Shown here: positions 1-64,000 of the stretch, in pieces
How the letters are laid out: each line of letters starts with the position of its first letter
Position numbering within the stretch: position 1 is the stretch's first letter
DNA from: Pseudoxanthomonas sp. F37
GTDB lineage: Bacteria; Pseudomonadota; Gammaproteobacteria; Xanthomonadales; Xanthomonadaceae
Length of the DNA: 64,000 nucleotides
Assembly (NCBI RefSeq): GCF_022965755.1
Contig: NZ_CP095187.1
Location: 1,426,001-1,490,000, forward strand
Reading direction: 5' to 3'
Program-made: the position numbers and the translations under genes
Notes under the pieces: generated by a model
What the model was told of the DNA's origin: nothing
Databases searched by the model: none
Seen by the model: the letters and a program-made list of their open reading frames with translations, nothing else

Positions 1-1296
1 ATGTTCTATTTCTTGATGGTGTACCTGGTGCTGGTGCTGATCCGGCCCCAGGACTATCCCGCGGTGGCCGAATCGCCCGGGCCGCCGCTGCAGTCGATCG
101 CGCTGGTGCTGGCGGCCGGCCTGTGGCTGTTCTCGCAGCGCAAGTCGTTCAACCAGCCGCAGTACCTGCTGATCCCGGCGTTCCTGCTGGTGGCGATGGT
201 GTCCAAGGTGGTGAACGGCTGGGCGGGAGGAGCGCTCTTCGTGTTCTTCGTGTTCGCGCCGGTGCTGCTGGCCTATGTGCTGCTGGCCAATGCGGTGGAT
301 ACGCGCGCGCGCCTGCAGGCGGCGATGGGGGTGTTCGTGATCTGCGCCTCGGTGCTGGCGGTCCACGGCATCGAGCAGGCCAGCACGGGCATCGGCTGGA
401 CGGGGGTGGAGCTGTCGCAGGGCACGCGCATCCAGTACGTCGGCATCTTCAACGATCCCAACGACCTGGGCATGCTGTTCGTGATGTGCCTGCCGATGGC
501 GTTCTACCTGAGCAGCCGCGGCGGCTGGCTGGGGCTGAAGCGCTTGTTCTGGTGGACGGCCATCGTGCTGCTGGTATGGGGCTGCTATCTGACCAATTCG
601 CGCGGCACGCTGCTGGCGCTGGTGGCCATGCTGGGCGTGTACGTGTGGCGCACCCGCGGCGTGGTGATGGCCGCCCTGATGGGCGTGGGGGCGCTGGGCG
701 GGCTGATGATGCTGCCCTCGCGCCTGCAGGAGATGGAAGTCTCCGAGGCATCGGCCATGGGGCGCGTCGAGTCCTGGTACGAAGGCATCCAGATGTTCAT
801 CGGCAGCCCGGTGTTCGGCATCGGCGCCGGCGGCTACTCGGACCTGCACGAACTGACCGCGCACAACTCCTTCGTCCTGGTGCTGGCCGAGACCGGCATC
901 ATAGGCTTCACGATCTGGCTGGCGATCGTGGGCTACTGCTTCCGCATGATGCTGGCCATCGTGGACCGCGGCGACGACATCATCGACGACGTCCCCCTGG
1001 AGGTGCCCGACGAGGTGGCCCTGAGGGACTGGAAGGCGGACCGGGCCCTGAGCCTGTGCCTGCTGCTGTCGCTGACCGGCTTCTTCACCGCGGCCTTCTT
1101 CCTCAGCCGCAGCTATGTCGTCATCCTGTACCTGCTGGTCGCGCTGGTCGTGGGCCACTACACGCGGATGCGCGCTACGTATCCCAGCCTGCCGGTGTTC
1201 TCCCTCGAGAAGGATCTCATCCGCTGGCCTTCCTACGCCGTAATCGGCGTTATTGGCCTGTACCTGACCGTGAAGGTCCTCCTGGCCCTGGCATGA
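1..1296 (+). CDS. O-antigen ligase/Wzy-type polysaccharide polymerase
   Basis: A 431-residue polytopic membrane protein, very rich in hydrophobic segments over its whole length. A Wzy_C/O-antigen-ligase signature is visible: SRGTLLALV near residue 199 and HNSFVLVLAETGIIG near residue 286, separated by a periplasmic loop. Such proteins polymerise or transfer lipid-linked glycan repeat units on the periplasmic face of the inner membrane. It overlaps the flippase gene by ATGA at 1293-1296, as expected for a Wzx/Wzy pair. The ATG is the first base of the window, so an upstream start or upstream genes cannot be judged. Whether it polymerises EPS or ligates it is not decidable from sequence alone. 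Confidence 0.85.
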   Translation: MFYFLMVYLVLVLIRPQDYPAVAESPGPPLQSIALVLAAGLWLFSQRKSFNQPQYLLIPAFLLVAMVSKVVNGWAGGALFVFFVFAPVLLAYVLLANAVDTRARLQAAMGVFVICASVLAVHGIEQASTGIGWTGVELSQGTRIQYVGIFNDPNDLGMLFVMCLPMAFYLSSRGGWLGLKRLFWWTAIVLLVWGCYLTNSRGTLLALVAMLGVYVWRTRGVVMAALMGVGALGGLMMLPSRLQEMEVSEASAMGRVESWYEGIQMFIGSPVFGIGAGGYSDLHELTAHNSFVLVLAETGIIGFTIWLAIVGYCFRMMLAIVDRGDDIIDDVPLEVPDEVALRDWKADRALSLCLLLSLTGFFTAAFFLSRSYVVILYLLVALVVGHYTRMRATYPSLPVFSLEKDLIRWPSYAVIGVIGLYLTVKVLLALA

Positions 1297-2843
1297 ACGA
1301 CCGCTCGCGCACGCTCAGCAACACGTTCTTCTCTTCGGTGGGCATGTACACCGAGTACGTGCTGGGCATGCTCACCTCGATCATCATCGCCCGCCACCTG
1401 GGGCCCGACGGCTTCGGCACCTACAGCCTGGTGATCTGGCTGGTGGCCGTCGGCGTGGCCACCACCAACTCGGGCACGGCCAGTGCGGCGATCAAGTTCG
1501 TGGCCGAGCTGCGCGGCGCCGGCCACCTGGAGCAGATCCCCTACGTGCTGGGCTACCTGCGCAAGGCGCAGCGCGTGTTCATGCTGTTCGTGCTGGCCGG
1601 AGGCGCGGCACTGTTCATCTTCGCCGGCGACCATGTCGCCCCCGGGATGAACCACGTGATGCTGCTCGGCTTCCTGGTGGTGGGCGTGGTCCTGCGCTCG
1701 TCCTACATGTTCAACATCGGCGTGGCGAAGGGGTTCGAGAACTTCCGGGCCACCGCGATCGTGGCGCTGGTGTCCACGCCGGTCAACCTGCTGCTGGTGA
1801 TCGCGGCGTGGCAACTCGATGCGCCGGTGGAGTGGCTGCTGGCGGTGTTCTCGCTGTCGGGCATCGTGTTCTACGTGGTGTCGCTGCGGCAGATCCGTCC
1901 CTTGCTGCCGCCGCGCCGCGCCGGCGTGGTGCTGCCGCCGGCGCTGCGCGCCAGGATGGGCCACCACATGCGCTGGACGGCGCTGACGGTGTCGGTGAGC
2001 TTCCTGGTGGCCAGCGAGGTGGAGGTGATGTTCCTCAACCTGTACGCCGACAGCCACGATGCGGGCCAGTTCAAGGTGGCCTACCAGCTGGCCGTGGGCG
2101 CGGCGGCGCTGGTGCCGGGCGTGTTCGGTGCGCTGCTGCTGCCGATGATGGCGGGCGCACTGAGCCAGGGCAGGGAGGTGGCGGCGCGCCGCTTCGTCGG
2201 CACCACCCACTACCTGGCCCTGCTGGCGACGCCGCTGATGGCGTTCGGCCTGGTGTTCGGCAACGACGTGATCCACCTGCTGTACGGGAGGGAGTACTGG
2301 GCGGCCGGCCCCTTGTTCTCCGCGTGCCTGTTCGCGACCTGCGTGACGACCATGACACAGGGGGCCTCCAGCCTGCTGGTCAGTGCGGACCGCCAGCGCA
2401 GCATCCTGGTGCTGGTGGTGATGTGCGGCGTGCTCAAGCTGGCGCTGGATGCGGTGCTGATCGCCCATTTCGCGCTGGTGGGCGCGGTGGTGGCTTACCT
2501 GACCGTGGCCCTGGTCAACGCCACGGCGTACATCTCGCTGGCGATCCGCATCAGCCATGCGCGGCCCGCGTGGGGCGCGCTGGGGCGGGTGGCGCTGGCC
2601 GGCGCGCTGGCGGCCGCGCTGGCCTGGCCACTGCGTGGCCACCTGGTGCCCTGGGCGGCGGTGGTGCTGGGCGGGGTACTGCTGGTGCTGTCGTATGCCC
2701 TGTTCACGCTGGTGCTGCGGTGCTGGAGCCGCGACGACATCGAGCACCTGCAGTTGCTGCATCGGCGGTTCGCCGCGGGCCGACCGCGCGCTGGCGCGCG
2801 GCTGCTTGCCTGGGCGCACGCACGCGCAGGGGAGAGCGCATGA
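1293..2843 (+). CDS. Polysaccharide flippase (Wzx/MATE-like, MVF family)
   Basis: Encodes 516 residues beginning MNDRSRTLSNTFFSS. It has about twelve to fourteen hydrophobic helices and the N-terminal pattern IIIARHLGPDGFGTYSLVIW that is typical of polysaccharide_synt/Wzx exporters. It should flip undecaprenyl-linked repeat units to the periplasm for the Wzy-like protein encoded just upstream. The start at 1293 is chosen because its ATG overlaps the upstream TGA (ATGA), implying translational coupling; a longer reading from 123 is only the shadow frame of the first gene. The C-terminus is Arg/Ala rich and cytosolic. Confidence 0.88.
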   Translation: MNDRSRTLSNTFFSSVGMYTEYVLGMLTSIIIARHLGPDGFGTYSLVIWLVAVGVATTNSGTASAAIKFVAELRGAGHLEQIPYVLGYLRKAQRVFMLFVLAGGAALFIFAGDHVAPGMNHVMLLGFLVVGVVLRSSYMFNIGVAKGFENFRATAIVALVSTPVNLLLVIAAWQLDAPVEWLLAVFSLSGIVFYVVSLRQIRPLLPPRRAGVVLPPALRARMGHHMRWTALTVSVSFLVASEVEVMFLNLYADSHDAGQFKVAYQLAVGAAALVPGVFGALLLPMMAGALSQGREVAARRFVGTTHYLALLATPLMAFGLVFGNDVIHLLYGREYWAAGPLFSACLFATCVTTMTQGASSLLVSADRQRSILVLVVMCGVLKLALDAVLIAHFALVGAVVAYLTVALVNATAYISLAIRISHARPAWGALGRVALAGALAAALAWPLRGHLVPWAAVVLGGVLLVLSYALFTLVLRCWSRDDIEHLQLLHRRFAAGRPRAGARLLAWAHARAGESA

Positions 2844-4189
2844 TGGCCAGTCTGTACGAACCGCTGTTCCGCCACGTCCTGTTTCCCGCCTACGAGTCGG
2901 GACTGCGCGGACGCAAGACGCTGGCCTACCTGAGGGAATACGAGCGGCAGCAGTGGCTGGATCCGGAGCGGATCGAGGCGCTGCAGTGGGGCAAGCTGCA
3001 GGGTCTGTTGCGCCATTGCTGGGACCATGTGCCGTACTACCGGCAGACCTGGTCCGCGCTGGGCATCGCCTCGCCCGAGGACATCCGCGACCGCGCGCAT
3101 TTCGCGCGCCTGCCCGTGCTGGACAAGCCCACCATCCGGGCGAACTTCGACAGTCTGATCGCCGACACGCACCGTGCCGGCCTGTTCTACAAGACCACGG
3201 GAGGCTCCACCGGCGAGCCCCTGAGGTTCGGCTATACCCGCGAGAGCTACGAGCGCCGGGTCGCGGTCATGTGGCGGGGGTATGGCTGGGCCGGTGCGCG
3301 CCTCGGGCAGCGCACCCTCTATCTGTGGGGCACGCCGCTGGGCGCGCAGAAGCGCAAGGAGCGTCTCTACCACGGCGCGTTCAACCGTCGCATGCTCAAC
3401 GCCTTCGAGATGGACCGCGCGCGCATCGCGGAGTATGCCGACGCGATAGACCGCTTCCGTCCCGAGACCATCGTGTCCTACGTGTCGCCGATCGTGGAAA
3501 TGGCGGACTGGCTGACCGCCAGCGGCCGGCGCCTGCATGCGCCCGCGCGTATCCTCGGCGCGGCGGAAGCCTTGCACGCGTCGCAGAAGCAGCGCATCGA
3601 GCAGGCCTTCGGTGCGCCGGCCTACAACACCTACGGCTGCCGCGAGTTCATGCTGATCGCCGCCGAGTGCGAGCACCGCGACGGCCTGCACGTGAACGCC
3701 GACCACCTGGTGGTGGAGTTGGGGCACGGCGAAGGCGCCGGCGCGGACGGTCCGCGCGAGCTGGTCGTCAGCGATCTGCACAACTACGGCATGCCGCTGC
3801 TGCGCTACGTCAACGGCGATCTGGCCACGCCGGGCCATGGGCGCTGCGCCTGCGGGCGCGGGTTGCCGCGGCTGGCCAGCGTGGACGGGCGCAAGTTGGA
3901 TGCGCTGCGGACCCCGGACGGGCGGTTCGTGCCGGGCGAGTACGTGGTGTACGCCTTTCTCTATGCGACCGGCATCCGCCGCTACCAGGTGGTGCAGAAG
4001 CGCTTGGAGGCGTTCGAGATCCTGGTCGTGCCAGACGAAGGGTTCGACCCGGGCGTCATCGAGCGGGTACGCAGCGAATTGGTGAAGGTGGTGGGCGACA
4101 GCGTGGCGCTGGAATTCCGCCTGACGGACGAGATTCCGCTGACGCCCAGCGGGAAGCAACGTGTCACCGTGTCTGAACTGGGGGGTTAG
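2840..4189 (+). CDS. CapK/phenylacetate-CoA-ligase-like adenylate-forming enzyme
   Basis: Encodes 449 residues related to phenylacetate-CoA ligase/CapK adenylate-forming proteins. The AMP/phosphate-binding loop is readable as KTTGGSTGEPLRF at about residues 116-128. A Cys pair in GRCACGRGLP lies near residue 335, and there is a C-terminal small domain ending SGKQRVTVSEL. ATG 2840 overlaps the flippase stop (ATGA). Family members in capsule and EPS loci presumably activate a carboxylic acid that decorates the glycan; the acid cannot be predicted. It is found between flippase and glycosyltransferase genes, so a role in polymer modification is likely, but this is inference. Confidence 0.8.
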   Translation: MMASLYEPLFRHVLFPAYESGLRGRKTLAYLREYERQQWLDPERIEALQWGKLQGLLRHCWDHVPYYRQTWSALGIASPEDIRDRAHFARLPVLDKPTIRANFDSLIADTHRAGLFYKTTGGSTGEPLRFGYTRESYERRVAVMWRGYGWAGARLGQRTLYLWGTPLGAQKRKERLYHGAFNRRMLNAFEMDRARIAEYADAIDRFRPETIVSYVSPIVEMADWLTASGRRLHAPARILGAAEALHASQKQRIEQAFGAPAYNTYGCREFMLIAAECEHRDGLHVNADHLVVELGHGEGAGADGPRELVVSDLHNYGMPLLRYVNGDLATPGHGRCACGRGLPRLASVDGRKLDALRTPDGRFVPGEYVVYAFLYATGIRRYQVVQKRLEAFEILVVPDEGFDPGVIERVRSELVKVVGDSVALEFRLTDEIPLTPSGKQRVTVSELGG

Positions 4190-4196
4190 GAAAAGC

Positions 4197-5345
4197 GTGG
4201 AGATCGTGCATGTCGTCGAGAACCTGGATCGCGGTGGCCTGGAACGCACCGTGGTGGACCTGATCGCGAGCCAGCGCGACGCGGGGCATGAATGCCGGGT
4301 GATCTGCCTGTTCAAGCTGGGGTTGCTGGCCAGGGAACTGCTCGCCAGCGGCGTGCGCGTGGATGCCTGCGGCAAGCGTCGCGGCCTGGACCTGCGCGCG
4401 CTGCGGCGCGCGCGCGCGCTGATCCGCCAGTCGCCCGGAGCGGTGATCCATACCCATAACGCCATGGCGCATTACTACGCCGTGCTCGCCACACTGGGCC
4501 TGCCGGTGAAATGCAGGATCAACACGCGTCACGGGATGGGCGGGCGCACCCGGAGCGGCCGGCAGGAATGGCTGTACCGCCAGAGCCTGCGCTTCACCGA
4601 CTATGCGGTCGCCGTATGCGAGGCGGCGCGGCAGCGCTTCGCCGCCGACGGGATGCGTCCGCGGCGCGCGCTGCTGGCGGTGCCCAACGGCATCCGCCTG
4701 GAGCGTTTCCGGCCCGCCGACGACGTGGCGCGCCAGGCACTGGTCGCCGAGCTGGGATTGCCGCCCGGCAGCCGCATCATCGGTACCGTGGGCCGGCTGC
4801 AGCCGGTGAAGGACCACGCCCTGCTGCTGCGCGCGTTCGCGAAGGTCAGGATGCAGGTGCCCGAGGCGGCGCTGGCGATCGTCGGCGATGGTCCCCTGCG
4901 CGCTGCGCTGGAGGCCCAGGCCGAACAGGCGGGGCTGTCGGATGCGGTGCGCTTCCTCGGCGACCGCCACGACGTGCCCCGGCTGCTGACGGGGATGGAG
5001 GTCTTCGCCCTGTCATCGGCGAGCGAGGGCTACTCGGTCGCTTTGCTGGAAGCGTGCGCCTCGTCGCTGCCGATCGTGGCGACCGACGTGGGAGGCAACC
5101 GCGAAATCGTCCGCCATGGCATCAACGGCCGGCTGGTGCCGTCGGGCGATACCGCCGCCATCGCCACCGCGCTGATCGCCCTGCTGCGGGGTGGCGAACA
5201 GGCCGCCGCCATGGGGCGGGCGGGGTATGCCTGGGCCCAGGCGGAAGCCTCGTTCCGCACCATGGCCGAGCGCTACCACGGCCTTTACGATGCTTCGCCC
5301 GAACTGCCTTCGGCGACCATGGCGCTGCAGGGACGCACATCATGA
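4197..5345 (+). CDS. Glycosyltransferase family 4 (GT-B), EPS assembly
   Basis: About 382 residues. The N-terminal Rossmann half begins EIVHVVENLDRGGLERTVVD, the usual donor-proximal glycine-rich start of GT4 enzymes in EPS/PEP-CTERM-type loci. The C-terminal half has GTVGRLQPVKDH, then AIVGDGPLR, and the EX7E-like catalytic element SSASEGYSVALLEACA. It transfers a nucleotide-activated sugar to the growing lipid-linked repeat on the cytosolic face. I prefer GTG 4197 (8 bases past the previous stop, preceded by taggaaaag) to the overlapping GTG at 4161, because homologous sequence begins there. The stop overlaps a 12-codon mini-ORF. Confidence 0.88.
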   Translation: MEIVHVVENLDRGGLERTVVDLIASQRDAGHECRVICLFKLGLLARELLASGVRVDACGKRRGLDLRALRRARALIRQSPGAVIHTHNAMAHYYAVLATLGLPVKCRINTRHGMGGRTRSGRQEWLYRQSLRFTDYAVAVCEAARQRFAADGMRPRRALLAVPNGIRLERFRPADDVARQALVAELGLPPGSRIIGTVGRLQPVKDHALLLRAFAKVRMQVPEAALAIVGDGPLRAALEAQAEQAGLSDAVRFLGDRHDVPRLLTGMEVFALSSASEGYSVALLEACASSLPIVATDVGGNREIVRHGINGRLVPSGDTAAIATALIALLRGGEQAAAMGRAGYAWAQAEASFRTMAERYHGLYDASPELPSATMALQGRTS

Positions 5346-5380
5346 ACGTTCCGTTCCTGCCGCCGGCCGCACCGCCATGA
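5342..5380 (+). CDS. 12-codon mini-ORF linking two EPS genes (possible coupling peptide)
   Basis: An ATG at 5342 opens a frame MNVPFLPPAAPP that ends in TGA at 5378-5380. Its ATG overlaps the glycosyltransferase stop as ATGA, and its own stop overlaps the deacetylase ATG (5377) as ATGA. The arrangement would let terminating ribosomes re-initiate twice and so reach the deacetylase despite the 31-base gap. The peptide is Pro-rich, but no function is implied; the geometry could also be chance. Confidence 0.35.
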   Translation: MNVPFLPPAAPP

Positions 5381-6018
5381 ATCCGCGCCCACGCCGCCTG
5401 CGACTGCTGCGCTTGCTGCCCAACGGCTGGCTGATGACGTCCGGCCCGACGGCGGCGGCGCGCAGCCTGTACCTCACCTTCGACGACGGCCCCCACCCCG
5501 ACCACACCCCCGCGCTGCTGGACTTGCTGGCCGAGTACGGCGCCAAGGCCAGCTTCTTCCTGGTCGGGCGCGAGGTGGAACGCCACGATGCGCTGGCGCG
5601 CCGCATCGCGTCGGAAGGGCACACGCTGGGCAACCATTCCTATTCGCACCCGCGCTTCGAAGCGCTGACACTGGGCGAGCAGCTGGAAGAGATCGAACGC
5701 ACCGAGCGCCTGCTCACCGGCATCGACGGACGCCGGCGGCACGCGTTCCGGCCTCCGCGCGGCGTGCTCACTCCCGCGATGCTGGCCAGGCTGGTGGGGC
5801 GGCGCCACCGCATCGACTACTGGTCCTACGACAGCCTGGACTACAGCCGCCGACCGGTGCCGGAGCTGCTGGAAACGATCCAGCGCAACCCGCCGCGCGG
5901 CGGCGACATCATCCTGATGCACGACGACAGCGAACACTCGCTGGAGTTGCTGCGTGCGTTGATTCCGGCCTGGATGGCGCAGGGGTTTTCGCTGCGCGCG
6001 TTGCCGCACGTGCGTTGA
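5377..6018 (+). CDS. NodB-type polysaccharide deacetylase
   Basis: Encodes 213 residues with all the usual NodB carbohydrate-esterase 4 motifs: TFDDGPHPDHTP (Asp36/Asp37), the metal-binding NHSYSHPRF, and RPPRG. It lacks a signal peptide and has only a short basic N-terminus, so it may act in the cytosol on lipid-linked sugars or be exported with a partner. It would remove N-acetyl groups from hexosamine residues of the EPS. ATG 5377 is used because the family homology begins a few residues later and the codon overlaps the stop of the preceding mini-ORF. The longer open frame to 5191 lies inside the GT4 gene. Confidence 0.88.
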   Translation: MNPRPRRLRLLRLLPNGWLMTSGPTAAARSLYLTFDDGPHPDHTPALLDLLAEYGAKASFFLVGREVERHDALARRIASEGHTLGNHSYSHPRFEALTLGEQLEEIERTERLLTGIDGRRRHAFRPPRGVLTPAMLARLVGRRHRIDYWSYDSLDYSRRPVPELLETIQRNPPRGGDIILMHDDSEHSLELLRALIPAWMAQGFSLRALPHVR

Positions 6019-6105
6019 AGCCGGCGGTCCCCCGTGGCCGGTACGCAGCCCTCGCCGCGTTCTCGATGGTGACGGGGCGCATGCCGACGGGACCAAGGGG
6101 GGCAC

Positions 6106-7305
6106 GTGGACATTCTGGTGTGGGTGGCAGCGGCGGCGGTCGCGATCCTCGCGGCGACGGCGGTGGCGGTCTGGGCGCTGTTGCGGTCGCGCAACATGGA
6201 GATCTGGATCGGCAGCTATCTGCGCCGCCCGCGGGTGACGGCCACGCCGGGTCCCGTGCACGTGATGTTCTGCTTCGTCGACCACTTCGAGCCCATGTGG
6301 CACGGCGCGGACGAGGCCACCCAGCGGCAGCGTGTCGACCGCTGGTGCCGCGACTATCGCGCGCTGGCGGCGCGGCACCGGGATGCGGACGGGCGTCCGC
6401 CGCAGCACAGCTTCTTCTACCCCGAGGAAGAGTACGTACCGGAGTACCTGGACAAGTTGTCGGCGCTGTGCGCCGAAGGCTATGGCGAGATCGAGGTGCA
6501 TCTGCACCACGACAACGACACCGAGGCCAACTTCCGCGCAGGCATGTCGCGCTTCTGCCGGGTGCTGCACGAGCGGCACGGCGCGCTGCCGCGCGATCCG
6601 GCCACGGGCGAACTCCGGTTCGGCTTCATCCATGGCAACTGGTGCCTGGACAACTCGCGGCCGGACGGACGCTGGTGCGGCCTGGACAACGAGCTCATCC
6701 TGCTGCGCGAACTGGGCTGCTACGCGGATTTCACCCTGCCGTCCGCGCCTAGCGATACGCAGACCCGCACGATCAACAGCATCTACTACGCCACCGACGA
6801 TCCGCACGCGCCGAAGTCGCACGATACCGGCGTGCCGGTGCGCGTGGGCGGGCAGGCCAGCGGCGACCTGATGCTGATCCAGGGCCCCCTGGGACTGAAC
6901 TGGAAGGACCGCCGCATGGGCCTGGTGCCGCGCATCGAAAACGCCGATGTCCGTGGTGGGCAGCCGCCCACCCCGCAGCGCGTGGATGCATGGGTCAGGG
7001 CCGGCGTGCACGTACAGGGTCGCCCCGACTGGGTGTTCGTGAAGATCCACACGCACGGCACCCAGGAAGGCGACATGGATACGCTGCTGGGCCGGCCGGT
7101 GGACGCGATGCACGACTACCTGGAGTCGGCGTACAACGATGGCCAGCGCTACGTGCTGCACTATGTGAGCGCGCGCGAGGCCTACAACATCGTGAAGGCC
7201 GCCGAAGCGGGCCTGCAGGGCAACCCCGGCGACTACCGCGATTTCCACCTGCCGCCGCCGCGCGCGTCCTGGGCCGGCGGGCGGCAGGCGCAGGCGGCGG
7301 CATGA
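6106..7305 (+). CDS. Unknown membrane-anchored protein of the EPS operon, deacetylase-fold-like motifs
   Basis: Encodes 399 residues from GTG 6106. A single N-terminal membrane helix (about residues 3-25, VWVAAAAVAILAATAVAVWALL) is followed by a soluble domain with conserved-looking acidic and His motifs: FCFVDHFEPMW, FFYPEEEY, EVHLHHDNDTEANF and FIHGNWCLDNS. The Asp/His arrangement recalls the metal site of NodB-type deacetylases, but the TFDDGP motif is absent and I cannot assign a named family. It ends with ATGA overlap into the next GT2 gene, so it is made together with the EPS transferases. The predicted place is the inner membrane; the face is uncertain. Confidence 0.7.
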   Translation: MDILVWVAAAAVAILAATAVAVWALLRSRNMEIWIGSYLRRPRVTATPGPVHVMFCFVDHFEPMWHGADEATQRQRVDRWCRDYRALAARHRDADGRPPQHSFFYPEEEYVPEYLDKLSALCAEGYGEIEVHLHHDNDTEANFRAGMSRFCRVLHERHGALPRDPATGELRFGFIHGNWCLDNSRPDGRWCGLDNELILLRELGCYADFTLPSAPSDTQTRTINSIYYATDDPHAPKSHDTGVPVRVGGQASGDLMLIQGPLGLNWKDRRMGLVPRIENADVRGGQPPTPQRVDAWVRAGVHVQGRPDWVFVKIHTHGTQEGDMDTLLGRPVDAMHDYLESAYNDGQRYVLHYVSAREAYNIVKAAEAGLQGNPGDYRDFHLPPPRASWAGGRQAQAAA

Positions 7306-8093
7306 GTGCGGTGAAGTCGGTGGCGGACCCGCAGGCGCCGCTGGTCAGCGTGGTGATGCCCGTCTACAACGCGCAGGCGACCATGGCGCGCTCGATCGAT
7401 TCGGTGCTTGCGCAGACGCACCGCGAGCTGGAACTGATCCTGGTGGACGACGGCTCGCGCGACGGCTCGGCCGCCATCATGGAGGCCTACGCCGCACGCG
7501 ACGCGCGCGTGGTGGCGGTGCGCCAGGCCAACGGCGGCGTCGCCGCCGCACGCAATCGCGGCCTGCGGGAAGCACGCGGCACGCACGTCGCCTTCCTGGA
7601 CAGCGACGACTGGTGGGACCCCGAAAAGCTGGCCCTGCAACTGGCGCACATGGCGCGGACCGGCGCGCGCGTCTGCTACACCGCCTATCAGCGGGTGGCC
7701 GAGGACGGCCGTGCACTGGGGCAGGTGGTGCCGCCCGAACGGGTGGACTACGCCGGCATGCTCTACAGCAACCGCATCGGCAACCTCACCGGCATGTACG
7801 CGCGTTCGCTCGGCGAAGCGGCTTTCCAGAAGACGGGCCACGAGGACTACGTGTTCTGGCTGGACCGGGTACGCCGTGCCGGTCACGCCGAACGGGTGCC
7901 GGAGGCGCGTCCGCTGGCGTACTACCTGGTGCGGGGAGGCTCGGTATCGGCCAACAAGTTGCGCGCCGCCGGCTGGCAATGGCGCATCTACCGGCATGTG
8001 GAACGGCTGACGCTGCCGCGGTCGGCCTGGTGCATGCTGCATTACGTGGCCCATGCGCTGCTCAAGCGAAACCCCCTCTCCAGGCCCGCCTGA
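7302..8093 (+). CDS. Glycosyltransferase family 2
   Basis: Encodes 263 residues. The GT-A fold is evident from VSVVMPVYNAQATMARSIDS at the N-terminus, ILVDDGSRDGS, and the DxD-type metal motif AFLDSDDWW near residue 103. An ED of the acceptor-base region appears in GHEDYVFWLDR. It adds one sugar to the EPS repeat. Its ATG overlaps the stop of the unknown gene before it, and the paralogous GT2 gene follows immediately. Donor and acceptor cannot be inferred. Confidence 0.88.
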   Translation: MSAVKSVADPQAPLVSVVMPVYNAQATMARSIDSVLAQTHRELELILVDDGSRDGSAAIMEAYAARDARVVAVRQANGGVAAARNRGLREARGTHVAFLDSDDWWDPEKLALQLAHMARTGARVCYTAYQRVAEDGRALGQVVPPERVDYAGMLYSNRIGNLTGMYARSLGEAAFQKTGHEDYVFWLDRVRRAGHAERVPEARPLAYYLVRGGSVSANKLRAAGWQWRIYRHVERLTLPRSAWCMLHYVAHALLKRNPLSRPA

Positions 8094-8094
8094 C

Positions 8095-9018
8095 GTGTCG
8101 TCTTCTTCCTCCCCGGGCTTCGGCGACTATGCCGTGGTGATTCCCGCCTACCGCGCCGCGGCCACGCTGGCGCGGGCGCTGGACAGCGTGATGGCGCAGA
8201 CGCTGCCGCCCCGCCAGGTGGTGGTGGTGGACGACGGCTCGCCCGATGGCGAGGACCTGGCGCGCATCGTGGCCGGCTACCGCGGCAGGGTCGCGCTGGT
8301 GCGGCAGGCCAATGCGGGACCGGCGGCGGCGCGCAACGCCGGCGTGCGCGCCACGTCGGCGGCCTGGGTGGCGTTCCTGGACGCGGACGACAGCTGGCTG
8401 CCGCACAAGATGCGTGCGCAGATGGCGCTGGCGGCCGACCCCGGCGTCGGCCTGGTGCATGGCGGTGCGCGCGAGGACCGCACGACGCTGCCCGCTGAGA
8501 TGGATTTCGACCTGCTGTGGCGCAGCAACCGGATCTGCACGTCGATGAGCGTGGTCAGGCGCGAAGTGTTCGACGCGCTGGGCGGGTTCTTCGACGGCGG
8601 CGAACTCATCGGCGCCGAGGACTACAGCCTGTGGCTGCGCATCGCGCACGCCGGCTGGAAGGTGCGCGCCTGCCCCATGCTGGTGGGTCACTACACGCCG
8701 GCGCAGGGCAGCCTGACCAGCCGCATCGAACGATGCGCGGCCGCGGAGATATTCAACGCGCGGATGCTGGGCGAGATGCTGGCGCTGCCCGCGGCGATGG
8801 TGCGCTGGAAGATACGGGCGATCCGCACCGATTTCGCCCGCCACCTGATCCATGCGCGCAGGCTGCGCCCGGCGCGGCGGCTGCTGGCGCCCGCCCTGTG
8901 CGAGCGCCCCACGCTGGAGCGGATCGGCCTGATGTCGGTCAGCTGCCTGCCGGTGCAGGTGCTGGACGTACGCCGCCGCCTGCGCTTGCGCGGGCGGCGG
9001 ACGCTGCGGAACCCCTGA
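8095..9018 (+). CDS. Glycosyltransferase family 2 (second of pair)
   Basis: About 307 residues. GT-A features: YAVVIPAYRAAATLARALDS, VVVVDDGSPDGE, the NAGPAAARNAGV loop and the metal-binding FLDADDSWLPHKM. GAEDYSLWLRI carries the presumed catalytic acid region. I use GTG 8095, one base after the preceding stop; an ATG at 8053 in the same frame would give 14 more residues and overlap the previous gene, and neither has a strong ribosome site. It is the last gene of the rightward EPS operon; its stop lies 9 bases from the convergent lyase-like gene, leaving no room for a terminator. Confidence 0.85.
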   Translation: MSSSSSPGFGDYAVVIPAYRAAATLARALDSVMAQTLPPRQVVVVDDGSPDGEDLARIVAGYRGRVALVRQANAGPAAARNAGVRATSAAWVAFLDADDSWLPHKMRAQMALAADPGVGLVHGGAREDRTTLPAEMDFDLLWRSNRICTSMSVVRREVFDALGGFFDGGELIGAEDYSLWLRIAHAGWKVRACPMLVGHYTPAQGSLTSRIERCAAAEIFNARMLGEMLALPAAMVRWKIRAIRTDFARHLIHARRLRPARRLLAPALCERPTLERIGLMSVSCLPVQVLDVRRRLRLRGRRTLRNP

Positions 9019-9027
9019 CGTGCGGGC

Positions 9028-11052
9028 TCAGATCTCGCTCAGCTCCACCACGTAACCCGTGGTGCCGCCCTGCACGTCGATGCGATAGCGCGCGCCATCC
9101 TCGACGTACTTGCCGGTACTGAAGTTGCTGTTGATGGTGGCGTTGGCCGGTTCGAGCACGCGCACGCGCAGGCGGCCGGCGGTGGCTTCGCGGCTGTTCA
9201 CCAGGGTGGGCGCGACCGGCACGTTCACCTGGAAGGTGGCCGTGGTGCCGCTGGTGATGGAGAACGTGTCGCGCACGGTCAGGCGGCGATTGGCGAAACT
9301 GAAATTGCGCCGCCAGTTGGTCACCGCATCGGTGTTGCAGAACGCCGGGGTCAGGTTGGCATCGGCCGTGAACGCGCCGCCGGTGCCCGGCGTGACCGTG
9401 AGTGTCGAGGCCCGGGTGGTGGATTCGCACTGGCGCGCCACCGTTCCGTTGCGGACGAAGCGCACCAGGTTGTGCACGTCGGTGCCCTGGTTGATGCCGC
9501 TGTGGCTCCAGATGTTCGCGGTGACGGCCAGCCAGTCTCCGGAGAACAGGGTGAACGAGCCCTGGTCCTGGTGGGCATGGCTTTCGTTGTACGGGCCGGC
9601 GACGATCGCCACCCACATCGCGTCGCGCGTCCAGCCCGTGCGCGCGAACAGGTGGCCGGGGCCACGCGCGTGGTAGACCAGGTCGGTGGGCGGGGTGGCC
9701 GTCGTGCCGGCCGGCAACAGGTCGTAGCGGTAGTTGAATCCCGAACCCATCCGCGCGATCGAGATGTTGTTCAGCCACCAGGTCGCCTGGTTCTGGATCG
9801 CGGGATTGGTGTTGACCGAACGCGCCTCGAGCATCAGGCGGCGATGGTAGTCGTACAGGTCCGGGACCGAGCTGCGCGCCTGGTCGCCGATGGGCGCGAA
9901 GCGGTCCAGCGTCGGCACCGTGGCGTGGATCCAGTAGGGGATGCTGTCCGACGCATGGCTGTTGGCGTTGGCCAGGTCCATGCCGGTGGCGTCGCGCCAG
10001 ATGCGGTACAGCGAGAACAGCCGCATGTGCGCCGTGCCGTAACCGGTGCCTTCGCTGCTGCCGCCGCCCGGCAGGCGGGCGAAGTAGGCCTGCAGGGCCG
10101 CCAGCTTGTTGTCGCGCAGGAAGTTGAACCAGGTGCTGTTGCCGCTGGCCAGCGCCCAGTACATCGTGGCTTCGACGAAGCTGTAGTAGTAGTTGTTGCC
10201 GGGGTTGTTGACCGACCAGCCGGACCACGGATGGCTGCGGCCGCCCCATTGGGCGTTGTTGTAGTTCCAGACGTTCCACACCGCCTGTTCGGCGTAGGCG
10301 GACCAGCGGCTGCGCTGGCTGGCGGTGATGCTGCCCGCGCAGACGGTCATGGTGTAGGCCAGGTCCGAGATCATCGGGCCCACTTCCAGGTACGAGTCGC
10401 CCGACACGGCGGGCCTGCCGCCGCCGGCGATGGCCGCTTCGGCGGCGGTGACCTGCTCTTCGACCATCTGGATGGCCAGCGTGCAGTATTTGGCTTCGGG
10501 CGAGAGCTGGTACATCAGGGCGGCCTCGGCCGCGCTGAAGCCATAGCCGCGGTTGCCGGCGACGGCGGCATCGACCCATCCCTTGAAACGCGTATAGGCG
10601 GCCGAATTCTTGTCGACCGGCGGAACCGGCATGGGCAGGTTCACCAGGCGGGGGCGCGAGGAATTGGAGCTGACCCGGCCGCCGCTGCTCAGCACCGGGC
10701 CGGTGTCGATGCCGGTGGCCGGGAGCCGGCTGCCTGGGCTGCCCAGCGACGGCGTACCGCCGCTACCGGCCGGGAGGGCGGCGACGCCGCGTTCCCGCGC
10801 CCTGCGTGCGGCCTTCACGGAAGAGGTGGTGCGGGTCCAGAAGCGGATGACGGTGTCGCGACCGGAGTCGCGCAGGTCCGCGAAACCGTCTTCGGTGCGG
10901 TCCCATGCGTCGTAGGCCAGGCGCTGGGCGCGCTGGCCGAACAGGCCGCCCGCGGCGCTGGCGGCGGTCAAGGTGGTGAGTGCGGCGGTGCCCAGGATCA
11001 GGGCAAGCGGGAGCCGGCGGGTGGAGCGGGGGGAGGCGGACGTGCGCGACAA
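9028..11052 (-). CDS. Heparinase II/III-like (putative polysaccharide lyase), exported
   Basis: About 674 residues from TTG 11052, chosen because AGGAGA sits 7 bases upstream of it; a GTG at 11088 gives 12 extra residues. The N-terminus SPRSTRRLPLALILGTAAL has signal-peptide character. The centre is an all-alpha, Trp/Tyr-rich domain (QAVWNVWNY, NNPGNNYYYSFVEATMYWA) and the C-terminal half has YNESHAHQDQGSFTLF followed by beta-rich sequence, the layout of alginate/heparinase-type lyases. It probably cleaves or trims the EPS made by this locus in the periplasm, as AlgL does for alginate, by inference only. It is paralogous to the frameshifted gene directly upstream. Confidence 0.7.
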   Translation of the reverse strand: MSRTSASPRSTRRLPLALILGTAALTTLTAASAAGGLFGQRAQRLAYDAWDRTEDGFADLRDSGRDTVIRFWTRTTSSVKAARRARERGVAALPAGSGGTPSLGSPGSRLPATGIDTGPVLSSGGRVSSNSSRPRLVNLPMPVPPVDKNSAAYTRFKGWVDAAVAGNRGYGFSAAEAALMYQLSPEAKYCTLAIQMVEEQVTAAEAAIAGGGRPAVSGDSYLEVGPMISDLAYTMTVCAGSITASQRSRWSAYAEQAVWNVWNYNNAQWGGRSHPWSGWSVNNPGNNYYYSFVEATMYWALASGNSTWFNFLRDNKLAALQAYFARLPGGGSSEGTGYGTAHMRLFSLYRIWRDATGMDLANANSHASDSIPYWIHATVPTLDRFAPIGDQARSSVPDLYDYHRRLMLEARSVNTNPAIQNQATWWLNNISIARMGSGFNYRYDLLPAGTTATPPTDLVYHARGPGHLFARTGWTRDAMWVAIVAGPYNESHAHQDQGSFTLFSGDWLAVTANIWSHSGINQGTDVHNLVRFVRNGTVARQCESTTRASTLTVTPGTGGAFTADANLTPAFCNTDAVTNWRRNFSFANRRLTVRDTFSITSGTTATFQVNVPVAPTLVNSREATAGRLRVRVLEPANATINSNFSTGKYVEDGARYRIDVQGGTTGYVVELSEI

Positions 11053-11312
11053 GGGGGTTCTCCTGGCAAGAAAACCGCGCACGAACACAATGGAAGACGA
11101 CAGCCCCTGGGGCTGGTGGCTACCCGCTGCAGCGCCCCCTCGCTACATGCGATCCGCGCAACGGCGGGGCGGATCATAACGTGGGGCATTCGGGCAAACG
11201 GACGCGCTGGGTCACAGAAATGCGTGCCGGTTCAGCTTGCGGCAGGGGAGTTCACGGGAGTGTGACGACCGCCCGTTGACCCGGGCGGCGTCGGCGGGCG
11301 GCCTGGCCGGCC

Positions 11313-13165
11313 CTATTTTTCGCTGAGTTCGACGGTATAGCCGCTCTGGCCCCCGGCCACGTCGACCCGCCAGCCGCGGCGGAATTCCTGCGGGTCCTCG
11401 TCGCTCCAGGCATGGACGCGCAAGGTCGCCGAGGCCGGCTCCAGCACGCGGATGCGCAGGCGGCCGGCGATGGCTTCGTTGCCCTGGATCACGGGACGCT
11501 CGGGCACGTTCACCTGGAAAACGGCGCGGGTGCCGGCACCCAGGCGGAAATCGTCCTTCACCCGCAGCGTGCGGCCCGCGAAATCGATGCGCCGCTGCCA
11601 CGACTGCAGGGCGGGGTTGTCGCGGTAGACCGGCGTCATGTCGGCCACCGCCGTGACCCCGCCGTCCGCACGCGGCGTGACCGTCAACCGCGCGCGCGAT
11701 TGCGGCATCTCGCACTGGTGCACCACCACATCGCCACGGGGCGCCGCGCATTGCGGCGCATCCGGATCGGCGCGCTCGAACCGCACCACGTTGTGGACCG
11801 GCGTGCCCTGCTGGATGCCGCTGTGGCTCCAGATGTTCTCGGTCACCGCCAGCCAGTCGCGCGCGAACAGCGTGAAGCCCCCTGTTCCTGGTGGGCATGG
11901 CTTTCGTTGTACGGCCCGGCGACGAAGGACATCCACATGGCGTCCTTGCCCCAGTCGCTGCGCGCGAACAGATGCCCCGCACCCTCGGCCAGGTAGACCA
12001 GCGCCGACGGCGGGGTGCCGCCCTTGCCGGCGGGCAGCAGGTCGTAGCGGCTGTTGAAGCCCTGCGTCATCCGCGGCACCGAAATGTTGTCCAGCCACCA
12101 CGACGCCATCGCGCGCGCTTCTTCGTCCGTGGTCAGCTGGCGCGCCTCGAGCACCAGGCGGCGGTGATAGTCGAACAGCTCCGGCACCGAGTTGCGCGAC
12201 TGGTCGCCGATCGGCGCGAAGCGGTCCAGGGTGGGGACCGTGGCATGCACCCAATAGGGAATGCTGTCGCGCGCATGCGTGCTGGCGGCGGCGAGGTCCT
12301 CGCCGGTGCTGTCCTTCCACAGGCGATACAGGCCGAACAGGCGCATCTGCGCGGCGCCATAGCCCGTGCCTTCCCGGCTGCCGCCGCCCGGCAACCCGGC
12401 ATAGTAGGTCTTCAGCGGCGGCAGGCGCCGCGTGCGCAGGTCCTCCAGCCAGGACGGGCTGCCGCTCACCAGCGCCCAGTACATCGTCGCCTCGATGAAG
12501 CTGTAGTAGTAGTTGTTGCCGGGGTTGTCCACCGACCAGCCTGTCCACGCATGCGTGCGTCCACCCCATTGCGCGCGCGGGTGGTTCCAGACGTTCCATA
12601 CCGCCTGTTCCGCATACGACGACCAGCGCCGCTTCTGCGCCGCGTCGATGGTCGCGTGGCAGGCGTGCAGCGTCATCGCCAGGTCCGCGATGCGGGGGCC
12701 GACTTCCAGGTACGAGTCGCCCGCGATCGCCGGACGCGCGCCGGCGGCGATGGCGGCCTCGGCCTCGGCCACTTCCTTCTCCACCATCCGCACGGCCAGG
12801 TCGCAATACTTGTCGCCGCCGCTGAGCAGGAACATCAAGGCGGCATCGCTGGCGCTGAAGGCATAGCCGGGGCTGCCCGCGACGGCCGCGTCCACCCAGC
12901 TGCGGAAGCGGGCGAACGCGGGCGATCTGCGGTCGACGAAGGCCAGGTCGATCTTCAGCAGGTCGGTGCCGGGCTGCGCAGGCGGCACCGGAGCGGACGC
13001 CGCCACGGGTGCCGCCGCCGGCGGCGCGACCGGCGGCGGGGCGGATGTCGTTTCCGGGGCATCGGCGGATCCGCAGTGCCCGATGGCCGCCGCCAGCAGG
13101 GCCAGGACCAGCAGGACCGCACTGGGAATGCCATGCGTCCGCAGGGTGGAAGGTTTGGCGCGCAT
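11313..13165 (-). pseudogene. Frameshifted heparinase II/III-like lyase paralogue
   Basis: Two frames together encode a roughly 617-residue paralogue of the protein at 9028-11052. The first frame (13165 to about 11883) carries an N-terminal hydrophobic stretch followed by an Ala/Pro linker, the all-alpha domain (QAVWNVWNH, NPGNNYYYSFIEATMYWA) and ends near YNESHAHQEQG. The rest, FTLFARDWLAVTENIWSHSGI to the end VELSEK at 11313, lies in another frame. The break falls at five consecutive C (11878-11882, G5 on the coding strand); aligning with the paralogue, one more G restores the frame. It may be a true pseudogene, a slippage-controlled gene, or an assembly error. The ribosome site GAGGGGT precedes ATG 13165. 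Confidence 0.75.
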
Positions 13166-13175
13166 GCCGGACCCC

Positions 13176-14477
13176 TCAGCGGTTGGAATAGGCGACGCTC
13201 AGGTAGACGATGTTCTGCGAGACGTCCTGGCCGGCCTCGGTGCTTTCGCGCTTGTAGCGTTCCGCGTGCAGGCGTGCGGTCCAGCGCGGCGCCCAGTGGT
13301 AGGCCAGGCTCGCGCCCACGCGCGAGGTCTCGTCCTCGCGGCCGAGCTGCGTGTAGTCCAGCCGTTCCCAGGTGGCGTAGGTGCCCAGCGTCAGCGAGCG
13401 CCGCGCCAGCCAGTGCAGGTCGAAGCGCGCGCCGCGGGTCTTCTGGTCGAACTCGTCCGAGTCCACGTAGTCGCGCTTCTGCATGTACGGCGCCACCGAC
13501 AGGTTCAGTCGGGTCGTGGTGAAGCGGTAGCCCAGGTCGATGCCGCGCACCTCGTAGGGCGAGGCGTTGACCACCGCGTCGCCGGTCAGCACGTTCTCGG
13601 GGATCGTGGCTTCGGACTGGATGCCGGTCAGGGCGTCCGTCGCGGTGTCGGAGAACTGGCTGGACAGGGCGATGCTCAGCTGCGAGCGCGGAGACAGGTT
13701 CCATTCCGCATCCGCGCGCATCAGCGGTTCCGAGCGCGACCCGCCGCGGCGGTAATCGATGCGCGAATAGCCCAGGTCGGCGCCCAGCTCGAAGTTGGCC
13801 AGCGTGCGCACGTAGCGCCCGTAGAGGTCGTAGCGGTTGTAGTCGCGCGCCACGATGTCGTCGTCGAAGTCCACGCGCTGCGCCTGCAGGTTGAGCGACA
13901 CCCGGCTGGTCGGCGACAGCTCCCTGATCGTGCGGATGGCGCCGGCCAGGCGCTGCGAGTTGAATTCGTCCGTGACCTCCGCATCGCTGAGCACGTAGCG
14001 CAATTCGGCCTGGCCGTGCAGCGAGGGCGTCCAGTTGAACAGCAGCGTGGGCCCGGCGGAGAACACGTTCACCTGCTGGCGGTTGCCGGGGCCGTCCGGC
14101 ACCAGCGAGTCGACCGGCTGCACCGTCAGGTTGTCTTCCACCAGGAAGAACAGGCGCTCCGGGATGACGACCCAGTTGAGGCGGCCAGACAGCGTGCCGT
14201 CCACGGTGTCGGCGAAGATGTCGTCCTCGTAGTCGCGGTACTCCGCGCGGCCATCGAGGTTCAGCTGCAGCGCGGAGACGTTCTCGGTGATGCTGAAGCC
14301 GACGCCGGCACGCAGGTAGCGCTGCTCGATCGGATCGACCGGCGCCATGGTCACGTTGCTGTTCCGCTCCATGCCCAGGTCCACGGTGTAGTCCACCCGG
14401 GCCGCCTGCGCGTGGCCGGGCAACGTGGCCAGGACAGCGGCGGCGATGAGGGAGATGCGTAGTGGAAGGGTGCGCAT
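13176..14477 (-). CDS. Outer-membrane beta-barrel protein of the EPS locus
   Basis: Encodes 433 residues with a clear signal peptide (MRTLPLRISLIAAAVLATLP, cleavage after HAQA). The remainder is alternating amphipathic beta strands with short turns and ends YLSVAYSNR. This matches the outer-membrane beta-barrel proteins commonly found in exosortase/PEP-CTERM-type EPS loci. It could be the outer-membrane channel or an accessory for polymer export alongside the Wza-like lipoprotein. AAGGAG lies 7 bases before the ATG. Ten bases separate its stop from the lyase-like pseudogene, and 20 bases separate it from the upstream kinase-like gene, so it is inside the operon. Confidence 0.75.
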   Translation of the reverse strand: MRTLPLRISLIAAAVLATLPGHAQAARVDYTVDLGMERNSNVTMAPVDPIEQRYLRAGVGFSITENVSALQLNLDGRAEYRDYEDDIFADTVDGTLSGRLNWVVIPERLFFLVEDNLTVQPVDSLVPDGPGNRQQVNVFSAGPTLLFNWTPSLHGQAELRYVLSDAEVTDEFNSQRLAGAIRTIRELSPTSRVSLNLQAQRVDFDDDIVARDYNRYDLYGRYVRTLANFELGADLGYSRIDYRRGGSRSEPLMRADAEWNLSPRSQLSIALSSQFSDTATDALTGIQSEATIPENVLTGDAVVNASPYEVRGIDLGYRFTTTRLNLSVAPYMQKRDYVDSDEFDQKTRGARFDLHWLARRSLTLGTYATWERLDYTQLGREDETSRVGASLAYHWAPRWTARLHAERYKRESTEAGQDVSQNIVYLSVAYSNR

Positions 14478-14497
14478 GCCGCTGCTCCTTGGCCGCC

Positions 14498-15265
14498 TTA
14501 CGGGATTTCGTTGAACACCACGCCGGCCACCTTGTCGGCAGGGAAACTGGCGACGGCCTTTTCCAGCTTCTCCGGCGCGACCTTGCCGTAACCGGCCACC
14601 AGCACCACCAGGTCGGCCAGTTCGGACAGGATGCGCGCGTCCGGCGAACCCAGCACCGAGGGACTGTCCAGGATCAGATAGCGGTCCGGGTAGCGGCTGC
14701 GCAGCGAGTCCACCATCGCGCGCATGCGGAACGCGCTGAAGGCTTCACCCGTGGTCTCGCGCTGGCGGCCGCTGGGGATCAGCCGCAGGCGCGGCACGCC
14801 GGTGCGGTAGATGATGCGGCCCAGGTCGGTGTCGCCATCGCCCAGGTAGTCCATCAGGCCGCCGTGGCTGGCGTCCACGCCCAGGGCGGTGTGCTGCGAG
14901 GGATGCAGGACGTCGCAGTCGACCAGCAGGGCGCTCTTGGCGTCGTCGAAGGCGAACGCCGTGGCCAGGTTGCGGGCGACGAAGCTGCCGCCGCAGCCGT
15001 TGCTGACCGGCGCCACCAGGGTGACGAAGTTGCGCTCGCCGCCGAGGGCCAGCAGGCGGGTGCGCAGTTCGCGGAACGCATCGGCCTGCTCGCGCACGGA
15101 ATCGTTGCGGTGGATGACGCGCCGCTCTTCCAGTTCGCGCGGCGTCAACGCGGTGGGTTCGTCCATCAACGCCAGCGAGCGCGAGGTGTCGGTGCGATGG
15201 GGGACGCCGTGCAGTCGTTCGTTGTCCGGGGTCACGGGCTTTTCCAGAGTGGCATAGGAGGTCAT
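14498..15265 (-). CDS. BY-kinase-like P-loop protein with degenerate Walker A
   Basis: About 255 residues, related to CpsD/CapB-type cytosolic tyrosine kinases that partner Wzz proteins. The segment expected to be the P-loop reads APVSNGCGGSFVARNLA, so the essential Lys of GxxGxGK[ST] is Gly. The Walker A-prime region LLVDCDVLHP keeps the Asp. There is no Tyr-rich C-terminal tail (it ends AGVVFNEIP). Catalysis is therefore unlikely; a structural or regulatory role with the upstream Wzz-like protein fits better. ATG 15265 is preferred to TTG 15286 because it follows the Wzz stop by 10 bases. Confidence 0.8.
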   Translation of the reverse strand: MTSYATLEKPVTPDNERLHGVPHRTDTSRSLALMDEPTALTPRELEERRVIHRNDSVREQADAFRELRTRLLALGGERNFVTLVAPVSNGCGGSFVARNLATAFAFDDAKSALLVDCDVLHPSQHTALGVDASHGGLMDYLGDGDTDLGRIIYRTGVPRLRLIPSGRQRETTGEAFSAFRMRAMVDSLRSRYPDRYLILDSPSVLGSPDARILSELADLVVLVAGYGKVAPEKLEKAVASFPADKVAGVVFNEIP

Positions 15266-15275
15266 GGCGGCGGTC

Positions 15276-16865
15276 TTAGGCGGCAAGCTGCTTGAGGCCG
15301 AACGCCAGCCCGTACGCGAGCACGACCAGCGCCAGGATGCCGAAGCTCATCGCATTGCGGCTGAGCTCCTGCCGGCGGTCGCGCGGCGAATGGTAGGTCG
15401 GCACCACGGTCAGCAGGGGGCGGTCGGTGATGCGCTGCAGCTGCTGGGCCGAGCGGATGCGCGGATCGAACCGGGCGCGCAGGAACAGCAGGCCCAGCGG
15501 GATGCCCACGGCGACCAGCAGCCCGCCGATGGCGAAATGCATGAAGCGCAGGCCGGTGGGGCGCAGCGGCATGGTGGCGGGGTCCTGCACGCGCAGGGTC
15601 AGGCCGCGCTCCTCGCGGTCCAGCTGCATCGAGACGCGGGCATTCTCGCGCCGGCGCAACAGGTCCTGGTAGATGTCGCGGTTGACTTCGTAGTCGCGGG
15701 TCAGCTCGGCCAGCGCGCTCTCCGAATCGGCGATGCGCCGGCTGCGGTTCAACTCTTCGTTGAGCATGGACTCGGCGATCGCCATGCGCGACGCGGTCGC
15801 CGCCACTTCGCGCCGGGTCTGCGCCTGCTGGCTGCGCAGTTCCTGGTACAGCGGGTTCATCTGCGCCTCGTCGAACGGGCTGGCGCCCTGCGGCGCGGCG
15901 GCACGGCGGGTCTGCTCGTTGGCCATGGCCTGCTGCAGGTCGGCCATCTGGTGGCGCACGCGCACCACGTCCGGGTGCTGCTCGGTGTAGTTCAGCAGCA
16001 GGCGGTCCAGCTGGCCCTGCAGTTCGAGCAGCTGCGCGCGATACAGGCTTTCGCGCGTCTGCACCGCGGTCACCGCCGACTCGCCGGATAGCTGCGAGGC
16101 GATGGCATTCTCGCGCGAGCGCTGCTCCAGCAGGGCCATGCGGGTCTGTTCCACCGTCGTGCGCAGCGAGCTGATGCGCGTGTTGGCGTCGGTGGCGCTG
16201 CCGGGCTGGGCGTCGGTGTTGTCCGTGCGGTACTGGCGCAGGCGCTCTTCGGCTTCCAGCAGCTTGGCGTGGTAGTCCTGCACCTGCTTGTCGATGAACT
16301 CGTAGGCCTCGCGGCTTTCGCGTTCCTTGGCCGCCAGGCTTTCCTTGATGAACATGTCGCCCAGGCGTTCGGTCACCTCGTAGGTGCGCTTGGCGTCGCT
16401 GTCGCGGTAGGTGATCTGGATCAGGTTGGGGCGCGGGCTGGTGATCGCGATGCGGCCCTTGATCTGCTCCATCAGGCGGTCCTGCTCGACGGCACTGGGC
16501 TTGTCGTCCAGCCAGCCGCCGGTCTTCAGCGCATCTTCCAGCACTTTGCGGCTGTAGATCACCTGGCGCGCGATGCCGGCGCGGTCGACGACCTCGGTGG
16601 CCACGGCGCGGCCTTCCAGCAGCGGCTGGATGATGTCGCTCTCCTGCGCCAGGATCGTGGTGGAGGCGGTGTAGTTCTTCGGCAGCACCAGCAGGCCCAC
16701 CACCAGCGTCAGCAGGGCGACGGCGGCGAAGATGCCGACCAGCGCCACCCGGTGGCGGCGCGCTTCGCGCAGCAGGATGGGGGCCAGTTCGTTGGGCGTC
16801 AGGGTGCCGGCGGGCGCGGCCGGCGCGGCGTATCCGCGCCGCGCGGGAAGGTTGCTCTGGCTCAT
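15276..16865 (-). CDS. Wzz/chain-length determinant protein (EPS/PEP-CTERM-locus type)
   Basis: Encodes 529 residues. An N-terminal membrane helix lies at about 40-62 (VALVGIFAAVALLTLVVGLL), followed by a long periplasmic domain with extended heptad-rich coiled coil (about 190-400) and a second helix near 448-470. A third hydrophobic segment lies at the very C-terminus. This is the polysaccharide co-polymerase layout of the longer PEP-CTERM-associated Wzz group rather than short O-antigen Wzz. It sets EPS chain length with the Wzy protein and contacts the outer-membrane exporter. Its ATG overlaps the Wza-like stop (ATGA, 16863-16866). Confidence 0.88.
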   Translation of the reverse strand: MSQSNLPARRGYAAPAAPAGTLTPNELAPILLREARRHRVALVGIFAAVALLTLVVGLLVLPKNYTASTTILAQESDIIQPLLEGRAVATEVVDRAGIARQVIYSRKVLEDALKTGGWLDDKPSAVEQDRLMEQIKGRIAITSPRPNLIQITYRDSDAKRTYEVTERLGDMFIKESLAAKERESREAYEFIDKQVQDYHAKLLEAEERLRQYRTDNTDAQPGSATDANTRISSLRTTVEQTRMALLEQRSRENAIASQLSGESAVTAVQTRESLYRAQLLELQGQLDRLLLNYTEQHPDVVRVRHQMADLQQAMANEQTRRAAAPQGASPFDEAQMNPLYQELRSQQAQTRREVAATASRMAIAESMLNEELNRSRRIADSESALAELTRDYEVNRDIYQDLLRRRENARVSMQLDREERGLTLRVQDPATMPLRPTGLRFMHFAIGGLLVAVGIPLGLLFLRARFDPRIRSAQQLQRITDRPLLTVVPTYHSPRDRRQELSRNAMSFGILALVVLAYGLAFGLKQLAA

Positions 16866-17485
16866 CAGAAGGTGCGCTCGGGAACCGTGATGACGTCGCC
16901 CGGCGACACCGTGTAGTTGGTGCTCAGGTCGCCGCGGTTGAGGATGCGGTCCAGCCGCACCGCATAGGTCTGGGTCTGGTCGGCGTTCTTGCGGTGCAGG
17001 TCCGAACGGTCGGCGGCGGCGAACTCGGTGATGCCGCCGGCGGCCAGCACGGCATCCAGTACCGTCATGCCGGGACGGTAAGGCAGCGAGACCGGTTGGC
17101 GCACGGCGCCGGTGACGCGCACGCGGGACAGGTATTCATGGCTGCGCAGGTCGGTCAGGATGACCGCGACCTGCGGGTCGCGCACGTAGGCGGCCAGTCG
17201 CTCCTGGATGTCCTTGGCGACCTCGCCGGGGGTGCGGCCGCCAGCGGACACATCGCCCACCAGCGGTACCGAGATCATGCCGTCGGGGCGTACCGGCACG
17301 GTGATGCCCAGTTCCGGGTTGCGCCACACCGACACCTGCACGATGTCGTCCACGCCGATGTGGTACGCATCGGTGCCCAGCGTGGTGGTGGCCGGTGGTG
17401 GCGCTTCGCTGCCGGACGATGTGGCGCATGCGGCCAGCAGCAGGGACAGGACGGTGACGGCGAGGCCGGCAAAGGCGCGTTTCAT
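16865..17485 (-). CDS. Wza-like polysaccharide export lipoprotein
   Basis: Encodes 206 residues starting MKRAFAGLAVTVLSLLLAAC, a lipoprotein signal with lipobox LAAC (Cys20). A polysaccharide-export domain follows (YHIGVDDIVQVSVWRNPEL, then PLVGDVSAGGRTPGEVAKDI) and then a SLBB domain (VRVTGAVRQPVSLPYRPGMT). It is shorter than E. coli Wza and lacks the long C-terminal helix, the form usual in exosortase-associated EPS loci. It is anchored in the outer membrane, where it forms or gates the export channel. ATG 17485 is chosen over the upstream in-frame start because the signal peptide begins there; it is 96 bases downstream of the epimerase gene. Confidence 0.9.
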   Translation of the reverse strand: MKRAFAGLAVTVLSLLLAACATSSGSEAPPPATTTLGTDAYHIGVDDIVQVSVWRNPELGITVPVRPDGMISVPLVGDVSAGGRTPGEVAKDIQERLAAYVRDPQVAVILTDLRSHEYLSRVRVTGAVRQPVSLPYRPGMTVLDAVLAAGGITEFAAADRSDLHRKNADQTQTYAVRLDRILNRGDLSTNYTVSPGDVITVPERTF

Positions 17486-17581
17486 CGGAGGATCCCCTGG
17501 AGTTGCTCGATGCCGGTAACAACGGCGGCAACGGCGGAATCCGGCCAGCCCGGGATGCCTGCGGGGCATCCCGGACGCACC

Positions 17582-18589
17582 TCAGACGTCGTAGAACGCG
17601 CGATACCACTCCACGAAGCGGCGCACGCCGGTTTCGATGGGCGTGGCCGGCGAGTAGCCGGTGTCGCGGCGCAGGGCTTCGACATCGGCCTCGGTATCGG
17701 GCACGTCGCCCGGCTGCAGGGGCAGCAGGCGCTTTTCCGCCTTGCGGCCCAGGCAGTCCTCCAGCACCTCGATGTAGCGCAGCAGCTGCACGGGCTGATG
17801 GTTGCCGATGTTGTACACGCGGTAAGGCGCCAGCGAACTGGCTGGCGTGGGCGCCAGCGGATCGTAGGCCGGGTCGGGGCCCGGCACGCGGTCCAGGGTG
17901 CGGATCACGCCCTCGACGATGTCGTCGATGTAGGTGAAGTCGCGGGTGTGGTGGCCGTGGTTGAACACGTCGATCGGCTCGCCCGCCAGGATCCTGCGGG
18001 TGAACAGGAACAGCGCCATGTCCGGCCGGCCCCACGGGCCGTACACGGTGAAGAAGCGCAGCCCGGTGGTGGGCAGGCCGAACAGGTGGCTGTAGGTGTG
18101 CGCCATCAGCTCGTTGGCCTTCTTGCTGGCGGCGTACAGGCTGACCGGGTGGTCCACGCTGTCCTCCACCGCGAACGGCAGCTTGCGGTTGGCGCCGTAG
18201 ACCGAACTGGACGAGGCGTAGACCAGGTGCTCGATGCCGCGGTGCCGGCACGCTTCCAGGATGTTCAGGAAACCGACGATATTGCTGTCGATGTAGGCGT
18301 GCGGATTCTCCAGCGAGTAGCGCACGCCGGCCTGCGCGGCCAGGTTGACCACGCGCTGGGGCTTGAAGTCGTCGAACGCGGCCTCCAGCGCCGCGCGGTC
18401 CTCCAGCGACGCGCGCACGAAACCGAAGCCGGCCTGCGGCAACAGCCTGGCCAGCCGGGCCTCCTTCAGCGCGGGGTCGTAATACGCGTTCAGGTTGTCG
18501 TAGCCCAGCACTTCATCGCCGCGGGCGAGCAGGCGCTCGCTGAGGTGGGAACCGATGAAGCCGGCGGCGCCGGTGACCAGTACGCGCAT
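17582..18589 (-). CDS. UDP-sugar 4-epimerase (UDP-glucuronate epimerase-like), SDR
   Basis: Encodes 335 residues of the extended short-chain dehydrogenase/reductase family. The NAD-binding [11 protein letters not shown] is at residues 6-16, with the catalytic YAASKK later and [12 protein letters not shown] typical of UDP-glucuronate 4-epimerases (CapI/LspL group). It likely converts the uronic acid UDP-sugar produced by the dehydrogenase encoded 24 bases upstream, giving a galacto-configured uronate for the polymer. The exact sugar (GlcA or GlcNAcA) cannot be fixed from sequence. Both genes supply precursors for the EPS. Confidence 0.87.
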
Positions 18590-18613
18590 CAGGTACTCCT
18601 GGAGGGGAAGGGA

Positions 18614-19903
18614 TTACAGGCAGTCGTCGACCGTGTGGCGGGGCAGGGTGCGCTTCACGTCGAAGACCACCGCGCCCGGCTTGCCGAACCCGCGGATGCC
18701 ATCGGCGCCGCGTTCGCTGAACTGCCGGTGCGCCACCGCGAGGATGACCGCATCGTACTGGCCCGCCTCGGGTTCCGCCACCAGGTCCAATCCGTATTCA
18801 TGTTTCGCCTCGTCGGCGCTGACCCACGGATCGTGCACGTCGACCTGCGCGTTGTAGCTGCGCAGCTCGGCCACGATGTCGACCACGCGCGTGTTGCGCA
18901 CGTCCGGGCAGTTCTCCTTGAACGCCAGGCCCAGCACCAGCACCTTCGCGCCGGCCGTGGGCAGGTTGCGGCGCGCCATCAGCTTGGCCACGCGGCGCGC
19001 CACGTGGCTGCCCATGCCGTCGTTGATGCGGCGGCCGGCCAGGATCACGTCGGGGTGGTAGCCGATCTGCTGCGCCTTGTGGGTCAGGTAGTACGGATCC
19101 ACGCCGATGCAGTGGCCGCCGACCAGGCCCGGGCGGAAGGGCAGGAAATTCCATTTGGTGCCCGCGGCTTCCAGCACCTCGTGGGTATCGATGCCGAGGC
19201 GGTGGAAGATCAGCGCCAGTTCGTTGATCAGGGCGATGTTGACGTCGCGCTGGGTGTTCTCGATGACCTTGGCCGCTTCGGCCACGCGGATGCTGCTGGC
19301 CTTGTGCGTGCCGGCGGCGATGATGCTGCCGTACAGGGCGTCCACGAAGTCGGCGACCTCCGGGGTGGAGCCGGAGGTGACCTTCATGATGGTTTCCAGG
19401 CGGTGCTGCTTGTCGCCCGGGTTGATCCGTTCCGGGCTGTAGCCGGCGTAGAAATCCTGGTTGAAACGCAGGCCGGATTCGCGCTCGATGATCGGTACGC
19501 AGGCCTCTTCGGTGGCGCCGGGGTACACGGTCGATTCGAAGATCGCCACGCCGCCCTTGCCGATGGCGCGGCCGACGGTGCGGCTGGCCGACTCCAGCGG
19601 GCGCAGGTCGGGGCGCTTGTAGTCGTCGATGGGGGTGGGCACGGTGACGATGAACACGTTGCAGCCGGCCAGCGCCGCGGGATCGTCGCTGAAGTCCAGC
19701 AGCGGCGTGTCGCGCAGCTCGTCGGCGGACACTTCCAGCGTGTGGTCTTGGTGTTCGCGCAGCTCGGACACGCGCTTGCCGTTGATGTCGAAGCCGAGCG
19801 TGGGGAACTTGCGGCCGAAGGCGACCGCCAGCGGCAGCCCGACGTACCCCAGTCCGATCACGGCGATCCTGGCCTGGTCCAGGGTGGGCAATGGAGCGTT
19901 CAT
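18614..19903 (-). CDS. UDP-N-acetylhexosamine 6-dehydrogenase (TviB/VipA/WbpO-like)
   Basis: Encodes 429 residues. N-terminal Rossmann [16 protein letters not shown], a central helix domain with [21 protein letters not shown], and the catalytic Cys in [20 protein letters not shown]. The sequence [19 protein letters not shown] and the C-terminal [15 protein letters not shown] are closest to TviB/VipA, which oxidise UDP-GlcNAc or UDP-GalNAc to the uronate, rather than to UDP-glucose dehydrogenase. It would furnish an amino-uronic acid for the EPS. First gene of the leftward EPS operon; the 216-base region to galE must contain its promoter. Confidence 0.87.
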
Positions 19904-20119
19904 CGATGTGGGGTTCCCCTGTGTGTCGCGTGTCTGAAGAGTCTATACGCAGGCATGGCGCGGGCGTTCCCGTCGCCGGCCTGGCATCGAGCCGATCAAC
20001 GTGCAAAGCATGCGCCTCAGGACACGCGGCGCACACTGGCCTGATATCGCCACGATCTGCGTAACAGCGGATGATCGCCCGCCCGCATGGCGCGGCGACC
20101 TGCGACCGGGGGAGTCGAG

Positions 20120-21136
20120 ATGCGGATCCTGCTGTGCGGCGGCGCCGGCTACATCGGCGCGCATACCTACGTGGTGCTGGTGGAACGCGGCCACGACGTG
20201 GTGGTGGCCGACAACTTCAGCAACAGTTCGCCGGGCGTGCTGGCCCGCCTGCGGCAGATCACCGGGCGACCGGTGCCGTTCCAGCCGCTGGACCTGCGGG
20301 ACCGCGATGCGGTGGCGGGATTCTTCGCCCACCAGGCCTTCGATGCCGTCGTGCACTTCGCGGCGCTGAAATCGGTGGGCGAGTCGTGCGAGCGCCCGCT
20401 GGACTACTTCCACAACAATATCGGCGGCACGCTGAACCTGCTGCACGGCATGCGCCAGGCCGGCGTCGACCGGCTGGTGTTCAGCTCGTCGGCCACCGTC
20501 TATGGCGACCCCGACCACGTACCCGTGCGCGAGGATGCGCGCCTGCAGGTGACCAATCCCTATGGGCGCACGAAGCTGGTGATGGAAGAGCTGATCGGCG
20601 ACCTGTGCGGCAGCGATGCCGGATTCCATGCCGCCAACCTGCGCTATTTCAATCCGGTGGGCGCCCACGCCTCCGGCCTGATAGGCGAGGACCCCACCGG
20701 CATTCCCAACAACCTGATGCCGTACATCTGCCAGGTGGCGGTGGGGCGGCGCGACCGCCTGAGCGTGTTCGGCGGCGACTGGCCCACCGTCGACGGCACC
20801 GGCGTGCGCGACTACATCCACGTGATGGACCTGGCGCGCGCGCATGCCGATGCACTGGATTTCCTGGTGCGCGAACGCCGCAGCCTCACCGTCAACCTGG
20901 GCACGGGGCAGGGGGTCAGCGTGCTGCAGCTGGTGGAAGCGTTCGCGCAGGCCGCGGCGCGCAGGATCCCCTACCAGGTGGTGGCGCGGCGCCCCGGCGA
21001 CGTGGCCGAGGTCTACGCCGACCCCTCGCTGGCCGCGCGGACGCTGGGATGGCGTGCCGAACTGGGCGTGGAGGCCATGTGCCGCGATGCCTGGCGCTGG
21101 CAGTCGCAGAACCCGCAGGGCTATCCCGTGGCGTGA
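20120..21136 (+). CDS. galE: UDP-glucose 4-epimerase
   Basis: Encodes 338 residues. The NAD site CGGAGYIGAHTYVVL opens the protein, DLRDRDAV and FAALKSVGESCERP follow, the catalytic YGRTK is at about residue 150, and FGGDWPTVDGTGVRDYIHV is the GalE signature. It interconverts UDP-glucose and UDP-galactose and is probably a precursor supplier for EPS and LPS. ATG 20120 has GGGGGAG upstream. It is divergent from the EPS dehydrogenase gene, with 216 bases between, in which I see no named motif. Length is normal for the family. Confidence 0.92.
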   Translation: MRILLCGGAGYIGAHTYVVLVERGHDVVVADNFSNSSPGVLARLRQITGRPVPFQPLDLRDRDAVAGFFAHQAFDAVVHFAALKSVGESCERPLDYFHNNIGGTLNLLHGMRQAGVDRLVFSSSATVYGDPDHVPVREDARLQVTNPYGRTKLVMEELIGDLCGSDAGFHAANLRYFNPVGAHASGLIGEDPTGIPNNLMPYICQVAVGRRDRLSVFGGDWPTVDGTGVRDYIHVMDLARAHADALDFLVRERRSLTVNLGTGQGVSVLQLVEAFAQAAARRIPYQVVARRPGDVAEVYADPSLAARTLGWRAELGVEAMCRDAWRWQSQNPQGYPVA

Positions 21137-21173
21137 GGGTCCCCCCGGCATGGACGGGCCCTGCCCGCACGTG

Positions 21174-21192
21174 CCGCCGGCCATGCCGGCGG
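21174..21192. repeat. Perfect hairpin between galE and the GGDEF gene
   Basis: CCGCCGGC and GCCGGCGG flank the three bases CAT, an 8-bp perfect stem in the 75-base gap after galE. No T-run follows, so it is not a classical intrinsic terminator. It could stall RNA polymerase or occlude initiation of the diguanylate cyclase, which starts 20 bases later. Weak evidence in so GC-rich a genome. Confidence 0.3.
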
Positions 21193-21211
21193 GCTGGCGG
21201 CGGGAACGCGA

Positions 21212-22309
21212 TTGGCCGAGAATCGCGCCAATACCCTGCCGCCCGGATCTGCTTTGCCCCTGGATGCTGCGCGCCACCTGGCGGAACAGAACCGCGTGCG
21301 CTACGGCCTGCGCATGTACCGCATGCGCGCGCTGGGGCTGGGGCTGGGTGCGATCTGCGTGGCGGCCGTGCTGTACGAGCACGGCGCGCCCCCGGCGCTG
21401 TGGGGCCTGCTGGCGGCCAACGGATTCGCATGGCCCCACCTGGCCTACCTGCGGGTCAGGGCGAGCCGCGACGATCCGCTGCAGGCGGAGTACCAGAACC
21501 TGACCTTCGACGCCGCGATGGGCGGCTTCTGGATTGCGGCGATGCAGTTCGATGCGCTGCCCAGCGTGCTGCTGGCGGTGATGCTGACGATGGACAAGGT
21601 GATCATCGGGGGCGGCCGCTTCGCCAGCAGGACGCTGGCGGCGATGGCGGCCACCTGCCTGGCCGCGAGCGCGGCCTGGGGCTTCGCGTTCGATCCCCAC
21701 ACCAGTTTCCCGGTGGTGCTGGCCTGCCTGCCGTTCCTGGCGGTCTACCCCGTAGCGATAGGCGTGGCCACCCACGCGCTGTCGCGCACGGCACGCAAGC
21801 AGAAGGCGCTGCTGGAGAAGATGGCGCGCTTCGACGCGGCCACCGGCCTGATGAACCGGCAGCAATGGCTGCATGCGGCCACCCATGAGCTGAAGCGCTT
21901 CCAGCGCTCGGGGCGCGCGGGGGTACTGGTGCTGATCGACATCGACCGTTTCAAGGATGTCAACGACGGCTACGGCCACACGGTCGGCGACGAGGTGGTG
22001 GAGGAATTCGCGCGCCTGCTGAAAGCCTGCCTGCGCGATGTGGATACCGCCGGCCGCTATGGCGGCGACGAGTTCGGCGTGGTCATGCCCGACACGCGCT
22101 GGGAAGAGGCCATCGTGGCCGCGGAACGGCTGCGCCGGCAGGTCGCCGCCTGCGCCTTCTCCGCGCGCGGCCTGCGCTGCACGGTCAGCATCGGGCTGTC
22201 CGAGTGCCATCCGGGCATCGCGTCGGTGTCGGACTGGGTCAACAGCGCCGACGCCGCGCTGTACCGGGCCAAGGCGCGCGGGCGCGACTGCATCGTCGTG
22301 GGCTGTTGA
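21212..22309 (+). CDS. MASE2-type membrane diguanylate cyclase (GGDEF)
   Basis: About 365 residues. The N-terminal 200 residues hold several membrane helices resembling the MASE2 sensor, then a linker (RTARKQKALLEKM) and a GGDEF domain with intact RYGGDEFGV. An RxxD (RDVD) lies five residues before GGDEF, the usual c-di-GMP inhibitory I-site. It should make c-di-GMP at the inner membrane. Its position beside an EPS locus fits c-di-GMP control of polymer production, though that link is inference. No ATG or GTG lies near the start; TTG 21212 is the longest start, TTG 21254 also possible, and neither has a strong ribosome site. Confidence 0.85.
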   Translation: MAENRANTLPPGSALPLDAARHLAEQNRVRYGLRMYRMRALGLGLGAICVAAVLYEHGAPPALWGLLAANGFAWPHLAYLRVRASRDDPLQAEYQNLTFDAAMGGFWIAAMQFDALPSVLLAVMLTMDKVIIGGGRFASRTLAAMAATCLAASAAWGFAFDPHTSFPVVLACLPFLAVYPVAIGVATHALSRTARKQKALLEKMARFDAATGLMNRQQWLHAATHELKRFQRSGRAGVLVLIDIDRFKDVNDGYGHTVGDEVVEEFARLLKACLRDVDTAGRYGGDEFGVVMPDTRWEEAIVAAERLRRQVAACAFSARGLRCTVSIGLSECHPGIASVSDWVNSADAALYRAKARGRDCIVVGC

Positions 22310-22315
22310 GCCGGC

Positions 22316-23167
22316 TCAGGACAGCAGCGCGCCGATCACCGCCTGCGGCTGCTTCATCCACGCGAAGTGGTCCGCGCGCGTGCCCAGGGCGGCGTGATGC
22401 AGCGTGTGGATGCGGGCCGGAGCGTGGGGCATCTTCGCCATCAGAGCGCGCAGCGAGCTTTCCGGCGCCAGCCAGTCGTCGTCGAACAACACCCCGTCGA
22501 TCGGTGCGCGGACCCGGCGCAGGCCCGCTTCCAGATCGACCGGCCAACCGGCGGCGCGATACCGGCCGCTGAGCCCCACGCGCGCCCAGTCGCCGATCAG
22601 GCCCCGCGCTTCGTCGCCGCCAAAGCCCAGCCGGCGCCCGGGCAGGGCGCCGCAGGCGCGCGCCAGCCAGGGCGCGAACCGGTAGAAGAACGGCAATGCG
22701 TAGCCGCGTGGCGCGGGAAACGTGCGCCAGTAGGGCGTGCCGCTGCCGACCAGCCAGAGGCCGGTGAAGGCGTCGGGGTGCTGGCCCAGGTGGCAGGCGG
22801 CCAGCTGTCCGCCCAGGCTGTGGCCGCCGATGCGATGCGGGATGTCGGGCAGCCGGGCCTGCCACGCGGCATGGCTGAGCGGCAGGTCCGTGCCCAGCAG
22901 TTCGCGATAGCCCCAGTCGGTGCGCCGATCGGCGCGCAGCGAACTGCTGCCGTTGCCGCGCCATTCGTGCACGCACACCGCCACCCCGCGCGCGGCGAGC
23001 GCCTCCGCGAACGGCAGGTAATGGCGCGCGGCCACGCCCAGTGCGGGGACCCACAACAGCGCGCCGGACGGATGGGCCGGCATGCGCGCGATCAGGGTGC
23101 AGGCGTGGCCGTCCTGCGCCTGCAGCGGAATCTCTTCGGCCAGGACGGGCGCGTCGGTGGCCGTCAC
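22316..23167 (-). CDS. Alpha/beta-hydrolase
   Basis: Encodes 283 residues. The nucleophile elbow GGHSLGGQLA holds the Ser; DDDWLAPES probably supplies the acid and TRADHFAW the His, giving a complete triad. It resembles serine hydrolases without a clear substrate. It starts at GTG 23165-23167, which overlaps the stop of thiD (GTGA), so the two are translationally coupled. An ORF extended to 23332 lies inside thiD and is rejected. Function beyond esterase/lipase-like hydrolysis is unknown. Confidence 0.8.
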   Translation of the reverse strand: MTATDAPVLAEEIPLQAQDGHACTLIARMPAHPSGALLWVPALGVAARHYLPFAEALAARGVAVCVHEWRGNGSSSLRADRRTDWGYRELLGTDLPLSHAAWQARLPDIPHRIGGHSLGGQLAACHLGQHPDAFTGLWLVGSGTPYWRTFPAPRGYALPFFYRFAPWLARACGALPGRRLGFGGDEARGLIGDWARVGLSGRYRAAGWPVDLEAGLRRVRAPIDGVLFDDDWLAPESSLRALMAKMPHAPARIHTLHHAALGTRADHFAWMKQPQAVIGALLS

Positions 23168-23973
23168 GCGGCGGGCGCCGCGCCGAAGTGGTCCAGCACG
23201 ACGATCCCGCTGCGGCCGGGCCGGTAGCCTGCGCGCAGCGCGGCGTGCACATAGTCGGAGGCGGCAAGGCAGGCGTCCCTCATGGGCATGCCCTGCGCGC
23301 GGCGCGCGGCGATGGCCGAGGCCAGCGTGCATCCGGTGCCATGGGCTTCCAGCGACAGGCGCGGGTGCGAAGTCTCGGCCAGGCCGTCCGGGTCGCAGTA
23401 CAGGTCCACCACGTCGGCGTTGCCGGGCAGGTGTCCGCCCTTGAGGAAGACCGCGCGCGCGCCCAGTGCCAGCAGATCCTGCGCGGCCCGGCGCATGGCC
23501 GCCGCGTCGGCGATGGCGCGGCCCAACAGCAGTTCGGCCTCGGGGAGGTTGGGCGTCAGCACGTGCGCCAGCGGCAGCAGTTGCGTGCGCATCGCCTGCA
23601 GGGCGCTGTCCTCCAGCAGCTTGGCGCCGCTGGTGGCGACCATCACCGGATCGACGATGACGGCGGCCGGGCGGTGCGCGCGCAGGGCATCGGCCACCAC
23701 GCCGATCACCTCGGCCGTGGCCAGCATGCCCAGCTTCACCGCGCGGATGTCGAAATCGTCGAAGCAGGCGTCCAGCTGCGCGCGCAGGAACGCCACGGGG
23801 GGCACGTTCACCGCCGTCACGCCGCGGGTGTGCTGCGCGGTGAGCGCGGCGATGGCGGACAGCCCGTGCACGCGGTGCGCGGCGAAGGTCTTGAGGTCGG
23901 CCTGGATGCCCGCGCCGCCACCGGAATCGGATCCGGCGATGGTCAGGGCAGCAGGGGGGCGGGATTCGGTCAT
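23164..23973 (-). CDS. thiD: Hydroxymethylpyrimidine/phosphomethylpyrimidine kinase
   Basis: Encodes 269 residues of the ribokinase fold. It begins ALTIAGSDSGGGAGIQADLK, the ThiD substrate-binding start. LTPNLPEAELLLG and the C-terminal HGTGCTLASAIAA give the anion-hole/catalytic region. It phosphorylates HMP and then HMP-P for thiamin synthesis. No thiC or thiE is nearby, and I find no TPP riboswitch in the four bases to the SulP gene or upstream. It is coupled to the hydrolase gene downstream. Confidence 0.93.
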   Translation of the reverse strand: MTESRPPAALTIAGSDSGGGAGIQADLKTFAAHRVHGLSAIAALTAQHTRGVTAVNVPPVAFLRAQLDACFDDFDIRAVKLGMLATAEVIGVVADALRAHRPAAVIVDPVMVATSGAKLLEDSALQAMRTQLLPLAHVLTPNLPEAELLLGRAIADAAAMRRAAQDLLALGARAVFLKGGHLPGNADVVDLYCDPDGLAETSHPRLSLEAHGTGCTLASAIAARRAQGMPMRDACLAASDYVHAALRAGYRPGRSGIVVLDHFGAAPAA

Positions 23974-23977
23974 GTGC

Positions 23978-25717
23978 TCATTGTGCGCCGGGAGGCGCGT
24001 GCTTCGCGGCGGTGGTATGGGATTCGGCCAATGATGTCGCCAGCTTCAGCGCGCGCTCGTAGTTGGAGGTGAAGTGCAATTGCCCGGGCTGCTCGGCCAG
24101 CGCCATGTCGGCCAGCACGCGGTTGGGTTGCGCCTGCAGCCCGGACACCACCAGCACGATGCCGCGCCGCGCGCAGCGGTTGGCCAGGCTCTGCAGCGCA
24201 TGCACGCCGCTGGCGTCGATGTAGGGCACCCGTCGCATGCGCAGGATGAACACCCGTGGCGGCTCGAAGAACTGATCGAGCAGACTGTCCAGCCGGTTGG
24301 CGGCGCCGAAGAACAGTGGCCCGCTGATCTGGTAGACCTCCACGCCCTTGGGCAGGTGGCTGCGCTGCTGCTCGTCCGCAGCCAGCGCCGGATCGTGGTC
24401 GGCCAGGTCCTCATCCGCACTGCGCGTCCCGGACCTGATCTCCACGCTCTCGGCCATGCGATGCATGAAGATCAGTGCGGCCACCACCAGCCCGACCTCG
24501 ATGGCCAGGGTGAGGTCGAAGAACACCGTCAGCCCGAAGGTGACCAGCAGCACGATACGGTCGCCCCACGGCGCGGACAGGATGTGGCGGAAGTTCTCGG
24601 CCTCGCTCATGTTCCAGGCCACCACCAGCAGCACGGCCGCCAGCGCGGCCAGCGGCACGTAGCGCATCAGCGATGCCAGCAGCAGCATGAAGCCCAGCAG
24701 GAACACCGCATGCAGCACGCCCGCCACCGGCGTACGGGCGCCCGCGCGTACGTTGGTGGCGGTGCGCGCGATGGCGCCCGTGGCCGGCAGGCCGCCGAAC
24801 AGGGCCGAGGCGGCATTGGCCACGCCTTGCGCCACCAACTCGCCGTTCGAGCGGTGGCGGCCGCCGGTCATGCCGTCGGCGACCACCGCCGAGAGCAGCG
24901 ATTCAACCCCGGCGAGGAAGGCGATGGTGAAGGCGCTGGGCAGCAGTTCGAAGGTGCGCTCGAACGGAATGCGAGGGAAATCGAAGGTCGGCAGCGCCGA
25001 GGGCAGTTCGCCGAAACGGCTGCCGATGGTGTCGGCCGGCAGGCCCAGCGCGGTGGTCGCCAGCGTGCACGCCAGCAGCGCGATCAGGAAGCCCGGCCAC
25101 TTCGGTCGCCACTTGCGCAGCAGCAGGATCACCGCCAGGCCCAGCACGGTCAGCGCGACGGTCGCCGGCTGGGTGGTAGCCAGATGCCGGCCGTAGGCGG
25201 CCCAGCGCGCAAGGAACTCGGCCGGTACCTCCTCCATCTGCAGGCCCAGCGCGTCCTTCACCTGCGAGGACAGGATGCTGACCGCGATGCCGGCGGTGAA
25301 ACCGGTGATGACCGGCTGCGGCATGTACCGCATCAGCGTGCCCAGGCGCAGCAGGCCGGCGGCGATCAGCATCAGGCCGGCCAGCAGGGTGCACAGGATC
25401 AGCCCGCCGTAACCGAACTTCTGGATGACCACGAACACCACCGGGATGAAGGCCGCGGTTGGTCCGCCGATCTGCACCCGCGAGCCGCCCAGCGCCGAGA
25501 CCAGGAAGCCGGCGATGATCGCCGTGTGCAGGCCCCTCTCCGGCGGAGCGCCGGAGGCGATGGCCAGCGCCATCGCCAGCGGCAGGGCGACGATGGCGAC
25601 GGTCAGGCCGGCCAGTGCGTCCGCGCGCAGGCTGCGCAGGTCATAACCCTCGCGCAGCGCGGTCAGCAGCTTGGGTTCGAACTGGTGCAGATAGGCGCGC
25701 AGCCGGGTGGCGTCCAT
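23978..25717 (-). CDS. SulP-family anion transporter with STAS domain
   Basis: Encodes 579 residues. The membrane domain (about residues 30-430) has the SulP motifs GLTVAIVALPLAMALAIASG and IGGPTAAFIPVVF, with helices to about residue 425. A C-terminal STAS domain (about 460-555) follows, with VPYIDASGVHALQSLA. It probably exports or imports an anion such as sulfate, bicarbonate or dicarboxylate across the inner membrane. ATG 25717 is preceded by GGAGGAG. Its first 77 bases overlap the 3-prime end of the DUF1275 gene upstream. Confidence 0.9.
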   Translation of the reverse strand: MDATRLRAYLHQFEPKLLTALREGYDLRSLRADALAGLTVAIVALPLAMALAIASGAPPERGLHTAIIAGFLVSALGGSRVQIGGPTAAFIPVVFVVIQKFGYGGLILCTLLAGLMLIAAGLLRLGTLMRYMPQPVITGFTAGIAVSILSSQVKDALGLQMEEVPAEFLARWAAYGRHLATTQPATVALTVLGLAVILLLRKWRPKWPGFLIALLACTLATTALGLPADTIGSRFGELPSALPTFDFPRIPFERTFELLPSAFTIAFLAGVESLLSAVVADGMTGGRHRSNGELVAQGVANAASALFGGLPATGAIARTATNVRAGARTPVAGVLHAVFLLGFMLLLASLMRYVPLAALAAVLLVVAWNMSEAENFRHILSAPWGDRIVLLVTFGLTVFFDLTLAIEVGLVVAALIFMHRMAESVEIRSGTRSADEDLADHDPALAADEQQRSHLPKGVEVYQISGPLFFGAANRLDSLLDQFFEPPRVFILRMRRVPYIDASGVHALQSLANRCARRGIVLVVSGLQAQPNRVLADMALAEQPGQLHFTSNYERALKLATSLAESHTTAAKHAPPGAQ

Positions 25718-26447
25718 CACTCCTCCGGGGGGGCCGTCGTTCCGGTGCAGCGCTGCCGTCGGACGGACCGCCGGGCTGACCCAGCCGGCGCAACGCATGG
25801 TGGCGGTAGATCACGTAGCCAATGCCGGTGGAACCGGTCAGCGCCGCCGGGATCGCCAACGCATAGTAGCCGAGCGCGCGGTAGCCCCAGGTGCCGAGGA
25901 TGCCACCGACGAGGAAGCCGCTGATGATCAACCCGCTCAGGGTCAGGCGGCGCATCGGCAGCGGCAGCCCACGCAGCAGATGGCCCAGGCCGATGCCCAA
26001 GTCGGTGAACATGCCCGACAGGTGGGTGGTGCGCACCACTGCGCCGCTGTAGGTGGTGACCATGGCGTTCTGCAGGCCGCAGGCCACCGCCGCCAGCAGT
26101 GCGCCGTTGAGCTGCTGGCGGAAGAACAGCGGGATCGCGGCCAGCAGCAGCGCCGATTCCAGCGCCAGTACCACGCCGTAGCGGCGGCCCAGTCTCAGCG
26201 TGCTGTCCTGGATGATCAGCCCGCTGAGCATCGCGCCCAGACTGAAGGCGATCAGCACCGCCCACAGGTGGCGCACGCCCCGCCAGTCGCCGTCGGCCAA
26301 GGCCGTGCCCAACTGGGTGGTGGTGCCGGTGAGGTGGCTGACGGCCAGGCGCTCGAAGCCGAGGAAGCCGACCGCGTTCACCATGCCCGCCACGCAGGCC
26401 AGCGCGACCGCGCCGATCCAGACCCAACGGGGCAGATGCACGCTCAC
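25641..26447 (-). CDS. DUF1275 (YoaK-like) membrane protein
   Basis: Encodes 268 residues with six or so hydrophobic helices. Features of DUF1275 are visible: ACVAGMVNAVGFLGFERLAVSHLTG-like start, CGLQNAMVTTYSGAVVRTTHLSGMFTDLGIG, and the final helix YYALAIPAALTGSTGIGYVI. The last 50 residues are Arg/Pro-rich and are encoded in a region that overlaps the SulP start by 77 bases. It starts at GTG 26447. Function is unknown; the two membrane genes are probably translated in a coupled way. Confidence 0.82.
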   Translation of the reverse strand: MSVHLPRWVWIGAVALACVAGMVNAVGFLGFERLAVSHLTGTTTQLGTALADGDWRGVRHLWAVLIAFSLGAMLSGLIIQDSTLRLGRRYGVVLALESALLLAAIPLFFRQQLNGALLAAVACGLQNAMVTTYSGAVVRTTHLSGMFTDLGIGLGHLLRGLPLPMRRLTLSGLIISGFLVGGILGTWGYRALGYYALAIPAALTGSTGIGYVIYRHHALRRLGQPGGPSDGSAAPERRPPRRSDGRHPAARLSAPVRTQAADRAARGL

Positions 26448-26460
26448 CGAGGGGCTACGC

Positions 26461-26504
26461 GGGCGGCCTCAGGCCGCCCCGTTGCCAGGGGCGTACGCCC
26501 CTGG
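26461..26504. repeat. Twin palindromes (REP-like) between phoH and DUF1275 gene
   Basis: GGGCGGCCTCAGGCCGCCC (26461-26479) is a 9-bp inverted repeat, and six bases on, CCAGGGGCGTACGCCCCTGG (26485-26504) is a perfect 20-base palindrome. Both are in the 123-base gap after the PhoH stop. No T-run follows, so they look like REP-type palindromes or mRNA 3-prime protective hairpins rather than an intrinsic terminator. Confidence 0.5.
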
Positions 26505-26570
26505 GAAGCCGCGGTCGCTGCATCGGTAGGCATCTGCAACACGTCCTGCCACGTCGGGGCCGGAAGCCTA

Positions 26571-27968
26571 CTACAGCACTTCCGAGGCGTAGTCCGCCAG
26601 GCGCGAGCGCTCGCCCCGCCGCAGCGTGATGTGCGCGCTGTGCGCCCAGTTCTTGAACCGGTCCACCGCGTAGGTCAGTCCCGAGGTGGTCTCCGTCAGG
26701 TAGGGCGTGTCGATCTGCTCCACGTTGCCCAGGCAGACGATCTTGGTGCCCGGGCCGGCACGGGTGATCAGCGTCTTCATCTGCTTGGGGGTGAGGTTCT
26801 GCGCCTCGTCCAGGATCAGGTAGCGGCTCAGGAACGTGCGGCCGCGCATGAAGTTCATCGAGCGGATCTTGATGCGGCTGGCCAGCAGGTCGTTGGTCGC
26901 CGCGCGGCCCCACGCGCCGCCTTCCTGGTTGTGGGTCAGCACTTCCAGGTTGTCGGTCAGCGCGCCCATCCACGGCGTCATCTTTTCCTCTTCCGTGCCG
27001 GGCAGGAAGCCGATGTCCTCGCCCACGCTGACGGTGGCGCGGGTCATGATGATCTCGCGGTAGCGCTGCTGGTCCATGGTCTGCGCCAGGCCGGCCGCCA
27101 GCGCGAGCAGGGTCTTGCCGGTGCCGGCGGTGCCCAGCAGGGTGACGAAGTCGACTTCCGGGTCCATCAGCGCGTTGAGCGCGAAGTTCTGCTCGCGGTT
27201 GCGCGCATTGATGCCCCATACCGCATGCTGGCTGTGGCGGAAGTCGTCCACGATCTGCAGCGTGGCCTTGTCGCCGTCCACCCGGGCCACGCGGAACTCG
27301 GATTCGTCGTCGCCCGGCAGGTAGAGGTACTGGTTGGGGTACCAGCCCGCGTCTTCGCCCATCGTCACTTCGTAATACGTGCGGCCCTTGTCGGTCCACG
27401 AGCGCAGGTCCTTGCCGTGGCGCTGCCAGAAGTCCTCCGGCAGCGCGGTCGCCCCGGTGTACAGCAGGCTGAAGTCGTCCAGCGCGCGGTCGTTCTCGTA
27501 GTCCTCCGACACGATGCCGGCGATGGCCGCCTTGATGCGCAGGTTGATGTCCTTGGAGACGAACACGACCGGGATCTCGGGGTGTTCTTCCTTCAGGGCC
27601 AGGATCGCGCCGAGGATCGCGTTGTCGGGGATCACCGCGCCGAAGCTCTTGCCCGCCTCGAAGTGGCTGGTCTGGAAGCGCAGCAGGCCGGCGCTGCTGG
27701 TGTTGCGCAGCTGCAGGCCGCTGGGCTGCACCAGCGGGATGCCGTCGGCCAGGTTGTCCAGGCCCGATGCCTGGACCAGTTCGTTGAGGAAGCGGCTGAC
27801 CTGCCGCGCGTTGCGGCTCGCTTCGGAGGTGCCCTTCTTGCCGTTGTCCAGTTCCTCGATCACCTGCATCGGCAGGTAGACGTCGTGTTCCTCGAACTTG
27901 AACAGCGCGGTGGGGTCGTGCATCAGCACGTTGGTGTCCAACACATAGATACGCTTGCTACGGGTCAT
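26571..27968 (-). CDS. PIN-PhoH family ATPase (PhoH2-like)
   Basis: Encodes 465 residues. An N-terminal PIN nuclease domain (about 1-140) begins IYVLDTNVLMHDP and has VIEELDNGKKG. The C-terminal PhoH P-loop domain follows, with LLGTAGTGKTLLALAAG (Walker A) and YLILDEAQNLTPKQM (Walker B). In other bacteria such fusions unwind and cut RNA and often act as RNA-targeting stress proteins. ATG 27968 has GAGG upstream; the longer reading from 28037 is rejected. The gene is monocistronic or led by prxQ, with palindromes on each side. Confidence 0.9.
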   Translation of the reverse strand: MTRSKRIYVLDTNVLMHDPTALFKFEEHDVYLPMQVIEELDNGKKGTSEASRNARQVSRFLNELVQASGLDNLADGIPLVQPSGLQLRNTSSAGLLRFQTSHFEAGKSFGAVIPDNAILGAILALKEEHPEIPVVFVSKDINLRIKAAIAGIVSEDYENDRALDDFSLLYTGATALPEDFWQRHGKDLRSWTDKGRTYYEVTMGEDAGWYPNQYLYLPGDDESEFRVARVDGDKATLQIVDDFRHSQHAVWGINARNREQNFALNALMDPEVDFVTLLGTAGTGKTLLALAAGLAQTMDQQRYREIIMTRATVSVGEDIGFLPGTEEEKMTPWMGALTDNLEVLTHNQEGGAWGRAATNDLLASRIKIRSMNFMRGRTFLSRYLILDEAQNLTPKQMKTLITRAGPGTKIVCLGNVEQIDTPYLTETTSGLTYAVDRFKNWAHSAHITLRRGERSRLADYASEVL

Positions 27969-28030
27969 TCGGGCAACCTCATCGAGGAAGATGTGTGAAC
28001 ACGGGCGACTTTTCCGCGGGCAGCAGCGAA

Positions 28031-28062
28031 CCACCATGACCCGCCGCGGCGCGGGATGGTGG
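28031..28062. terminator. Strong hairpin downstream of the peroxiredoxin gene (no T-run)
   Basis: CCACCAT and ATGGTGG pair, with an inner CCCGC/GCGGG stem and a two-base bulge, making about 12 bp in the gap between the peroxiredoxin stop (28084) and phoH. It lacks the U-tract of an intrinsic terminator, so it may block read-through, protect the 3-prime end, or be unrelated. Confidence 0.35.
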
Positions 28063-28083
28063 GTGAAGGGGAAGGGGATTCGG

Positions 28084-28569
28084 TCACTGGGCCTGGTGGG
28101 CCTTCAGGGCGTCCAGCACGGCCTGGGCATGGCCGGGTACCTTCACGCCGCGCCATGCCTGCGCGATGCGGCCGTCCGGCGAGATCAGGAAGGTGCTGCG
28201 CACCACGCCCAGCACCTTGCGGCCGTACATGTTCTTTTCGTGGATCACGTCGAAGGCCTTGCACAGCGCTTCGTCGGCGTCGCTCACCAGCGGGAACCTG
28301 AAACCCTGCTTGGCGCAGAAGTTGTCGTGCGACTTCACCGAGTCGCGCGAGACGCCCAGCACGGTGGCGTTCAATTTCTCGAACTTCGGCAGCAAGGCAT
28401 TGAAGTCCAGGCCTTCGGTGGTGCAGCCCGGCGTGCTGTCCTTCGGGTAGAAGTACAGCACCAGCCAGGCGCCGGCGTAGTCGGCGAGGGTCGCGGTATC
28501 GCCGCCGGACAGCGCCAGCGGCAGTTTCAATGTCGATTTGGGCAGGGCGTTGGCGCTTTTTGCCGTCAT
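28084..28569 (-). CDS. bcp: Thiol peroxidase PrxQ/Bcp peroxiredoxin
   Basis: Encodes 161 residues, the size of PrxQ. The peroxidatic Cys is Cys49 in STPGCTTEGLDF; the usual PrxQ second Cys five residues later is missing (GLDF). Cys85 in HDNFCAKQGF instead has the spacing of the X. campestris PrxQ pair (Cys48/Cys84). It reduces peroxides in the cytosol using thioredoxin. It is tightly followed by gcvR on the same strand with 2 bases between. Start ATG 28569. Confidence 0.9.
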   Translation of the reverse strand: MTAKSANALPKSTLKLPLALSGGDTATLADYAGAWLVLYFYPKDSTPGCTTEGLDFNALLPKFEKLNATVLGVSRDSVKSHDNFCAKQGFRFPLVSDADEALCKAFDVIHEKNMYGRKVLGVVRSTFLISPDGRIAQAWRGVKVPGHAQAVLDALKAHQAQ

Positions 28570-28571
28570 CG

Positions 28572-29132
28572 TCAGAACTTCATCGGATCCATGATCGCGT
28601 CCAGGTTCAGATGGTCGCAGAATTCGAGGAAATCGTCGCGCAGCGCGGCGATGTGCATGTTGGCCGGCACCCCGATGGTGACCTGGGCCGAGAACATCTC
28701 GGCACCGGTCTGCATGGCGCGGTAGCGCGTGCTCTGCAGGTTCTCGATGGTGATGCCCTGGCGGTCGAAGAAGTCGGCCAGCTGGAACAGGATGCCCGGC
28801 TTGTCGGCGGCCACCACTTCCACGATGTAGGGCAGCAGGTTGGACTGCACCACCTTCGGACCGGTGCGGTAGAACACCAGCTTCAGGCCCTCGTCGCGCT
28901 CCAGGCGCGACAGCATGGCCTCCAGCTTGGCGACCGCGTCCCACGAACCGGTGGCCAGCGCCGTGACGGACACGTCGCGGCCCACGGTGGCCAGCCGGGC
29001 ATCCACCAGATTGCAGCCGCTGTCGGCGATCCGGCGCGTCACCGACAGGAGCGGCGATTCCGGATGCGTCGTGTAGGCGGTGATCAGCAGGTGGTTTTCG
29101 GTCGGCGAAGGCCGGGGCGTGGAATCGGTCAA
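28572..29132 (-). CDS. gcvR: Glycine cleavage system transcriptional repressor (ACT-domain, GcvR)
   Basis: Encodes about 186 residues with two ACT-like domains: ENHLLITAYTTHPESPLL, then PYIVEVVAADKPGILFQLADF. GcvR binds glycine and antagonises GcvA in E. coli; here this is by family only, since no gcv genes are nearby. TTG 29132 is preferred because a ribosome-binding GGAAG precedes it and the protein would begin LTDSTPRPSPTENHL; an ATG at 29231 extends into the promoter region of dapA. It is divergent from dapA and followed by prxQ two bases later. Confidence 0.82.
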   Translation of the reverse strand: MTDSTPRPSPTENHLLITAYTTHPESPLLSVTRRIADSGCNLVDARLATVGRDVSVTALATGSWDAVAKLEAMLSRLERDEGLKLVFYRTGPKVVQSNLLPYIVEVVAADKPGILFQLADFFDRQGITIENLQSTRYRAMQTGAEMFSAQVTIGVPANMHIAALRDDFLEFCDHLNLDAIMDPMKF

Positions 29133-29311
29133 AGGAGCTTCCGGCGTTGCGGTGAGGCTGAATGGCGGCCGGGCAAGCGCCTGGCGACGCGGGCAGCATA
29201 CTTGCCCGCCCTTCGAGCCCGCAAGTAACATGCGGCGGACATCGAAGGCGGTCCGGACGATCGCGCCCGCGCGCGCTTCCGGGGCGCCGGGTCCCCACCG
29301 AGAGCCTTACC

Positions 29312-30220
29312 TTGCACCTTTCCGGCAGCATCACCGCACTGGCCACGCCGTTCCTGGCGTCGGGCGAGCTCGACCTGCACGCCTGGCGCGCGCTGCTGCA
29401 ACAGCAGGTGGACGGTGGAACGCAGGGCGTGGTGGTGGCGGGCTCCACCGGCGAGGCCGCGGCCCTGTCCGACGAGGAATACGACACCCTGCTGCGCATC
29501 GCGGTGGAAGCGCTGCGCGGGCGCATCCCGGTGCTGGCGGGTACCGGCCAGATGAACACCGCCAAGACCATCGCCGCCACCCGCCGCGCGTCGGCCGGTG
29601 GCGCGCAGTTCGCGCTGGTGGTGACGCCGCCCTACGTGCGCCCCACCCAGGCAGGCCTGCTGGCGCACTACCGCGCCGTGGCCGACCAGGGCGGCCTGCC
29701 GGTGGTGCTGTACAACGTGCCGGGCCGGACCGGCTGCGACCTGCTGCCCGAAACCGTGGCGGAGCTGGTGGACCACCCCGGCATCGTCGGCATCAAGGAA
29801 GCGCGCGCCGAGCCCGAGCGCATGGCTGCGCTGCTGGCCTTGCGCCGTGAAGGATTCGCCATCCTCAGCGGCGACGACCCGACCGCCGCGCGCGCCATGC
29901 TGGCCGGTGCCGACGGCCTGATTTCGGTGGGTTCCAACGCTTTGCCGCGTACGTTCCGCCGGCTGTGCGACCTGGCCCGCGCGGGCCGGGCCGACGCCGT
30001 GGCCGCGCTGGATGCGCAGCTGCAGGAGATCTACGGGTTCCTGGGCGTGGAATCCAATCCCATTCCGGTGAAGGCGCTGTTGCAGCGGGCCGGCTTCGGC
30101 CAGGGCCTGCGCCTGCCGCTGTTGCCGCTGTCCGCCCCCCATACCGCCACCGCCGACCGGCTCGCCACATTGGTGCAGTCGCTCGAAGCACAATCCAGTC
30201 GCGACGATCTCGCGGCCTGA
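29312..30220 (+). CDS. dapA: 4-hydroxy-tetrahydrodipicolinate synthase
   Basis: Encodes about 302 residues of the DapA TIM barrel. Motifs: ITALATPF at the start, [28 protein letters not shown] (Tyr) and VGIKEARAE (Schiff-base Lys). It condenses pyruvate with aspartate semialdehyde for lysine and diaminopimelate. TTG 29312 gives the protein [13 protein letters not shown], with GAGAG upstream; the longer reading is rejected. It is followed after 15 bases by the BamC-like lipoprotein gene, as in E. coli dapA-nlpB(bamC). Confidence 0.92.
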
Positions 30221-30235
30221 ACCCAGGAGAACTCC

Positions 30236-30730
30236 ATGCGTCATTCGTCTTCCCTCGTGCGTCCGCTGGCCCTGGTGCTGCTGGTCGTGTCCGTCGCCGG
30301 CTGCTCCTGGTTCAAGAAGGGCGCAAAGGGCGATTACGCGCTGGCGCCGGAAGCGCGCCCGCTGGAAGTGCCGCCGGATCTCAACCTGCCCAACACCAGC
30401 GGCGCCATGCAGGTGCCGAACGTCGCTCCCGCGGCCGGCGGCAGCACTACCGCCGCACCCGCGGGCGGCTTCACCGTCGGCGGCAGCCGCGAAGAGGCGT
30501 TCACCCGCGTGGGTGAAGCGCTGTCCGGTATCGAGGGTGTGGCCATCGCCAGCCGCGCGCAGCTGCTGGGCACCTACGACGTCAGCTACGAGGGCGCCAG
30601 CTTCCTGGTGCGCGTGAGTGCGGTCGATGCCGGCGCCTACGTCTCCGCGGTCGATCCGCGCGGCCTGCCCGCCACCGGCGCTGCGCCCACCAAGCTGCTG
30701 GCGGCGCTGAAGGCGAAGCTGGGCGGCTGA
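30236..30730 (+). CDS. Short BamC-like outer-membrane lipoprotein
   Basis: Encodes 164 residues. MRHSSSLVRPLALVLLVVSV then AGCSW is a lipoprotein signal with lipobox VAGC. A Pro-rich stretch PEARPLEVPPDLNLP is followed by one small domain with the BamC helix-grip look (SREEAFTRVGEALSGIEGVAI). It is only half the length of E. coli BamC and would hold just one such domain. Its position after dapA matches bamC. AGGAGA precedes ATG 30236. A terminator follows 24 bases later. Membership of the BAM complex is inferred, not proven. Confidence 0.75.
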   Translation: MRHSSSLVRPLALVLLVVSVAGCSWFKKGAKGDYALAPEARPLEVPPDLNLPNTSGAMQVPNVAPAAGGSTTAAPAGGFTVGGSREEAFTRVGEALSGIEGVAIASRAQLLGTYDVSYEGASFLVRVSAVDAGAYVSAVDPRGLPATGAAPTKLLAALKAKLGG

Positions 30731-30752
30731 TCCGCCCGCTTCACGGGAACAG

Positions 30753-30778
30753 AAAAGGGCGCCAGTGGCGCCCTTTTT
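30753..30778. terminator. Intrinsic terminator between bamC-like and fdxA genes
   Basis: GGGCGCC-AGT-GGCGCCC followed by TTTTT, with AAAA in front, gives a strong stem and a U-run on the plus strand; on the minus strand the same element has AAAA reversed to UUUU, so it can act for both convergent genes. It follows the lipoprotein stop (30730) and precedes the ferredoxin stop (30800). Confidence 0.8.
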
Positions 30779-30799
30779 CGTTGCCGTCGTGGAGGCGGA

Positions 30800-31123
30800 T
30801 CAGCGTTCGAGCAGCGGCAGCTTGCCCGGCTTGCCTTCCCATTCCTTCGCGTCGGGCAGCGGATCCTTGCGCGTGGTGATCACCGGCCATGCGCGCGAGA
30901 GTTCCGCATTCAGCGCCACATAGCCTTCCTGGCCCGCAGGCACGTCGTCCTCGGGATAGATGGCGTTGATGGGGCATTCGGGTTCGCAGAGCGTGCAGTC
31001 GATGCATTCGTCCGGATCGATCACCAGGAAGTTCGGGCCTTCGTGGAAACAGTCCACCGGGCAGACTTCCACGCAGTCGGTGTACTTGCACTTGATGCAG
31101 TTTTCGGTGACGACGAAGGGCAT
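30800..31123 (-). CDS. fdxA: 7Fe ferredoxin FdxA
   Basis: Encodes 107 residues, matching the 7Fe (3Fe-4S plus 4Fe-4S) ferredoxin of Azotobacter/Pseudomonas type. The ligand Cys are visible as Cys9, Cys17, Cys21 and Cys40, Cys43, Cys46, Cys50 ([13 protein letters not shown]), with extra Cys12 and Cys25. A C-terminal helical extension [14 protein letters not shown] completes it. It carries electrons in the cytosol. Monocistronic, convergent to the bamC-like gene. Confidence 0.93.
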
Positions 31124-31425
31124 GAAGACGCGGCTCTAACGGAAACCGCGCAAGTTTAATGCACGTGGCAGGCGATGGCGCATCGAACGTCGTTCCGACC
31201 GCTGCGCGCGTACCGGCACTGCGACGCCGTGTCGCAGCCGCCGGCCGGCGTGGGCCGCGCACGCAGGTCCGCGATCGTGCGCGGGCCTGCGGATACGCTT
31301 GGCGTGCGGCGGCCAAGGCTGCTTGTTTTGCAAAAATAGAACAATCAATAGGTATTTTGTATATTTATTCCATTGGTGGCGATATCCATGCTGTGCGCCA
31401 CACCCGACTTCCAAGGAGTACCGCC
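31124..31425. promoter_or_regulatory. 302-base intergenic region with AT-rich pirin promoter area
   Basis: The gap between fdxA and the pirin gene. Bases 31316-31375 are strikingly AT-rich for this genome (caaaaatagaacaatcaa and tattttgtatatttattc). This is probably where RNA polymerase binds for the pirin gene; I can see TTGCAA-like and TATATT-like elements, but not with good spacing. No other feature is evident. Confidence 0.4.
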
Positions 31426-32133
31426 ATGATCACCCTCCGCCCTGCCCATGAGCGCGGCCACGCCAACCATGGCTGGCTGGATTCCTGGCACAGCTTCTCC
31501 TTCGCGAACTACTTCGACGACAAGCACGTCCATTGGGGGCCGCTGCGCGTGATCAACGAGGACCGTGTGGCCGCCGGTCGCGGCTTCGGCGAGCATGGCC
31601 ATCGCGACATGGAGATCATCAGCTACGTGCTGGAGGGCGCGCTGGGCCACAAGGATTCGATGGGCAACAGTTCCAGCATCGTGCCCGGCGACGTGCAGCG
31701 CATGAGCGCCGGCACCGGCGTGCAGCACTCGGAGTTCAACTACAGCCAAACCGGCACCACGCACTTCCTGCAGATCTGGATCATCCCCGACCGCCAGGGC
31801 GTGCAGCCCTCGTACGAGGAGAAGTCGTTCCCCGCCACCGACAAGCAGGGCCGCCTGCGCCTGGTCGTCAGTCCCGATGGTGCCGACGGTTCGGTCAGCA
31901 TCCACCAGGATGCACGCATGTACGCGGGCCTGTTCGATGGCAGCGAGAAGGCGGAACTGCGCCTGGCGGATGGCCGGCTCGGCTACGTGCACATCGCGCG
32001 CGGCGAGGCGACCGTCAACGGGCAGGCGCTGAAGGCCGGCGATGCGCTGCTGTACCGCGACGAGCCGCTGGTCAGCATCGAACGCGGCATCGGCGCCGAA
32101 GTGCTGGTGTTCGACCTGCCGGCGATGCAGTAA
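31426..32133 (+). CDS. Pirin-family protein (YhhW-like)
   Basis: Encodes 235 residues of the bicupin fold. Metal ligands align with those of YhhW: His57 and His59 in GEHGHRDMEI, His101 and Glu103 in GVQHSEFN. Pirins of this type can oxidise quercetin in vitro; the physiological job here is unknown. ATG 31426 has AAGGAG upstream. It stands alone, with an AT-rich promoter region in front and a terminator behind. Confidence 0.9.
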   Translation: MITLRPAHERGHANHGWLDSWHSFSFANYFDDKHVHWGPLRVINEDRVAAGRGFGEHGHRDMEIISYVLEGALGHKDSMGNSSSIVPGDVQRMSAGTGVQHSEFNYSQTGTTHFLQIWIIPDRQGVQPSYEEKSFPATDKQGRLRLVVSPDGADGSVSIHQDARMYAGLFDGSEKAELRLADGRLGYVHIARGEATVNGQALKAGDALLYRDEPLVSIERGIGAEVLVFDLPAMQ

Positions 32134-32154
32134 GCGTCGTCATGTGGCGAAGGG

Positions 32155-32180
32155 AAGGGCGCGCCTGTCGCGCCCTTTTC
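32155..32180 (+). terminator. Intrinsic terminator after the pirin gene
   Basis: GGGCGCG-CCTGT-CGCGCCC followed by TTTT lies 24 bases past the pirin stop and before the convergent XapX stop (32195). Clear stem and U-run. Confidence 0.8.
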
Positions 32181-32194
32181 CGTTCGGGCCGTTG

Positions 32195-32353
32195 TCAGCC
32201 CAGCAATCGGTCTGCGACCAGGAAACCCGCCGTCATCGCCACCACCAGCAGTGCACCCTGCAGACGCGGAGGTGCGGGCACCGGGATGTCGAGCCAGCGG
32301 CAGGCGATGCCGATGGCCAGGGCAAGCACGATGCCCACCAGTGCCGTGATCAT
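32195..32353 (-). CDS. XapX-domain micro-membrane protein (second of tandem pair)
   Basis: Encodes 52 residues. It has two hydrophobic helices (ITALVGIVLALAIGIACRW and LLVVAMTAGFLVADRLL) joined by the conserved DIPVPAPPRLQGA turn, as in XapX (DUF1427) proteins. Its ATG (32353-32351) overlaps the stop of the first XapX gene as ATGA, so translation is coupled. The function of XapX is not known. Last gene of the operon. Confidence 0.85.
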   Translation of the reverse strand: MITALVGIVLALAIGIACRWLDIPVPAPPRLQGALLVVAMTAGFLVADRLLG

Positions 32354-32580
32354 GGCCTGTCGCTCCGCACGCCGTGGCCGGTAGGTCCGCCGCAGTCGCG
32401 TCGATGCCGCGCTTCGCGCCGGACCAGCGCGCGGTCGGCCAGCATGTAACCGCTGGTCATCGCCACCACCAGCAGCGCGCCGACCAGCACCGGCGGTGCC
32501 GGTACCGGCACCCCGAACGCACGGCAGCCGAAACCGATGGCGAAGCCCAGCAGCAGGCCGGCGATGAATTTTCCGTTCAA
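32350..32580 (-). CDS. XapX-domain micro-membrane protein (first of tandem pair)
   Basis: Encodes 76 residues from TTG 32580: two helices with FGVPVPAPPVLVGA between them, plus a 24-residue basic tail ending GHGVRSDRP. Strong AAGGAGG ends 6 bases before the TTG, and the TTG overlaps the TGA of the MFS gene (TTGA), so the start is well supported in spite of being TTG. Compared with the second copy, it has the same core, hence a tandem duplication. Function unknown. Confidence 0.82.
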   Translation of the reverse strand: MNGKFIAGLLLGFAIGFGCRAFGVPVPAPPVLVGALLVVAMTSGYMLADRALVRREARHRRDCGGPTGHGVRSDRP

Positions 32581-34211
32581 GCAAGGCCTCCTTGGGCGGG
32601 AGCAGCGGAGGGCGGGGCCACGCCCGGCGCGCCGCCGATGAAATGCCGTACCAGGGGCCGCTGCGCGGGATCGGCCAGCGTCTCCAGCAAGGCGTCCTGG
32701 AGGGCGCGCTCGTCCTCCGTCACGCGTTCGTGCTGGCGCAGGTGTTCGCGCCACGAAGCGTCGACGAAATACTCCAGATACACGCCGGGTTGCGTGCTGT
32801 CCTCGGCCACGCCCCATTGCAGCGCGCCGTTGCGGCGGCGCGCGCGTCCGAGCGGTTGCATGCGCTGCAGGAAGGTCGCGCGCCGCGCGGGGTCGATGCG
32901 GTATTCGATCGTCACCAGCACCGGACCGCGATCGTCGTGCAGGTCCGGGCCGACCACCGGCTGCGGCCAATGGCCGGACGGCGTCACGTTGACATGCGCG
33001 GCTTCGCCCAAGCGGAAGCGTGCGCCGACGAGTGCGGCCACGGCGGTGCCGAGGCCGGCGGCCAGCAACGCGCGCGGCGTGCCGAAGGTCTGCGCCAGCC
33101 AGCCCCAGCCCAGGCTGCCCGCCGCCATGCCGCCGGAAAACACCACGATGTACAGCGACAGCGCGCGTGCGCGTACCCAGGCCGGCACCGCGGTCTGCGC
33201 GGCGATCTGCAGCGAAGACAGCACCGCGATCCAGGCGAAGCCGGCCAGCAGTGCGATGGCGTACAGCAGGGGCACCCAGCGCAGCAACGCGATGGCAAGG
33301 ATGCACGCGGCATACGCCAGCGTCGCCAACAACACCATCCGGTCCGGGTCCATGCGCGTGCGCAGGCCGGGCAGCAGCATCGCGCCGCCAATGGCGCCCG
33401 CGCCGATGCAGCCGAGCAGCAGGCCGTACGTGCCCGCGCTCGCGTGCAGGTCCTGCTTCACGACGATCGGGAGCAACGCCGTCAGTGCGCTGGCGAAGGT
33501 GAAGAACCACGCAGCCTTCACCAGGACCGCCTGCAGTACGCTGGCGCGCGTGGCGTAGCGAAGTCCGGCGCGCAGGGCGACACCGAAGGTTTCCGGCGGC
33601 AACACCGAGGTGGCCGGCGCGCGGCGCCAGCGCCACAGCACCACCGCCACGCCGAGGAAGGTCAGTGCGTTGACGGCGAAGGCCCACGCGATGCCGGCCT
33701 GCGCCACGATCAGGCCGCCCAGCGCCGGCCCGATGGCGCGCGCGATGTTCATGCTCAGCGAGCCCAGCGCGACCGCGGGGCCCAGCATCGGCTTGGGCAC
33801 CAGTTCCGGCGTGGTGGCCTGCTGCGCCGGCATCGCCATCGCCGCGCCGATGCCCAGCGCGAACGTCAGCGCCACCAGGACCCAGGGGCCCAGGCGGTCC
33901 AGGTGGGCGAGCACGGCCAGCGTGCTGGCGACCAGCAGCATCCACAGCTGCGCCAGGATGAGATAGCGTCGCCGGTCCACGATGTCGGCCAGCGTGCCCG
34001 CGATGACCGCCAGCAGGACCACCGGCAGGGTGGTGGCCGACTGCACCGCGGCGACCATCAGCGGCGAGTCCGTCGTTTCGGCCATGACCCAGGCGGCGGC
34101 GACATCATGGATCCACGTACCGATGTTGCCGACCAGGATGGCCAGCCAGAGCGCGCGGAACGTGGGCTGTCCCAGCGGGGACCACGGGCCGTGAGTGGCA
34201 GGTGCGGACAT
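32577..34211 (-). CDS. MFS exporter (MFS_3/EntS-like) with C-terminal ABM-like domain
   Basis: Encodes 544 residues. Twelve helices fill residues 1-415 (FRALWLAILVGNIGTWIHDV, then VLLAVIAGTLADIVDRRRYL). The C-terminal 130 residues are soluble; GPVLVTIEYRIDPARRATFL and YLEYFVDASWREHLRQHERV resemble the antibiotic-biosynthesis-monooxygenase/dimeric barrel often found at the end of this MFS group. It likely exports a small hydrophobic compound. ATG 34211 is 3 bases before the amidohydrolase stop. Same operon as WrbA, YcaC-like, DoxX and XapX. Confidence 0.82.
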   Translation of the reverse strand: MSAPATHGPWSPLGQPTFRALWLAILVGNIGTWIHDVAAAWVMAETTDSPLMVAAVQSATTLPVVLLAVIAGTLADIVDRRRYLILAQLWMLLVASTLAVLAHLDRLGPWVLVALTFALGIGAAMAMPAQQATTPELVPKPMLGPAVALGSLSMNIARAIGPALGGLIVAQAGIAWAFAVNALTFLGVAVVLWRWRRAPATSVLPPETFGVALRAGLRYATRASVLQAVLVKAAWFFTFASALTALLPIVVKQDLHASAGTYGLLLGCIGAGAIGGAMLLPGLRTRMDPDRMVLLATLAYAACILAIALLRWVPLLYAIALLAGFAWIAVLSSLQIAAQTAVPAWVRARALSLYIVVFSGGMAAGSLGWGWLAQTFGTPRALLAAGLGTAVAALVGARFRLGEAAHVNVTPSGHWPQPVVGPDLHDDRGPVLVTIEYRIDPARRATFLQRMQPLGRARRRNGALQWGVAEDSTQPGVYLEYFVDASWREHLRQHERVTEDERALQDALLETLADPAQRPLVRHFIGGAPGVAPPSAAPAQGGLA

Positions 34212-34213
34212 GC

Positions 34214-36166
34214 TCAGAACGCGAAGCACGCGCAGCCGAGCGCGCCCCAGAAGGCCTGCAGGTCGCGCGTGGGGACGGCGTGGTGCGCCGCATGGGTGTG
34301 TGCATGTCCGTGCGCGTGCACGCGGCAGGCCGGGCCATGCGCATGCGCAAGCGCCGCGCTGGCCTGCGCGAGCGTTCCGCCCTGGTAGCCGCCGAAGCGG
34401 TTGACCGGCGACCAGTCCGGCATCGGTGCGGGCAGGGCGGGCGCATGCGGCGCGAACGGCCCGGTGGCGTGCACGATGCGTCCATCCACCACGGTCAGCA
34501 CGCTGGTGATATCGGGAATATCGTCCTCGGCCACCGTGAAGTAGTCGGCCGACAGCAGCGCGCAATCGGCGAACTGGCCCGGCGCCAGTCGGCCCTTGCG
34601 CGCCTGCTCGGTGGAGAACCAGGCGCTGCCGTGCGTCCACAGCTGCAGCGCCTCCTGGCGCTCCAGCCGGTTGTCGTCGCCGTACATCTGCAACCCACCG
34701 AGCGTGCGCCCGCTGACCAGCCAGTACAGCGCCACCCACGGATTGTAGCTGGCGACCCGGGTGGCGTCGGTGCCGGCGCCCACCGGTACCCCGGCCTGCA
34801 GCATCCGCCGCACCGGCGGCGTGTGCCGCAACGCGTCGCTGCCGTAGCGCTGCGCGAAGAACTCGCCCTGGTAGGCCATGCGGTGCTGGATGGCGATGCC
34901 GCCGCCGAGCGCGCGCACGCGCTCGATGTTGCGCGGCGAGATGGTTTCGGCGTGGTCGACGATCCAGTGCAGGCCGTCGAACGGCACTTCCCGGTTCACC
35001 TGCTCGTAGACGTCGAGCACGCGGGTGATGCTCTCGTCGTAGGTGGCATGGATGCGGAACGGCCAGCGCTGTTCGGCCAGGAAGCGCACCACGTTCGCCA
35101 GTTCGCCTTCCAGCGTCGCCGGCAGGTCGGGGCGCGGCTCGCGGAAATCCTCGAAGTCCGCCGCCGAGAACACCAGCATTTCGCCGGCGCCGTTGTGGCG
35201 CAGCAGGTCGTCGCCCTGGCCGGGTTTGACCATCGCCGACCAGCGCTGGAAATCGGCCAGCTCTTCGCCCTTCTTCTGGGTGAACAGGTTGTAGGCGATG
35301 CGCACCGTCAGCTGCCCCTCGGCGTGCAGCTGTTCGATGATGCGGTAGTCCTCCGGATAGTTCTGGAAACCGCCGCCGGCATCGATCACCGAGGTGATGC
35401 CAAGGCGGTTGAGCTCGCGCATGAAATGGCGGGTGGAGTTGAGCTGGTACTCGGCCGGCAGCCGCGGCCCCATCGCCAGCGTCGCGTACAGGATCAGCGC
35501 GTTGGGCCGGGCCAGCAGCAGGCCGGTGGGATGGCCGGCCTTGTCGCGCTGGATCTCGCCGCCCGGCGGGTCCGGCGTGTCCTTGGTATAGCCCACCGCG
35601 CGCAGTGCAGCACGGTTGAGCAGCGCGCGGTCGTACAGGTGCAGGATGAAGACCGGCGTATCCGGCGCTGCGGCGTTCAACTCGTCCAACGTCGGCAGGC
35701 GTTTCTCGGCGAACTGCGATTCGCTGAAGCCGCCCACCACGCGCACCCACTGCGGCGCTGGCGTGACCGCCACCTGCGCCTTCAGCATCGCCATGGCGTC
35801 GGCCAGCGAGCGCACGCCGTCCCAGCGCAATTCCAGGTTGTAGTTCAGGCCGCCGCGGATCAGGTGGGTGTGGCTGTCGTTGAGGCCCGGCACCAGTCGG
35901 CGACCGCCGGCATCGATCACGCGGGTGGTGTCGCGGGCATGCGCCATCACCTGGGCCTCGTCGCCCACCGCCAGCACGCGGCCATCGGCGAAGGCGATCG
36001 CGCTGGCGGAGGGCTGTGTCGCATCCAGCGTGGTGATGCGCGCATTGCGCAGGATCAGGTCGGCCATGCGGGACTCTCCGGGGCGGGCATCGCGGGGCAG
36101 CGCGGCGAGCGTGGCCGCGGCCGCCACGCTCTTCAGCAGGTGGCGGCGCGTATCGTCAATGGCCAT
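34214..36166 (-). CDS. Tat-type exported amidohydrolase (YtcJ-like)
   Basis: Encodes 650 residues. TRRHLLKS at residues 6-13, then AAAATLAAL, gives a twin-arginine signal. The amidohydrolase_3 body has the metal-binding HTHLIRG near residue 100 and further His/Asp motifs (IHATYDESI, DHAETISPRN, GTDATRVASYNPW). The C-terminus is His-rich (HAHGPACRVHAHGHAHTHAAHH), a possible metal-binding tail. It hydrolyses an unknown amide/ester, probably in the periplasm. ATG 36166 with GGGGGAG upstream. Overlaps the DoxX stop by 11 bases. The His tail could be functional or an artefact of low-complexity drift. Confidence 0.82.
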   Translation of the reverse strand: MAIDDTRRHLLKSVAAAATLAALPRDARPGESRMADLILRNARITTLDATQPSASAIAFADGRVLAVGDEAQVMAHARDTTRVIDAGGRRLVPGLNDSHTHLIRGGLNYNLELRWDGVRSLADAMAMLKAQVAVTPAPQWVRVVGGFSESQFAEKRLPTLDELNAAAPDTPVFILHLYDRALLNRAALRAVGYTKDTPDPPGGEIQRDKAGHPTGLLLARPNALILYATLAMGPRLPAEYQLNSTRHFMRELNRLGITSVIDAGGGFQNYPEDYRIIEQLHAEGQLTVRIAYNLFTQKKGEELADFQRWSAMVKPGQGDDLLRHNGAGEMLVFSAADFEDFREPRPDLPATLEGELANVVRFLAEQRWPFRIHATYDESITRVLDVYEQVNREVPFDGLHWIVDHAETISPRNIERVRALGGGIAIQHRMAYQGEFFAQRYGSDALRHTPPVRRMLQAGVPVGAGTDATRVASYNPWVALYWLVSGRTLGGLQMYGDDNRLERQEALQLWTHGSAWFSTEQARKGRLAPGQFADCALLSADYFTVAEDDIPDITSVLTVVDGRIVHATGPFAPHAPALPAPMPDWSPVNRFGGYQGGTLAQASAALAHAHGPACRVHAHGHAHTHAAHHAVPTRDLQAFWGALGCACFAF

Positions 36167-36614
36167 GCGCGCTCCCCCGGCGTGCCGCGCGCAGGGCGTC
36201 GAAGGACAGGGCGCCCGCGCCGGTCAGCGCGACCGCGAGGCTGGCCAGCAACCATAGCAGCGGGTACTCGATGCCGCCGTGCATCCAGAACCAGCCATGC
36301 GAGAGGTTCAGGGCGACGGTAACGCCGAGGAACGCCGCCGAACCCAGCGCCGCAATGCGCGTGCATGCACCCACGACCACCATCAGGCCCAGGAGGGTCT
36401 GCAGCGCCGCGAGCAGCAGGGGCAACGGCGGCGCGGAGGGCAGGCCGAAGTGCTGGAGTTCGGCCGCGAATCCTGCGATACCGGGTCCGCCGAACCAGCC
36501 CAGCAACTTGCCCAGGCCATGCGGCAGCAGGAAGCCGCCGGCAGCCAGGCGCAGCACCAGCAAGCCGGCCGATGTCGTGCCCGGACGCACAACGGAAGCG
36601 GTGTGGGCGACCAT
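36156..36614 (-). CDS. DoxX-family membrane protein
   Basis: Encodes 152 residues with four hydrophobic helices: AGLLVLRLAAGGFLLPHGLG (typical DoxX start), LLAALQTLLGLMVVVGA, LGSAAFLGVTVALNLSHGW and YPLLWLLASLAVALTGAGAL. DoxX proteins associate with quinol/thiosulfate oxidation in some species, and others are general redox-stress membrane proteins. It starts 11 bases after the hydrolase stop and ends inside the amidohydrolase start, as expected in one operon. Substrate unknown. Confidence 0.82.
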   Translation of the reverse strand: MVAHTASVVRPGTTSAGLLVLRLAAGGFLLPHGLGKLLGWFGGPGIAGFAAELQHFGLPSAPPLPLLLAALQTLLGLMVVVGACTRIAALGSAAFLGVTVALNLSHGWFWMHGGIEYPLLWLLASLAVALTGAGALSFDALRAARRGSAHGH

Positions 36615-36625
36615 CGCGCGCGCCG

Positions 36626-37282
36626 TCAGTGGCCGCCCTCGGACGCGCCGAACATGCGCTTGGCGTACTGGATGCCCAGGCCGTAGCCGCCGCCATGCAG
36701 CTTGGCGATGCCGGTGGTGAGGTCGTAGGTGGCGCTGCGTGCCCAGTCGCGCTGCAGTTCCAGCAGGTACTGCACACTGGTCAGCGGCCGCACGCCGGCC
36801 TGGATCATGCGCTGCATCGCGCGTTCGTGCGCTTCGCCGGTGACATCGCCGCAGGCGTCGGCGATCACGTACACCTCGAAGCCCTGGTCCAGCGCCGACA
36901 GCGCCGGTCCGACGATGCATACGCTGGTCCACAGCCCCCCCAGGACGATGCGGCCCTTGCCGGAGGCATTCACCGCGGCCACGACGGCCGCATCCTCCCA
37001 GCAGTTCATGGTGGTGCGGTCCAGCACGTTCGCGTCCGGGAACGCGTCGGGGATTTCCGGGAACAGCGGGCCGGAGAAGGACTTCTCGGCGACCGTCGTC
37101 AGCAGCGTCGATACGCCGAACCCGGCGGCGCCCTTGGCCACCAGCGCGACGTTGTTGCGCAGCATGGCCACGTCGATGGAATGCGTGGCGAAGGCCATCT
37201 GCGACTGGTGGTCGATCAGGACCAGGGTGTGGTCGGCCGGCGTGAGCAGGGTCTTGCCGGCGGCAGGAGAGGCGGTGGGCAT
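36626..37282 (-). CDS. YcaC-like isochorismatase-family hydrolase
   Basis: Encodes 218 residues. Asp24 in VLIDHQSQM and Cys122 in LGGLWTSVCIVGP are the expected acid and nucleophile of the family. The long C-terminal section (ATYDLTTGIAKLHGGGYGLG) and size match YcaC, whose natural substrate is unknown. It lies between WrbA and DoxX, 90 bases downstream of wrbA. Likely cytosolic. Confidence 0.85.
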   Translation of the reverse strand: MPTASPAAGKTLLTPADHTLVLIDHQSQMAFATHSIDVAMLRNNVALVAKGAAGFGVSTLLTTVAEKSFSGPLFPEIPDAFPDANVLDRTTMNCWEDAAVVAAVNASGKGRIVLGGLWTSVCIVGPALSALDQGFEVYVIADACGDVTGEAHERAMQRMIQAGVRPLTSVQYLLELQRDWARSATYDLTTGIAKLHGGGYGLGIQYAKRMFGASEGGH

Positions 37283-37372
37283 GTCGGGCTCCAGGCGTGA
37301 AGGAACGATCGCGCCACTGTCGCGGACATGCGTGCACGCCGGATTGCACCGGCGTGCGCGCTGGTGCGCGCG

Positions 37373-37972
37373 TCAGCCGTGCAGCTTGATCGCGGTCTCG
37401 GCCACGCGCCGGCCCTGGTAGCGCGCGGCGTCCAGTTCGTTCCCGGTGGGCTGGCGCGATCCGTCGCCGCCGGCGATGGTGGTCGTGCCGTAGGGCGAGC
37501 CGCCGGTGACTTCGTCCAGTTTCATCTGTCCGGCGTAGCCGTAATCCAGCCCCACGATCACCATGCCGAAATGCAGCAGGTTGGTGATGATGGAGAACAG
37601 CGTGGTCTCCTGGCCGCCATGCTGGGTGGCGGTCGAGGTGAACGCGGCGCCGACCTTGCCGTGCAGGGCGCCCTTGGCCCACAGGCCGCCGGCCTGGTCC
37701 AGGAAGTTGGCCATCTGCGAGGCCATTCGCCCGAAGCGCGTGCCGGTACCGACGATGATGGCGTCGTAGTCGGCCAGTTCGGCGATGGAGGCCACCGGTG
37801 CGGGCTGGTCGAGCTTGTAGTGGGATTTCCTCGCCACGTCCTCCGGCACCAGTTCCGGCACGCGTTTGACGTCGACGCTCGCGCCGCCGGCGCGCACGCC
37901 TTCAGCCACCGCGTAGGCCATCGTCTCGATGTGCCCGTAGGCGGAGTAGTAGAGGATCAGGACCTTGGCCAT
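37373..37972 (-). CDS. wrbA: NAD(P)H:quinone oxidoreductase WrbA
   Basis: Encodes 199 residues with the flavodoxin fold: [20 protein letters not shown] (FMN phosphate loop), [20 protein letters not shown] and [13 protein letters not shown]. It reduces quinones by two electrons, avoiding semiquinone, in the cytosol. ATG 37972 follows the AraC-type gene by 52 bases on the same strand, so the regulator probably controls this operon. Confidence 0.93.
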
Positions 37973-38024
37973 GGCAGGACTCCAGCGGGAAAGGGGACGC
38001 GCCGCACGCGGCGGACGGGCAGGG

Positions 38025-38489
38025 TTACGCGGATCGGGTTACCGGCGTGTGCAGGTGGCAGAACTCGCGCGGCGAATAGCCCGTCATCCGACGGAAGGTG
38101 CGGGTGAAATGGCTCTGGTCGAAGAAGCCCAGCGATGCGGCCGTGGCCGAGATCTTCTGCGGACCGCGGGCCAGTTGCTCCTTCGCCAGCGCGATGCGCT
38201 TGGCCAGCACGAACTCCATGGGGCTGCGCCCGGTGCTGACGCGGAACAGGCGGGCGAAATGGAAGCGGCTGATGCAGGCGGCGCTGGCGATGTCGGCGAG
38301 GGTGAGGGTGTCGCCGATGTGGTGCTCGATGTAGTCCAGCGCGCGTGCCAGCGCCCGCGGACTCAGGCCCCGGGCGCCAGCCTGGGCTTCATGTGCTTGG
38401 AGGGGTGCCGACCCTGAGATGGCCGGCAGGGTGAAGGGAAAAGCGGGCGCGACGGTCTCGCGCAGGAACAGGGACGGGGGAGCATCCAC
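38025..38489 (-). CDS. Short AraC-family transcriptional regulator
   Basis: About 154 residues. The last 100 are an AraC/XylS DNA-binding domain with both helix-turn-helix parts: [20 protein letters not shown] and [19 protein letters not shown]. The N-terminal 50 residues are Ala/Pro rich and too short for the usual ligand-binding cupin, so it resembles SoxS/MarA in form. GTG 38489 is chosen for its GAGGA 7 bases upstream; a longer frame to 38606 exists. As head of the WrbA-DoxX operon it probably regulates it. Confidence 0.8.
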
Positions 38490-38746
38490 GGCGGTGTCCT
38501 CGGGCGGCGATGGCGGGAGGCGCCTGCCACCACAGGGGTGTGCGGCGGGTGGGGCGGGCAGGCGCGTGCCATGGTGCGGGCCCCCGCGCTGCGCCCGTAC
38601 CCCCATCAGGGCGGGCCGGCGCTCACTCGAATGGGGGTGGGCGATCCGCGATGCGGTCCCGGAGTTGCCTGCGCGGCGACTGCCCTCGTATCGTGATATG
38701 ACACGTCCCCCTCCCCGGTGCCCGGCGCCGCGCCCCGACCGCTCCC
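38490..38746. promoter_or_regulatory. Divergent control region, AraC-type gene versus LuxR-type gene
   Basis: 257 bases between the two regulator genes. I see Pro/Arg-type GC-rich sequence and one AT-containing piece (ctcgtatcgtgatatgac near 38683-38702), but no confident promoter, operator or terminator. Confidence 0.3.
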
Positions 38747-39364
38747 ATGCCGATCCGCATCCTGACCGTCGATGATCACCCCCTGTTGCGTGAGGGCATC
38801 GCGGCGGTGATCGAAGGCCAGCCGGACATGCAACTGGTCGGCGAAGCCGCCAACGGCCTGGAGGCCCTGCAGGTGTTCCGCGACTGCCGCCCCGACGTGA
38901 CCCTGATGGACCTGCAGATGCCCGGGATGAGCGGGGTGGAGGCCATCGGCGCCCTCCATCGCGAATTCCCGGAAGCCAGGGTGGTGGTGTTGACCACCTA
39001 CCAGGGCGATGCGCAGGCGCTGCGCGCGTTCAAGGCCGGGGCGGCGGGTTACCTGCTCAAGAGCATGCTGCGGCGCGAACTGGTGGACACCATCCGCAGT
39101 GTGCACGCCGGCCGCCGCCGCATGCCGCCCGAGATCGCGGCCGGCATCGCCGAACACGCCTCCGACGATGCCCTGAGCCAGCGCGAGATCGAGGTGCTGC
39201 GGCAGGTGGCCGACGGCAACGGCAACAAGCGCATCGCCCAGTTGCTCGGCATTTCCGAGGAAACGGTGAAGGCGCACATGAAGAACATCCTGTCCAAGCT
39301 GGATGCCAACGACCGCACCCACGCGGTCACCATCGCGGTGCGTCGGGGCATCATCGACCTCTGA
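38747..39364 (+). CDS. NarL/FixJ-type (LuxR HTH) response regulator
   Basis: Encodes 205 residues. The receiver has VDDHPLLREG (Asp9, Asp10), Asp55 in LMDLQMPG as phosphate acceptor, and Lys in GYLLKSM. The C-terminal LuxR HTH has LSQREIEVLRQVADGNGNKRIAQLLGIS and VKAHMKNILSKLDA. It is an orphan: no histidine kinase is adjacent (the kinase at 41948 has its own OmpR-type partner). ATG 38747. It ends 81 bases before the MipA gene. Confidence 0.9.
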   Translation: MPIRILTVDDHPLLREGIAAVIEGQPDMQLVGEAANGLEALQVFRDCRPDVTLMDLQMPGMSGVEAIGALHREFPEARVVVLTTYQGDAQALRAFKAGAAGYLLKSMLRRELVDTIRSVHAGRRRMPPEIAAGIAEHASDDALSQREIEVLRQVADGNGNKRIAQLLGISEETVKAHMKNILSKLDANDRTHAVTIAVRRGIIDL

Positions 39365-39370
39365 AGCGGA

Positions 39371-39387
39371 TTTAAGGAGTTCTTAAA
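39371..39387 (+). promoter_or_regulatory. TTAA-N7-TTAA operator-like site upstream of mipA
   Basis: TTTAAG-GAGTT-CTTAAA: two TTAA cores 11 bases apart, the spacing of PmrA/QseB-class boxes (YTTAAK-N5-YTTAAK). It lies 59 bases before the MipA/OmpV start. AT-rich pairs are rare in this GC-rich genome. A related site is upstream of the OmpR-type regulator at 44031-44047. Predicted to be bound by that regulator. Confidence 0.55.
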
Positions 39388-39445
39388 GAGGCTGCGGGAG
39401 CATGGCGTGGCCGGATATCCGGCTCCCCCACCCGAGGCCCCTCCC

Positions 39446-40252
39446 ATGAGCGCACTGCGCGTCTGCACGCCCCTGCTGTTGCTGTTCCCCCTGTCCGCCG
39501 CCGCGCAAGTCGTCGAGCGCACCGATGCCAAGGCGCAGGACCAGGTCTCCTCGCGCTGGAGCGCCGGCCTGGCGGTGGTCCATCGCGACAGCGAGTACGC
39601 CGGCGAAGGCACGCGCACGCGCCTGCTTCCGAACATCGCCTACGACGGCGACCGCTTCTACCTGCGCGGCGCCGCCTTCGGCTACCGCGTCCACACGGAC
39701 GAGCGGATCGAACTGCGGGCCTTCGTCGCCGGCCGCCTGGACGGCATCGACGCGGACGACTTCGGCGTGGCCGAGCTCGCGCGGCGTGGCGTCGACCGCA
39801 GCCTGCTGGAAGACCGGGACGACAGCGTCGACCTCGGCATGGCGGCCAGCTGGAAAGGGGCCGCCGGCAAGCTGGAGCTCGATGTGCGCAGCGACGTCAC
39901 CGGCACCAGCGACGGGTATGCGGTCGCGCTGGACTACAGCTACCCGCTGGCGTTCGGCCGCACCCGCGTGATCCCGTCGGTGGGGGCCGTGCGCCTGTCG
40001 GAGGACATGGCCAACTACTACTACGGCACGCTCGACGAAGAGATCGCGCGGGGCGTGGTGGCTTACCGTCCCGGCGCGGCCACCCTGGCGCGCGCCAGCG
40101 TCACCGTGGTCCGCCCGTTCGCCGGACGCTGGGCCCTGCTGGGCACTCTCGAATACCGCGCGCTGCCGGACGCCCTGCGCGACAGTCCGCTGGTCGAAGA
40201 GGGCAAGGACCGCGCGGCCTCGTTGTTCATCGGCGTCTCGCGCGGCTTCTAG
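39446..40252 (+). CDS. MipA/OmpV-family outer-membrane protein
   Basis: Encodes 268 residues from ATG 39446. The signal peptide is MSALRVCTPLLLLFPLSAAA, and the rest is a beta-barrel with YDGDRFYLRGAAFGYRVH and a C-terminal ending AASLFIGVSRGF (terminal Phe for BAM recognition). MipA/OmpV proteins act as outer-membrane channels or scaffolds for murein enzymes, and in some bacteria are tied to antimicrobial-peptide sensing. It is first in a three-gene run with GNAT and the metallo-beta-lactamase-fold protein. Confidence 0.85.
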   Translation: MSALRVCTPLLLLFPLSAAAQVVERTDAKAQDQVSSRWSAGLAVVHRDSEYAGEGTRTRLLPNIAYDGDRFYLRGAAFGYRVHTDERIELRAFVAGRLDGIDADDFGVAELARRGVDRSLLEDRDDSVDLGMAASWKGAAGKLELDVRSDVTGTSDGYAVALDYSYPLAFGRTRVIPSVGAVRLSEDMANYYYGTLDEEIARGVVAYRPGAATLARASVTVVRPFAGRWALLGTLEYRALPDALRDSPLVEEGKDRAASLFIGVSRGF

Positions 40253-40283
40253 GCCAGCCCGTCTCCTTCAAGAGGAACCCACC

Positions 40284-40835
40284 ATGTCATTGACCGCAGC
40301 TCCCCGGCGCGGCGAAGCCCTCGCCGCGCCCGCCATCCGTGCCATCGAACCCATGCCGCATGTCCGCATCACCCGCGTGACCCGCGCCTGCGCGGCTGCG
40401 TTGATGCACCTCTGCGACCGCCACATGGCGGAATCGCCGGCCGGGGCCAACGCCCAGCGCGCCGCCGGCGGTCGCGTGCTGGAACTGATGGAGGCCCTGT
40501 TCGAGGCGCCCCTGCGCGCATGGGCGTGGATCTGCGAACGCGACGGCATGCCGCAAGGCTATGCCTTCGGCACCGTCGGCTTCTCGATGCTCGAACGCGC
40601 CTACTACTTCAACCTGGAGTCGCTGTACGTGTCCGCGGAGGCGCGGCCTTCCGGTGCCGCCTCGGCACTGTTCGACGCGGCACGCGCCATGGCCGACGAA
40701 CTGGGCTGCGTCGACCTGCGCTGGCAGGTGCCGGTGGCGCAGGCAGGCGCGCTGGCGTTGCCGGGGCAGGCCGCGGCCGCTTCGGTGATCCAGTACGTGT
40801 TCCCGACATCGCTGCGGAGCCTGCGCGATGAGTGA
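40284..40835 (+). CDS. GNAT-family N-acetyltransferase
   Basis: Encodes 183 residues. The acetyl-CoA site is likely in YYFNLESLYVSAEARPSGAASALFDAA (LYV plus R-x-x-G-x-x-like loop, with changes). It would acetylate an amine or amino-acid-like substrate; which one is unclear. ATG 40284 is 31 bases after the MipA stop, and its end overlaps the next gene by 8 bases, so the three are probably co-transcribed. Confidence 0.72.
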   Translation: MSLTAAPRRGEALAAPAIRAIEPMPHVRITRVTRACAAALMHLCDRHMAESPAGANAQRAAGGRVLELMEALFEAPLRAWAWICERDGMPQGYAFGTVGFSMLERAYYFNLESLYVSAEARPSGAASALFDAARAMADELGCVDLRWQVPVAQAGALALPGQAAAASVIQYVFPTSLRSLRDE

Positions 40836-41940
40836 GCGGATCGAAGCCGGGGCGCCGGCGCACCTGCGTTGGCGGCGAAGGGTCGCCATGGCATGCGTGT
40901 CGGCGACGGCCGCGGTGTACGCCGGCGCGCCCGGCTGCAGCACGCTGGCCTATCCGCAGTCGCCCCAGTATGGCGAGGACGGGTTCCAGAACGGACGCAA
41001 GCCGCGTCCGCTGGGCTGGCGGCAGGCCGGCAGGCTCTGGTGGGATTTCCTGGTCGGCGGCAAGCCCGCGGGCACGGTGCCCGCGGGCGGGATCCCGGTG
41101 CAGGCGATGTCCGCGCAGCAACTGGCGCAGGCGCCCGACGGCACCGTGTATCGCCTGGGGCATTCCACGGTGCTGCTGAAGATCGAGGGCCGCTTCTGGC
41201 TGACCGATCCGGTGTTCGCCGAGCGCGCATCGCCCGTGCGATGGGCCGGACCCAAGCGCTTCCATGCGCCGCCGCTGCCGCTGGACGAGCTGCCGCAGTT
41301 GTCCGCCGTGGTGCTGTCGCACGATCATTACGACCACCTGGATCGCGACACCGTCGTCGCGCTCGCGGCCAGGACCGACGTCTTCCTGGCGCCGCTGGGC
41401 GTAGGCGATCGCCTGGCGCGCTGGGGCGTGCCGCGCGAGCGGATCCGGCAGCTCGACTGGTGGGAGAGCACGGACGTGGCGGGCGTGCGGTTCACCGCTA
41501 CGCCCTCGCAGCACTTCTCCGGCCGTACGCCGTTGGACCGCAACAGGACGCTGTGGGCGTCGTGGGTGATCCAGGCGGGCGACACCCGGGTGTTCTTCAG
41601 CGGCGACAGCGGCTACTTCGACGGCTTCCGCGCCATCGGCGACCGCTTCGGGCCGTTCGACCTCACCCTGCTGGAATGCGGCGCCTACGACCGCCGCTGG
41701 CAGGACGTGCACATGCTGCCGGCGCAGACGCTGCAGGCGCATCGGGACCTGCGCGGCCGCTGGCTGGTGCCGGTCCACAACAGCACGTTCGACCTGGCCT
41801 TCCATGGCTGGAGCGAACCGATGGAAACGCTGCATGCGCTGGCGCGCGATGCCGGCGTGGACATCGCCACGCCCGTCATCGGCGCCCCTCTGGCGATCCG
41901 CCAGCCGGACGGCACGCAGCCGTGGTGGCGCGCCGAATGA
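40828..41940 (+). CDS. Metallo-beta-lactamase-fold hydrolase (NAPE-PLD/UlaG-like)
   Basis: Encodes 370 residues. Residues 18-37 are hydrophobic with a Cys in GAPGCSTLAY that could be a lipoprotein site, though the signal is unusual. The MBL motif VVLSHDHYDHLDRDTV near residue 170 is complete, with later FSGDSGYFDGF (Asp) and LLECGAYDRRW. The sequence resembles NAPE-hydrolysing phospholipase D and UlaG-type proteins rather than antibiotic beta-lactamases. It may clear a lipid or a sugar phosphate at the envelope. Confidence 0.8.
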   Translation: MSERIEAGAPAHLRWRRRVAMACVSATAAVYAGAPGCSTLAYPQSPQYGEDGFQNGRKPRPLGWRQAGRLWWDFLVGGKPAGTVPAGGIPVQAMSAQQLAQAPDGTVYRLGHSTVLLKIEGRFWLTDPVFAERASPVRWAGPKRFHAPPLPLDELPQLSAVVLSHDHYDHLDRDTVVALAARTDVFLAPLGVGDRLARWGVPRERIRQLDWWESTDVAGVRFTATPSQHFSGRTPLDRNRTLWASWVIQAGDTRVFFSGDSGYFDGFRAIGDRFGPFDLTLLECGAYDRRWQDVHMLPAQTLQAHRDLRGRWLVPVHNSTFDLAFHGWSEPMETLHALARDAGVDIATPVIGAPLAIRQPDGTQPWWRAE

Positions 41941-41947
41941 TCCGCCC

Positions 41948-43324
41948 TCAGGGGTTGTCGGGTGCGGCCGCGAAGCGCACCCGGCAGCCGAAGCCGCGGC
42001 CGGCGATGCCGTCGCCCGCCACCAGGGTCGCTTCGTGCGCCTGCGCGATGCGCTGGACCAGCGACAGCCCGATGCCGCTGCCGCGTTCGCCATTGCCGTG
42101 GCTGCCGCGGAAGAACCGTTCGAAGACGCGTTGGCGCTCCTCGGGCGCCACGCCCGGTCCGTTGTCGCGCACGGAGAGCCAGGCCGTGCGGCCCTCGTCC
42201 TCGGTGCCGCAGGCGATCTCGATGCGCCCCTGCTCGCCGCAATAGCGCACCGCGTTGTCGATGAGGTTGCGGGCGAGGATGCCGAGATCGTCCAGGTCGC
42301 CGCGCACGCTGGCCGGCTCGGCGTGCACGCTGATGGTCTGGCCACGCCGCGCCGCCATCGATTCGAATTCGCGTGCGACCATCGTGACGACATCGGGCAG
42401 CTGCACGGTCGGCTGCTCTTCGCGCAACGGCGAGGCCTCCACGCGCGCCGAATCCAGCAGCTGCTGCGCGAGCCGCGACGTGCGCTGGATGCCCTGCACC
42501 AGCGGCTCCAGGGCCGCGCGCGCGTCGGCCTGCGAGCCGGCGCGCAAGGCCACCTGTGTCTGGGTCAGCAGGGCCGCCAGCGGCGTGCGCAGCTCGTGCG
42601 CGGCGTCGGCGAGGAACTGGCGTTCGCCGCGCATCGCCTCCGACAGCCGCTCCAGCAGCAGGTTGAACGAGTCCACCAGCGGCCTGATCTCGCGCGGCAG
42701 GCCGGCGGAGGGCAGGGGGGCCAGGTCGTGCGCTTCGCGTTGCGCCATCTCGCGGCGCAGCCGGTTCATCGGGCGCAGGCTCCAGTGGATGGCCAGGCCG
42801 ACGCTCATGCCGAGGATCAGCAGGATGGCAATCCCGCTCCACACGCTGACCTTCACCCAGTACGCCAGCTCGGCGCGCATCGCCGACAGGGCCATGCCGG
42901 ACTGCACCTGGATGCGGCCGCCGGCATCGGTGACCGCGTAGACGCGCCAGGGCTCGCCGGCCACTTCGGTGACCACGAAGCCGGGGCGGAAGTCGGCCTT
43001 CAGCGGCTGCGAGGGTGCGCCATCGGACAACACGACGGGCTTGTCGCGGCCGAGGATCCACACCTGGTAGCGCAGCGTCTCGAATTTGCGGCCTGCCACG
43101 CTCGCCTGCGTCGGCAGCCGCAGACGCGGGCCATCACCCAGGGCGGTGAGGTTGGCCGGCATCGACAGCAGGATCTGCTCGCTGACCTCCTGCAGGAACA
43201 GGTCGTCGTGGCCCTTCTGCTGGCGCGTCATCTGGAAATGCTGGCTGCCCAGCCAGCAGCCCCATCCCACCGCGAGCGGGGTCATCACCGCGAGCAACAG
43301 CTTGGACTTGAGCGAATGGCTCAT
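41948..43324 (-). CDS. Sensor histidine kinase (QseC/PmrB-like)
   Basis: Encodes 458 residues. TM1 is at about 9-28 (LLLAVMTPLAVGWGCWLG), a periplasmic sensor of about 130 residues follows, TM2 lies at about 158-180, then HAMP. The phosphorylated His243 is in DAAHELRTPLAALL. The ATPase has NLIDNAVRYC (N box), VRDNGPGV and GSGIGLSLV. It partners the adjacent OmpR-type regulator; their genes overlap by 4 bases. Its sensor has few acidic motifs, so the signal (iron, polymyxin or other) cannot be named. Confidence 0.9.
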   Translation of the reverse strand: MSHSLKSKLLLAVMTPLAVGWGCWLGSQHFQMTRQQKGHDDLFLQEVSEQILLSMPANLTALGDGPRLRLPTQASVAGRKFETLRYQVWILGRDKPVVLSDGAPSQPLKADFRPGFVVTEVAGEPWRVYAVTDAGGRIQVQSGMALSAMRAELAYWVKVSVWSGIAILLILGMSVGLAIHWSLRPMNRLRREMAQREAHDLAPLPSAGLPREIRPLVDSFNLLLERLSEAMRGERQFLADAAHELRTPLAALLTQTQVALRAGSQADARAALEPLVQGIQRTSRLAQQLLDSARVEASPLREEQPTVQLPDVVTMVAREFESMAARRGQTISVHAEPASVRGDLDDLGILARNLIDNAVRYCGEQGRIEIACGTEDEGRTAWLSVRDNGPGVAPEERQRVFERFFRGSHGNGERGSGIGLSLVQRIAQAHEATLVAGDGIAGRGFGCRVRFAAAPDNP

Positions 43325-43986
43325 TCGCCATCTCCCAGGCGGTAGCCGAAGCCGTGCACGGTGACGATGACGCCCTCGCCCAACTTCTTGCGCAACTGGT
43401 GGATGTATACCGCGATGGTGTTGCTCTCGATCGCGCCGTCGCCGCCGTAGACCAGCGATTCCAGCATGTCGCGCGCGATCACCCGGCCGGGACGTTCCAT
43501 CAGCGCCAGCAGGGTGCGGTACTCGTGCACGCCCAGCCGCACCGGCCGATCGCCCAGGCGCACCGAGCGGTCCGCCGGGTCCAGCACGATCTCGCCATGG
43601 CGCAGCACGGGCGCCACGCGGCCCTGGGTGCGGCGGACCACGGCGCGCAGGCGCGCGCCGAGTTCGCCGGCTTCGAAGGGCTTGACGATGTAGTCGTCCG
43701 CGCCGGCGTCCAGGCCGCGCACGCGGTCGCTGAGCTGGTCGCGGGCGGTGATGATCAGCACCGGCGTGGTGTCGTAGCGCTGCCGCAGCGAGGCCAGCAC
43801 GTCCAGGCCGGAGCCGCGGGGCAGCCCCAGGTCCAGCAGGACCGCGGTGTAGCCGTGGTCGATCAGCGCCAGGCGTGCGGACGCGGCATCCCCGGCGCGG
43901 TCGATCGACCAGCCGTCCTGCGCCAGTGCGGCGGCCAGCGCGTCGCCGAGCATACGATCGTCTTCAACCAGGAGCAGGCGCGACAC
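43321..43986 (-). CDS. OmpR-family response regulator (QseB/PmrA-like)
   Basis: Encodes 221 residues from GTG 43986 (GAGG 8 bases upstream). The receiver has LLVEDDRMLG, Asp52 in LLDLGLPRG, and Lys in YIVKPFEAGELGARL; the C-terminal winged helix has HEYRTLLALM and IHQLRKKLG. It is coupled by overlap to the kinase gene (43321-43324). A TTAA-N7-TTAA site at 44031-44047 upstream suggests autoregulation. A longer reading to 44016 (ATG) is rejected because the receiver begins at VSRLLLVE. Confidence 0.9.
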   Translation of the reverse strand: MSRLLLVEDDRMLGDALAAALAQDGWSIDRAGDAASARLALIDHGYTAVLLDLGLPRGSGLDVLASLRQRYDTTPVLIITARDQLSDRVRGLDAGADDYIVKPFEAGELGARLRAVVRRTQGRVAPVLRHGEIVLDPADRSVRLGDRPVRLGVHEYRTLLALMERPGRVIARDMLESLVYGGDGAIESNTIAVYIHQLRKKLGEGVIVTVHGFGYRLGDGE

Positions 43987-44030
43987 GAGCGTGCCTCGGG
44001 GTGGCGGGACCCCCATGCTAGGGAGTAGCG

Positions 44031-44047
44031 ATTAAACCGGTTTTAAT
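44031..44047 (-). promoter_or_regulatory. TTAA-N7-TTAA operator-like site upstream of the OmpR-type regulator
   Basis: ATTAAA-CCGGT-TTTAAT: cores TTAA at 44032-44035 and 44043-44046, 11 bases apart, the same layout as at 39371-39387. It lies 45 bases before GTG 43986. Autoregulation by the QseB/PmrA-like protein is inferred. Confidence 0.55.
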
Positions 44048-44071
44048 GCGGCGCCGGCCAGCGCTGGAAAC

Positions 44072-44097
44072 GCAAAACCCCGCCGGAGCGGGGTTCT
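44072..44097 (-). terminator. Intrinsic terminator of the tRNA-Glu gene
   Basis: On the minus strand AACCCCGC-TCCG-GCGGGGTT followed by TTTG, about 45 bases past the tRNA 3-prime end. Good stem and a short U-run. Confidence 0.8.
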
Positions 44098-44142
44098 GGT
44101 CGTTCCACCTGCCGCGGATCTCAACCCGCGGCCTTGGCCGGA

Positions 44143-44217
44143 TGGCGCTCCCTAGGGGACTCGAACCCCTGTTTTAGCCTTGAGAGGGCCACGTCCTAAC
44201 CACTAGACGAAGGGAGC
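44143..44217 (-). tRNA. tRNA-Glu (anticodon CTC)
   Basis: Read on the minus strand: acceptor GCTCCCT pairing with AGGGAGC, D arm GTCTAGTGGTTAGGAC, anticodon stem TGGCC/GGCTA with loop CTCTCAA (CTC at the anticodon), T arm CAGGGGTTCGAGTCCCCTAG. The discriminator G and CCA end are encoded (44143-44146). A minor Glu isoacceptor reading GAG. It has its own sigma-70 promoter and a terminator. Confidence 0.96.
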
Positions 44218-44245
44218 GTTTTTGGTGAAACCGGCCTAGCGGATT

Positions 44246-44274
44246 AGTATATGCAACGGGCTCGCCCAGGGCAA
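44246..44274 (-). promoter_or_regulatory. Sigma-70 promoter of tRNA-Glu
   Basis: TTGCCC (-35), a 17-base spacer, then TATACT (-10) on the minus strand, 29 bases before the tRNA 5-prime end. Near-consensus in a GC-rich setting, hence convincing. The divergent pcnB gene starts about 46 bases away on the other side. Confidence 0.85.
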
Positions 44275-44319
44275 TCAGTCCGGGCCGCCGTGTGACCCCT
44301 CCTGCATGGAACCGCCGCT

Positions 44320-45645
44320 ATTACGCCGTCCACCGCTCTGCGAACCATCCCGCGCGACCAGCACCCCATCTCGCGCAAGGACATCAGCCCCAACGCGCTG
44401 CGCGTGCTCTACCGCCTGCGGGACGCAGGGTTCCAGGCGTACCTGGTGGGGGGCGCGGTCCGCGATCTGCTGGTGGGCGGGCACCCCAAGGATTTCGACG
44501 TCGCCACCGACGCCACGCCCGAACAGGTGCGCCAGCAGTTCCGCAACTGCCGCCTGATCGGGCGCCGCTTCCGCCTGGCCCACGTGGTGTTCGGGCGCGA
44601 GATCATCGAGGTCGCCACCTTCCGCGCCAATGTCGACGACGGCAGCGGCGACCGCGAGATGGACAACGGCCGGCTGGTCCGCGACAACGTGTACGGCACG
44701 GTGGAGGACGACGCGGTGCGTCGCGACTTCACCGCCAACGCGCTGTACTACGCCATCGACGACTTCTCGGTGCGCGACTACGTCGGCGGCTTCGAGGACA
44801 CGATGGCGCGGCGGCTGAAGCTGATCGGCGACCCCGAGCAGCGCTACCGCGAGGATCCCGTGCGCATGCTGCGCGCGGTGCGGCTGGCCGCGAAGCTGGA
44901 TTTCGAGATCGATGCCGATACCGCGGCGCCGATCGCGCCGCTGGCGCCCCTGCTGGCCGAGGCCGCGCCCGCCCGGCTGTTCGAGGAGATCCTGAAGCTG
45001 TTCCTGTCCGGGCATGGCGTCGCCAGCTTCGAAGGGCTGGAGCGCTTCGGCCTGCTGAAGGTGCTGTTCCCGGAGACGGCGGCCGCGCTGGCCTCCAACC
45101 GCAGCGGCGCATTGCGCCGGATGGTGCTGGCGGGCCTGGCCGGAACCGACCAGCGCGTCGCCAACGACGAACCGGTGTCGCCCGCATTCCTGTTCGCCCT
45201 GCTGCTGTGGCCCGCCTACTGCCGCGCGCTGATGGGCCTGCAGGCGCAGGGCGTGCATGCCGAGGAGGCGCAGCGCCGCGCGGCCGACCGCGTCACCCTG
45301 CACCAGTTGAATACCGTGGCGCTGCCGCGCCGCTTCTCGTTGCCGATGCAGGAGATCTGGTTGCTGCAGACCCGCTTCGGCAACCGCCAGCGCAAGCGGG
45401 TGATGCGCCTGCTGTCGCATCCGCGGTTCCGGGCGGCCTTCGATTTCCTGGTGCTGCGGCTGGCGGCCTCGCCCGAGCATGCCGAGGACGTGGCGTTCTG
45501 GCGCGAGGCGCAGACCCAGTCGGGCGAGGAACTGGCGGCCGCGCTCGGCGTCGCTCCGGCGGTGGACGCGCTGGCCGACGAGGGCGCGCCGCCCGTCAAG
45601 CGCCGCCGCCGCCGGCGCCGCAGCACGGCCGCGTCGCCGGAATGA
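44320..45645 (+). CDS. pcnB: Poly(A) polymerase I, apparent non-AUG (ATT) start
   Basis: About 441 residues. The N-terminus TIPRDQHPISRKDISPNALR matches that of E. coli PcnB, but the only canonical codon near it is GTG 44404, which would delete it. Between the in-frame TGA (44293-44295) and this segment there is no in-frame ATG, GTG or TTG, only CTG 44302, ATT 44320 and CTG 44338. E. coli pcnB is known to start at AUU, so ATT 44320 (GGA 9 bases upstream) is my choice. Nucleotidyltransferase motifs YLVGGAVRDLL and DFDVATDATP, tRNA-NucTransf region RREDP-like YREDPVRMLRAVRLAAKL, basic tail KRRRRRRRS. Adds poly(A) to RNA 3-prime ends. Confidence 0.9.
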   Translation: MTPSTALRTIPRDQHPISRKDISPNALRVLYRLRDAGFQAYLVGGAVRDLLVGGHPKDFDVATDATPEQVRQQFRNCRLIGRRFRLAHVVFGREIIEVATFRANVDDGSGDREMDNGRLVRDNVYGTVEDDAVRRDFTANALYYAIDDFSVRDYVGGFEDTMARRLKLIGDPEQRYREDPVRMLRAVRLAAKLDFEIDADTAAPIAPLAPLLAEAAPARLFEEILKLFLSGHGVASFEGLERFGLLKVLFPETAAALASNRSGALRRMVLAGLAGTDQRVANDEPVSPAFLFALLLWPAYCRALMGLQAQGVHAEEAQRRAADRVTLHQLNTVALPRRFSLPMQEIWLLQTRFGNRQRKRVMRLLSHPRFRAAFDFLVLRLAASPEHAEDVAFWREAQTQSGEELAAALGVAPAVDALADEGAPPVKRRRRRRRSTAASPE

Positions 45646-46133
45646 CGCCGGACATCCGGGCCGCCGTCGGCCTGGGCGCCAATCTGGGCGATGCCGTCGG
45701 CACGTTGCGGCAGGCGGTCGAGGTGTTGGCCGCGCGCGATGGCGTGGCGCTGCGTGCGGTGTCGCGCTTCTACCGCACGCCGGCGTGGGGCCGGCAGGAC
45801 CAGCCCGACTTCGTCAACGCCGTGGCGCTGGTGGACACCTCGCTCGCGCCGCGCGCGCTGCTGGACCTGCTGCTGGCGGTGGAAGCCGAGTTCGGGCGCC
45901 ATCGCGTCGCCGGCGAGCGCTGGGGTCCGCGCTCGTTGGACCTGGACCTGCTGCTGTACGGCGATGCGGTGATCGACTTGCCGGGCCTGCGCGTGCCGCA
46001 TCCGCACCTGCACGAACGCGCTTTCGCGCTGGTGCCGCTGCTGGACGTGTGGCCGGACGCCCGTATCCCGGGTTACGGCGATGCGCGGGATGCTGTGTCC
46101 GTGCTGGAAATGTCCAACATCCATCCGCTATGA
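45642..46133 (+). CDS. folK: 2-amino-4-hydroxy-6-hydroxymethyldihydropteridine diphosphokinase
   Basis: Encodes 163 residues of HPPK. Motifs: AAVGLGANLGDAVGTL, RFYRTPAWGRQDQPDFVNAV, and RWGPRSLDLDLLLYGD with the catalytic Asp pair. It pyrophosphorylates the pterin for folate. Its ATG overlaps the pcnB stop (ATGA), the same order as in E. coli (pcnB-folK-panB-panC). Followed 17 bases later by panB. Confidence 0.93.
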   Translation: MTPDIRAAVGLGANLGDAVGTLRQAVEVLAARDGVALRAVSRFYRTPAWGRQDQPDFVNAVALVDTSLAPRALLDLLLAVEAEFGRHRVAGERWGPRSLDLDLLLYGDAVIDLPGLRVPHPHLHERAFALVPLLDVWPDARIPGYGDARDAVSVLEMSNIHPL

Positions 46134-46150
46134 GTGGATAATAAGGCGCT

Positions 46151-46963
46151 ATGAGCACGCACGCCGACAGCAAGCCCTGGACCGTTCCCGCACTCGCCGA
46201 CGCCAAGCGCGAGGGCCGCAAGCTGGTGATGCTGACAGCATACGACAACAGCTTCGCGCGCGTGCTGGATGCCAACGGCGTGGACCTGGTGCTGATCGGC
46301 GACTCGTTGGGCATGGTGGTGCAGGGGCACGACTCCACGCTGCCGGTGACCGTGGACGACATCGTCTACCACACCCGCGCCGTCGCCCGCGGCCTCAGCC
46401 GGGCGCTGCTGGTGTCCGATCTGCCGTTCCAGTCCGATGCCACGCCCGAGCGGGCGCTGGACGCCGCCATCGCGTTGCTGCAGGCCGGGGCGGAGATGGT
46501 CAAGCTGGAAGGTGCGGGCCACAAGCTGGAGGTCATCCGTTTCCTGGCCGAACGCGACATCCCGGTGTGCGCGCACCTGGGCCTGACCCCGCAGTCGGTG
46601 CTGAAGTTCGGCGGTTACCGCGTACAGGGGCGCGACGAGGCCGCCGCGGCGCGCCTGCGCGAAGAGGCCCGCGCTGTCGCGCAGGCCGGCGCGCAGCTGC
46701 TGGTGCTGGAATGCGTGCCGTCCTCGCTGGCGGCCGCCATCACCGCCGACCTCGCCATTCCCACCATCGGCATCGGCGCCGGCCCCGGCTGCGACGGGCA
46801 GGTGCTGGTGCTGCACGATTTCCTCGGCCTGGATACGGGCCACCGGCGCCCGAAGTTCGTGAAGGATTTCCTTGCCGAGGGCGGTTCGGTGGCGGGCGCG
46901 GTCCGCGCCTATGCCGACGCGGTGCGCAGCGGGGCGTTCCCCGACCACGCCCATTCCTACTGA
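46151..46963 (+). CDS. panB: 3-methyl-2-oxobutanoate hydroxymethyltransferase
   Basis: Encodes 270 residues of the PanB barrel: [53 protein letters not shown] and the end [10 protein letters not shown]. It transfers a hydroxymethyl group from methylene-THF to alpha-ketoisovalerate, the first step of pantothenate. Order panB-panC-panD follows, all one operon with pcnB and folK. Confidence 0.95.
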
Positions 46964-47000
46964 CCGCGCCGCGCGCAAACCACACGCCACAGGGGCCACG

Positions 47001-47843
47001 ATGATCGAGACCATCACCGAACTGGAGGCGCTGCGGGCCCGCGTCAGGGAATGGAAGCAGCAGGGCCTGCGGGTCGGCTTCGTGCCGACGATGGGCAACC
47101 TGCATGCCGGCCACTATTCGCTGGTGATGCTGGCGCGCCAGTACGCCGACCGGGTGGTGTCCAGCGTGTTCGTCAACCCCACCCAGTTCGGTCCCAACGA
47201 GGACTTCACCCGTTACCCGCGCACGCCGGAAGCGGACATGAGCGGGCTCGAAGGCGCCGGCTGCGACGTCCTCTGGCTGCCGACGGTGGAATCGATGTAT
47301 CCGTTCGGGGTCGAACTGGCGGCCAACGTGCACGTGCCGGGCGTGAGCGGCGTGCTGGAAGGCGCGCACCGCCCCGGTCACTTCGACGGCGTGTGCACGG
47401 TGGTCAGCCGGCTGTTCAACCAGGTGCAGCCCGACGTGGCGGCCTTCGGCAAGAAGGACTACCAGCAACTCGCGGTGATCCGGCAACTGGTCACCGACCT
47501 GGCGTTCCCGGTGCAGATCCTGGCCGGCAGCATCGTGCGCGAGGCCGACGGCCTGGCGATGAGTTCGCGCAACCAGTACCTGTCCGCCGACGAGCGCCCG
47601 CGCGCCGGGGAGATCCGCAAGGCGCTGCTCGCCATGCGCGACGGCCTGCTCGCCGGCCTGCCGCGTGCGCAGGTGGAAGCCGGCGCGGCGCGGCGGCTCA
47701 CCGAGGTCGGGTTCGCCGTGGACTACACGGTGGTCCGTCGTCCCGACCTGAGCGAGCCGGCCGACGGCGAAGCCGGTGCGCGCGTCGCCCTGATCGCGGC
47801 CAGGCTGGGACGCACGCGGCTGATCGACAACCTGGAGTTCTGA
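47001..47843 (+). CDS. panC: Pantothenate synthetase
   Basis: Encodes 280 residues. [14 protein letters not shown] holds the HIGH-like motif, [14 protein letters not shown] and [14 protein letters not shown] follow, and the KMSKS-equivalent MSSRNQYLS is present. It joins pantoate and beta-alanine using ATP. ATG 47001 follows panB by 37 bases. Confidence 0.95.
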
Positions 47844-47938
47844 ACGCGCCAGCGGCGGACGCGGTGTTGCACGGCCATGCATGCCGCCCCAGGCGCAAGG
47901 GGCTAAACTTCGCGTTCCCGATCCAGATTCCGCCCGCC

Positions 47939-48319
47939 ATGCACCTCAGCCTGCTCAAGACCAAGATCCACCGCGCGACCGTCACCCATTCGGAGCTGAA
48001 CTACGAAGGCTCCATCGCCATCGACGGCCTGCTGCTGGACGCCACCGGCATCCGCGAGTTCGAACAGGTGCACATCTGGGACGTCACCAACGGCGCGCGC
48101 TTCTCCACCTATGCGATCCGCGCGGACGAAGGCAGTGGCATCATTTCGCTCAACGGCGGCGCCGCGCGCCACGTGCAGGTGGGGGATCTGATCATCATCG
48201 CGGCGTTCGCGTCGATGAGCGAGCAGGAAGCCGACCAGTTCCAGCCCACGCTGGTGTACGTGGACGGCCAGAACCGCATCACCCACACCAACCGCAGCAT
48301 TCCCAAGCAGGCCGCCTGA
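47939..48319 (+). CDS. panD: Aspartate 1-decarboxylase precursor
   Basis: Encodes 126 residues. The self-cleavage site Gly24-Ser25 in [10 protein letters not shown] generates the pyruvoyl group; [21 protein letters not shown] is the C-terminal core. It makes beta-alanine from aspartate for pantothenate. It lies 95 bases after panC and one base before pgi, so expression with pgi is likely. Confidence 0.95.
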
Positions 48320-48320
48320 C

Positions 48321-49832
48321 ATGAGCCAGGGTTTCGACGCGCTGCAGCCCCACGCCACGCGCCTGCGTGGCGCCCCCCTGAGCGGTCTGCTGGCGCGCGA
48401 GCCCGGCCGGGTGGCCGCGCACGCCCTGCGCAGCGGGCCGCTCTACTTCAACTTCGCGCGGCAGTCCTACGACGCGGCCGCGTGGCAGGCCCTGGTGGAG
48501 CATGCGCGACAGGCGGACCTGGCCGTCGCTTTCCGCCGCCTGTTCGACGGCGAGAAGGTCAACGTCACCGAAGAGCGCGCAGCCCTGCATACCGCGCTGC
48601 GCGGACGCCATTCCGACACCCCCGTGGCGCGCGAGGCGCACGAAAGCGCGTTGCAGGTGCGCGCGCGGATGGCGGACCTGATCGCGCAGCTCGAGGCCAG
48701 CGACATCACCGACATCGTGAGCGTGGGCATCGGCGGTTCCGACCTGGGGCCGCGGTTGGTGGCCGACGCGCTGCGCGACCCGCTGCCGGGGCGCTTCCGG
48801 GTCCACTTCCTGTCCAACGTCGACGGTGCGGCCGCCCAGCGCACGCTCGCTCCGCTCGACCCCGCGCGCACCGCGGCGATCCTCATCTCCAAGACGTTCG
48901 GCACCCAGGAGACCCTGCTCAATGGCGGCATCCTGCGGGACTGGCTGGGTGGCAGCGAGCGGCTTTATGCCGTCAGCGCGAATCCCCAGCGCGCCGCCGC
49001 GGCCTTCGACATCGCGCCCGCGCGCGTGCTGCCGATGTGGGACTGGGTGGGCGGCCGCTATTCGCTGTGGTCCGCGGTCGGCCTGCCGATCGCGCTGGCG
49101 ATCGGCTTCGACCGTTTCGAGCGTCTGCTGGCCGGTGCGTCGGACTTCGACGCGCACGCCGTCCACACGCCGCTGGCCGACAACATCGCCGTGCGCCATG
49201 CGCTTACCGCGGTGTGGAACCGCAATGTGCTGGGCCATGCGGCGCAGGGCGTGATGACCTACGACCAGCGCCTTGCGCTGCTGCCGGCCTATCTGCAGCA
49301 GCTGGTCATGGAAAGCCTGGGCAAGTCGGTGAAGCTGGACGGCACGCCGGTCGACGCCGACACGGTGCCGGTGTGGTGGGGCGGCGCAGGCACGGATGTG
49401 CAGCACAGCTTTTTCCAGGCGCTGCACCAGGGCACCGGCATCGTGCCGCTGGATTTCGTGGGCACGGTCAACAGCGACGCGCCGTATGCCGAGAACCACC
49501 AGGCGCTGCTGTCCAACCTGCTGGCCCAGAGCGAGGCGCTCGCGAACGGGCAGCGCAGCGACGATCCGCACCGCAGTTACGCCGGCGGTCGCCCCAGCAC
49601 GCTGATCCTGCTGGACGCGTTGACCCCCGAGGCGCTTGGCGGCCTGATCGCGATGTACGAGCACAGCGTCTACGCGCAGTCCGTGCTGTGGGGCATCAAC
49701 GCGTTCGACCAGTTCGGCGTGGAGCTCGGCAAGCAGCTGGCCAATGGCCTGCTGCCGGCGCTCAAGGGCGAAACCGAGGCGCAGGATCCGGTGACCCGGG
49801 CGCTGCTGGCCGAGATCGCGGCGCGCGGGTGA
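48321..49832 (+). CDS. pgi: Glucose-6-phosphate isomerase
   Basis: Encodes 503 residues. Signatures include [57 protein letters not shown], and the C-terminal [17 protein letters not shown]. Interconverts glucose-6-P and fructose-6-P; supplies sugar nucleotides for the EPS locus as well as glycolysis. ATG 48321 directly follows panD. Length is a little under the usual 550, consistent with a short N-terminus. Confidence 0.94.
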
Positions 49833-49864
49833 GGGGTCCGCAGCACTGCTTTCTTCCGGAACGC

Positions 49865-49913
49865 GTGGGAGCGAGGTAAGTCGCGCGCGTTCTGGCCTGG
49901 TGCCGTTGGCGAC

Positions 49914-49928
<15 letters not shown>
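49865..49928. repeat. Imperfect 20-base inverted repeat (REP-like) after pgi, overlapping the queG end
   Basis: GTGGGAGCGAGGTAAGTCGC (49865-49884) and its partner GCGACTTACCCCGCTTCCAC (49909-49928) are inverted with 18 of 20 matching and 24 bases between. The right arm supplies the last codons and TAA stop of queG. This matches the appearance of Xanthomonadaceae dispersed REP repeats, though other copies cannot be verified here. Confidence 0.6.
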
Positions 49929-51005
<1,077 letters not shown>

Positions 51006-51071
51006 GCGCGGATTATAGGAGGCCGGCCGGCTTCACTTCCCCGCAACCTTGCGCGGACCTAGAATCCGGCC

Positions 51072-52541
<1,470 letters not shown>

Positions 52542-52589
52542 GTCGTGCATTCACTGATCGTGCGTGCCCTGAGCGCATAGAATCGCCCC

Positions 52590-53072
52590 ATGCATCTGTT
52601 CCTTCCCGACACCGACGCCACCGAGGCGCTGGGCCAGGCACTGGCACGCACGCGTCCTGCGGTCGCCGTCGTGCACCTGCGCGGCGACCTGGGCGCCGGC
52701 AAGTCCACCCTTGCCCGTGCCCTGCTGCGCGCACTGGGCGTGGCGGGCGCCATCCGCAGCCCCACCTACACGCTGGTGGAACGCTATCCGGTGGAAGGCG
52801 GTGAAGCCTGGCACCTGGACCTGTACCGCATCGGCGACGCGGGCGAGCTGGAATTCCTGGGGTTGGACGAAGGAGCGGCCGTGCTCTGGCTGGTGGAATG
52901 GCCGGAACGGGGCGGCGCGGCACTGCCGCGGGCCGATCTGCAGGTGGACCTGGCGGTGGAGGGCAACGGCCGGATGGCACGGCTTGCGGCGGCCTCGCCT
53001 GATGGGGAGCGGTGGCTGGCGCGCATGGCGACGGAAGGCGAGTTAACGGCGTCATCTCTCCAGTCCGATTAG
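52590..53072 (+). CDS. tsaE: tRNA threonylcarbamoyladenosine biosynthesis ATPase TsaE
   Basis: Encodes 160 residues. The P-loop RGDLGAGKSTLARALL is at 31-46, then SPTYTLVERYP and HLDLYRIGDAGELEFLGLDE (switch and Walker B-like region), and WPERG. It supports TsaD in making t6A on tRNA. ATG 52590; the gene is followed by amiC, as in E. coli where tsaE-amiB-mutL are linked. Confidence 0.93.
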   Translation: MHLFLPDTDATEALGQALARTRPAVAVVHLRGDLGAGKSTLARALLRALGVAGAIRSPTYTLVERYPVEGGEAWHLDLYRIGDAGELEFLGLDEGAAVLWLVEWPERGGAALPRADLQVDLAVEGNGRMARLAAASPDGERWLARMATEGELTASSLQSD

Positions 53073-53147
53073 GAACATCCGGCAGGTCACGGATTATTAA
53101 GGGAAAACGCCTTGCATTTGTGAGGCGATGGTGCTTGAATCCGCGGC

Positions 53148-54722
53148 ATGAGCCCGGGGACCCCCACCACCATGCTGCGCCTGGCCTTCGCGGGCCTGCT
53201 CGCCTCAGCGCCGTGCGCCCTGTGGGCGGGTGAGGTCACTGGCATTTCGGTGGACCAGGGCAGTACCGGGACGCGCGCGGAGATCCAGCTGGCAGGCGCC
53301 GGGCAATACAGGACGCTGAGCCTGAAAGGCCCCGACCGGCTGGTCGTCGACCTGCCGGCCTCGAAGGCGAAGGCCGGGCTGCGGCTGCCGTCGCCCACGG
53401 GTATCGTGCGCGCCGTGCGCACCGGGCAGCCGGACGCCGACACCTTGCGCATCGTCTTCGACCTGGCATCCCCGGTCGCCGCGCTGAAGCCCCGCATGGA
53501 ACAGGTGGCGGGCGTATCGCGCCTGGTGATCGAGTGGCCGGGCGACGGCCCGGCTGCGCCGGCATCGACCGCCGCCACGCCTCCGCAGGCCGCACCCGCC
53601 CAAGCGGTGGCGGCGACCGCCGCACCCGCCGCACCCGCCGCATCGCCGACTGTGGCCCCAGGCTCGACCCAGACGGAGGCGGCCCGCGCCACGGCGCTGC
53701 TGACCGCGCAGGTGGTGCAGGCGGGCACGGTGCCTGCCCCATCGGCGGCCGCGCCGGTGCAGAGGGCCACGTCGCCCTCGCCGCAGGCCATCCTCAATGG
53801 CCAGAGCACGCCCATCCCGGCACCGGCCACCTCCAGCGAGCGCCCCGCCTACACCATCGCCACCGGCCAGCCCGCCCCTGTTGCGGCGGCGACGTCCGCC
53901 CAGGGACCCGCTGGCGCCGTCGCCGAGCCGCCGAAACCGTCCGTGGCCACCGCCGGCACGCGCCCGCTGGTCATCGCGATCGATCCCGGCCACGGCGGCC
54001 AGGATCCCGGCGCCATCGGCCCCAGTGGCCGTTACGAAAAGCATGCGGTGCTGGCCATTTCCAAGGAACTGGCGCGCCAGATCAACGCCATCCCCGGCAT
54101 GAAGGCCTACCTGGTCCGCGACAACGACGTGTATGTCGAGCGCCCCCAGCGCGCCCGCAAGGCGCGCGCGGCGAAGGCGGACATGTTCGTCTCCATCCAC
54201 GCCGACGCGGCCGAGAACCGCAGCGCCTGGGGCTCGTCGGTCTACGTGCTGTCGTTGCGCGGGGCGTCCTCGCAGCATGCGCGCTGGCTGGCCGACAAGG
54301 AAAACGCCTCCGACCTGGTCGGCGGCGTGCGCCTGACCCGGGACACGCTGTCCAACGTGCTGCTGGACCTGGCCCAGAGCGGCCACATGAAGGCGTCGCA
54401 GGATGCGGCCGGCCATGTGCTGACCTCGCTGAAGGGGCTGGGCAAGACCCACAAGCCGCAGATCGAGTTCGCCAACTTCGAAGTGCTGCGCAATTCCGAC
54501 ATGCCGGCGATGTTGGTGGAGACGGGGTTCATCTCCAATCCCGACGAGGAGAAGCGCCTGTTCGACCCCGCGCACCAGCGCAAGGTCGCCAGCGCGGTGC
54601 TGGACGGCATCCAGTCGTACTTCACCCGCCAGCCGCCCCCCGGAACGCTGTTCGCCGCGCGTGCGCAGGCCGAGGCCGAAGCCCGCACCGCCGCCGCGGG
54701 CGGGGCGGCCGGCGCGCCCTGA
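53148..54722 (+). CDS. amiC: N-acetylmuramoyl-L-alanine amidase (AmiB/AmiC type)
   Basis: Encodes 524 residues. A signal peptide (LRLAFAGLLASAPCALWAG), an AMIN domain (about 28-125; ITGISVDQGSTGTRAEIQLAG-like), a long Ala/Pro-rich linker (about 130-270), then Amidase_3 (about 275-485) with Zn ligands in DPGHGGQDPGAIG, the Glu of YEKHAVL, SIHADA and the catalytic LVETGFISNP. It cuts peptidoglycan cross-bridges at division in the periplasm. The order tsaE-amidase-mutL is as in E. coli, so amiB would be the positional orthologue; the sequence does not separate the two. Confidence 0.9.
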   Translation: MSPGTPTTMLRLAFAGLLASAPCALWAGEVTGISVDQGSTGTRAEIQLAGAGQYRTLSLKGPDRLVVDLPASKAKAGLRLPSPTGIVRAVRTGQPDADTLRIVFDLASPVAALKPRMEQVAGVSRLVIEWPGDGPAAPASTAATPPQAAPAQAVAATAAPAAPAASPTVAPGSTQTEAARATALLTAQVVQAGTVPAPSAAAPVQRATSPSPQAILNGQSTPIPAPATSSERPAYTIATGQPAPVAAATSAQGPAGAVAEPPKPSVATAGTRPLVIAIDPGHGGQDPGAIGPSGRYEKHAVLAISKELARQINAIPGMKAYLVRDNDVYVERPQRARKARAAKADMFVSIHADAAENRSAWGSSVYVLSLRGASSQHARWLADKENASDLVGGVRLTRDTLSNVLLDLAQSGHMKASQDAAGHVLTSLKGLGKTHKPQIEFANFEVLRNSDMPAMLVETGFISNPDEEKRLFDPAHQRKVASAVLDGIQSYFTRQPPPGTLFAARAQAEAEARTAAAGGAAGAP

Positions 54723-54788
54723 TTCCGCACGCGCTCGGCTATCATCACGGCTGATCCCCCTCGGACGGCGCCACCGCGCCGCCAGCAC

Positions 54789-56594
54789 GTGCCGATCCGC
54801 CAGCTTCCCGACACCCTCATCAATCAGATCGCCGCCGGCGAAGTCGTCGAACGGCCCGCTTCCGTGGTCAAGGAACTGGTGGAGAACGCGCTGGACGCCG
54901 GTGCGCGGCGCGTGGACATCGATCTGGAAGAAGGCGGCGTGCGCCTGATCCGCATCCGCGACGATGGCGGCGGCATAGCGCCGGAAGAACTGCCGTTGGC
55001 GGTGTCGCGCCATGCCACCAGCAAGATCGCCTCGCTCGACGATCTCGAAGCGGTGGCCACCCTGGGCTTCCGTGGCGAGGCGCTGCCGTCGATCGCCTCG
55101 GTCAGCCGCTTTTCGCTGACCTCGCGACGCCTCCAGGACGAGCACGGCGCATCGCTGCAGGTGGAAGGCGGCAAGGTGGGGCAGGTGGTTCCCAAGCCGC
55201 ACGGGATCGGCACCACGGTGGAGGTGCGCGAGCTGTTCTACAACGTGCCGGCGCGGCGCAAGTTCCTGCGCGCCGAGCGCACCGAACTGGGCCACATCGA
55301 GGAATGGCTGCGCTCGCTGGCGCTGGCGCGCCCGGACATCGAACTGCGCGTGTCGCACAACGGGCGCCCGTCCCGGCGCTACAAGCCCGACGAACTGGAA
55401 TCGGTGGTGCGCCTGGACGAAACGCTGGGCGAGGACTTCTCGCGCAGCGCCCTGCGCGTGGATCATGCGGCCGCCGGCCTGCGCCTGCACGGATGGATCG
55501 CGCAACCCAGCTACTCGCGTGCCAGCGCCGACCAGCAGTACCTCTACGTCAACGGGCGTTCGGTGCGCGACCGCAACATCGCGCATGCGGTGAAGATGGC
55601 CTACCAGGACGTGCTGTTCCATGGTCGCCAGCCGGCCTACGTGCTGTTCCTGGAACTCGACCCCACCCGTGTCGACGTGAACGTGCACCCGGCCAAGCAC
55701 GAGGTGCGCTTCCGCGATACGCGGCTGGTGCACGACTTCGTCTACCGCACGCTGCACGAGGCGCTTGCGGAAACACGTGCGGGCAGCCTGCCGCAGGATG
55801 TCGCGGCCGCTCCGTTCGCGCCGCGCGCGGCGGGGCCGATGCCGTCCGCATGGATGCCGACCCGGCAGTCGCCGCTGGGACTGTCGGTGGCCGAAGCCCC
55901 CGCTGCCTACGCCGCGCTCTACGCATCGGCCCCCGACGCGTCGTCGGGGCCCATGCCGGGTCACGACGTGCCCTCCCTGCCGGTGATGCCGGCCAACGAC
56001 CCGGACGGCGTTCCGCCGCTGGGCTTCGCCATCGCCCAACTGCACGGCATCTACATCCTGGCGGAGAACGCGGACGGCCTGATCGTGGTCGACATGCACG
56101 CCGCGCACGAGCGCATCGGCTACGAACGCCTGAAGGCCGCGCACGATGGCATCGGTCTGCGGACGCAGCCGCTGCTGGTACCCATGTCGCTGGCGGTCGC
56201 CGAGCGCGAAGCCGACGTGGCCGAGCGCGAGGCGGCCACGCTGGCCGCACTGGGCTTCGACATCACCCGCAGCGGCCCGCAGTCGCTCAGCGTGCGCAGC
56301 ATTCCCGCGCTGCTGTCCAACGCCGACCCCGAGGCGCTCCTGCGCGACGTGCTGGCGGACCTGCGCGAGCACGGCGAGAGCCGTCGCGTGGCGGCCGCGC
56401 GCGACGAACTGCTGGCCACCATGGCCTGCCACGGCGCGGTGCGCGCCAACCGGCGCCTGACGCTGCCTGAAATGAATGCCCTGCTGCGCGAGATGGAGAT
56501 CACCGAACGCTCGGGCCAATGCAACCACGGCCGCCCGACCTGGGCGCGCTTTTCCTTGAACGAGATCGACCGCTGGTTCCTGCGAGGACGTTGA
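54789..56594 (+). CDS. mutL: DNA mismatch repair protein MutL, endonuclease form
   Basis: Encodes 601 residues from GTG 54789. GHKL ATPase: [41 protein letters not shown] and KFLRAER. A Pro/Ala linker (about 335-420) leads to a C-terminal domain that keeps the metal-dependent nicking motif [15 protein letters not shown] near residue 435, plus [11 protein letters not shown] and [10 protein letters not shown]. coli MutL lacks this motif; its presence suggests MutL nicks DNA itself without MutH. Same operon order as E. coli amiB-mutL. Confidence 0.95.
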
Positions 56595-56595
56595 C

Positions 56596-57534
56596 ATGGG
56601 GATGAAGACAGGATGGCTGGGGATGGCCATGCTGCTGGGGGTGCTGGCCGGCTGCGGCGATGGCGACAACCGCGGCGAGGCCGCCGGCAAGGTCGTCGAC
56701 GCCCGCTTCCTGGCCGACAACGCAGCCTGGCGCGAAGAGCGCAAGCGCCAGCTCCTGGCGCCGGACGGCTGGACCAGCCTGGTGGGCCTGCATTGGATCG
56801 AGCTGAAGTCGCACTTCATCGGCAGCGGGCGGGCCAGTGGCATCAAGCTGGTCGTGGGTCCGCCGAAGATGGGCATGGTGGCCCAGCAGGAGGGCCGCAT
56901 CTTCTTCACCCCCGAGCGCGGCGTGGACCTGACGCTCAACGGCGAGCCGCTGACCGGTCGCGTGGAACTGCAGAGCGATCACGACCCGATGCCGGGCGTG
57001 ATCGGCTTCGACGAGGGCAAGGGCGCGCTGTCGGTGATCGAACGCGGCGGCCGCCATGCGCTGCGCGTCAAGCATGCCGATGCCGAATCCCGCACGCAGT
57101 TCGTCGGCCTGGATTACTGGCCCCTGCAGGAACCGTGGCGCGTCGAAGGCCGCTACGTTCCCCATCCTCCCGGCAAGACGCTCACCATCGTCGACGTGAT
57201 CGGCGTGGCGAACGAGTCGCCCAATCCGGGCGCGGTGGAGTTCGAGCGCGAAGGCAAGACGTTCAGGCTCGAAGCCCTCGGCCCGCCGGAGGGTCCGCTG
57301 TTCTTCGTCTTCGCCGACCGCACCAGCGGGCACGGCAGCTATCCCGCTGGCCGCTTCCTCGATGCGGAGCCGCCGCGCGACGGCAAGGTGGTGCTGGATT
57401 TCAACCGCGCCTACAACCCGCCTTGCGCGTTCACCCCGTACGCCACCTGTCCGCTGCCGCCGGCCGAAAACCGGTTGGACCTGTTGGTCGACGCGGGCGA
57501 GAAAGCCTACGCCAAGCCCATCAAGGTACTCTGA
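56596..57534 (+). CDS. DUF1684 lipoprotein
   Basis: Encodes 312 residues. MGMKTGWLGMAMLLGVLAG then CGDG is a lipoprotein signal with lipobox LAGC. The body has DGWTSLVGLHWIELKS, and the C-terminal DUF1684 signature FNRAYNPPCAFTPYATCPLPP. The function of DUF1684 is unknown. It begins one base after the mutL stop, so expression with mutL is likely, and it sits before the TraB/GumN gene. Confidence 0.85.
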   Translation: MGMKTGWLGMAMLLGVLAGCGDGDNRGEAAGKVVDARFLADNAAWREERKRQLLAPDGWTSLVGLHWIELKSHFIGSGRASGIKLVVGPPKMGMVAQQEGRIFFTPERGVDLTLNGEPLTGRVELQSDHDPMPGVIGFDEGKGALSVIERGGRHALRVKHADAESRTQFVGLDYWPLQEPWRVEGRYVPHPPGKTLTIVDVIGVANESPNPGAVEFEREGKTFRLEALGPPEGPLFFVFADRTSGHGSYPAGRFLDAEPPRDGKVVLDFNRAYNPPCAFTPYATCPLPPAENRLDLLVDAGEKAYAKPIKVL

Positions 57535-57545
57535 GGTAGGAACCG

Positions 57546-58493
57546 ATGACGTTGCGCATGCCGTTGAAATCCCTTGTCGCCGTGGGCCTGCTCGCCAGTG
57601 CCTCGGTGCTGGCCGCCGATACCGCCAAGCCGCCCTCCGCGCCGGTGCCGCTGCTGTGGAAGGTGTCGGACAAGGACAACGCGGTCTATCTGCTCGGCTC
57701 GTTCCATCTGCTGCGCCCGGGCGATTATCCGCTGTCGGCGGAGGTGGAAGCGGCGTTCGCCGATGCCGAACGCCTGATGTTCGAACTGGCCCCCGAGGAA
57801 ATGCAGTCGCCCGCCATGCCCCAGATGATGCTGCAGGCGGCGCTGCGCACCGACGGCAGGACGCTGCAGCAGGAACTGGATGCCGCGACCTGGCGCCGGC
57901 TCGAAGGATGGGCCGGGAAGAACGGCATGCCGGTGGTGTCGTTCAACAACCTCGAACCCTGGTTCGTCGGCCTGACCATCAGCATCGTCGAGATGACCCG
58001 GCAGGGACTGGATCCCAAGCTGGGCCTGGACAACCACTTCATGGACAAGGCCAGGGCGGCCGGCAAGCCCACCGCGGGCCTTGAACGGGCACAAGAGCAG
58101 ATCGGCGTGCTGGACGGCATGGAGGCCACCGAGCAGCGCCAGTTCATCGTCGAGGCGCTGGACCAGGCGGAGAAGGGCTCGGCCGAAACCGAGCGCCTGC
58201 ACCGGGCCTGGCGCCGCGGCGACGCCGAGGAGCTCTGGAACGGCATGGCCGCCGACATGAAGCGTCAGTACCCGCGCCTCTACAGGCGCATCAACGTGGA
58301 GCGCAACGACGCGTGGGTGCCCAAGGTCCAGCGGATCCTCACCCAGCCGGGCAACGACGACGCGCTGGTGGTCGTCGGCGCACTGCACCTGCTGGGCGAG
58401 GACGGCGTGGTGGAAAAGCTGCGCGACCGTGGTTACAGGGTCGAGCGGGTGTGCTCCTCATGCGCGCTCTCGGGCATGTCGGGAAATGAATGA
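57546..58493 (+). CDS. TraB/GumN-family protein
   Basis: Encodes 315 residues with a signal peptide (PLKSLVAVGLLASASVLAAD). The TraB/GumN features are near both ends: VYLLGSFHLLRPGDYPL with the Gly-Ser-Phe-His motif, and ALVVVGALHLLGEDGVVEKLRDRGY. The family may be metal-dependent peptidases of the envelope. GumN lies beside the xanthan gene cluster in Xanthomonas, but here it follows DUF1684. Its end overlaps the sulfotransferase gene by 8 bases. Confidence 0.88.
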   Translation: MTLRMPLKSLVAVGLLASASVLAADTAKPPSAPVPLLWKVSDKDNAVYLLGSFHLLRPGDYPLSAEVEAAFADAERLMFELAPEEMQSPAMPQMMLQAALRTDGRTLQQELDAATWRRLEGWAGKNGMPVVSFNNLEPWFVGLTISIVEMTRQGLDPKLGLDNHFMDKARAAGKPTAGLERAQEQIGVLDGMEATEQRQFIVEALDQAEKGSAETERLHRAWRRGDAEELWNGMAADMKRQYPRLYRRINVERNDAWVPKVQRILTQPGNDDALVVVGALHLLGEDGVVEKLRDRGYRVERVCSSCALSGMSGNE

Positions 58494-60105
58494 CGACATC
58501 AATCCGGCAGGCGGCGATGCCCATGCCGAAGAGGATGCGCGGCATTACCGGCACGCCGTTGACGCGCTGAACAGAGGGCAGTGGCGCGAGGCTCAACGCG
58601 CATCGATGGAACTGTTGCGCAAGCATCCTTCCCACGCGGGGGTGAGCTTTGTCGCGGGGGTTGCCGCGCTCCAGATGGAGCAGGTGCCGCTGGCGCTCGA
58701 ACTGCTGAAGCGCGCCATGGCATTGAATCCGAGCAGGCCCGATTATTTGGCCCAGTGCGCGCGCGCGCTGGCCATGGGACGGTTCGGTCGGGAGGCGGAG
58801 GAGACCGCCGATCGCGCATTCGCCCTGCAGCCGCAGGATGCACTTACCCTGGATACCCTTGGCGTGGTGTATTCACAGTCGAATGCGCATGCGAAGGCGG
58901 CACGCGCATTCGGCCGAGCCGTCGAGCTGGAACCCGCGCGCGCAGGGTATCGCTTCAATCTCGCGACATCCCTGACATTCGCAGGGCGTCTGGATGAGGC
59001 CGAGCGGGAGTACGAGGCCTGCCTTCAGGTTGCGCCACGGTACTGGAAAGCCTGGCTGGCCCTGTCCCAGCTTCGCAAGCAGACCGCCACCGACAACCAT
59101 GTCGAACGGTTGCGCGCGGCACTGGGTGGGGCAGGATCGGACGCCCTTGGACAACTGTACGTCAATCTCGCATTGTCAAAAGAACTCGAGGATATCGGGG
59201 ACTACCCGCGGTCCTTCGATCATCTGGTAGCGGGCAAGCATGCCCATCGGCGCGGACGGTCCTACTCAAGCGAACGCGATGGCCGTATTTTCGATGCGCT
59301 GATGGCATCCCGGGACGCGGTCGCCGGCGGCGGCGAAGGCCACGCCAGCAGCGAGCCCATCTTCGTGGTGGGAATGCCGCGCTCGGGTACCACATTGGTG
59401 GATCGAATACTTTCCAGCCATAGTGCAGTTTCATCTGCCGGAGAACTCCAGAATTTCGGTGTCGTCCTGAAACGCGCCTCGCGCAGTCAGACGCCGCACA
59501 TGCTGGATGCTGAAACGATCGCTGCAGCGACTGGCCTCGATTGGGCGAGAGTGGGGGCAGCGTATGTCGAAAGCACGCGTCCGGGCACCGGTCATCGGCG
59601 CCATTTCGTCGACAAGCTGCCGCACAATTTCCTGTATGCAGGATTCATTGCGCGCGCCCTGCCGAATGCGAAGATCGTCTGTCTGCGGCGCGACCCCATG
59701 GATGTGTGCCTCAGCAACTTCAGGCAGCTGTTTGCCCTGACGTCGCCGTACTACGACTATTCGTTCGATCTCATGGACACCGGCCGTTACTACGTGATGT
59801 TCGAACGTCTCATGGCGCACTGGCACACAGCCATGCCAGGCCGGATACTCGAGGTCCGCTATGAAGAGCTGGTGGACAACCAGGAAGCGGTGACCCGCGA
59901 GTTGGTCGCCTGGTGCGGCCTGGACTGGGAGCAGGCCTGCCTGAGATTCGAGGACAACCAGGCGCCGGTAGCCACTGCCAGCGCGGTCCAAGTAAGGTCG
60001 CCCATGTTCCGCACCTCGCTCCAACGTTGGAAACGCTATGGCGATCGGATGGATGAACTGTACCGTTTCCTCGAAAGCGCGGGAGTGGTGGCGGGTCCGC
60101 GTTAG
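58486..60105 (+). CDS. TPR-sulfotransferase fusion protein
   Basis: Encodes 539 residues. Residues about 20-240 form TPR-like repeats ([60 protein letters not shown]). From about 290 a sulfotransferase domain has the PAPS loop [16 protein letters not shown] and [19 protein letters not shown]. Such proteins sulfate a protein Tyr or a glycan; no target is evident. Codons are less GC3-biased than neighbours (for example tcatctgccgg, ttgtcaaaagaactc), a weak sign of recent acquisition. Start ATG 58486. Its stop overlaps the convergent rnfB-like gene. Confidence 0.82.
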
Positions 60106-60518
60106 TCGGACCGCGATGGCAGGAGTTCAATGCAGTCCACCGGGCACGCGGGCACGCATAGTTCGCAGCCGGTGCATAGCGGATCGATGACCACGTGCAT
60201 GTGCTTGGCGCCACCGATGATGGCGTCCACCGGACAGGCCTGGATGCACTTGGTGCAGCCGATGCAGTCTGCCTCCACCACCACCGCCACGATGGGCGGC
60301 TTGTGCGCGCCGCGGCTGCGGTCGTAGCCAAGCGCGGGCACCTGCAGCAGTCTGGCCAGCGCACGTGCGCCAGCGTCCCCGCCGGGCGGGCAGCGGTCGA
60401 TGCCGGCTTCGCCGCGCGCCATGGCTTCGGCGTAGGGACGGCAGCCGTCGAAGCCGCATTGGCCGCACTGGGTCTGCGGCAGCAGGCGGTCCAGGCGCTC
60501 GACGAGGTCGGCGTTCAT
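60102..60518 (-). CDS. Soluble RnfB-like ferredoxin
   Basis: Encodes 138 residues. N-terminal iron-sulfur motif [21 protein letters not shown], then two 4Fe-4S motifs [16 protein letters not shown] and [16 protein letters not shown]. It matches RnfB but lacks the N-terminal membrane anchor, and no other rnf gene is in the window. It probably serves as an electron donor in the cytosol rather than in a Rnf pump. Start ATG 60518 ([10 protein letters not shown]) is preferred to the longer frame. The stop shares a TTAG with the convergent sulfotransferase stop. Confidence 0.85.
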
Positions 60519-60540
60519 CGCCGCGACGGCGGTCCGCGCT

Positions 60541-62613
60541 TCAGCGCACCGGCATGCCGGGCAGGGCGCCGGCATCGGCATCGAGCAGCGCCAGTGCGCC
60601 GCTGTCGAAGCCGGCCGACAGGATCATGCCCTCGCTCACGCCGAAGCGCATCTTGCGCGGCGCGAGGTTGGCGATGAACACCACCTTGCGGCCCACCAGC
60701 GCTTCCGGTTCGCCGTAGCTGGCGCGGATGCCGGAGAAGATCTGCCGCTGGCCCAGGTCGCCGGCATCCAGCAGGAAGCGCAGCAGCTTGTCGGAGCCTT
60801 CCACGAAGCCGCATTCCAGCACCTGGCCGATGCGCAGGTCGAGCCTGGCGAAATCCTCGATGCCGATGGTGCCTGCCGCATCCTTTGTCTCCGCCGGCGG
60901 GGCGGGCTGCGCCTGCCCCTTCTTCACGGGGGCGACAGGTGCGGGCGCGGCGGCCAGGGTGTCCTTGGAAGCGTCGGTCATGGCGTCGATCAGTTTCGGG
61001 TCGATACGGGTGAACAGGGGAGAGTAAGGCTGGATGGTGTGCGCCTGCAGGGGCGCCGCGACGTCGGTCCAGGATTCGACCGGCGCGCCGAGGAAGGCCT
61101 CGGCTTCCGCGCTCGTGCGCGGCAGCACTGGCTTGAGCGCCGCGGCCAGGATGCGGAACAGGTTCAGTCCCTGCGTGCACACCGCCTGCAGTTCGGCATC
61201 GGCGCCTTCCTGCTTGGCGATCACCCAGGGCTTGGTCTCGTCGATGTACTTGTTGGCCTCGTCGGCCAGCGCCATGGTCAGGCGCAGGGCGCTGGCGGGC
61301 TCGTTGCGCCCGTAGGCCTCTGCGATGGGGCCGAGCGCATCGACGAAGCGCTGGTACATGGCCGGGTCGGGCAAGGCATCGGCCAGCCTGCCGGCGAAGC
61401 GCTTGTCGATGAAGCCGGCGCAGCGGCTGGCCAGGTTGACGAACTTGCCCACCAGGTCCGCGTTGACGCGCGCGACGAAGTCGCCCAGGTTGAGATCGAG
61501 GTCGTCCACGCCGCCGGACGACTTGGCCGCGTAGTAGTAACGCAGCGCTTCGGGCTCCAGACCCACGTCCAGATAGGTGCGCGCCATGATGAACGTGCCG
61601 CGAGACTTCGACATCTTGGCGCCGTCCACGGTCAGGTAGCCGTTGACGTGCAGGCGCGTGGGCGCCCGGTGGCCGGTGCCGTGCAGCACGGCCGGCCAGA
61701 ACAGGCCATGGAAGTTGACGATGTCCTTGCCGATGAAGTGGTGCAACTCCACATCGGTACCGGCGACCAGGTGTGGCTCGAAATCGAGGCCGCGCTCGGT
61801 GCACAGGTTCTTGAAGCTGCTCAGGTAGCCGATCGGCGCATCCAGCCAGACATAGAAGTACTTGCCCGGTGCACCGGGAATCTCGAAGCCGAAGTAGGGC
61901 GCATCGCGCGAGATGTCCCAGGCGCGCAGGCCGCCCTCGGCATCCAGCCACTCGCGCAGCTTGGCCTTCACGCCCGGCAGGGCGACGTCGCCGGCCAGCC
62001 ACTCGCGCAGGAAGGCTTCGAAGCGGCCGACTTCGAAGAAATAATGTTCCGAATCGCGGATTTCCGGCGTGCTGCCCGACAGGATGGACGTGGGCTCCTT
62101 CAGATCGGTCGGTGCGTACGTCGCGCCACAGACTTCGCAGTTGTCGCCGTACTGGTCGGCCGATCCGCAGTTGGGGCAGATGCCCTTGATGTAGCGGTCC
62201 GGCAGGAACATGCCCTTGGCCGGATCGTAGAACTGCGCCACCGTGCGGCGGCTGATGTGCCCGCCGGCCTCGAGGCGCTGGTAGAACAGTTCCGTCAGTT
62301 CGCGGTTGGCGGCGGAGTGGGTCGAGTCGTAGTGGTCGAACGCAACGCCGAACGCGGCGAAGTCGCGCTCGTGGCTGGCCTGGATGCCGGCGATGAAGGC
62401 CTCGGGCGTGACGCCGGCCTTCTCCGCCGCCAGCATGATGGGCGTGCCATGGGTGTCGTCGGCGCAGACGAAGTACACCGTATCGCCCCGCATCCGCCGC
62501 GCGCGCACCCAGATGTCGCCCTGGATGTAGCCCACCAGATGGCCCAGGTGGAGCGGACCATTGGCGTAGGGCAGGGCATTGGTGACGAGGGCGGTGCGGC
62601 TCATGACGGGCAT
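60541..62613 (-). CDS. metG: Methionyl-tRNA synthetase
   Basis: Encodes 690 residues. The HIGH motif is seen as [14 protein letters not shown], zinc ligands in [18 protein letters not shown], and KMSKS in [11 protein letters not shown]. The C-terminal half has the anticodon-binding helices, a Lys/Pro-rich linker and a tRNA-binding OB-fold domain ([17 protein letters not shown]). Charges tRNA-Met. The first Met at 62613 gives [11 protein letters not shown]; a start at 62604 (MSRTALVT) is equally plausible. Followed by the rnfB-like gene with 22 bases between. Confidence 0.96.
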
Positions 62614-62725
62614 CGTGACGGGGGATGGCGATTATCGCACGGACCGGGAAGGGGCCTTTCCGCTGCCGGAAACGCAGCGGGCCCGGCGCATGGCCGGGCC
62701 CGCATCAGGGAAAAGTGCGCGACGC

Positions 62726-63166
62726 TTACTGGCGGATCCAGGTCTGCGATTTGCAGAGGAAGGCGATGCAGCCGGACACCTCCAGCTTCTTGCCGCCGTC
62801 GACCAGCTCCATCTTCGACTTGTACACCTTGCCCTCGTCGGGCTTGAGGATGGTGCCGCCGGCGTACTCTCCGCCGCCCTCGGCCTTCATGCCGCGGATG
62901 ATCTCCATGCCGGTGATCGGCTTGTTCCGGCGGTCGTCCTTGCACTTGTCGCAGGTGGGGTTCGGCTTGCTGGGGTTGATCAGCTCGACGATGCGGCCGC
63001 TGATCGTGCCATTGGCGGCCTGGGTGATCTCGACGAAGGACTTGGGCTTGCCGGTCTCGCTGTCGATGGTCTTCCAGCGGCCGACCACCGGGTCGGCGGC
63101 GGAGGCCACCAGCGACAGGGCCATCAGCGGAGCGGCCAGGCAGGCGGCCATCAGGGTCTTGCGCAT
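62726..63166 (-). CDS. DUF2147 secreted protein
   Basis: Encodes 146 residues. A signal peptide (MRKTLMAACLAAPLMALSLV) is followed by VVGRWKTIDSETGKPKSFVEI, which is the DUF2147 start. NPTCDKCKDDRRNKPITGM and SGCIAFLCKSQTW place two Cys pairs, likely two disulfides. Probably periplasmic; function unknown. It lies 112 bases upstream of the metG start on the same strand and is probably separate from it. Confidence 0.87.
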   Translation of the reverse strand: MRKTLMAACLAAPLMALSLVASAADPVVGRWKTIDSETGKPKSFVEITQAANGTISGRIVELINPSKPNPTCDKCKDDRRNKPITGMEIIRGMKAEGGGEYAGGTILKPDEGKVYKSKMELVDGGKKLEVSGCIAFLCKSQTWIRQ

Positions 63167-63301
63167 ATTCCCCTCCCAGGGATTCAGGTCAGGCCCGACG
63201 GCGACGCCGCCGGGATGCGGCAGTTATACCGCATCCGCTGGCGTATGGAAGGGCTGCACAAGCCCGGCACCGTACTTCAGGGGCCGGTTGACTGAAGCGA
63301 A

Positions 63302-63332
63302 CTTAAAAAAAACCCCGCCTTTCGGCGGGGTC
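63302..63332 (-). terminator. Intrinsic terminator of the TonB receptor gene
   Basis: On the minus strand CCCCGCC-GAAA-GGCGGGG followed by TTTTTTTT, 28 bases past the receptor stop. Strong stem with a UUCG-like loop and a long U-run. Confidence 0.88.
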
Positions 63333-63359
63333 TGAAACGCTACAGGCTCTTCGGAGGCC

Positions 63360-64000
63360 TTACTTGGCGCCGAAGGCGTACTTCATTTCCATATAGATGG
63401 CGCGGCCGAACACATTGAAATTGGAGCTGTTGTACGGAGCACCCGTGCTGCCCGGATAGGTTGCGTCGAAGGGCGGCATCTTGTTGAACACATTGTTGAC
63501 GAGCAGCGACAGGTCGAGCCCCGGCAGCGGCGAGTACGAAACGCTCGCGTTGTACAGGGTGAACGAACCCAGCTTGCCCGAAAGCGGGTTGTCGTAACCC
63601 ACGACAGATGCACGGTAGTTCGGAGTCTTGTCGATCCAATTGGCGTACAGCGTGGTGCTCCAGTTGCCCTTGCTCCAGCTGGCCGACAGGTCCGCCTTGC
63701 GCTTGGGATCGGTGCTCCAGGTGGGGTCGTTCAACAGGTCGATGAGGTCATCACCCTCATACTGCTGGTATTCGTGACTGATCTTCTGCGTATAGTTGCC
63801 GCGGAACGACAGGTCGCCGAATGAGCCGATGTCGATGCCGTAGTTGACGCCGAACGTGAAGGCCTCCAGTTGCTGGCGCGACACGTTGATCTTCGGTGTG
63901 AAGATCTCGGTGATGGCGCCGTTCACGTTGCGCGTGATCTGCGACAGCGTGTTGACGCACAGGGGCGAGTTGATGTCATCCAGACCGGTGCGGCAGCGAT
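63360..64000 (-). CDS. TonB-dependent receptor, C-terminal part (5-prime end outside window)
   Basis: At least 213 residues, open to the window edge at 64000 in the same frame. It holds the end of a TonB-type barrel: alternating strands (FTLYNASVSYSPLPGLDLSL), the TonB box-type C-terminal VNNVFNKMPPFD and final AIYMEMKYAFGAK. The Cys pair CRTGLDDINSPLC beyond 63926 is common in the Xanthomonad receptors with large plugs. It imports a siderophore, peptide or sugar; the substrate is not readable. The plug domain lies outside the window. Confidence 0.88.
   Translation of the reverse strand, partial: RCRTGLDDINSPLCVNTLSQITRNVNGAITEIFTPKINVSRQQLEAFTFGVNYGIDIGSFGDLSFRGNYTQKISHEYQQYEGDDLIDLLNDPTWSTDPKRKADLSASWSKGNWSTTLYANWIDKTPNYRASVVGYDNPLSGKLGSFTLYNASVSYSPLPGLDLSLLVNNVFNKMPPFDATYPGSTGAPYNSSNFNVFGRAIYMEMKYAFGAK

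Follow-up and report, generated by a model that had tools for sequence, protein, structure and literature searches.

The pcnB gene of Pseudoxanthomonas sp. F37, which specifies poly(A) polymerase I (PAP I), is very probably translated from an AUU codon (44320–44322, forward strand) with GGA, a weak Shine-Dalgarno core, nine bases upstream; translation would be limited by IF3, PAP I would be scarce, and, judging from related leaders, this state is probably old. Positions are those of the window, that is, the whole stretch of 64,000 nucleotides that was analyzed. An earlier note had proposed a start other than AUG for this gene and listed three candidate codons, from which the comparison of 88 related loci selects ATT 44320.

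The pcnB locus and its product

Read from ATT, the proposed full pcnB frame occupies 44320–45645 on the forward strand (441 codons plus stop). The protein scores 492 bits against TIGR01942 (PcnB) over residues 18–444, which is above the curated cut-off of 305.65 and covers the whole length, and it is 81 to 96% identical to full-length orthologues within the genus. Its best solved relative is E. coli poly(A) polymerase (3aqm; also 3aql and 3aqk), the alignment beginning two residues before the motif IPRDQH. The window gene is distinct from the CCA-adding enzyme of the same genome: the second paralogue (G000:C1:3848931), which is 36% identical, is best matched by CCA-adding models (388 bits) and reaches 97 bits with the pcnB model, far under its cut-off.

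Downstream of pcnB lie folK, panB and panC. The pcnB stop overlaps the likely folK start as ATGA (45642–45645; folK identified by TIGR01498), and folK translation may be coupled to that of the weakly started pcnB.

Absence of a canonical start codon

The pcnB frame is closed upstream by an in-frame TGA (44293–44295, forward strand), after which it reads PLLHGTAAITPSTALRTIPRDQHPISRKDISPNALR and stays open to 45645. No ATG, GTG or TTG occurs in this frame from TGA 44293 to GTG 44404; the earlier note had said as much, and its coordinates proved exact on re-reading of the sequence. Its list of near-cognate codons was correct for CTG 44302, ATT 44320 and CTG 44338 and omitted ACG 44323 and ATC 44347. 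The first canonical start codon in frame is GTG 44404–44406 (forward strand), which we judge to be an internal Val codon. The truncation to this GTG that the earlier note predicted for automatic annotation is seen in the mechanical list of open reading frames; RefSeq does annotate ATT as the start in E. coli.

Of the 33 long frames in the window that look coding, 5 (one of them pcnB) have at least 36 codons from stop to first canonical start, and because such gaps are not rare the gap was not used as evidence by itself. It becomes meaningful because a protein-constrained block, IPRDQH...ALR (IPRDQHPISRKDISPNALR, 44347–44403, forward strand), lies wholly upstream of GTG 44404 and would be lost with a start there, and because the pattern is repeated in relatives. 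Over the 19 codons before the place of GTG 44404, variability among 88 distinct loci of the lineage is 0.067, 0.041 and 0.293 at codon positions 1, 2 and 3, respectively. This excess at third positions indicates that the block is under selection as protein and is therefore translated; the alignment with E. coli PAP I agrees with its coding nature.

A sequencing error hiding an ATG is unlikely. The Pseudoxanthomonas host genome is one complete contig of 3.97 Mb, and the leader of L010 (G021) is near-identical and also without a canonical start. The same holds for the leader of L037 (G001), the pcnB match of which consists of two overlapping pieces, so that a frame error is possible downstream in this draft. 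In both the L037 and the L038 (G003) drafts the pcnB match falls into two pieces in different frames or stretches, possibly through draft frame errors.

RNA folding of 44259–44360 was unremarkable (z 0.39). One base out of the pcnB frame, an ATG that shares bases with the Shine-Dalgarno core (as ATGGA) opens an 83-codon frame across the pcnB start (44306–44557). ATGGA is found in 16 of the 88 lineage loci, and an ATG so placed could compete with the pcnB start for ribosomes.

Comparison within the Xanthomonadaceae

Leaders of pcnB were collected from genus relatives, 80 named genomes and other genera of the family, giving 155 anchored loci, 117 of them distinct; L102 and L106 were left out for want of an anchor, and L048–L051, unanchored in this set, were counted in the class-level set described below. 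A locus was assigned to the lineage of the window if an in-frame ATC, ATT or ATA (ATH) stood 6–11 nt after GGA and within 75 nt of the conserved block, the spacing nearest 9 being taken. By construction, then, ATH is present in every such locus and its distance to the block is a multiple of 3. Eighty-eight distinct loci have GGA, 8–10 nt, and then an in-frame ATC (62), ATT (25) or ATA (1). They belong to Pseudoxanthomonas, Xanthomonas, Stenotrophomonas, [Pseudomonas] boreopolis and their kin. In the window the GGA occupies 44308–44310 (forward strand), 9 nt 5' of ATT, and in 88/88 loci it provides a 3-nt match to the anti-Shine-Dalgarno complement before ATH. The spacing is 9 in 77 loci, 10 in 8 and 8 in 3, and as it is 8 or 10 in 11/88 the stretch from GGA to ATH is not kept in the pcnB frame. 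Fourteen of the 88, the window included, lack any ATG, GTG or TTG from the upstream stop (or from 210 nt out) to the block.

The other 29 family loci (Lysobacter, Luteimonas and kin) have no GGA-ATH site, and 27 of them have an in-frame ATG instead, 21 to 75 nt before the block and often within CGATG or TGATG. Only L148 and L155, among 117 distinct family loci, have neither a GGA-ATH site nor an ATG near the block, a result which does not follow from the way the loci were assigned. The comparison of start codons across Xanthomonadaceae which the earlier note had called for thus finds ATH behind GGA in 88 of 117 distinct loci. Its suggestion that the unusual start is conserved in this lineage stands as regards ATH, but the codon is mostly AUC rather than AUU, and, with ATG in 27 of the 29 remaining family loci, the suggestion applies to part of the family.

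Among 51 loci of the Xanthomonas/Stenotrophomonas type, third codon positions are more variable than the others after ATH (p 0.04) but not before it (p 0.70), as one would expect if translation began there. In 23 loci of the Pseudoxanthomonas type the excess is not significant either before (p 0.20) or after (p 0.19). In 37/88 loci the chosen ATH has another directly beside it (before it in 32, after it in 5), and either of the two may be the start there; the ATH of the window is single.

A tree of PcnB clusters the two kinds of loci: the AUH label changes 2 times on it, compared with 20.8 when labels are shuffled. It was built from 30 AUH rows (hand-picked from 81 of sufficient length), 29 others and 3 outgroup sequences, and its key forks have 84 to 91% support. 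The tree requires changes between the two states, which may have run in either direction.

In P. helianthi (L019/L062) the site is now ATA and an in-frame ATG lies 15 nt upstream; a recent switch back to AUG, with replacement in progress, is possible. The record titled Bacillus subtilis SK7B5 (L117) carries a Stenotrophomonas-type pcnB and probably represents contamination or a mislabelled record.

The pattern in Gammaproteobacteria

The class-level set comprised 141 pcnB loci outside Xanthomonadaceae, E. coli included, with the class taken as in GTDB; L233, lacking an anchor, was left out. The test applied to it was blind to codon identity and asked which in-frame leader codon follows a Shine-Dalgarno match of at least 4 nt, 61 codons having at least 20 occurrences. 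ATT came first of the 61, with 33/128 against 513/4810 for ordinary codons (p 2e-6), and it gave 29/108 (p 2e-6) in a subset of 109 loci to which no family contributed more than one, assembled by hand from the draw order. ATG (8/88), GTG (11/108), TTG (12/84), ATC (10/87) and ATA (9/71) were not raised in this class-wide test, nor was there any association for ATT in the other two frames (8/58 and 8/77). With 5-nt matches ATT was still first and with 3-nt matches third (second in the subset); in the full set, TTG was weakly raised with both of these match lengths (p 0.01 to 0.05). Seventeen of the 141 loci (12/109 in the subset) are without a canonical start, among them L213, L224 and L290, in which only nine codons separate the stop from the block; a match of at least 4 nt precedes an ATH in 13 of these 17.

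The infC gene, which encodes IF3, offers a useful comparison. In the same genome (G000:C1:1186093, L203, outside the window) it starts with AUC, GGAGACTGCAACATC, without a canonical start in frame; the arrangement is GGAG, 8 nt, ATC, and the distance from GGA to ATC equals that from GGA to ATT in pcnB. At class level, AUC or AUU stands behind a Shine-Dalgarno match in 29 of 30 infC loci, L351 being the exception, and AUC is the commoner of the two. These loci were placed by match coordinates (27), and L336 and L350, which are cut loci, were read separately. Control panC loci gave 0/29 without a canonical start and 0/18 for ATT with a Shine-Dalgarno match, although the Shine-Dalgarno test is insensitive, since even ATG is not raised in panC (3/30; L319 left out).

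These comparisons suggest that initiation of pcnB at the IF3-repressed codons AUU and AUC probably extends well beyond the published E. coli case, which appears to be one instance of a pattern recurring across the class. Whether pcnB throughout Gammaproteobacteria has long been initiated at AUU or AUC (perhaps AUA), so that the level of RNA polyadenylation would be linked to IF3 and to how translation initiation stands in the cell, we consider almost evenly balanced, leaning if anything towards doubt. A separate origin of the AUU in E. coli and of that in the Xanthomonas/Stenotrophomonas/Pseudoxanthomonas lineage, which would be compatible with a start at AUU 44320, is quite conceivable, if somewhat doubtful. 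The ATG found in other genera of the family and the changes of state needed in the family tree would accord with it. However, many families of the class have ATT behind a Shine-Dalgarno sequence, a distribution equally compatible with repeated loss of an old state, and the direction of change is not settled by the family tree.

Alternative start sites

Initiation at another codon of the non-AUG kind, whether CTG 44302, CTG 44338 or ATC 44347, is improbable. The place of 44338 is indeed CTG in 72 of the 88 lineage loci, but elsewhere it is CCC, CTC, GTC and so on, with a 3-nt Shine-Dalgarno match in just 1/88. At 44302 CTG is found in only 13/88 and has no Shine-Dalgarno support, and no locus (0/88) has a 3-nt match at the place of 44347.

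A start at GTG 44404, which would leave the upstream conserved block untranslated in Pseudoxanthomonas sp. F37, we regard as very improbable. Its rank as first canonical codon in frame, and the presence of GTG at this place in 82/88 loci, are what one would look for in a start. Nevertheless a Shine-Dalgarno match of at least 4 nt precedes it in 0/88 loci, the preceding 19 codons vary in the manner of protein-coding sequence, and the block cut off by such a start aligns with the solved E. coli enzyme.

That ATH encodes an internal Ile, translation beginning at a canonical codon further upstream, is ruled out in the window by TGA 44293 and, while possible in some relatives, is hardly credible as the explanation. 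In-frame canonical codons do precede ATH in 70 of the 88 loci (74/88 when those as far as the block's edge are counted), and two places recur: –75 (32 occurrences, mostly the TTG of Xanthomonas) and –81 (23; ATG or TTG in Stenotrophomonas). Relatives within Pseudoxanthomonas have GTG at –54, and four loci (L015, L019, L025 and L036) have ATG within –75 to –21. These codons, however, differ between genera and are absent in 14/88, the GGA-ATH stretch is off frame in 11/88, and –75 and –81 fall inside the tRNA promoter stretch, the constraint on which has another cause.

The divergent tRNA-Glu gene

Upstream of pcnB and divergent from it, ARAGORN places a tRNA-Glu gene (anticodon CTC; 44143–44217, reverse strand). 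A sigma-70-like promoter, TTGCCC-17-TATACT (44246–44274, reverse strand), a match to consensus only, probably belongs to it. We had considered the recurring leader GGGCAATC and AGTATA as a pcnB signal and rejected them, as they are the reverse complement of this promoter match. The codons at –75 and –81 may be kept because they lie inside the GGGCAATC stretch, the reverse complement of a tRNA promoter box.

Divergent tRNA-Glu(CUC) genes were present upstream of pcnB in 12/12 family loci tested and in 65/128 class-level loci (22/28, 18/50 and 25/50), mostly within a few hundred bases; the flanks in the latter two sets were about 500 nt, and the count may be low. There is no tRNA-Glu in the 1.2-kb E. 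coli pcnB stretch, where gluQRS lies upstream. The pairing of tRNA-Glu(CTC) with pcnB is old, and the pcnB product, as PMC9764084 states, can polyadenylate tRNA.

Predicted translation of pcnB and related systems

The steps proposed for the window gene are as follows. The weak core GGA (44308) would set initiation at AUU 44320; the first residue would be fMet, so that the protein would begin M-TPSTALRTIPRDQH. IF3 would destabilize the initiation complex on AUU, ribosomes would start there rarely, and PAP I would presumably be scarce in Pseudoxanthomonas. The low translation and the IF3 sensitivity of this gene we infer by analogy: IF3 destabilizes initiation complexes at codons other than AUG, GUG and UUG, according to a section of PMC5472188. 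Two traits of IF3-repressed AUU/AUC genes are seen in the window, namely the lack of a canonical start able to give the conserved protein and an AUH behind a Shine-Dalgarno sequence, with a weak core (GGA), which recurs in relatives. The AUH state is probably old, to judge from its distribution: Xanthomonas, Stenotrophomonas and Pseudoxanthomonas retain it as AUC or AUU, it recurs elsewhere in the class, the family of E. coli being one example, and branches such as Lysobacter/Luteimonas have AUG.

The AUU start of E. coli pcnB, on which the earlier note drew, appears as ATT in the one RefSeq CDS viewed, and it was reportedly described by Binns and Masters in 2002. Like it, the window gene has ATT. 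Unlike it, the window has GGA where E. coli has GAGGTG, the N-terminal leader sequences differ, and AUC is the codon in most loci of the lineage. According to PMC9764084, AUU and a poor binding site together hold E. coli pcnB at a low level. The infC gene uses ATT in E. coli and ATC in Streptomyces and is subject to IF3 autoregulation (a portion of PMC5472188). It resembles the window pcnB in having an IF3-repressed codon behind a Shine-Dalgarno sequence, but its Shine-Dalgarno matches are longer and AUC/AUU is nearly uniform among the class-level loci, whereas the pcnB sites of the lineage are weak and the class is mixed for this gene.

Streptomyces sigR, with a GTC start, is likewise described in PMC5472188 as repressed by IF3, and an extract of PMC13009471 gives AUA for infC, AUU for cvfC1 and AUA for ccpN in S. 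aureus. Like pcnB, these genes have a rare start codon which their lineage retains and which lowers expression (presumably so in the window gene); they differ in concerning other genes and phyla and in having experimental support, the pcnB start here being proposed from comparison of sequences. AUU starts are described as a curiosity of two E. coli genes in a passage of PMC9410913. In the literature searched, which takes in few subscription papers, we found no start other than AUG for pcnB outside E. coli. What was already known is the AUU start of E. coli; the probable extension across the class and the apparent AUC form are the points of interest here.

Implications

In genomes of this kind, gene callers limited to ATG, GTG and TTG would misplace the N-terminus of PcnB. 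If the finding is true, natural AUG/AUH pairs (e.g., those afforded by Lysobacter/Luteimonas, which would have moved to AUG) make IF3 control of polyadenylation testable. If AUH has been kept over much of the class, and as AUC in most loci of this lineage, translation of PAP I would long have been held low by selection.
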